Shown: piece by piece, positions 1 through 26,782 of the stretch
Layout: each line of letters opens with the position of its first letter
Position numbering within the stretch: the stretch's first letter is position 1
NCBI GenBank assembly: GCA_005223085.1
Contig: NJBP01000028.1
Span: forward strand, 1-26,782
Length of the DNA: 26,782 nucleotides
Direction: 5' to 3'
From: Candidatus Aerophobetes bacterium Ae_b3b
GTDB lineage: Bacteria > Aerophobota > Aerophobia > Aerophobales > AE-B3A
Translations under genes and position numbers: made by a program
Notes under the pieces: generated by a model
The model's database searches: none
What the model was told of the DNA's origin: nothing
The model's input: only the letters and a program-made list of their open reading frames with translations

Positions 1-71
1 ATAACTGTGGGTATGTGGTGAGATTTGCCAGTCCGTATCAGGTTTCCCACCGCGGAGTTAGCAATTAATAG
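1..71 (-). pseudogene. C-terminal continuation of pilT beyond the in-frame TAG (runs off the window)
   Basis: Reading on from the TAG at 72-74 in the same frame gives an uninterrupted 23 codons to the window edge. They include IANSAVGNLIRTGKSHH, which matches the conserved PilT C-terminal region around the AIRNLIRE motif. There is no frameshift, only a stop codon where the family has Glu, followed by CTA (Leu) where the family usually has Ile. This is either the remnant of a recently inactivated gene or a site of readthrough. TAG is used as an ordinary stop at the end of ndk in this window. Confidence 0.8.
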
Positions 72-917
72 CTACACCGCAGGTACTCTTCCTTCGCCAC
101 TTTTTTGGGGAAGAAGAATCTGGGCAATTACCGCCTGTAGAGTATTGGCTAGCTGAGTCCTTATCTGGGGTTGTTGGTGAGAGGGGAAAACATCGATGCA
201 CCTGTCCACCGCCCCCGGGGCATCGGGTGTATGCAGGGTGGCCAGGACCAAATGTCCGGTCTCAGCCGCAGTAATAGCGGTAGCAATGGTTTCTAGATCC
301 CTCATTTCTCCGATCAAAATGACATCGGGGTCCTGACGAAGGCAGCGCTTCAAAGACTCAGCGAAGGAGAAAGTATCTGAGCCCACCTCCCTTTGCTCTA
401 CCACACTCTTTTTATGAGAGTGCAGATATTCAATGGGGTCCTCCAGGGTGATAACATGGGCGGGTCTCTGTTCATTTATTATTCCTATCATGGCAGCCAG
501 GGTGGTTGATTTGCCACAGCCAGCCGGGCCAGTTACCAGGATGAGCCCTCTCTTCTTAAGAGCTAAGTCGGCCAGAATGGAAGGGAGATTGAGCTCGGAA
601 AGGGAGGGAATATGGTCAGGGAGACGTCTAATGGCCACTGCTGTCGATCCTCGTTGGATATGGACATTGGTCCGGAAACGTCCCACTCCACTTACTCCGA
701 AAGAAAAGTCAAGCTCATGACTCTTTTCAAACTGGGCTATTTTCTCAGCACCCATAACAGAATAAATGAGGGATTTTACCTCCTCAGAGGTAACAGATTT
801 CTCCTCCAATGCCTTTAACTCTCCATCAATACGAACAACAGGAGATATTCCGGCTACAAGGTGCAGGTCCGACGCATCTTTTGCCATCATTTCCTTTAGC
901 AAAGAAAGCAGATTCAT
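72..917 (-). CDS. pilT: PilT-like type IV pilus retraction ATPase, truncated by an in-frame TAG
   Basis: This is a secretion-family hexameric ATPase that would power pilus retraction at the inner membrane. The N-terminal PilT signature (KDASDLHL, residues 13-20) is followed by Walker A GPAGCGKST (130-138), the Asp-box region (about 155-180), Walker B with IGEMRD (202-207) and the His box [10 protein letters not shown] (221-230). The start is supported by AAGGA about 8 bases upstream. The product is 281 aa, while PilT is usually about 340-370 aa. The stop is a TAG at 72-74 at a position where PilT proteins normally have Glu. The same frame stays open beyond it to the window edge and still reads as PilT. 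The truncation removes the C-terminal motif known in the family as AIRNLIRE, which is needed for retraction, so the product is probably not a working retraction motor. A small HTH gene lies upstream on the same strand. Confidence 0.88.
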   Translation of the reverse strand: MNLLSLLKEMMAKDASDLHLVAGISPVVRIDGELKALEEKSVTSEEVKSLIYSVMGAEKIAQFEKSHELDFSFGVSGVGRFRTNVHIQRGSTAVAIRRLPDHIPSLSELNLPSILADLALKKRGLILVTGPAGCGKSTTLAAMIGIINEQRPAHVITLEDPIEYLHSHKKSVVEQREVGSDTFSFAESLKRCLRQDPDVILIGEMRDLETIATAITAAETGHLVLATLHTPDAPGAVDRCIDVFPSHQQPQIRTQLANTLQAVIAQILLPQKSGEGRVPAV

Positions 918-1145
918 AATTTGTTCCTTTTCAGTCTATTTCGAGAATACCTCTGCATCGTTTTCTCTAATCTTGGCCAGTTTTTCGCCTAAAGTAACAC
1001 CTAACAGAGAGCAAAAAATATGCCAAAAATTTAGCCACCTTCTTTTCTCCGCTTTGTCGAGTAGGTATCTATCTTTACCATCACAATATACTGCTTTACA
1101 TTTAAATCTCCTTGCACCTAAGTGCATCAACTTGCCCCAAATATG
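918..1145 (-). other. Long 5' leader of pilT with a doubtful 64-codon ORF
   Basis: About 228 bases separate the predicted start of transcription (near 1145) from the pilT ATG. A reading frame from 1130 (TTG) or 1127 (ATG) to 936 would give a basic peptide of about 64 aa with no recognisable domain and only a weak GGGG upstream. A small hairpin of TGCAC and GTGCA arms lies near 1115-1128. I see no known riboswitch class. The ORF may be chance. Confidence 0.25.
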
Positions 1146-1151
1146 TTCACA

Positions 1152-1179
1152 TTTATAGGATAAGTAATTATTTTGTCAA
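1152..1179 (-). promoter_or_regulatory. Promoter for pilT
   Basis: On the minus strand TTGACA (1179-1174) and TATAAA (1157-1152) are 16 bp apart. AGGATAAGTAA (1157-1167, plus strand) starts exactly at the -10 box. AGGATAAATAA (1190-1200) lies 33 bp further upstream. The same arrangement occurs at the two other promoters of this region, which suggests shared control. Confidence 0.65.
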
Positions 1180-1203
1180 GGGGAAATTAAGGATAAATAA
1201 TTC

Positions 1204-1527
1204 TCATGCTTGAATTTCTTTGCCTTTCGATCCTCGCTTGTTTCCTCTTAAGAATTCAAACTCTATCTCTGGCCCTGACGATGAAATGTCTAGCTTAACC
1301 AGACGAAGGTTTTCCAGATCATGGGCTGCTTTTTCTAATTGGTCCCGGGGAAAATTATTTCCCAGGCATCCCTCGAGAGCTTTTGAACTAAGCCTTCCGG
1401 TTCCCTTTACCTTATCGGCAAAGATTATGAGAAGCAGGTATAATCTAATCTCCTCCGAAGATAGCCTTTTCCATAAATTTTCCTGGGTTAGCTTTTTTAG
1501 TAGCTCACGTTTATTTATCTTCATCAT
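1204..1527 (-). CDS. Small HTH/winged-helix-like protein, probably translated from a leaderless mRNA
   Basis: A 107-aa, lysine-rich protein of no family I can name with confidence. Residues 24-75 (SSEEIRLYLLLIIFADKVKG, then SSKALEGCLG and DQLEKAAHDLENLRLVKL) have the pattern of a winged-helix DNA-binding domain, a helix pair followed by a recognition helix and a wing. The C-terminus is short and charged. It begins MM; both ATGs (1527 and 1524) lie at the predicted transcription start, 6-9 bases after the -10 box, and no Shine-Dalgarno precedes them. It is divergent from the XRE gene at 1711 and lies upstream of pilT, from which it is separated by a second promoter. It may be a regulator that controls itself, because repeat half-sites overlap its promoter and first codons. 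Confidence 0.65.
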   Translation of the reverse strand: MMKINKRELLKKLTQENLWKRLSSEEIRLYLLLIIFADKVKGTGRLSSKALEGCLGNNFPRDQLEKAAHDLENLRLVKLDISSSGPEIEFEFLRGNKRGSKGKEIQA

Positions 1528-1581
1528 ATAACATTTTAAGATAAATAATTATGATTGTCAAGCACAAAGCAAGATAAATAA
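1511..1581. promoter_or_regulatory. Operator-like cluster of three identical 11-bp half-sites
   Basis: The 11-mer AAGATAAATAA occurs exactly at 1538-1548 and 1571-1581, and inverted (TTATTTATCTT) at 1511-1521. The two direct copies are 33 bp apart and flank the -35 box. The inner copy begins on the first base (minus strand) of the -10 box. The inverted copy lies inside the first codons of the small HTH gene. A dimeric repressor covering this promoter is the simplest reading. The two regulators encoded on either side are candidates. Confidence 0.6.
1533..1561 (-). promoter_or_regulatory. Promoter of the 107-aa HTH gene
   Basis: On the minus strand TTGACA (1561-1556) and TAAAAT (1538-1533) have a 17-bp spacer. 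Transcription would start at about 1526-1527, on the start codon, which predicts a leaderless or near-leaderless message. Confidence 0.75.
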
Positions 1582-1656
1582 GCTTTCTAAGGCAGCAATC
1601 TCGCCGATCACCTGCCGAGTGCGACTTTGCCAATTTTTTAATTCGAGGGCGTGGGG

Positions 1657-1684
1657 TTGACAAAGAAAAAAATTGGTCTAGTAT
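1657..1684 (+). promoter_or_regulatory. Promoter of the XRE gene
   Basis: TTGACA at 1657-1662 is followed after 16 bp by TAGTAT (1679-1684), or after 19 bp by TATAAA (1682-1687). Either gives a short leader containing GGGAG before the ATG at 1711. Confidence 0.5.
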
Positions 1685-1710
1685 AAATCCAAAAAATGGG
1701 AGATTGACAA

Positions 1711-2139
1711 ATGACACTTGGTCAAAGAATGAGAAAGATCAGAAAAAGATTGGGCTTAACTCAAAAGGAATTTGCCCAACTTGTACCTGGTAAGATTGAT
1801 TATACCTATATTGGAAAGATAGAAAGAGGGCACCAGTATCCCTCTCTTAAGATGCTAGAAAGAATAGGGAGGGCCTTTTCTATCCCTCTTAGTTATTTCT
1901 TTGAGGATGACAGTTTGCTAAAGTCTTTGGATCTTCTACCCAGTGAGCTAAAGGATCTACTCAAAGACAAAAAAAGGCAGGATTGCCTAAGGATGAGTCG
2001 AGACCTAAAGCCACAAGATCTGGACTTGCTTATGCAGATAATGAATATCCTCATCCAGAAAAAACCTCTGGAGGGTTTACAGCTGGCAGAGGCTGAGCTT
2101 GATTGTCCGACTACGGAGGAGAAAAAGAAAAAGGATTGA
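1711..2139 (+). CDS. XRE-family (Cro/CI-type) transcriptional regulator
   Basis: A 142-aa protein with an N-terminal helix-turn-helix of the XRE family (residues 4-62: LGQRMRKIRKRLGLTQKEF, then YTYIGKIERGHQYPS and the LERIGRAFSIPLSYFF helix pair). The C-terminal half is charged and probably helical, and the end is a lysine-rich tail (EEKKKKD). GGGAG lies 8 bases before the ATG. It is transcribed divergently from the small HTH gene, with the half-site cluster in the shared intergenic region, so regulation of that promoter, and perhaps of the related ones at 1152, 4156 and 19606, is a reasonable inference. It has no effector domain. Its 3' end converges on the chimeric ORF that ends at 2141. 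Confidence 0.85.
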   Translation: MTLGQRMRKIRKRLGLTQKEFAQLVPGKIDYTYIGKIERGHQYPSLKMLERIGRAFSIPLSYFFEDDSLLKSLDLLPSELKDLLKDKKRQDCLRMSRDLKPQDLDLLMQIMNILIQKKPLEGLQLAEAELDCPTTEEKKKKD

Positions 2140-2140
2140 A

Positions 2141-2698
2141 TTAGTAAGATTGAGGCCAATCTTTGTTCCTCACCGAAGGTTTTACCTGGGTTTGATTAAT
2201 CCCGGCTAAAATGATCCTATCCACCGCCCCCGGGGCATCGGGTGTATGCAGGGTAGCCAGGACTAAATGTCCGGTCTCGGCCGCGGTGATAGCGGTAGCA
2301 ATGGTTTCTAGATCCCTCATTTCTCCAATCAAAATGACATCAGGATCCTGACGAAGGCAGCGCTTCAAAGATTCAGCGAAGGAGAAAGTATCTGATCCCA
2401 CCTCCCTTTGCTCTACCACACTCTTCTTATGTGGCCTTAATTTTTGAAGTGATTGGCGTGGGATGGTTTTTTTAGAGGAGGAAGGGACTGGCTTTGTACT
2501 TAGAGTGGACCTCTTCACGCTGGCAAGATATCTTAACCAGCTTAGGTTCCTGAGGAAGAACAAGGTTGATTCGAGATTCAGGGAAGCATCGGTATCATCG
2601 TTTTTGACTGTGGCCTTTTCCGTGGCTCTCCATGCAACTCCAAAACCCACCCGGATTAGAGCCAGCCCCACCAATATAAAAGTTGTCTCTTTTTTCAT
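2141..2698 (-). CDS. Chimeric ORF: membrane-anchored N-terminus plus captured PilT ATPase fragment
   Basis: The first 23 residues form a membrane anchor or signal segment ([17 protein letters not shown]). A polar, Ser/Pro/Lys-rich stretch to about residue 89 follows, a shape typical of bitopic inner-membrane pilus or secretion assembly proteins such as PilP or GspC (inference). Next comes a 72-residue block identical to residues 168-239 of the PilT at 72-917. It holds the Asp-box region, Walker B (IGEMRD) and His box, but has no Walker A, so it cannot be an ATPase by itself. A 24-residue tail of unknown origin ends the ORF. The ATG lies one base after the P1 stem of a c-di-GMP-I riboswitch, and no free Shine-Dalgarno is visible. 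It is probably a disrupted pilus gene into which a pilT segment was copied in frame. An assembly artefact is also possible. Confidence 0.55.
2220..2430 (-). repeat. Second copy of the central pilT cassette (partner of 205-415)
   Basis: The 211 bp here align without gaps to 205-415. I count 11 base differences (about 95% identity), and all are synonymous, so the encoded peptides are identical. Outside these limits the two loci do not match. This is a partial duplication or gene-conversion tract from a pilT gene that stayed under protein-level selection. Confidence 0.9.
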
Positions 2699-2699
2699 T

Positions 2700-2780
2700 G
2701 GTCTTTCGACGGCTCAGCCGACCTTTCGGTCCTGTAGCTTTGTGCCCCACCTTTTCAGGTAGTTTACCTTTTTCGAGACC
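2700..2780 (-). ncRNA. c-di-GMP-I (GEMM-I) riboswitch, second of a tandem pair
   Basis: Minus-strand RNA with the class-I layout: a GGUAAAC entry segment, a P2 stem CUACCU/AGGUGG closed by a GAAA tetraloop, then GGGGCACAAAG, CUACAGG, and a P3 stem GACC/GGUC with a GAAA loop, followed by GGCUGAGCCG. P1 is GGUCU (2780-2776) paired with AGACC (2704-2700) plus CGA with UCG. The P1 3' strand ends one base before the ATG at 2698, so ligand-stabilised P1 would bury the ribosome binding region. That suggests translational OFF control. The guanine at the specificity position equivalent to G20 of the Vibrio Vc2 aptamer appears kept, which favours c-di-GMP over cGAMP. Confidence 0.8.
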
Positions 2781-2844
2781 GGCCTCCGCCTCCTTGAAGC
2801 TAAGGCGATGGAGAGCTGGATCTAAACCAGATGAGACGTTTCAT

Positions 2845-2880
2845 TAAAAAAACCCATTTTTTCATGCGAAAAAATGGGTT
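2845..2880 (-). terminator. Intrinsic terminator between the two riboswitches
   Basis: A perfect 13-bp stem (AACCCATTTTTTC with GAAAAAATGGGTT, loop of 4) is followed on the minus strand by a run of seven U. It sits directly after the first aptamer and before the second. The flanking words GAGAC and GTCTC could extend or compete with the stem. I could not identify a clear antiterminator. Confidence 0.85.
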
Positions 2881-2896
2881 GTCTCTTTTAGACGCT

Positions 2897-2980
2897 GAAT
2901 AACTTCGGTAGCCCAGCCACCGCCTAGCGGTCTGTAACTTTGCGTCCCACTCTTCCGAATGGTTTGCCTTTTTCGGCTAT
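2897..2980 (-). ncRNA. c-di-GMP-I (GEMM-I) riboswitch, first of a tandem pair
   Basis: A near-textbook class-I aptamer on the minus strand: GGCAAACC, P2 stem CCAUUC/GAGUGG with a GGAA (GNRA) tetraloop, the conserved GUGGGACGCAAAG, then UACAG, a P3 stem ACCGC/GCGGU, and GGCUGGGCUACCGAAG. The G at the Vc2 G20 position is kept. It lies about 40 nt downstream of a strong promoter and just before an intrinsic terminator, so it probably controls transcription termination. The sign of the switch cannot be decided by eye. Confidence 0.92.
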
Positions 2981-3018
2981 CTTCTAGTTACATAAAAGAT
3001 CGTCTTCTATTACAATAT

Positions 3019-3046
3019 ATTATAATAAAAAAATATCAACTGTCAA
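3019..3046 (-). promoter_or_regulatory. Promoter of the tandem-riboswitch transcript
   Basis: On the minus strand TTGACA (3046-3041) and TATAAT (3024-3019) are both perfect consensus with a 16-bp spacer. Transcription would begin near 3012 and run into the first aptamer. Confidence 0.8.
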
Positions 3047-3055
3047 GTCCCCCTA

Positions 3056-3112
3056 CCTAAAAGGCCGGTTGTACCTGTATTTCAGCGTCCCACCCGCCGA
3101 GGCGGCGGTGCG
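3056..3112 (-). other. GC-rich hairpin with riboswitch-like words
   Basis: On the minus strand an 8-bp stem (CACC-GCCG paired with CGGC-GGTG) is followed by GGACGC and AATACAGG. This resembles the GTGGGACGC and TACAG words of the two GEMM-I aptamers, but the GNRA loop and the AAACC segment are missing. It lies upstream of the promoter at 3019-3046, so it is outside that transcript. It could be a degenerate third aptamer or an unrelated dispersed repeat. Confidence 0.3.
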
Positions 3113-3155
3113 ATTGATAATATTACTATGCATTGGCATTTTGAAAGGTAAATAC

Positions 3156-3182
3156 TTGATGGTTTTTAATATTTGTTATACT
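3156..3182 (+). promoter_or_regulatory. Possible promoter of the 112-aa ORF
   Basis: TTGATG (3156-3161) and TATACT (3177-3182) are separated by 15 bp, about 30 bp before a strong ribosome binding site (GGGGGA) at the ORF starting at 3213. The spacer is short, so this is tentative. Confidence 0.4.
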
Positions 3183-3212
3183 CACAGATAATTAAGTAAA
3201 GGGGGAAGAGAA

Positions 3213-3551
3213 ATGAAAACTAAATGTGGCAAGATTATGATCCACAAGACAAAAAAGCAGCTTCCAGCCGGAGCTAAATCAAGGCTGTCTCAAAAACTTT
3301 TAGGCTACAAGGATAAATCTAACTACGGAAAGTACACCTACAAAAGAGGAGAGCTTTTAGATAGCATCCCTCATATATCTCCTCTAAGGGCTGTTGTTAT
3401 CGTAACTCGAGTCTCTTTATGGCCTTTTTATTATTCTCACGACTTTGCCAAGAATTTTAGGTCTATTCTTGATTTTCCAGAATATCGGCCGGTATTTAGG
3501 ATTATCCGAAGTGAGAACAATCTGATTGACCCTGAAATGAATTCTTTTTAA
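3213..3551 (+). CDS. Small conserved-looking protein with a probably replaced C-terminus
   Basis: A 112-aa basic protein. GGGGGAAGAG lies directly before the ATG, a good ribosome binding site. Residues 10-67 (including GYKDKSNYGKYTYKRG, DSIPHISPLRAVVIV) look like a genuine folded domain and resemble small hypothetical proteins of prokaryotes that I cannot name. After about residue 68 the frame runs antisense through the last 135 bases of the S24 regulator gene, and the sequence there (LWPFYYSHDF onward) looks like a shadow of that gene. I infer that the original 3' end was lost and the frame now reads into its convergent neighbour. Function unknown. Confidence 0.5.
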   Translation: MKTKCGKIMIHKTKKQLPAGAKSRLSQKLLGYKDKSNYGKYTYKRGELLDSIPHISPLRAVVIVTRVSLWPFYYSHDFAKNFRSILDFPEYRPVFRIIRSENNLIDPEMNSF

Positions 3552-4106
3552 AATCTGTTTACCCTCCTGGTCAACAGCTACTACCTCACCGGTTTTGGCC
3601 TTAGTGTTTGGCGAAACAATAACCCGATCTCCTGGGGATATTTTAGGCTCCATAGAATCTCCATCTACATTCCAGCTGTAGGCCAGAGGATCATTAATTT
3701 CCGGGGGACAGTATTCGCAGTCCTCGACCCAGTTTGCAGGGTATTCCCTACCTGTAAATCCAATTAGTTTATCCGCAGAAATATGACCTAAGACAGGAAC
3801 AAAACGGCATTCATCTGATTTAGGGGGTCTTATTCCAAAACGCTGCTTTTGTTTGTCAAGCCGTCCCTGTTCATATTTAATTCGCTTTATCTCAAGTAAT
3901 TTTATGAGTCTCTTTCTCCTTTCCGCATCAAAATCAAGAACATCAGCGACTTTCTCAATAGCATAGATGGTTGGTGGGTGCTCTCTGTCGTTCTCGATCA
4001 TGTTGTAATAAGGCTGCGATATATTGGCCTTTTCTGCTACTTGCTGTTGGGTCAGCTTTTTCTTAAGACGAACAGTTTTGACAACTTCCCCTATCGTCTT
4101 TTCCAT
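3417..4106 (-). CDS. XRE/S24 (CI- or LexA-like) repressor
   Basis: A 229-aa protein with an N-terminal XRE helix-turn-helix (residues 6-62; TQQQVAEKANISQPYYNMIE) and a C-terminal S24 peptidase-type domain (about 102-226). The nucleophile is Ser151 in VDGDSMEP and the general-base Lys is Lys187 in QILKRI, spacing typical of LexA and CI. The usual Ala-Gly cleavage pair is Ala-Asp here (VLGHISADKL, 111-112). Cleavage may therefore be lost or altered, and the domain may act mainly in dimerisation. Cysteines at 100, 130 and 133 are unusual. It is driven by a perfect consensus promoter whose half-site layout matches the promoters at 1152 and 1533, pointing to autoregulation or shared control. The 3' end overlaps the opposite-strand ORF at 3213-3551. 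Confidence 0.85.
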   Translation of the reverse strand: MEKTIGEVVKTVRLKKKLTQQQVAEKANISQPYYNMIENDREHPPTIYAIEKVADVLDFDAERRKRLIKLLEIKRIKYEQGRLDKQKQRFGIRPPKSDECRFVPVLGHISADKLIGFTGREYPANWVEDCEYCPPEINDPLAYSWNVDGDSMEPKISPGDRVIVSPNTKAKTGEVVAVDQEGKQILKRIHFRVNQIVLTSDNPKYRPIFWKIKNRPKILGKVVRIIKRP

Positions 4107-4155
4107 GTTATCCTCTGTTTGTCAGCAACTTAGGTTTATTTATCGTCGTCTTTTT

Positions 4156-4184
4156 ATTATAAGATAAAGAATTATGACTGTCAA
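4156..4184 (-). promoter_or_regulatory. Promoter of the S24 repressor gene
   Basis: On the minus strand a perfect TTGACA (4184-4179) and TATAAT (4161-4156) have a 17-bp spacer nearly identical to that at 1533-1561. AAGATAAAGAA (4161-4171) starts on the -10 box, AGGCTAAATAA (4194-4204) lies 33 bp upstream, and an inverted TTATTTATCGT (4136-4146) lies downstream. This is the same three-part layout as at 1511-1581. Confidence 0.8.
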
Positions 4185-4281
4185 GCTAAGTACAGGCTAA
4201 ATAATATTCATATCCTCATAATTCTGCCAATGATAGACCGGGCCGAAGTTACTCACTATTTGAAAAAAAGAGATCTTTAAT

Positions 4282-4315
4282 AAAAAAGAGGCAGAAGATT
4301 GCTCTTCTGCCTCTT
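4282..4315 (-). terminator. Terminator after groEL
   Basis: A perfect 13-bp stem (AAGAGGCAGAAGA, 4286-4298, with its complement at 4303-4315) has a 4-base loop and a U-tract on the minus strand (4287-4282). It lies about 20 bp after the groEL stop. Confidence 0.92.
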
Positions 4316-4337
4316 AAAATTCTACTCCAGTTTCAGC

Positions 4338-5960
4338 TTAGTACTGAGGTGGTGGATAGGGTGGCGCTCCTCCTTTTTCCTTTTCTTCGGGAATGTCGGT
4401 AACCACAGCATCAGTGGTCAAAATCAAAGAGGCAATACTTGAGGCATTCTCAATGGTTGTTCTTACCACCTTGGCTGGATCTATAACCCCTGCCGCCACC
4501 AGATCCTCATACTTTAAGGTCTCGGCATTGAATCCCCAGTTACCCTCTTTACTCATTACTTTTTCTGCCACTACTCCACCCTCTACACCAGTATTTTCTG
4601 CTATCTTTCTCAAGGGTTCTTTAAGTGAATCTCTGACTATGTTTATTCCGATTTGCTCATCGTGATTCTGACCCTTAAGCTTGTCCACAGCCGCATAAGT
4701 CCTGACCAGGGCTACCCCACCTCCAGCAACTATTCCTTCTTCCACAGCAGCCCTGGTGGCCGCAACCGCATCCTCGATTCTGGCCTTGTTGGTTTTCATT
4801 TCTGCTTCTGTTGCTGCTCCTACATTAATTACGGCCACTCCACCGGCTATCTTGGCCAGCCTTTCTTCTAGCTTCTCCCGGTCATAATCAGAATCGGTCT
4901 CCTCCTTCTGAAGTTTTATCTGGGCGATTCTTGCCTCGATTTCTTTGGGATCACCCTGACCTTCAATAATGGTGGTATTCTCATTATCTATTTTTATTCT
5001 CTTTGCTTTTCCCAATCGAGAGATATCCACATTCTCCAGTTTCATCCCCCGTTCCTCAGCTATGACCATTCCTCCGGTGAGGGTAGCGATATCCTCTAAC
5101 ATAGCCTTCCTTCTATCTCCGAAACCAGGAGCTTTAACTGCGGCACACTTCAAGGTTCCCCTTATCTTGTTCACTACCAGAGTAGCCAGTGCTTCGCCTT
5201 CCACATCTTCAGCAATCAGAAGGAAGGAGTTACCAGTGTTGGCTACCTTCTCCAGAAGAGGAAGAAGATCTTTCATGTTGCTTATCTTCTTATCGTGCAA
5301 AAGAATATGTACATCCTCCAGGCTAACCTCCATCTTATCCGGATTGGTAATGAAATAGGGAGATAGATATCCCCGATCAAACTGCATTCCTTCTACCATC
5401 TCCAGGGTGGTCTCGGCAGTTTTTCCCTCTTCTATAGTAATGACCCCATTCTCCCCAACCTTTTCCATAGCATCAGCAATTAAGTCCCCCACGGCTGGAT
5501 CATTAGAGGCGGCCACGGTGGCTACTTGCCCAATGGACTTTTTGTCCTTGACCATCTTACTGGTCTTTTTTATCTCATCCACTACTACCTTAACCGCTTT
5601 CTCCATTCCTTTTCTCAGATGAGTAGGATTGACCCCCGCCATTACATGCTTTAACCCCTCACGGATAAGAACCTGGGTCAGAAGAGTGGCAGTGGTGGTT
5701 CCATCTCCAGCCACATCTTTGGTCTTCTCCGCTACTTCTTTCACCAGTTGGGCTCCCACATTTTCATAAGGGTCCTTTAGCTCAATATCTTTGGCCACTG
5801 TAACCCCGTCATCCGTAACAGTGGGAGAGCCAAAGCTCTTAGCCAGGGCTACGTTCTGCCCTTTCGGGCCCAAGGTTATGGTTACAGCGTCGGCTAATTG
5901 ATCTACACCTTTTACTAAAGCCTGTCTAGCTTCGGATCTAAACAGAAGTTGTTTTGGCAT
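4338..5960 (-). CDS. groEL: 60-kDa chaperonin GroEL
   Basis: The 540-aa subunit of the tetradecameric chaperonin that folds proteins in the cytoplasm with ATP. Visible family landmarks are [12 protein letters not shown] near residue 28, the ATP-site [11 protein letters not shown] and AGDGTTTAT segments, the apical [23 protein letters not shown], and GGGVALVR in the C-terminal equatorial part. Length is normal. The tail is unusual: it ends [11 protein letters not shown] instead of the common Gly-Gly-Met repeats. GAGGAGG stands upstream of the ATG, 17 bp after groES, and the pair forms one operon with its own promoter and terminator. I see no CIRCE (TTAGCACTC) element, so HrcA control is not evident. 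Confidence 0.98.
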
Positions 5961-5977
5961 TTAACCCTCCTCTTATA

Positions 5978-6241
5978 TTATTCTATTATCGCTAAAACGT
6001 CATCTTCACCCAGGACGAGATACTCATCATCCTCTATTTTTATCTCTGTCCCTCCATACTTGGCGAAAATGACTCTGTCTCCCTTTTTAAGTTCTTTAAA
6101 ATCAGGTCCTGCGGCTATCACCTCCCCCTGCTGAGGCTTTTCTTTGCTAGCAGTTTCGGGAAGATATATTCCTCCTTCTGTTTTTTCTTCCTCTTTCCAA
6201 GCTTTCACTACTACTCTCTTACCCAGAGGCTTAATTTTCAT
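5978..6241 (-). CDS. groES: 10-kDa co-chaperonin GroES
   Basis: The 87-aa lid of the GroEL chamber. It has the usual core KPLGKRVVVK, a mobile loop with the GroEL-contacting hydrophobic triplet (TEGGIYLPET), KGDRVIFAKYGG and a closing LGEDDVLAI. I place the start at the ATG at 6241, 7 bases after GGAGG. A GTG two codons earlier (6247) overlaps that ribosome binding site and is less likely. First gene of groES-groEL. Confidence 0.96.
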   Translation of the reverse strand: MKIKPLGKRVVVKAWKEEEKTEGGIYLPETASKEKPQQGEVIAAGPDFKELKKGDRVIFAKYGGTEIKIEDDEYLVLGEDDVLAIIE

Positions 6242-6267
6242 CCTCACTCCTCCTTTTTTAAAGAATC

Positions 6268-6295
6268 ATTATATATAATTTTCCCTCCCTGTCAA
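6268..6295 (-). promoter_or_regulatory. Promoter of groES-groEL
   Basis: On the minus strand a perfect TTGACA (6295-6290) and TATAAT (6273-6268) have a 16-bp spacer, 27 bp before the groES start. This is a housekeeping-type promoter with no heat-shock operator visible. Confidence 0.85.
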
Positions 6296-6371
6296 GCCCC
6301 CTTTTTTTTCTTCTCCTCTTCTTCTCTTCTCCTCCTTTAGCTACCTTGAGGCTTTTTTAAGATAAAATCTC

Positions 6372-6974
6372 TCAGGAGGAAATATCCCGTCTTCCCTTCA
6401 AGGCCTCCCCCAGGGTCACTTCATCAGCAAATTCTAGATCTCCCCCTACGGGAAGACCATAGGCTAAACGGGTCACCTTTACCTTATGAGGGGAGATTAA
6501 CTTAGAGATATAGATTGCCGTTGCCTCACCTTCGGTATTGGGATCGGTAGCAAGAATAATCTCCGTGACCTTGCCCTGTTTGACCCGCTTCAAAAGGCTT
6601 CCAATGTTCACATCCTCCGGACCAACTCCCTTAAGAGGAGAAATGGCTCCTCCCAACACATGATAGAGTCCCCGATATTGCCTTACCCGCTCCAGGAGAA
6701 AAAGATCCTGGGGGTGTTCTACCACACAGATAGTAGCTCTATCACGGGTTTCATCCTTACAGATTCTGCAAGGATCATCTTCGGTGATATTGCCGCAGAC
6801 CGAACAGAACCTTACCTTTTCCTTAACCTCTCTAAGAGAATCGGCTAATCTCTCGACGTTCTCCCTGGAATTTTTCAAGATAAAGAAAGAGAGACGTTCG
6901 GCGGTTTTCTCCCCGATTCCGGGGAGTTTGTTTAACTCCCCTATTAATTTGTCCACAGACTTTACCTGATACAT
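6372..6974 (-). CDS. recR: Recombination mediator RecR
   Basis: The 200-aa RecR acts with RecO and RecF to load RecA on gaps. It has an N-terminal helix-hairpin-helix (LPGIGEKTAERL, 18-29), a zinc finger of four cysteines (57, 60, 69, 72), a Toprim domain (CVVEHPQDL at 83; LATDPNTEGEATAIYI at 141) and the C-terminal HKVKVTRLAYGLPVGGDLE. Full length. The ATG lies 6 bp after the ebfC stop, giving the common dnaX-ebfC-recR operon. Confidence 0.97.
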   Translation of the reverse strand: MYQVKSVDKLIGELNKLPGIGEKTAERLSFFILKNSRENVERLADSLREVKEKVRFCSVCGNITEDDPCRICKDETRDRATICVVEHPQDLFLLERVRQYRGLYHVLGGAISPLKGVGPEDVNIGSLLKRVKQGKVTEIILATDPNTEGEATAIYISKLISPHKVKVTRLAYGLPVGGDLEFADEVTLGEALKGRRDISS

Positions 6975-6980
6975 GAAATT

Positions 6981-7316
6981 TCAACCAAATAGGCCCGGAA
7001 TCCCCATCCCCGGTAGTTGCAGGCCACCGGTAATCTGGCCTAACCTTTCTTTGATTAGCTCCTGCACTTTGCTCATAGCGCTGTTTACTGCGGCGAGGAT
7101 TAAATCCTCCAGCATCTCGGCATCATCTCCTTTTAGAAGTTTTTTTTCTATGCGAACATCTACAACCTCAAATTTGCCGTTAATAGTGACCTCTACCATT
7201 CCTCCTCCACTGGAACCGTTAACTTCTTCTTTGGCTAACTCTTCCTGCACCTTTTTCATCTCACCCTGTATCTTTTGAAATTGACGCAGAAGTTTCGATA
7301 CATCTGGAATCATCAA
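6981..7316 (-). CDS. ebfC: YbaB/EbfC-family nucleoid-associated protein
   Basis: A 111-aa dimeric DNA-binding protein of the YbaB/EbfC family. It has the usual N-terminal coiled helix (LLRQFQKIQGEMKKVQEELA), a central beta hairpin (GMVEVTINGKFEVVDVRI) and a C-terminal helix ending in a glycine-rich tail. It lies between dnaX and recR, 3 bp after the dnaX stop, as in most bacteria. Confidence 0.96.
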   Translation of the reverse strand: MMIPDVSKLLRQFQKIQGEMKKVQEELAKEEVNGSSGGGMVEVTINGKFEVVDVRIEKKLLKGDDAEMLEDLILAAVNSAMSKVQELIKERLGQITGGLQLPGMGIPGLFG

Positions 7317-7319
7317 AAA

Positions 7320-8975
7320 TTACCTCCTTGTGGTATTCTTTACTATTTCCCCTTCAAAAAGATCTATTGCCTGAGCCACCATGGTTTGCCATTTCTGGTC
7401 CTGGGGCCTCTCTTCTATTTTTCTTTTGTGCTCAGGTTCAGCCAAAACATAATGGAGAGTAAAAGAGGAAGATAAAAATTTTTCCAGCACCTCTCGTATT
7501 AACCTCAGGTTTTGCTTCCTGCTCAAGGTTTCCTTATGAAAGGGCTTTTCCACCCCTAAAGTGACCGAGTCCGAGGTAATTTTTAAAATTGTGGCCTTTC
7601 GCAGGATTGTTCCCAAGGTTTTTTTCCTCTCCTCGATTTCCTTTACCATGAGTTTCCATTTTTGGTGGAACTTCTTATCTTCATCGCCCTTGCCATAAGA
7701 GACTTTGTCTGGAGATGTTTCCAAAGTTGGCAGGGAGATCTCTTCTTTTTTCTCCTTTTTTTTCTCCTTTTTTGGCTCTTTTTTTTCCTCGGTCATAGGA
7801 CTAGAAGATTTAGCAGTAAGTTTTTCTTCTAATTTGAGTATTCTTTGATAAATCTTGGCCAGTTCTGGCTCCCTTAGTGCTAGATTATCCATCTCAAAAT
7901 CAGAGGAAAGCTCAACCATCAAAAGCTCCAAATGAATCTGAGGCTGAGAGGAAAATACCATACTCTGTCTGGTTTTAGAAAGTAGATCTATAAAACGGAC
8001 TATCTCTTTTAAACTAAAATGAGAAGCCTGTGATTTGGCCTCTTTTCTTTCTACCGAGGAGAGGAAGGTAAGATCCTCTCCCCCCATTTTAAGCACCATC
8101 AAATTGCGCAGCCACTTCTGCCAACTCTTGATAAGCCATTGAGGATCTTTTCCCTCATCAAGCAACTGATCCACCAGGCTAATATTGGCTAAAGTATCTG
8201 CCCTAGCTAAATTTTCAGTAAATTTAAATAGATATCTTTTCTCCACCATTCCCAGAAGATTAGCCACATCCTTTTCCGATACATTTCCTTCAGTATAGGA
8301 AATGGCCTGGTCAAGAACTTTTTCTGCATCCCTCATACTATTTTCGGCACCCTCAGCAATCAAGCCAAGGGCTTCGGGGGTTATAACAATATTTTCCTTT
8401 TTTACTATTTGCTCTAGTCTTGTCAGAATATCAGAGGTGGCGATCTTTCTAAAATCAAATCTCTGACAGCGAGAGACAATAGTGGGTGGAAGCTTATGGG
8501 GAGTGGTGGTGGCGAAAATAAAAACAACGTGAGAGGGAGGCTCCTCTAAGGTTTTAAGTAAAGCATTAAATGCAGGGTTGGTAAGCATGTGAATCTCATC
8601 TATGATGTAGATCCTGAATTTACCCCGCACGGGAGAAAATCTTACTTTCTGCCTTAAGCTTCTTATCTCGTCAATTCCCCTGTTGGAAGCTCCATCTATT
8701 TCCAGAACATCCAGAGACTCGCTTCTCATTATTTCCTTGCAACTGTCGCACTGATTACAAGGAGTAGGAGTAGGGCCACTCTTGCAATTCAAAGCCTTGG
8801 CCAGAATACGTGCCGTGGAGGTCTTTCCGACCCCCCTTTGTCCGGTAAATAGGTAGGCATGAGCAACGCGGCCAAGGACAATAGCATTTCTTAGAGTACG
8901 CACCACGTGATCCTGCCCCACCATTTCTTCAAACAATTGGGGACGCCATTTTCTCGCCAGAACCTGATAGACCAT
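7320..8975 (-). CDS. dnaX: DNA polymerase III subunit gamma/tau
   Basis: The 551-aa AAA+ clamp-loader subunit. Walker A GQRGVGKT (45-52), a zinc module (Cys64, 73, 76, 79), Walker B IIDEIHM (124-130), the SRC sensor (168-170) and SMRDAEKVLDQ (213-223) are all present, followed by the collar domain and a tau-like C-terminal part. Between the ATPase and tau parts lies a Lys/Glu-rich linker (residues 397-412) encoded by several A runs, two of them A8 (plus-strand 7756-7763 and 7779-7786). These are good sites for slippage that would yield a short gamma form. GGGAG lies 5 bases before the ATG. Confidence 0.97.
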   Translation of the reverse strand: MVYQVLARKWRPQLFEEMVGQDHVVRTLRNAIVLGRVAHAYLFTGQRGVGKTSTARILAKALNCKSGPTPTPCNQCDSCKEIMRSESLDVLEIDGASNRGIDEIRSLRQKVRFSPVRGKFRIYIIDEIHMLTNPAFNALLKTLEEPPSHVVFIFATTTPHKLPPTIVSRCQRFDFRKIATSDILTRLEQIVKKENIVITPEALGLIAEGAENSMRDAEKVLDQAISYTEGNVSEKDVANLLGMVEKRYLFKFTENLARADTLANISLVDQLLDEGKDPQWLIKSWQKWLRNLMVLKMGGEDLTFLSSVERKEAKSQASHFSLKEIVRFIDLLSKTRQSMVFSSQPQIHLELLMVELSSDFEMDNLALREPELAKIYQRILKLEEKLTAKSSSPMTEEKKEPKKEKKKEKKEEISLPTLETSPDKVSYGKGDEDKKFHQKWKLMVKEIEERKKTLGTILRKATILKITSDSVTLGVEKPFHKETLSRKQNLRLIREVLEKFLSSSFTLHYVLAEPEHKRKIEERPQDQKWQTMVAQAIDLFEGEIVKNTTRR

Positions 8976-8989
8976 AAAAACTCCCGTAA

Positions 8990-9131
8990 ATATTCAGTGA
9001 AGGACGTTCTATGTTGTTGACTCCGAGGACCAGAGCAAGTAGCCGCACCCTTTAGGGTGCGCATAAACGCAGGCTAAAGCCTGCGACTACCAAGATTGCT
9101 TCGCTTGCAGCCAACGTAGTTCACTGAGTAT
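8990..9131. mobile_element. MITE-like palindromic element, copy 1
   Basis: The ends form imperfect inverted repeats of about 19 bp (ATATTCAGTGAAGGACGTT at 8990, and the complement of AACGTAGTTCACTGAGTAT at 9113-9131). Inside are two 7-bp-stem hairpins with 4-base loops (CGCACCC/GGGTGCG, CGCAGGC/GCCTGCG), enclosed by GTAG and CTAC, so a cloverleaf can form. It has no coding capacity. A second copy lies at 24381-24491. It sits between tRNA-Ala and dnaX. Confidence 0.7.
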
Positions 9132-9147
9132 CAAATAAAACTAACGT

Positions 9148-9223
9148 TGGTGGAGATGGGGGGATTCGAACCCCCGGCCTCTTGCATGCGAGGCAAGCGC
9201 TCTACCCGCTGAGCTACATCCCC
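9148..9223 (-). tRNA. tRNA-Ala (anticodon CGC)
   Basis: A 76-nt cloverleaf on the minus strand with encoded CCA. The acceptor stem is GGGGATG with CATCTCC (one G-U pair). The D arm is GTAGCTCAGCGGGTAGAGC, the anticodon stem CTTGC/GCAAG with loop CTCGCAT, and the T arm CCGGGGGTTCGAATCCCCC. Anticodon CGC (plus-strand 9188-9190) reads GCG, alanine. Confidence 0.97.
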
Positions 9224-9258
9224 ACAAATTCTTAATTGAATCACAAGCCCAAGCACTT

Positions 9259-9286
9259 ATTTTAATGGAATCGTCAGAAAAATCAA
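9259..9286 (-). promoter_or_regulatory. Promoter of tRNA-Ala
   Basis: On the minus strand TTGATT (9286-9281) and TAAAAT (9264-9259) have a 16-bp spacer, about 36 bp before the tRNA 5' end. It is back to back with the rightward promoter at 9297. Confidence 0.5.
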
Positions 9287-9296
9287 GCTCCTTTCC

Positions 9297-9325
9297 TTGA
9301 CTTGATTTGAACATATTATTACTAT
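9297..9325 (+). promoter_or_regulatory. Possible promoter of the DUF1385 gene
   Basis: TTGACT (9297-9302) and TACTAT (9320-9325) have a 17-bp spacer. It would give a leader of about 215 nt (9332-9546) containing the palindrome TCTCCCCGGGAGA and the hairpin GGCATTACGTTGCC. I recognise no known riboswitch in the leader. Confidence 0.4.
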
Positions 9326-9546
9326 AAAGGCACATTATGTTGGGACGAGAAAAGCGAAATTTTGCTAAACAAAAAGGAAAGTTCCAGGTGTTCCTTGGCT
9401 ACCAAAGAATGTGAGGAGAGGATACCCGATCTTGTCTCCCCGGGAGATGGGCATTACGTTGCCTGCCACCGGATGGACCATAAGTAACTCAACTCTTTAA
9501 GTTGATATGTTCTTGCTCAGATACCAATAACAGGAGGTCAACAAAG

Positions 9547-10479
9547 ATGAATGAGAAAGATAAAGCTCCCAAGATGCCTGTTTCAAGAGCAAAATTCCAA
9601 GTGGGAGGACAGGCAGTCATAGAAGGAGTAATGATGCGTTCTCCAAAATCATTTACTGTAGCCATCCGAAAGAGTAATGACCAAATAATGATAAAAAAGG
9701 AGCCCTATACCGCCCTTACCGAAAGATTTAAATTCTTGAAGATTCCCATCGTTAGAGGGGCAGTAGTTCTCATTGAATCCTTATACCTGGGGATAAAGGC
9801 TCTCAGTTTCTCTGCTGAGGAAGCTATGGAAGAAGAGAACCCCGAGACAAAAACCCTGGATGCCAAGAAAGAAAAAAAGGAAGAAACATTTGTCACTCTC
9901 TGGTTAATCTTATCACTCCTTATGGGTTTTGCTTTAGCCCTCTTCATATTTTTTTACCTTCCTTTAATTCTGGTAGAGTTAACCGGCGTCAAAGGAGGAT
10001 TCCTGTTTAACCTTATCGATGGTTTAATTAGAATAACTTTCTTTTTGATATATATCTGGGCTATCAGTCTCTGGAAAAGTATGAGAAGAGTCTTCGAGTA
10101 TCACGGAGCTGAACACAAAAGTATTTTTGCTTTTGAAGCGGGAGAAGATTTGACTACCGAAAATATCAAAAAATATTCCACCCATCATCCCGGATGTGGA
10201 ACAAGCTTTCTTCTCGTAGTAATGGTAGTTAGTATCCTAGTTTTTATGTTTTTAGGTAGACCCCATACTATCTCCGAGCGTTTTACAAGGCTACTTTTTG
10301 TCCCTTTAATTGCCGGTATATCCTATGAGGTAATCAGATTATCCCGCAAAAGAAAGAGCAGCAAAATTGTCAAAATATTAACTACTCCGGGGCTATGGCT
10401 GCAAAAAATCACCACCAAGGAACCTGATGAGAAACAACTAAAAGTAGCCATCGCCGCCTTGAAAAGTGCCCTGGAATAA
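9547..10479 (+). CDS. DUF1385 family membrane protein (YqhQ-like)
   Basis: The start is placed at the ATG at 9547, 8 bases after AGGAGGT. An in-frame ATG at 9502 lacks such a site. The 310-aa protein has the family signatures [14 protein letters not shown] (20-33), [12 protein letters not shown] (68-79), EYHGAEHKS (184-192) and HHPGCGTSF (213-221). Membrane segments lie at about 117-145, 158-176 and 219-236, with another at 247-264. A charged, lysine-rich stretch (91-113) precedes the first of them. The His/Cys-rich motifs suggest a metal or redox site, but the function of the family is not established to my knowledge. It is single on its strand, between tRNA-Ala and a convergent GGDEF gene. 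Confidence 0.92.
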
Positions 10480-10566
10480 GGTGATTTAGTTAAATCAGAA
10501 ACTTGTGACATTGAAGGGAAGGCGCACTTCGGTCGGAGAGAGTTCAAACTGAACTATGTTCCCTCT

Positions 10567-11628
10567 CTAATGTGTCTGTCTTCTCTTGTCCTGGTACATC
10601 TTTTCGTCTGCCCTGGCGACTGCCTCTGATAGATCCATTTTTCCATTGACTGGAGTCCAGCCTATACTTAAGTTCATAGAGAGAGGCGAGTCCTTGTTTT
10701 GCCGATTCCACTGCTCAATTGCTTTCCTTATTCTCCTCACCAGTGCTCGGGTCTGCTTACCGCTAGTGTTCGGAAGAACGGCAGCCATCTCATCTCCGCC
10801 GTATCTAGCTACTGTATCCATGCTCCTTACATTCCTTTCTAGAAGATGAGCAGCTTCCTTTAAAAGATAATCCCCTTGGTTATGCCCAAGATGATCATTT
10901 ACATATTTTAAGTTGTTAACATCAACGAGCATCAGGGATAAATCCATTTGATACCCTTTTGCCTTTTCCAGCTCCTTTTTAAGTATCTTATCAAATTGCT
11001 GTCTGGTATAAAGCTCAGTTAAGGGATCAACCGTAGCTAGTTTCCTCGCCTCTTCATATAAGCAGGCATTGTGTATGGCAATCCCTATCTGGTTGGCTAG
11101 GTCTTTCATTAGTTGCAAGTGATCCGGAGTAAAGAAATTTACCCTCTTACTTTCTAGATATACAGCACCTATAATTTGATTTTGAAAAATTATGGGCACA
11201 GCCAGCCGGGACCCAGGGGGTTTTTCCCTTTTTAAATGTGCTAGGTCTTCTTTATCCGAAATTATGAGAGCTTCTCTTTCCCTGACTACTCGATAAACAC
11301 TCTCTGTTGCATCCTCCTTTAATCTCTTTTTAATTGTTTTCTTCTGGTACCCTTTCCATACTTTAGGAATCAGCTTACCGGTTTCTTTGTCTATTAGAAA
11401 AATGATGCACCGCTTAACTCCCATAACTTTTTCAATAGCGTGCATACTATCTTCAAGCACTTCTCTAAGGTTCAGGCTAGAGTTTATCAGCCTTTGTGCC
11501 CTAAACAAGCTCTTCAACTCATCATATAATCTCTTTAGTTGGCTGATTTTTGCTTCATGCTCTTTTTCTATCCGATTGAAGTACCTCAGTTTCTTTTTGA
11601 ATTCCCCTGCCTCCGTTGATTTCTTCAT
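10567..11628 (-). CDS. GAF-GGDEF diguanylate cyclase
   Basis: A 353-aa protein that should make c-di-GMP from two GTP. It has an N-terminal coiled coil (about 10-48), a GAF sensor domain (50-192) and a GGDEF domain (198-350). The signature is GGDEM at 277-281: the catalytic G-G-D-E core is kept and the last position is Met instead of Phe. The metal-site Asp is 236 (LVDVNN). The RxxD inhibitory site (RSMD, 268-271) stands five residues before the signature, so feedback inhibition by c-di-GMP is expected. There is no membrane segment. GGAAG stands before the ATG. Last gene of the leftward run that starts with the fabF-like gene, 56 bp after the HD-GYP gene, its natural opponent in c-di-GMP turnover. 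Confidence 0.93.
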   Translation of the reverse strand: MKKSTEAGEFKKKLRYFNRIEKEHEAKISQLKRLYDELKSLFRAQRLINSSLNLREVLEDSMHAIEKVMGVKRCIIFLIDKETGKLIPKVWKGYQKKTIKKRLKEDATESVYRVVREREALIISDKEDLAHLKREKPPGSRLAVPIIFQNQIIGAVYLESKRVNFFTPDHLQLMKDLANQIGIAIHNACLYEEARKLATVDPLTELYTRQQFDKILKKELEKAKGYQMDLSLMLVDVNNLKYVNDHLGHNQGDYLLKEAAHLLERNVRSMDTVARYGGDEMAAVLPNTSGKQTRALVRRIRKAIEQWNRQNKDSPLSMNLSIGWTPVNGKMDLSEAVARADEKMYQDKRRQTH

Positions 11629-11684
11629 CTTTCTTCCTTTTCCTCGATAAGAGAACCTGCCTTTTTGGCTATCCTCTATATTTT

Positions 11685-12689
11685 TTATAGCCTGGAAAGG
11701 TACCCATCTTTTTCAAATTTTAAAAAATGGGGAACAAGAAGATCTACCAGGGAAAAATCAAACTGTTTGCCTTTTACTTTTATTATCTCTTCAATAGCTT
11801 CTCCAGGGGATAACTTACTTCGGTAGCATCTTTCAGTAGTTATAGCGTCATAGGTGTCTATTATTGCAAAGAGTCTTGCCGGAAAAGGGATCTTCTTGCC
11901 TTTAAGACCTTCCGGATATCCTCTACCATCATAGCTTTCGTGATGATACAAAACAATATCCAGCCCTTCCTTAAGGAAGATGGTTGGACGAAGGATTTGA
12001 TAACCGATAAGGGGGTGTTGTTTTATCTTCTCAAGTTCAAAAGGAGAAAGAGATCCTTTTCTTCTTAAAATTCTTTCTTCAATTCCGATTTTACCAATAT
12101 CGTGAAGTTCTGCTGCCCGTTTGTAGTTAATCAACTTCGAATCGGGAATGCCAATCCTCTTCCCGATCCTGACCAGAAGTTCCGAAGTTCTCCGGGAGTG
12201 TTCAGCCGTATAAGAATCCTTGGCATCTACAGCTAAAACGAGAGCTTGGGTAGTAGCTTCATAATTAAGATCAATGGCTTCGTGCAGGTCCTTAATCAGT
12301 CTGGTGCTTTCCATAACCTGATTTCTCTTCTGCAGAGCTCTCTCAGCAGCCTCCAGTACCTGATCCTTGCCAAAAGGTTTAACAATATAATCAAAGGCTC
12401 CAGAACGAAGAGCCTGTAGACTCGAGGAAAAATCTGGATAGGCCGTTATCATAACAACTTCTACTTGAGGTTTTATTTTTTTTATTTTTTCTAAGAATTC
12501 AAGACCGTTCATAGAAAACATCCTTATGTCCGTAAAGATAAGATCTGGCTCCAGAGAAAGATCAGCCAGAGCTTCCTCCGGGCAATTAAAAGTAAATACC
12601 GGGTATTTATCTTTCAGAATCATTCTCATTGATTCCTGCACACTTTTCTCATCATCTACCACAAACACTGTTGTCTTTTTATTTCTCAA
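11685..12689 (-). CDS. Response regulator with HD-GYP domain (RpfG-like c-di-GMP phosphodiesterase)
   Basis: A 334-aa two-domain protein. The receiver domain (about 6-122) has the acidic pair Asp12-Asp13, phospho-acceptor Asp54 (FTDIRM), Thr82 and Lys104. The HD-GYP domain (about 143-330) has His196-Asp197 (ELHDIGK), the HH pair 249-250 and HHESYDGRGYPEG ending in GYP (257-259), all metal and substrate positions of active phosphodiesterases. The start is a TTG with AAGGAG 8 bases upstream. The gene begins 20 bp after the stop of the kinase at 12710. Its position after two kinases makes it their likely phosphorylation target, as RpfG is for RpfC. Confidence 0.95.
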   Translation of the reverse strand: MRNKKTTVFVVDDEKSVQESMRMILKDKYPVFTFNCPEEALADLSLEPDLIFTDIRMFSMNGLEFLEKIKKIKPQVEVVMITAYPDFSSSLQALRSGAFDYIVKPFGKDQVLEAAERALQKRNQVMESTRLIKDLHEAIDLNYEATTQALVLAVDAKDSYTAEHSRRTSELLVRIGKRIGIPDSKLINYKRAAELHDIGKIGIEERILRRKGSLSPFELEKIKQHPLIGYQILRPTIFLKEGLDIVLYHHESYDGRGYPEGLKGKKIPFPARLFAIIDTYDAITTERCYRSKLSPGEAIEEIIKVKGKQFDFSLVDLLVPHFLKFEKDGYLSRL

Positions 12690-12709
12690 TTCCAGAGCTC
12701 CTTTGTTTT

Positions 12710-14758
12710 TTAAAGGGGAGGTCGATAGCGAGGAAGGTAAACCACCATAGTGGTACCTTTTCCCTGCTCACTAAGAGGAACTATACAACCCCCGTGTTCT
12801 TCAATAATACTCTGAGAAATGGTCAGCCCCAGACCTATTCCTCTGTTTTTGGTGGTGAAAAAAGGATCAAATATGTTGTTCTTATCCATATTCTTCGCTG
12901 GCAAACCTGGACCGTTATCTCTAATTTCTATTTTCACATATTCTGTGGGTTCCTGGGAGACCATTTTTTTTCGGGTCCTGACTGAAAGAGTGTCAGGTAA
13001 CTTATCTGTAGCCTCACAGTTAATATCTATTTTTACCGCCTCTTCTGCTACCGCCTCGATACTATTACTTACAATATGACCAAAAGCTTCAATTATAGCT
13101 TTTTTATCTACGTAAACCTGCAGGTTCTCTTCCTTACAGTTAATATTTAACTGGACCTCTCTGTTCGTGAACGTCTTCTTTTTAACGTTTTCCAGAGTCT
13201 CGGTGATTAAACTGAGCAATGATTCAGCGGCTTTATCCAGATGTAGAGGCTGGCTGAAAAATACCAGACGTTCAATAAGATTATCTATTCGCTCAATTTC
13301 TTTTGTTACTACAGAAAATAGTCTTTTTCGAAACTCCTCATCAACGTATTTTGAGGGTAGAAGCTCAGCTAAGGACTTAATGGGAACCAAACTGTTTCTC
13401 AACTCTTGAGAGAAACGAACAGCTACCTGAGCAAGAAAATCCCTTTTTTGCGCTTTTTCCTTCTCTTCTTGCAGATATTTAATGGGAGTAAGGTCTGTAA
13501 ATATCATCATACTTCCTGAAACCTCTCCCTTGGCATTTTTCACCTGACTGGTACTTACGCCCAGCCAGCGTTTTATAGCTGGAACATAAACTTCTTTTCT
13601 TTCATACAGGGTGCCCTGAGTGAGAGTTTCGAATAAAAGGTCACCCAAAGGTGAGGGGAGTTTCCTCATATCCTTACCCGTTAAATTTAGATATTCATCA
13701 AGATTTAACATTTTCTGAGCCCGGGGATTGCAGGTTGTGATTTTTTGTTCGGTATCTACACTTATTACACCACTGGTGGCATCTTTAAGGACATTCTCAA
13801 TATACTTTTTCTGGCAACACATCTCCTCATAAAACAAAATATTTTGTATAGCAAGTCCAACTTGATTGCAAAATAAAAAGACCTGTTTAATTTCCCTTGA
13901 AGACATCTTGTCTCCGGTGATCTTCGGCCCAAGACCCAGTATTCCTATTAGCTCACCATGGGCAGAAAGGGGAACTACAACATTGGACTGAATAAGCTTC
14001 ATCTGTTGTTTTATCTCATAGGCAGTTTTAAAATCAGTCTGCAGGATACGCTCTCTGGTTATTACTGTGCCTTCTCTGGCAAGGAACTTCACCAATCCCT
14101 GCTGAGGATAAAGTTGAACGTATTGTTTCATTTCCTCTGTCATCCCCAGACAGGCTCTTATCCGATAGGTTTTTTCCATTTTATCTTTTAAAAGAAGGGA
14201 AAGCCGGGTTATTCCGAACAGCCTGGTTAAAAGATCCAGAAAAAATTGCATAAGTTCATCTAAATTATACCCATGGATCAGGAAGCGTGACATTTGCTCT
14301 AAAAATTGCCACTCTTCTGAGGAGAAAGTTCTCTCTTTTTCTGAAGATGAAAAAGGATGAAACGATTCTCTGGAGATTCTTTCTTCTTTCATTCTTGAGA
14401 TTAACATCTCTTTTTCCACCTTTTCTCTTACCACTTCAGGAAGAAGGGTAACATCCCTGTCTATATCTACATATTCGGCAAGCCCCTTCTCCCGTGCTGC
14501 CTGGATTATCCTTCCGTCTATCTTCCGTCCTATTCCCAAAACCACTGCTGAGTCATTGAACCCTCTTATCAGTGGGATGATATCCAGACCATCCCACACC
14601 ATAGAGGAAAAGTCAATAATTATAAGATCTACCATTAAACTTAAGGTTCTAATCTTTCGATGCTCATTCTCCGTGATAATCAGATACTCTGATCCTAAGA
14701 GATCATTTAAAAACTTCTCTCTTTTTCTTTCACGGGTGATAAAAAGTATACTAGCCAT
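12710..14758 (-). CDS. Hybrid sensor kinase-like protein lacking the phosphorylatable His
   Basis: A soluble, multi-domain kinase homologue. I favour the ATG at 14758, with GGAAGAG just upstream, over the ATG four codons earlier (14770). Residues below count from 14770. It has an N-terminal receiver-like domain (7-120, Asp53), a GAF domain (about 165-312), a PAS domain (about 322-432), a dimerisation helix pair (443-510) and a HATPase domain (555-680). The ATP site looks whole: Asn569 (N box), DNGPG (618-622), FDPFFTT and GIGLGL (644-649). The H box reads RFSQELRNSL, with Gln455 (CAA) where the neighbouring kinase has His606 in GELAHEIKNPL. It should not autophosphorylate at the usual site. 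It may act through a mixed dimer with the upstream kinase, or as a regulator. Confidence 0.9.
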   Translation of the reverse strand: MASILFITRERKREKFLNDLLGSEYLIITENEHRKIRTLSLMVDLIIIDFSSMVWDGLDIIPLIRGFNDSAVVLGIGRKIDGRIIQAAREKGLAEYVDIDRDVTLLPEVVREKVEKEMLISRMKEERISRESFHPFSSSEKERTFSSEEWQFLEQMSRFLIHGYNLDELMQFFLDLLTRLFGITRLSLLLKDKMEKTYRIRACLGMTEEMKQYVQLYPQQGLVKFLAREGTVITRERILQTDFKTAYEIKQQMKLIQSNVVVPLSAHGELIGILGLGPKITGDKMSSREIKQVFLFCNQVGLAIQNILFYEEMCCQKKYIENVLKDATSGVISVDTEQKITTCNPRAQKMLNLDEYLNLTGKDMRKLPSPLGDLLFETLTQGTLYERKEVYVPAIKRWLGVSTSQVKNAKGEVSGSMMIFTDLTPIKYLQEEKEKAQKRDFLAQVAVRFSQELRNSLVPIKSLAELLPSKYVDEEFRKRLFSVVTKEIERIDNLIERLVFFSQPLHLDKAAESLLSLITETLENVKKKTFTNREVQLNINCKEENLQVYVDKKAIIEAFGHIVSNSIEAVAEEAVKIDINCEATDKLPDTLSVRTRKKMVSQEPTEYVKIEIRDNGPGLPAKNMDKNNIFDPFFTTKNRGIGLGLTISQSIIEEHGGCIVPLSEQGKGTTMVVYLPRYRPPL

Positions 14759-14807
14759 TTTCTCTTCCATGCCTGCTTTTTATTTTAATTTTTCTCCGGG
14801 CACATAT

Positions 14808-17279
14808 TCAATTTACCTTTTTACTTTTATCAGAATGATCTTGGCTATAGAAAGGTAATTCAACAGTCACCATTGCCCCTCGTTCCCAATTACCAATACG
14901 TATTCTTCCGTCATGGTTTCGGATAACTCGATACGCTACAAATAGCCCTAATCCCGAACCTTTATGTTTGGTACTGTAAAAGGCATCAAATGCTCTTTCT
15001 ATGGACCTCTCAGAAAATCCGGGGCCATTGTCCTTAAAAGTTACCACATTAGGTAACCTCATGTTTTTCTTCTGTTTAATATCTATATAAATTTTCCCTT
15101 TCTCATCAACTGCTTCGGTGCAATTTGTGATAATGTTTGAAAATGCTTTTTTTAGCTCAACTCTGTCTGCAAAGACATTGGGTTGAGACAAATATTTTTT
15201 TATAATTTGAATACGTTTAGCACTTAGTTGTATACTCATATCCTCAAGAATTTCTTCTAATAGTTCCGATAAACTTACCTTGACGTATTCCCCCTTTTCT
15301 TTTTTCAAAGTAAAATTAAACAATTTGTTGACCATTTCATCTATTCTATCTATTTCTTTCAGAGCAAGGGTCATAAATTTGTTTCTAAATTCCTCATCTT
15401 TGTATTTGTCCGGAAGTAATTCAGCCATTGTTCTTACTGAAACAAGAGGGTTCTTTATCTCATGAGCTAATTCACCTGCTATTACGCCCATTGTAGCTAA
15501 TCTTTCTGCCTTTCTTACCTCTGCTTCCAGTTCTTTTAGTTTCGTCAAGTCGGTAAGAACACAAACAACCTGTCTAATCTCACTACCGGTCTCTTCATAC
15601 AAAACACTAGTATTAATCATAGCCGGGATCCTTTTGCCTTGACCTTTATTAACCTCAATAGAGAACTCCTGATCGGCATAACTTTTTCCTCCCTTATACC
15701 CACTTTCAAACACTTTATTCAGTGGTACTGGAAGAACAGAGTATTCTTTGCCTATTATGTACTTCCTACTTAATCCAGTGATTCTCTCTGCTTGCAAGTT
15801 GAACGCTGAAATTCTACCATTGCTATCCAGACTGATAACCCCGCTTCGCATGCCTTGCAGAATTCCCTCGTTGTAATCCTTCATATTCTTTACTTGCTGA
15901 AACAGCTTTGCATTCTCTAAAGCAATAGAGGCTTCATCAGAAAATAAAGAAAGAAGCTGAATATCCAAGTTTGTATAAATATCCCCGGATAACTTCCCTC
16001 CGAGACATAAAAATCCAACCATCTGGTCTCTAAATGATAAGGGAAGAACTAACTTAATTCGAAGCTTGTTAAAAATACTCTGTATTGGGCCTTGAACTCG
16101 TGAGGGCAGGAGAGCCAAGTCTTCCTCTAGTAACACGTTTTTCCTTTTCTGTAATGTAGTCACAAGTACATTTTTGCTATCGAAGTTTTCCTGAAGGTGG
16201 TCTTTTTTAGGTAATGTTACTTTACATTCATAAATCCCTGAATTTTCATTTAGAACATACAAGTATCCAAGAGAGGAACCTAAGGTTCTTACAACCTTTT
16301 CAATGATGAAATTCAAAAGAACTTCGATTTCTAATATAGCACTAAGTTCTCGGGTGTGTTTTCTGAATTCTCGATAGTAACTTTCTCTTTCAGGATAGAA
16401 CAAATTGACAAAGATATTTTCAATCCTGTTTCTCAGGGGATTGAACAACAAAGCGAATCCAAATGAAATTATTACCATCAAGAGAAAAGAGGACATTCTA
16501 CTAATTGGGCCAAACAACAAAGTGGGCAAATAGATGAGAAAAATAAAAAATAAAGTAACAAAAGCTGTCATTAATGAATAGGTAACCACCGTTCTGAAAA
16601 CAATCCTGATATCCATTAAACGATATTTTACGATAGAGTAAGCAGTAATAGAAGTGAACATAACCAGGAAAATGTCATGGGGAATTTTTTCTTCAATTCC
16701 ATAGACACTGAGAAAATGCATTAATCCTCCAGTAAAAGCTAACAAAAAACCAATAAATAGATACTTACATTGATTTTTTTTGAATCCTGACCAAATTCTG
16801 TATTTGTCTAACAAAACATAGAATCCATAAATAATCATAACTGTGAATACACTTACATAAATGGTGTAAAGTGGTCCAGGAACGATACTGTATTTATAAA
16901 CATTGGAAGAGGTAATTCCTGCAATAAACCAGTCGCGGAAACCAAGAGAGGCAAAGGTCAACGAGAATAAATAACTCGGAAACAGTATATGTTTTTTACG
17001 TTTGGCTTCACCTAAAATTTCCAGAATAAAGTGCAAATAAATGCTTGGGCAAAAGATGGCGAACAGGTATATTATACGGATAAAAAAAAGCAGAGAATGT
17101 GCATCGAGATTGGAAGCCATAATAGTGGGATACAAACACCATGTACCTATCATCACGCAAAGTAAAGAGAACAGTTGATTTCTTGCTACTTTTCTATTCT
17201 TCAGATACACAAATATCGCCATGCCTGTGTTCACAACAAACGCAGACAGCGACGATATCACAAAGATGGTTACTTCCAT
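14808..17279 (-). CDS. Seven-TM sensor histidine kinase (PrsK-like)
   Basis: An 823-aa membrane kinase. The N-terminal part has about nine hydrophobic segments (1-25, 36-55, 63-90, 97-113, 137-156, 172-190, 202-217, 229-257, 263-280), matching the 7TM histidine-kinase N-domain plus two more, as in PrsK-type kinases. A GAF domain (about 310-460), a PAS domain (465-585), a HisKA domain with His606 (GELAHEIKNPL) and a HATPase domain with Asn719, DNGPG (750-754) and GSGLGL (774-779) follow. All catalytic boxes are intact. The ATG follows the stop of the SDR gene with no gap (TAA ATG), so translation is coupled to it. The kinase core is clearly paralogous to the next gene (MAELLPDKYKDEEFR versus LAELLPSKYVDEEFR), suggesting tandem duplication. 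Its ligand is unknown. Confidence 0.95.
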   Translation of the reverse strand: MEVTIFVISSLSAFVVNTGMAIFVYLKNRKVARNQLFSLLCVMIGTWCLYPTIMASNLDAHSLLFFIRIIYLFAIFCPSIYLHFILEILGEAKRKKHILFPSYLFSLTFASLGFRDWFIAGITSSNVYKYSIVPGPLYTIYVSVFTVMIIYGFYVLLDKYRIWSGFKKNQCKYLFIGFLLAFTGGLMHFLSVYGIEEKIPHDIFLVMFTSITAYSIVKYRLMDIRIVFRTVVTYSLMTAFVTLFFIFLIYLPTLLFGPISRMSSFLLMVIISFGFALLFNPLRNRIENIFVNLFYPERESYYREFRKHTRELSAILEIEVLLNFIIEKVVRTLGSSLGYLYVLNENSGIYECKVTLPKKDHLQENFDSKNVLVTTLQKRKNVLLEEDLALLPSRVQGPIQSIFNKLRIKLVLPLSFRDQMVGFLCLGGKLSGDIYTNLDIQLLSLFSDEASIALENAKLFQQVKNMKDYNEGILQGMRSGVISLDSNGRISAFNLQAERITGLSRKYIIGKEYSVLPVPLNKVFESGYKGGKSYADQEFSIEVNKGQGKRIPAMINTSVLYEETGSEIRQVVCVLTDLTKLKELEAEVRKAERLATMGVIAGELAHEIKNPLVSVRTMAELLPDKYKDEEFRNKFMTLALKEIDRIDEMVNKLFNFTLKKEKGEYVKVSLSELLEEILEDMSIQLSAKRIQIIKKYLSQPNVFADRVELKKAFSNIITNCTEAVDEKGKIYIDIKQKKNMRLPNVVTFKDNGPGFSERSIERAFDAFYSTKHKGSGLGLFVAYRVIRNHDGRIRIGNWERGAMVTVELPFYSQDHSDKSKKVN

Positions 17280-18245
17280 TTAAATTATCCCTTTACTTTT
17301 ATACCAGGTAACAGTTTCTCTAATGCCTATCTCGGAGCTAAATGGAGGAATGTAGCCTAATTCCTCCCGGGCTTTGGAAATAACGCAGGCCCAATTTGAT
17401 CGCATCTCATTAATTAATTTCCTTACACTATGAGGTCCAAATTTGACAAGTATGTCGGTCAAAAGGTCAGGGATTTTGATTTTTGGGGAACTAACACCTT
17501 CAGCATCTGCTATAATCTCAACCCATTCATTTAGTGCACGTGGTTTTTCATCGGCAACAAAGTAGATATCACTTGGCACTATCTTGATATGCCTTAGCGT
17601 CTCCAAGACAGCCATTAAGTTCTCTATGTAACACAAACTAAATAAGCTATTTCCATCTCCAAGTGGCCTTATGCCCCTTTTCACCATCTTGAATAATAAG
17701 GTCGACCGAGAAAAAATATGGTCCCCGGGTCCATAAACTAAAGGGGATCTAATTATAGTCACAGGAAGCCCATATTGTCTCTTGTATTGCAACAGTATAT
17801 TTTCAGCCTCCAACTTACTTTTTCCATATCGGGTAATTGGATTAGGTAAAGTATTCTCGTTCACTACACCATAATTTTTTCCTACTACTGCGGCAATACT
17901 GCTCAAGAATATAAATCTTGGATACTCCCTGGAAGAATTCATCACAGCTTGAGCCAAAATTTTTGTACCTTCTGTGTTTACCTTGTAGTAGGGATTACCC
18001 CTTTTTTGCTTTGCAAATACTTTTCCTGCCAGATGATATACCAGTTGAACTTCAGGAATCGATTTCACTAAAGTCTTTTTATCAAGAATATCCACTCTTT
18101 TTAACTCCACGTTTGCTTTGTTCAGCTTTGGGCACCGCTCAACTGGCTGTCTTACCAAACAGGTAATCCTATCGTTATTTGTGGCTAACCTATTTACCAG
18201 GAATCTTCCTATAAATCCTGTTGCTCCCGTTACTAGAATATTCAT
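17280..18245 (-). CDS. NAD(P)-dependent epimerase/dehydratase or reductase (extended SDR)
   Basis: A 321-aa extended short-chain dehydrogenase. It has a Rossmann N-terminus with GATGFIG (7-13), Asp52-Ile (bound-cofactor region), HLAGKV (71-76), the catalytic Ser pair (115-116, FLSSIAA), Tyr140 and Lys144 (RYGKSK), and the family RSPLVYGPGD (166-175). The substrate domain does not let me name the substrate. Relatives act on nucleotide sugars, in hopanoid-linked pathways, or as keto-group reductases. The gene lies 57 bp after the ketosynthase gene and its stop abuts the 7TM kinase start, so it belongs to the signalling operon. Working with the ketosynthase on an acyl product is possible but not shown. 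No clear Shine-Dalgarno is visible. Confidence 0.88.
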   Translation of the reverse strand: MNILVTGATGFIGRFLVNRLATNNDRITCLVRQPVERCPKLNKANVELKRVDILDKKTLVKSIPEVQLVYHLAGKVFAKQKRGNPYYKVNTEGTKILAQAVMNSSREYPRFIFLSSIAAVVGKNYGVVNENTLPNPITRYGKSKLEAENILLQYKRQYGLPVTIIRSPLVYGPGDHIFSRSTLLFKMVKRGIRPLGDGNSLFSLCYIENLMAVLETLRHIKIVPSDIYFVADEKPRALNEWVEIIADAEGVSSPKIKIPDLLTDILVKFGPHSVRKLINEMRSNWACVISKAREELGYIPPFSSEIGIRETVTWYKSKGII

Positions 18246-18302
18246 GACTTGACGTTTGGTAGACCTTAATCTACTAAATCACCTTAAATGTAGTAGATAA
18301 AG

Positions 18303-19550
18303 TTACGATTTTAGATTTCTAAGAATTAACACACCGTTCTTACCTCCAAAACCGAAACAATTGCTCATAAAATAATCTACCTTTGCCCTTCTGGCCATGT
18401 TGGGTACATAATCCAAGTCACAATGAGGGTCTCTATGTTCATAGTTGATAGTGGGTGGAACCATTCCTGCAGAAAGGCATATCAAACTGGCGCACAGCTC
18501 TACCGCGCCACTTGCTCCCATGAGGTGCCCGAGCATAGACTTAATAGCGCTGACCTTTACTCTATAAGCATGTTGTCCAAATATTTCTTTGATCGCCTGT
18601 GTCTCAAGCACGTCACCTATTTTAGTCCCAGTGCCGTGAGCCTGGATATAGTCTATTTTTTCCGGATTGATTTCGCTGCTCAATAATGCCCGTTGTATAG
18701 CTTCACGAATTCCTCTTGCTTCCGGGTGAGGAGCTCTTATACGATATGCATCGCAACTAAATCCATAACCCATAACTTCCGCATATATCTTTGCACTTCT
18801 TACCATGGCTCTACGATAATCCTCCAGAACTAATACTCCGGCTCCTTCACTCAAAATGGTACCGTCTCTTTGGGCATCAAAAGGTCGAGGTGTACCACCC
18901 TTATCTTGAGCTCTTTCAGACAGTATCTTAGAAAGAGATATTGAAACAAAAAACATAGGAAAAAGTAGGGCTTCTGAGCCACCGGCAAGAATTACCTCTG
19001 CTTTCCCAGCTTTTATCAAGTCAAACCCGTAGCTAATGGCATCAAAAGAAGAAGTGCAGGCAGAAGAGAAGGTTTTGCTGGGACCCTGAGCATTCCATGC
19101 TATAGCCACATGGCTCGAAAGAGCGTTTGGATAGGTTATAGAAGACGTATACGGATGGACGGAGAGAGGACCTTTTTTAATGAAATTTTGGTATTGGTCA
19201 AAAAGAAATCCCACTCCTCCTATTGTGGTTCCAAAAGATGTAGCTGTTTTCTCCGGTGCAACATCTTTTTCTGTCATTCCTGCGTCTTTCATTGCCATTT
19301 GGGCAGCTGCAAGGGCAAACTGCGTACATCTTTCAGTTCTATTTGCTTCTCTCTCTGACATATAATTGAGCGGATCAAAGTCCCTTATCTCACCTGCCAA
19401 TTTGCATGAATATGGAGACGTATCAAAACGGGTAATTGGTTTGATTCCTGACTTCCCAGCTATTAGGTTCTTCTGGAGCTCTTCCTTATCTATGCCTATG
19501 GGCGAGAGAACCCCAAGTCCTGTAATTGCTACCCTTCTTCTGAGAACCAT
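18303..19550 (-). CDS. FabF-like beta-ketoacyl-ACP synthase
   Basis: A 415-aa KAS II-type condensing enzyme that would extend an acyl chain by two carbons from malonyl-ACP. The catalytic triad is complete: Cys165 (SSACTSSFD), His305 (QAHGTGTKIGD) and His342 with Lys337 (IKSMLGHLMGASG), plus the gating FGFGGKN loop (399-405). Length is typical. The nucleophile loop (SACTSS) differs from the common TACATG, and no acyl carrier protein, fabD or fabG lies nearby, so a special-purpose enzyme rather than the main fatty-acid elongase is likely. It heads a leftward run with an SDR, two kinases, an HD-GYP regulator and a diguanylate cyclase. The promoter at 19606-19633 carries an AAGATAAATC word at the -10 box. 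Confidence 0.93.
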   Translation of the reverse strand: MVLRRRVAITGLGVLSPIGIDKEELQKNLIAGKSGIKPITRFDTSPYSCKLAGEIRDFDPLNYMSEREANRTERCTQFALAAAQMAMKDAGMTEKDVAPEKTATSFGTTIGGVGFLFDQYQNFIKKGPLSVHPYTSSITYPNALSSHVAIAWNAQGPSKTFSSACTSSFDAISYGFDLIKAGKAEVILAGGSEALLFPMFFVSISLSKILSERAQDKGGTPRPFDAQRDGTILSEGAGVLVLEDYRRAMVRSAKIYAEVMGYGFSCDAYRIRAPHPEARGIREAIQRALLSSEINPEKIDYIQAHGTGTKIGDVLETQAIKEIFGQHAYRVKVSAIKSMLGHLMGASGAVELCASLICLSAGMVPPTINYEHRDPHCDLDYVPNMARRAKVDYFMSNCFGFGGKNGVLILRNLKS

Positions 19551-19605
19551 AATTAAGCTACCATTTTTCTCGGAGTATCAAGAATTCAGCCTCTTACATG
19601 TTTCA

Positions 19606-19633
19606 TTTATAAGATAAATCACTATTTTGTCAA
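19606..19633 (-). promoter_or_regulatory. Promoter of the fabF-like/signalling operon
   Basis: On the minus strand TTGACA (19633-19628) and TATAAA (19611-19606) have a 16-bp spacer. AAGATAAATCA (19611-19621) starts on the -10 box exactly as the AAGATAAATAA half-site does at 1538, 4161 and 1157. The upstream half-site 33 bp away is absent here. Confidence 0.75.
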
Positions 19634-19659
19634 GCGAAAATAGAAATAGGGAGAAATAT

Positions 19660-19860
19660 TCCTCAAAAAGGCTATGAGTAAAGCTCCATTAATCCGCCGA
19701 ACTTTTCCATCCAGAGCCAGCTCTCCTAAGACGGTGTAGTAGGAGAATGGTCTGATAAGGTCTCCCGGTTACCCGCAGCGGCACGCCAACTATTTTATCA
19801 GATTCTCTTCATCCTTTTAAGAATCCTCTCAGTGCTAATCTCCGGATTGACTCAAGAGCT
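19660..19860. other. Intergenic stretch with several hairpins, no gene recognised
   Basis: This region lies outside the transcripts predicted from both flanking promoters. It contains AGAGC/GCTCT (2-base loop), TCTCCTA/TAGGAGA (11-base loop, about 19716-19746), which competes with a larger stem GAGAAT-ggt-CTGATAA (19743-19758) paired with TTATCAG-ATTCTC (19795-19807). No U-tract follows on either strand. It could be an unknown small RNA or a decayed repeat. Confidence 0.3.
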
Positions 19861-19867
19861 GCGTCGT

Positions 19868-19895
19868 TTGACAAGGCCGAGTAGTTATGTAAAAT
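19868..19895 (+). promoter_or_regulatory. Promoter of lysS
   Basis: TTGACA (19868-19873) and TAAAAT (19890-19895) have a 16-bp spacer. Transcription would start near 19902, which rules out the TTG at 19904 as a sensible start codon. Confidence 0.75.
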
Positions 19896-19918
19896 AGGCA
19901 AAATTGGTGAGGAGAAGC

Positions 19919-21400
19919 GTGATTCACATGGAAGAAAAAAAGAAGAGGATGAATTCACCAGAGGAGCGTCTGGTAAAGGAGCGCCAGGATAAGCTTAAGC
20001 TCTGGATGAAAAAGGAAGAAAATCCCTATCTAACCAGATTTACTCCCCGTCATACCACAGGCTGGATAGCTAAAAAATGTGAGAGTGTGGCCTCGGGCGA
20101 GAAGACAGATGTAAAGGTGGAAATAGCGGGACGAATTATCACCCTGAGGGGGCATGGAAAGACAAGTTTTGCCGATATAAGAGACGTGGAAGGCAAAATC
20201 CAGATTTACGCAAGAGAAGAAACTTTAAAAGAAAGGTATACTCTGTTTAAAAAGCTAGACCTGGGAGATATTATGGGAGTGAAGGGAAGAGTTTTCCGGA
20301 CCAGGACGGGAGAGTTAACTGTCGAGGTTCTTGATTTTCTCCTCCTGGCAAAGTCACTTCGTCCTCTTCCAGAGAAGTGGCATGGGCTCCAGGATGTTGA
20401 ACTTCGCTACCGAAAACGCTATCTTGATCTTCTGTCAAATCCGGACACTAAAAAGATTTTTCTGGATCGGGGAGCCATAATTAAATTCATAAGAGACTTT
20501 TTGGACAAAAAGGGGTTTTTGGAGGTGGAGACACCTATGATGCAGCCCATTCCTGGGGGTGCCACCGCCAGGCCCTTTCGAACTCATCACCATGCCCTGG
20601 GGGAGAACTTGTATCTTCGGATTGCTCCAGAGCTTTACCTGAAGAAACTGGTGGTGGGAGGGATAGAAAAGGTATACGAGCTAAACAAGAATTTCAGAAA
20701 TGAGGGCATGGATAGACTCCATAATCCTGAATTTACTATGCTTGAGGTTTACTCTGCCTACTCGAGCTATGAGGAGATGATGAAACTCACCGAGGAGCTA
20801 GTGTGTGAAGTGGCCAGTAAGTTAAAGGGAACCCTAAAGATTAGCTATCAAGGTCACGAAATTAACCTTTCTCCTCCCTGGAGAAGGATAACTTTTGAGA
20901 GAGCTTTAAAGGAGATGGGCGGTATTGAACTGGATTGCCAGGACACATCTCGGCTCAGAAAAACCGCCGCTAAGCTGGGGCTGGAAGTTGAGGGGTTACG
21001 AGACGATCAGATAATCGAACATCTTCTAGATCACCAGGTTGCTCCCAAGCTCATTCAGCCCACATTTGTAATTGACTATCCTTCCCAAACTTCACCTCTG
21101 GCCAGGAGAAAAAAAGAAAATTCGGCTCTCATTGAAAGATTTGAGATCTTCATAGGGGCAGAGGAATTGGGCAATGCTTACTCTGAATTGAACGATCCCA
21201 TTGATCAGAGAAAGAGGATGCTGGAAGTAAAAGGAGAATCTCACTCACTGGATGAGGACTTCCTGGAAGCACTAGAATATGGGATGCCTCCCACCGGGGG
21301 CCTGGGCATAGGAATAGATAGGTTAGTTATGTTATTAACTGACTCTGCCTCTATTCGGGACGTTATTCTCTTTCCTCAGATGAGGCCAAAAAAACGATAA
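19919..21400 (+). CDS. lysS: Lysyl-tRNA synthetase, class II
   Basis: It charges tRNA-Lys. It has an N-terminal OB-fold (about residues 60-150, VEIAGRIITLRGHGKTSFADI) followed by the class II core: motif 1 region FLEVETPMMQPIPGGATARPF, motif 2 YELNKNFRNEGMDRLHNPEF with EVY, and motif 3 GGLGIGIDRLVMLLTDS ending in DVILFPQMRPK. Length (about 490 aa) is normal. The start is GTG 19919 (AGGAG four bases upstream) or ATG 19928 (13 bases); I give the first with moderate certainty. Confidence 0.97.
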   Translation: MIHMEEKKKRMNSPEERLVKERQDKLKLWMKKEENPYLTRFTPRHTTGWIAKKCESVASGEKTDVKVEIAGRIITLRGHGKTSFADIRDVEGKIQIYAREETLKERYTLFKKLDLGDIMGVKGRVFRTRTGELTVEVLDFLLLAKSLRPLPEKWHGLQDVELRYRKRYLDLLSNPDTKKIFLDRGAIIKFIRDFLDKKGFLEVETPMMQPIPGGATARPFRTHHHALGENLYLRIAPELYLKKLVVGGIEKVYELNKNFRNEGMDRLHNPEFTMLEVYSAYSSYEEMMKLTEELVCEVASKLKGTLKISYQGHEINLSPPWRRITFERALKEMGGIELDCQDTSRLRKTAAKLGLEVEGLRDDQIIEHLLDHQVAPKLIQPTFVIDYPSQTSPLARRKKENSALIERFEIFIGAEELGNAYSELNDPIDQRKRMLEVKGESHSLDEDFLEALEYGMPPTGGLGIGIDRLVMLLTDSASIRDVILFPQMRPKKR

Positions 21401-21512
21401 TAAGCCACTAGGACTTGTTTTCTCGGCTTTGACTGAAGACCTAGGACATTTTTTTCTAATGTAAGTCGCTAGGTAGCAAAGATTGTCTTAATATAGGATG
21501 AGGAGTGAGAAA

Positions 21513-22388
21513 ATGGAATGTCAGGTCTATATAAATGGAGAATATTTTCCCAAGGAACAGGCCAAAATCTCGGTTTTTAACCACGGATTTCTTTACGGAG
21601 ACGGGATCTTTGAGGGAATAGCTGCTTATGGGGGAAGGGTCTTTAAGCTTGAGGAGCACCTTCAGAGATTATGGGAATCGGCTAAGGCCATCGATTTAGA
21701 GATCCCCTTATCAAGAGAAGAATTAAAAGGCAGGCTCCTTGAGACTTTAAGGAAGAATAAACTAAAGGATGCCTATATTCGATTGGTAGTGGCTCGAGGA
21801 GAAGGAGATCTGGGTCTTGATCCACGTAAATGTCCTCACCCAGATGTTATTATTATCGCCGATAAGATAAACATATATCCGGAAGAATTTTATAAAAAGG
21901 GCTTGGAGGTAGTAATTGTCTCCACCCGAAGGAATATTCCCTCTGCCTTAAATGCCAGAATAAAGTCTCTCAATTACCTCAATAACATCCTGGCTAAACT
22001 GGAGGCAAACTTACAGGGGGTGCCAGAGGGGATAATGTTAAACAAGGATGGGTATGTTGCCGAGTGTACGGCTGATAACATCTTCATGGTGAAAGATGGT
22101 CATTTAATCACCCCTCCCCCCTGGATAGGTATCCTGAAGGGAATTACCCAGGATACAATAATGGATTTAGCCCGAGAGGAAGGAATTCCTGTGGAAGAGA
22201 AGATTTTTACTCCGGTGGCTCTTTATTCCAGTGAGGAGTGTCTCCTCACCGGGACGGCTGCTGAGGTGATGCCAGTAACCAAGATAGATGGAAGAGTGAT
22301 TGGAGACGGTATGCCAGGGCCGATCACCAAAAAACTGATGATTAAGTTCCGTGAGTTAACCGGAAGGGAAGGAACACCCATTTATTGA
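21513..22388 (+). CDS. ilvE: Branched-chain amino acid aminotransferase (class IV)
   Basis: A 291-aa PLP enzyme for the last step of valine, leucine and isoleucine synthesis. The start is placed at ATG 21513, 7 bases after AGGAG; the ATG at 21498 precedes that site. It has [13 protein letters not shown] (24-36), the PLP Lys151 in [21 protein letters not shown] (184-191) and the phosphate-binding [12 protein letters not shown] (244-255). The bulk of the family features fit BCAT rather than D-amino acid aminotransferase, but the two are close. It is 13 bp before ilvC, so they are co-transcribed. Confidence 0.92.
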
Positions 22389-22401
22389 AAGGAGAAAGCT
22401 G

Positions 22402-23403
22402 ATGGCCAAGATCTATTATGAGAAGGATGCCGATTTAGGTGTGTTAAAAGAAAAAGTGATTGCTATAGTTGGTTACGGAAATCAGGGGCATGCCCAGGCG
22501 CAAAACCTAAGAGACAGTGGACTTAAAGTCATAGTAGGTGAGCTCGAGGGCTCTCCTGGCTGGATGCGGGCAAAAGAGGCAGGATTTGAGGTGGAGACCG
22601 CCAAAAAGGCAGCTCAAAAAGCTAACATTATCCAGATTCTCGTTCCTGATGAATTCCAGGCAAAACTCTATCAGACGGATATTCTTCCTCTTCTGAAAAA
22701 AGGTAATGCCCTGGGCTTCTCCCATGGATTTAACATTCATTTTCATCAGATTGTCCCTCCCCAGTGGGTGGATGTGTTCATGGTGGCCCCTAAAGGTCCG
22801 GGAGTCCTGCTGCGCCGAACTTACGAAGAAGGAAAGGGGGTTCCCTGTTTGATAGCTATCGAGCAGGATGCCAGTGGCTTGGCCAAAGAGATTGCTTTAG
22901 CCTATGCCAGGGGCATTGGGGGAACCAGAGCCGGAGTTATCGAGACCACTTTCCGGGAAGAGACAGAGACCGACCTATTTGGAGAACAGGTGGTTTTATG
23001 TGGAGGAGTTACCGCATTGATTAAGGCTGGATTTGAGACTCTGGTAGAAGCAGGCTATCAGCCTGAGATGGCCTATTTTGAGTGCTTACATGAACTGAAG
23101 CTCATCGTGGACCTTCTGCAGGAGAGTGGACTAAGTGGAATGAGATCAGCTATAAGTAACACTGCTCAGTATGGAGACTTAACCAGGGGTCCCCGAATTA
23201 TAACCCAGAAGACCCGAGAGGAGATGCGAAAGATCTTACAGGAGGTTCAATCCGGTCAATTTGCCCGAGAATGGATAATGGAGAACCAGACTAATCAGCC
23301 TGTATTCAATGCTTTGACTAAAAAAGATGAAGAGCATCTAATAGAAAAGGTGGGAAAGAAACTACGGGGTATGATGGGCTGGATCAAAGAGAAGGAAAAC
23401 TAA
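22402..23403 (+). CDS. ilvC: Ketol-acid reductoisomerase (class I)
   Basis: The 333-aa short-form enzyme, second step of branched-chain amino acid synthesis. It has the Rossmann motif GYGNQGHAQ (25-33), the APKGPG segment and the knotted C-terminal domain with metal ligands in [10 protein letters not shown] and [11 protein letters not shown]. The cofactor-choice loop reads [10 protein letters not shown] (45-54) where many NADPH enzymes have VGLREGSKSW: the Arg is lost, one phosphate-binding Ser is Gly, and an acidic residue appears at 47. This hints at NADH use. AAGGAG stands 7 bases before the ATG. The stop overlaps the ilvN start (TAATG). Confidence 0.96.
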
Positions 23404-23888
23404 TGAGACACATTATCTCGGTAGAGGTAGAGAATCGCTTCGGGATATTGGCCCGCATAGCAAGTCTCTTCAGTGCTCGAGGTTTTAACATTGACAGCCT
23501 GGCGGTGGGAGAAACGGAAGATCCCACTGTTTCCCGCATCACCATGGTTGTTCCTGGAGATGATCAGATCATCGAACAGGTTATAAAGCAGCTACGTAAA
23601 TTGATAGATGTAATCAAGGTGGTCGATTTGACCAACCAGGATACGGTAGAGCGAGAACTCGTCTTGGTAAAGATAAACGCAAAGCGAGCAGATCGGGCTG
23701 AGATCATGCGCATAGTGGATATTTTCCGGGCAAGAATAGTTGATATTCATCCCTTCAGCTTTACCATAGAGGCAACAGGGACGGAAGACAAGATCAAGGG
23801 AATTCTTACCCTTTTAAGGCCCTTCGGGGTTAAAAAACTGGTCCGAACAGGAAAAATTGCCCTGGCTCGTGAAGGAAAGGAAGGTTAA
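23403..23888 (+). CDS. ilvN: Acetolactate synthase small (regulatory) subunit
   Basis: A 161-aa regulatory subunit. The N-terminal ACT domain begins [25 protein letters not shown] with the valine-site [13 protein letters not shown], followed by ELVLVKINA and a C-terminal regulatory domain ([19 protein letters not shown]-like segment at 115-135). It overlaps ilvC by one base (TAATG), so translation is coupled. The catalytic subunit ilvB, its obligatory partner, is not in this window; usually it lies directly upstream of ilvN. Confidence 0.95.
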
Positions 23889-23897
23889 AATAGGAAA

Positions 23898-24350
23898 ATG
23901 GAGAGAACTCTGATATTAATTAAACCGGATGGAGTGTGCAAGGCATTGGTTGGTGAGGTTATTCAGACAATAGAAAAAGAGGGATTTAAGCTGGTGGGCT
24001 TGAAAATGATTCGCCTCGATGAAAAAAATGCAGAAGAATTTTATCGTCCCCACCAGGGTAAAGATTTTTTCCCAGGATTAATTGATTTTATGCTCACGGC
24101 TCCATCAGTAGCGCTAGTGGCGGAAGGTCAAGGGGCTGTAAAACGGATAAGGGAGATTATAGGAGAAAGAAAACCCGAGGATGCGGGAGCTGAAACAATT
24201 AGAGGTAGGTACGCCTCTGACGGGAGAAGAAATATAGTGCACGGCTCTGATTCAGTGCAGTCTGCTGAGTGGGAGATCGATTGTCTTTTTCACTCAGAAG
24301 AGCTTTTTTCTTATCAGCCGCAGGATTGGCTGGAAAGTGAACCGGGATAG
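23898..24350 (+). CDS. ndk: Nucleoside diphosphate kinase
   Basis: A 150-aa enzyme that moves the gamma phosphate from ATP to other NDPs through a phospho-His. It has RTLILIKPDGV (3-13), the HQGKDFFPGLIDFM segment, ETIRGRYASDGRRNIVHGSDS with the catalytic His in NIVHGSDS, and the following SAEWEIDCLF. The C-terminal tail is a little longer than the shortest bacterial forms. Its stop is TAG, showing TAG is a normal stop here. It starts 9 bp after ilvN. Confidence 0.96.
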   Translation: MERTLILIKPDGVCKALVGEVIQTIEKEGFKLVGLKMIRLDEKNAEEFYRPHQGKDFFPGLIDFMLTAPSVALVAEGQGAVKRIREIIGERKPEDAGAETIRGRYASDGRRNIVHGSDSVQSAEWEIDCLFHSEELFSYQPQDWLESEPG

Positions 24351-24380
24351 CCCTCCTTCAATCCCAAAATCAAAGGGTAA

Positions 24381-24491
24381 ATGCTCAGTAAACGCCGTGT
24401 CACATTGAATTTTCAGGGTAGCCGCACCCTTTAGGGTGCGCAGGCTCTGAGCCTTGCGACTACCAAAAATGACGGGGTTCAGTGAATACTT
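24381..24491. mobile_element. MITE-like palindromic element, copy 2
   Basis: It shares with the copy at 8990-9131 the ends (ATGCTCAGTAAACGCCGT, and the complement of GACGGGGTTCAGTGAATACT) and the core GTAGCCGCACCCTTTAGGG. The second inner hairpin is decayed here (GCAGGCTCTGAGCCTTGC). It fills most of the gap between ndk and the DUF1015 gene. Confidence 0.65.
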
Positions 24492-24511
24492 ACATCAAAC
24501 GAGCATAGTGA

Positions 24512-25801
24512 ATGGCTGAAATTAAACCCTTCCGAGGCATTATTTACAACCAGGAAAAGATAAAAAATTTAGCTAAAGTGACAGCCCCTCCTTACGATGT
24601 AATTTCTCCTCTTGAGCAACAATTGTACTATAAATCTCACCCCTACAATGTTATTCGGCTAATACTGGGGCGCGAGCTTCCCCAGGACAACGAAAAAGAA
24701 AATAAATATACCCGAGCCCACCGCTTTTTTAGAGAATGGCTATCACGCGGAATATTAAAAAAGGAAAAAGAGCCTGCAATTTATGTTTATGAAAAAAAGT
24801 ATTCCCTCAAGGGAAGAGACGGAAGAAGGAAAGGCTTTCTTGCCTTGATGAAGTTGGAAAAATTCGGTACCGGGGTAATTTTTCCTCATGAACAGACCTT
24901 TCCTAAACCGGGAACGGACCGCTTGAGATTGTTAGAATCCTGCCGGGCTAATTTTAATCCTGTATTCTGCCTCTACACGGATTCTCTCCATTTGATAGAT
25001 CAACACCTGGAGGAAAAAGAGGCGATGTTTGAATCAAAAGACCCCGATGGAGTAAAGCATGTAGTAGGAAGAATAAAGAACAAAAACATCATCAGAAAGA
25101 TATGCAAAGAAATGCAGGATAAAAAAATTTTCCTGGCCGATGGTCACCATCGCTATCTTACCGCTCTTAAGTTTCGTGATGCCCAGCACAAAAGATCCAC
25201 CTCTGGCAAGAGGAGCGAGGATTTTATACTTGTCTATTTTTTGAATATGGAAATCGACGCCGTTACTATCCTTCCCGTACATAGAGTGATAGGTGGCCTT
25301 ACGCAAGACCAGTTATCCAAATTAAGATCCAAAATGGGGGATTTCTTCCAAATAGAAATACTCAAGTTTAACTCAGATACGGAAGCAGTTCAAAGAAAAA
25401 AAATGCTCGAGAGGATAGATCATGCCCAGGATAGCACTACGTTTGGTATGTATTGTGGAGAGAATGGATACTGCCTCTTAAAGCTAAAAGATATCAAGAG
25501 ATTCTCTGCGGAGAAGATAAATACTGCTGTTTTAGATGCTATATTGAAGAAAATATTGAAGAGAAAACAATTAGAAAAAGGAAGAGAAATCGACTTTATC
25601 AAGGATGAAACTGAAGCAACCGAACTCGTCAGAAAGGAAAAATACCAGATAGCCTTTTTTCTTAGGCCTCTGTCCCTGAAGGAAGTAAGGGAAACATCTC
25701 TTGCGGGAAAGATTCTACCTCCCAAGAGCACCTACTTCTATCCTAAACCCTTGAGCGGACTGGTGATGCGAGATTTAGAAGACGGAATCTACAGCTCATG
25801 A
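24512..25801 (+). CDS. DUF1015 family protein
   Basis: A 429-aa cytoplasmic protein of the DUF1015 family. Typical words are IKPFRGIIYN (4-13), APPYDVISP (25-33), NVIRLILG (46-53), FPHEQTFPKPGTDRL (124-138) and LADGHHRYLTAL (208-219). The conserved HEQT and DGHHRY motifs look catalytic, perhaps nucleotide or phosphate chemistry, but I know of no settled function for these bacterial members. No good ribosome binding site precedes the ATG. Its stop overlaps the dprA start (ATGA), so the two are translationally coupled. Confidence 0.9.
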   Translation: MAEIKPFRGIIYNQEKIKNLAKVTAPPYDVISPLEQQLYYKSHPYNVIRLILGRELPQDNEKENKYTRAHRFFREWLSRGILKKEKEPAIYVYEKKYSLKGRDGRRKGFLALMKLEKFGTGVIFPHEQTFPKPGTDRLRLLESCRANFNPVFCLYTDSLHLIDQHLEEKEAMFESKDPDGVKHVVGRIKNKNIIRKICKEMQDKKIFLADGHHRYLTALKFRDAQHKRSTSGKRSEDFILVYFLNMEIDAVTILPVHRVIGGLTQDQLSKLRSKMGDFFQIEILKFNSDTEAVQRKKMLERIDHAQDSTTFGMYCGENGYCLLKLKDIKRFSAEKINTAVLDAILKKILKRKQLEKGREIDFIKDETEATELVRKEKYQIAFFLRPLSLKEVRETSLAGKILPPKSTYFYPKPLSGLVMRDLEDGIYSS

Positions 25802-26782
25802 ACTCCCATCGAGAGTGGATATTGTTAAGTAAACTTCCCTACGTTGGCCCCCGGACCTGTCGGCAGCTGGTAGAACATTTCGGTAGTCCGGAGAAGGTTC
25901 TTTCTGCCTCACCCCAAGTTCTATCCCGTATACCCGGTCTCAAGGGAAAAGCAGTTTCTTCTATAACCCACCAGACAGAAAAAATAGAGATTGATAAGGA
26001 CCTAAAGCGAATAGAGGAACTTGGTATAGAGGTAATTAACTTTAAAGACCCCCGCTATCCAGTAAATCTTAAGACTATCTTTGACCCTCCCTTTCTCCTT
26101 TACGTTAGTGGCAGGCTAGAAAAACAAGACCTTGATGCTCTGGCCATAGTGGGAACGAGAAGAGCCACTGTGTATGGAAAACTCACCGCTCGAAGATTGG
26201 CTCGAGACCTGGCCAGAGAAGGGGTTACTGTGGTCAGTGGGATGGCCAGAGGTATTGATACTGAGGCTCATCGGGGGGCTCTAGAGGCAGGGGGAAGAAC
26301 CATGGCTGTCTTAGGGTGTGGAGTAGATATAGTCTATCCTCCTGAGAATCGGGGCTTGATGGAAGAAATTATCAAAAAAGGGGCAGTGATTTCGGAATTT
26401 TCTCTGGGGGAAGAGCCTGAGGCTCCGCATTTTCCCCAGCGAAATCGCATAATCAGCGGACTCAGCAAAGGAGTTCTGGTAGTGGAGGCCCCCTTAAAAA
26501 GCGGTGCTTTAATTACTGCTAATTTCGCCCTGGATCAGGGTCGAGATGTCTTTGCCGTCCCTGGAAATATCAACAACCCCAACAGCCACGGAACTAACGG
26601 GCTGATCAAAGAGGGTGCCAAATTAGTGGAGTCGGTGGAGGATGTGCTGGAGGAACTGAATTTTTCAGAGCTTGCCCAGCTTAAAAAAGAAAAGATTAAA
26701 GACAAGAACCTCTCATTATTCCCTGAGGAGAAGGAGATCTTTAATCTCTTGAAAGAGGAACCTTCCCACATTGACCTACTGG
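25798..26782 (+). CDS. dprA: DNA-processing protein DprA (3' end outside the window)
   Basis: The frame runs open from ATG 25798 to the window edge (328 codons). DprA binds incoming single-stranded DNA and loads RecA during natural transformation. The N-terminal helix-hairpin-helix region (LSKLPYVGPRTCRQLVEHFG) is followed by the Rossmann-like core: ALAIVGTRRAT (about 114), VVSGMARGIDTEAHRGAL (144-161), FPQRNRIISGLS (212-223), SGALITANFALDQGRDVFAVPG (about 235-256), all DprA hallmarks. The C-terminal winged-helix part has only begun (EKEIFNLLKEEP) when the window ends. The ATGA overlap couples it to the DUF1015 gene. Together with pilT it fits a history of pilus-based DNA uptake. Confidence 0.96.
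   Translation, partial: MNSHREWILLSKLPYVGPRTCRQLVEHFGSPEKVLSASPQVLSRIPGLKGKAVSSITHQTEKIEIDKDLKRIEELGIEVINFKDPRYPVNLKTIFDPPFLLYVSGRLEKQDLDALAIVGTRRATVYGKLTARRLARDLAREGVTVVSGMARGIDTEAHRGALEAGGRTMAVLGCGVDIVYPPENRGLMEEIIKKGAVISEFSLGEEPEAPHFPQRNRIISGLSKGVLVVEAPLKSGALITANFALDQGRDVFAVPGNINNPNSHGTNGLIKEGAKLVESVEDVLEELNFSELAQLKKEKIKDKNLSLFPEEKEIFNLLKEEPSHIDLL

What the first reader, a model, noticed from the sequence alone, without database searches (positions are those of the whole stretch)
10567..19633. Six-gene operon joining a ketosynthase and an SDR to two kinases, an HD-GYP regulator and a diguanylate cyclase
Seen: six same-strand genes with gaps of 0-57 bp behind one good promoter, with no terminator between them: FabF-like KAS, extended SDR, 7TM histidine kinase, kinase homologue without phospho-His, REC/HD-GYP, GAF/GGDEF. 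Known: RpfC/RpfG-type systems couple a kinase and an HD-GYP regulator to a fatty-acid signal made by a neighbouring enzyme (RpfF), and PrsK-like kinases sense unknown envelope cues. Inference: the KAS and SDR may make or modify an acyl or lipid signal, or an envelope lipid, that the 7TM kinase monitors, with c-di-GMP set up and down by the last two genes. I know of no described system with this gene set.
Basis: partly seen in the sequence, partly recalled or inferred. Interest (0 to 1): 0.78.

Follow-up and report, generated by a model that had tools for sequence, protein, structure and literature searches.

The report
Ketosynthase paired with seven-helix sensor kinase
In many little-known bacterial lineages an extra copy of a fatty-acid-building enzyme sits directly in front of a seven-helix membrane sensor kinase and its switches, and the two have evolved together, so the enzyme probably makes or handles the very signal that the sensor reads: possibly an undescribed form of bacterial chemical communication.

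Summary
The six genes are as described. The conserved core is four genes: a second FabF-type ketosynthase (KAS), a 7TM-GAF-PAS histidine kinase (HK1), a soluble kinase homologue (HK2) and a REC/HD-GYP regulator. The SDR and GGDEF genes are accessories. In the window's order, all 5 genomes with HK1 carry the extra FabF directly upstream (SDR between only in the window), and none of the other 12 has an extra FabF. Across 386 genomes the KAS-HK pair recurs directly adjacent in 23, in 15 families and at least three phyla. All placeable linked KAS lie outside the housekeeping FabF clade; KAS and HK1 trees share their deepest split. In the window, KAS and HK1 have diverged together (43% and 33% to relatives) while HK2 and HD-GYP stay at 66% and 80%: the pattern of a matched synthase and receptor. 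Neighbouring lipid/polyketide enzymes vary; in one related operon a BioF/Kbl-type acyltransferase (fold family of CqsA/LqsA) takes the KAS's place. Best reading: KAS (plus SDR here) makes a lipid/polyketide-like signal read by HK1, which acts through an HD-GYP c-di-GMP phosphodiesterase. The linkage is shown; the chemistry is inferred. It resembles Rpf and Cqs/Lqs but belongs to neither. No description was found in the literature library.

The parts
18303..19550 (-). FabF-type ketosynthase (KAS) paralogue with intact Cys-His-His; first gene of the operon
   Evidence: housekeeping FabF is elsewhere (G000:C82)
17280..18245 (-). extended SDR (TGATGFIG, YGKSK); lineage-specific accessory inserted between KAS and HK1
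   Evidence: also in L012
14808..17279 (-). HK1: 7TM-GAF-PAS-HisKA-HATPase sensor kinase, intact phospho-His
   Evidence: 7TM domain modelled at pLDDT 88 with a GPCR-like arrangement
12710..14770 (-). HK2: degenerate receiver (invariant Asp53)-GAF-PAS-HisKA(H to Q)-HATPase; probable partner or modulator of HK1
11685..12689 (-). REC/HD-GYP response regulator with intact HD-GYP signature (predicted c-di-GMP phosphodiesterase)
10567..11628 (-). GAF-GGDEF protein (GGDEM, I-site RSMD): predicted diguanylate cyclase, accessory
19606..19633 (-). promoter-like TTGACA-N16-TATAAA 56 bp before the KAS ATG
   Evidence: read; not returned by the scan, so weak

Best explanation
A synthase-receptor signalling module. 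The operon's KAS takes acyl-ACP or acyl-CoA from general metabolism and makes a beta-keto, lipid- or polyketide-like product, which the adjacent SDR probably reduces or modifies in this lineage. That product is sensed by the 7TM kinase HK1. HK1, modulated by HK2, phosphorylates the REC/HD-GYP protein, which degrades c-di-GMP; the last gene would replenish it. Shown: gene content, conserved KAS-HK1-HK2-HD-GYP linkage, KAS-HK1 co-inheritance, and their joint divergence in the window while the downstream half stayed conserved. Inferred: that the KAS product is the ligand, its structure, whether it acts between cells or inside the membrane, the phosphotransfer route and the c-di-GMP output.
For: (1) In 17 genomes of the order, the 5 with HK1 (E<1e-60) are the 5 with a second FabF (E<1e-70), directly upstream of HK1 in four and separated from it only by the SDR in the window; by hand calculation Fisher p about 1.6e-4. 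(2) In 386 genomes, KAS lies directly upstream on the same strand in 23 genomes of 15 families, in at least three phyla; the strongest HK hits are nearly all KAS-linked; all 4 held genomes of one other phylum have it. (3) Linked KAS fall outside the supported housekeeping FabF clade (100/97). KAS and HK1 trees share the same deep split (SH-aLRT 96 and 99), and partial Mantel correlation given housekeeping FabF is 0.42, p 0.0002. (4) Window vs G002: KAS 43%, HK1 33%, HK2 66%, HD-GYP 80%; yet G002 vs G016 are 73, 62, 61, 72 and housekeeping FabF is 75%. (5) Beside KAS or HK1 homologues lie B12-radical-SAM, ICMT and SAM methyltransferases, polyketide-cyclase proteins, a thioester-reductase-like SDR, MMPL exporters, tandem KAS (one with Cys to Asn), and in G241 a BioF/Kbl-type acyltransferase in the KAS slot. 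(6) No ACP or full FAS set lies in the cassette, so a short side-branch of lipid metabolism fits.
Against: No product, ligand or phenotype is known. Linked KAS in one half of the family have lost the second catalytic His, so they may not condense. Joint divergence could be general relaxation of the 5' half. HK1 may sense membrane state rather than a molecule. Output differs between lineages: HD-GYP, NtrC-type, REC-HTH or hybrid kinases.
Confidence: 0.5

Rival explanations
1. Biosynthetic operon with its own regulator: KAS and tailoring enzymes make an envelope lipid or pigment, and the two-component system only regulates or monitors envelope state; the KAS product is not the ligand.
For: Tailoring enzymes and MMPL/RND lipid exporters adjacent in some genomes; B12-radical-SAM plus atypical KAS recall the ladderane-type clusters (PMC2649909).
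Against: Window cassette has only KAS plus SDR, no exporter, ACP or full pathway; several relatives have KAS alone with the kinases (G002, G016). Joint divergence of KAS with the sensor but not with the regulator is not expected.
Confidence: 0.23
2. KAS is a signalling subunit rather than an enzyme: its acylated Cys reports acyl-ACP supply to HK1 by protein contact.
For: Cys kept in 24 of the 26 linked KAS whose Cys site is covered (the exceptions are the upstream tandem copies of G131/G268), while the second His is lost in 13 main copies and both His in two (G040, G187); in G292 the neighbouring radical-SAM homologue also lost its CxxxCxxC; tight co-inheritance with HK1.
Against: The window's own KAS and the whole sister half keep Cys-His-His; tailoring enzymes are unexplained; BioF/Kbl-type enzyme in the same slot in G241.
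Confidence: 0.15
3. Chance or convenience of operon order: a duplicated FabF merely next to an unrelated kinase operon.
For: 7TM kinases are common and many homologues are not KAS-linked.
Against: Same order and strand in 23 genomes of 15 families and in at least three phyla, with shared tree splits.
Confidence: 0.03

Closest known systems
RpfF/RpfC/RpfG (diffusible signal factor system)
   Same: Fatty-acid-type signal enzyme, membrane kinase and REC/HD-GYP regulator encoded together
   Different: RpfF is a crotonase-fold enzyme; here a FabF-type KAS. HK1 has 7TM-GAF-PAS and no REC/Hpt; an extra soluble HK2 is present.
CqsA/CqsS and LqsA/LqsS (alpha-hydroxyketone signalling)
   Same: Acyl-condensing synthase paired with a multi-TM sensor kinase; one relative (G241) has a BioF/Kbl-fold enzyme in this slot
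   Different: Window synthase is a KAS; the G241 enzyme scores 187 bits to the autoinducer-synthase model (cut-off 428).
Ketosynthase-made signals: photopyrones (PpyS) and dialkylresorcinols (DarB), read by LuxR solos
   Same: A ketosynthase makes a cell-cell signal (PMC4578411)
   Different: Those enzymes are FabH-like (own knowledge) and the receptors are soluble LuxR-type regulators, not 7TM kinases.
Ladderane-type clusters with canonical and atypical FabF and B12-radical-SAM (Kuenenia)
   Same: Atypical FabF lacking catalytic residues near B12-radical-SAM (PMC2649909, PMC4790861)
   Different: The two papers do not mention kinases or two-component regulators; the radical-SAM proteins here score 81-102 bits to TIGR04072 against a cut-off of 360.
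PrsK/PrsR (PEP-CTERM/XrtA kinase)
   Same: Membrane-GAF-kinase layout
   Different: HK1 scores 115 bits against a cut-off of 300.

Membership tests
Housekeeping FabF (KAS II) | Cys-His-His active site and FabF fold family | tested here: met
   ACTSS, AHGTG, KSMLGH present; 71 PDB KAS sequences at E<=1e-40
Housekeeping FabF (KAS II) | Lies in the housekeeping FabF clade / only FabF of the genome | tested here: not met
   Outside the FabF clade supported 100/97; second FabF at G000:C82
Rpf/DSF system | Crotonase-fold RpfF synthase in the cluster | tested here: not met
   No crotonase among the six genes
Rpf/DSF system | REC/HD-GYP regulator (RpfG-like) | tested here: met
   REC plus HD_5 with intact HD-GYP signature
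Rpf/DSF system | Hybrid RpfC kinase with REC and Hpt | tested here: not met
   HK1 shows 7TM-GAF-PAS-HisKA-HATPase only
CqsA/LqsA systems | alpha-oxoamine-synthase-type autoinducer synthase upstream of the kinase | tested here: not met
   KAS in the window; a BioF/Kbl enzyme only in G241, below the autoinducer-synthase cut-off
PrsK | TIGR02916 above cut-off | tested here: not met
   115.5 vs 300 bits
OleD / 2-alkyl-3-oxoalkanoate reductase (for the SDR) | NCBIfam model above cut-off | tested here: not met
   69-77 bits vs 580
Synthase-receptor quorum sensing | Self-made diffusible ligand activates the receptor | not testable with these tools
   Needs biochemistry
GPCR-like 7TM fold (for HK1 sensor) | Seven-helix bundle aligning over the whole domain to GPCRs | tested here: inconclusive
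   pLDDT 88 model; VIA Z 14-16.5 over about 200-227 of 235 residues at 3.5-4.8 A, but helical bundles can reach about 13-14 without kinship; best Foldseek E 7e-4

The most novel reading that the evidence does not exclude
A widespread, undescribed class of chemical signalling, mostly in little-studied phyla: an acyl-chemistry enzyme slot (FabF-type KAS, sometimes degenerate or tandem; in relatives a BioF/Kbl-type enzyme or thioester-reductase-like SDR) paired with a seven-helix, GPCR-like sensor kinase. Enzyme and receptor diversify together while the c-di-GMP output stays fixed, as in pherotype switching.
Probability: 0.42. Interest if true: 0.88.

Novelty: new variant of a known kind. Interest (0 to 1): 0.74.

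Why it matters
If the KAS product is the ligand, this is a ketosynthase-based signalling family spanning several poorly studied phyla, with a kinase sensor that can be tested in E. coli. If the KAS is instead an acyl-ACP sensor, it would be a new way of wiring fatty-acid synthesis to two-component and c-di-GMP control. Either way it suggests a role for numerous 'second FabF' genes.

Tried and rejected
Six-gene conservation: rejected (SDR in none of 16 order relatives; GGDEF not seen downstream in relatives). Horizontal replacement of the front half from a distant phylum: not supported, since HK1 of the window stays in the order's clade (SH-aLRT 100, long branch) and grouping of its KAS with the order's KAS is not rejected (AU p 0.36). 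HK2 as a constitutive pseudokinase family: rejected, 13 of 17 keep His. PrsK, OleD, HpnA, ladderane radical-SAM identities: all below cut-offs. Literature searches for a KAS-kinase system found nothing describing it, in an incomplete library. Promoter/terminator scan: uninformative. Full N-terminal fold search returned only the GAF domain in the rows shown. Phylum names of the relatives could not be obtained; phylum-limited searches returned only 3-4 genomes each.

Full report
Check. The window is a contig of a 2.04-Mb, 88.6%-complete genome. The six minus-strand genes are present as described, with gaps of 57, 0, 37, 20 and 56 bp, and the family assignments hold. KAS has Cys-His-His, the SDR its NAD(P) and YxxxK motifs, HK1 its phospho-His, the HD-GYP protein its signature; HK2 has Gln for His; the cyclase motif is GGDEM. 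The promoter is plausible by eye only. An independent MAG contig holds SDR-HK1-HK2 at 96.2% DNA identity.

Core versus accessory. Of 17 genomes of the order, HK1 homologues at E<1e-60 occur in five, and exactly these five have a second FabF at E<1e-70, directly upstream of HK1 in four and separated only by the SDR in the window. Downstream come HK2 and REC/HD-GYP wherever the contig continues in these genomes. The SDR has no match at E<1e-20 in the 16 relatives. So the core is KAS-HK1-HK2-HD-GYP.

Breadth. A profile of HK1's 7TM-GAF half found 79 of 386 genomes with matches. A KAS profile over these 79, with sequence of the loci, shows KAS directly upstream on the same strand in 23 genomes from 15 families (the window, with its SDR between, is counted among them), and with one small gene or a short gap between in two more (G102, G350). 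G040's phylum, G202's phylum and the window's own are distinct, and all four held genomes of G202's phylum have the pair. Response outputs vary: REC/HD-GYP in most, NtrC-type, REC-HTH or hybrid kinases in others.

KAS family. Linked KAS long enough to place lie outside the supported housekeeping FabF clade (100/97). The unlinked housekeeping FabF keep Cys-His-His. Linked KAS split in two: one half keeps it (window, order relatives, G057, G334, G202, G198, G131a, G268a, G350), the other half has lost the second His (Gln, Asn or Ile), two of them also the first, while the Cys remains. The HK1 tree has the same bipartition (KAS SH-aLRT 96, HK1 99). KAS and HK1 distances correlate beyond housekeeping FabF (partial Mantel 0.42, p 0.0002). 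Thus KAS and HK1 have travelled together since a deep split.

Mosaic in the window. Window against G002: KAS 42.8%, HK1 32.8%, HK2 65.7%, HD-GYP 79.9%. G002 against G016: 73.4, 62.3, 60.9, 71.9. Housekeeping FabF window-G002: 75.4%. The divergence covers KAS and all of HK1 and stops at HK2. The SDR sits exactly inside this block. HK1 of the window stays in the order's clade on a long branch. Such a joint change of enzyme and receptor with a constant output half is what I would expect of a synthase-receptor pair changing its signal; this is inference.

Slot chemistry. Beside these pairs lie B12-radical-SAM proteins (G031, G178, G266, G140, G277, G202; degenerate in G292), ICMT-type methyltransferases (G202, G057, G198), polyketide-cyclase-family proteins (G131, G198), a SAM methyltransferase (G350), MMPL exporters (G040 by Pfam, G187 by its similar position and sequence), and tandem KAS with a Cys-to-Asn partner (G131, G268), reminiscent of chain-length factors. 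In HK1 homologues without KAS, G241 has B12-radical-SAM plus a BioF/Kbl-family acyltransferase directly upstream, and its genus mate G101 a thioester-reductase-like SDR. The variable element is acyl chemistry; the constant element is the 7TM kinase.

Sensor. The 7TM domain models well (pLDDT 88): seven helices with a beta hairpin between helices 4 and 5. The Foldseek matches listed are GPCRs; VIA Z reaches 16.5 over 217 residues. This suggests a GPCR-like arrangement, not common descent. The 7TM sequence is very variable among these kinases (one invariant residue), as expected of receptors for different ligands.

Mechanism and known systems. I favour synthase-receptor signalling (0.5), over a lipid-biosynthesis operon with its own regulator (0.23) and KAS as an acyl-ACP-sensing subunit (0.15). 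It works like Rpf or Cqs/Lqs but fails their defining synthase tests. Searches of the open literature library found no description of a KAS-7TM kinase module.

Noticed in passing
window 196-416 and 2211-2431: A 221-bp piece of the pilT-like gene is duplicated (94% identical) inside another ORF 2 kb away: partial gene duplication or assembly repeat.
   Followed up: partly
L012 1-4263 (SOIY01000124.1): Contig 96% identical to the window is filed under 'Candidatus Stahlbacteria' E29_bin50, but that genome's only FabF-like match is 38% identical to the window KAS: the contig may be mis-binned.
   Followed up: partly
L119 8154-9365 (-), 9387-10847 (-): B12-radical-SAM plus a BioF/Kbl-type acyltransferase directly upstream of a 7TM kinase homologue (G241), where its genus mate G101 has a thioester-reductase-like SDR.
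   Followed up: partly
L091 6568-8322: B12-radical-SAM homologue that appears to have lost the CxxxCxxC motif and gives no Pfam hit, next to a KAS that also lost its second His.
   Followed up: no
L080 6171-8712 (-), L083 1-2041: Tandem KAS pair with Cys to Asn in the upstream copy (chain-length-factor-like), with a polyketide-cyclase-family gene beside it in G131, all before a 7TM kinase and a REC-HTH regulator.
   Followed up: partly
window 16575-17279: HisKA_7TM domain models as a GPCR-like bundle with an ECL2-like hairpin.
   Followed up: partly
L013 9230-12242: A Nitrospiraceae genome has an HK2-like kinase plus REC/HD-GYP pair with no KAS or 7TM kinase adjacent: the output half also exists alone.
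   Followed up: no
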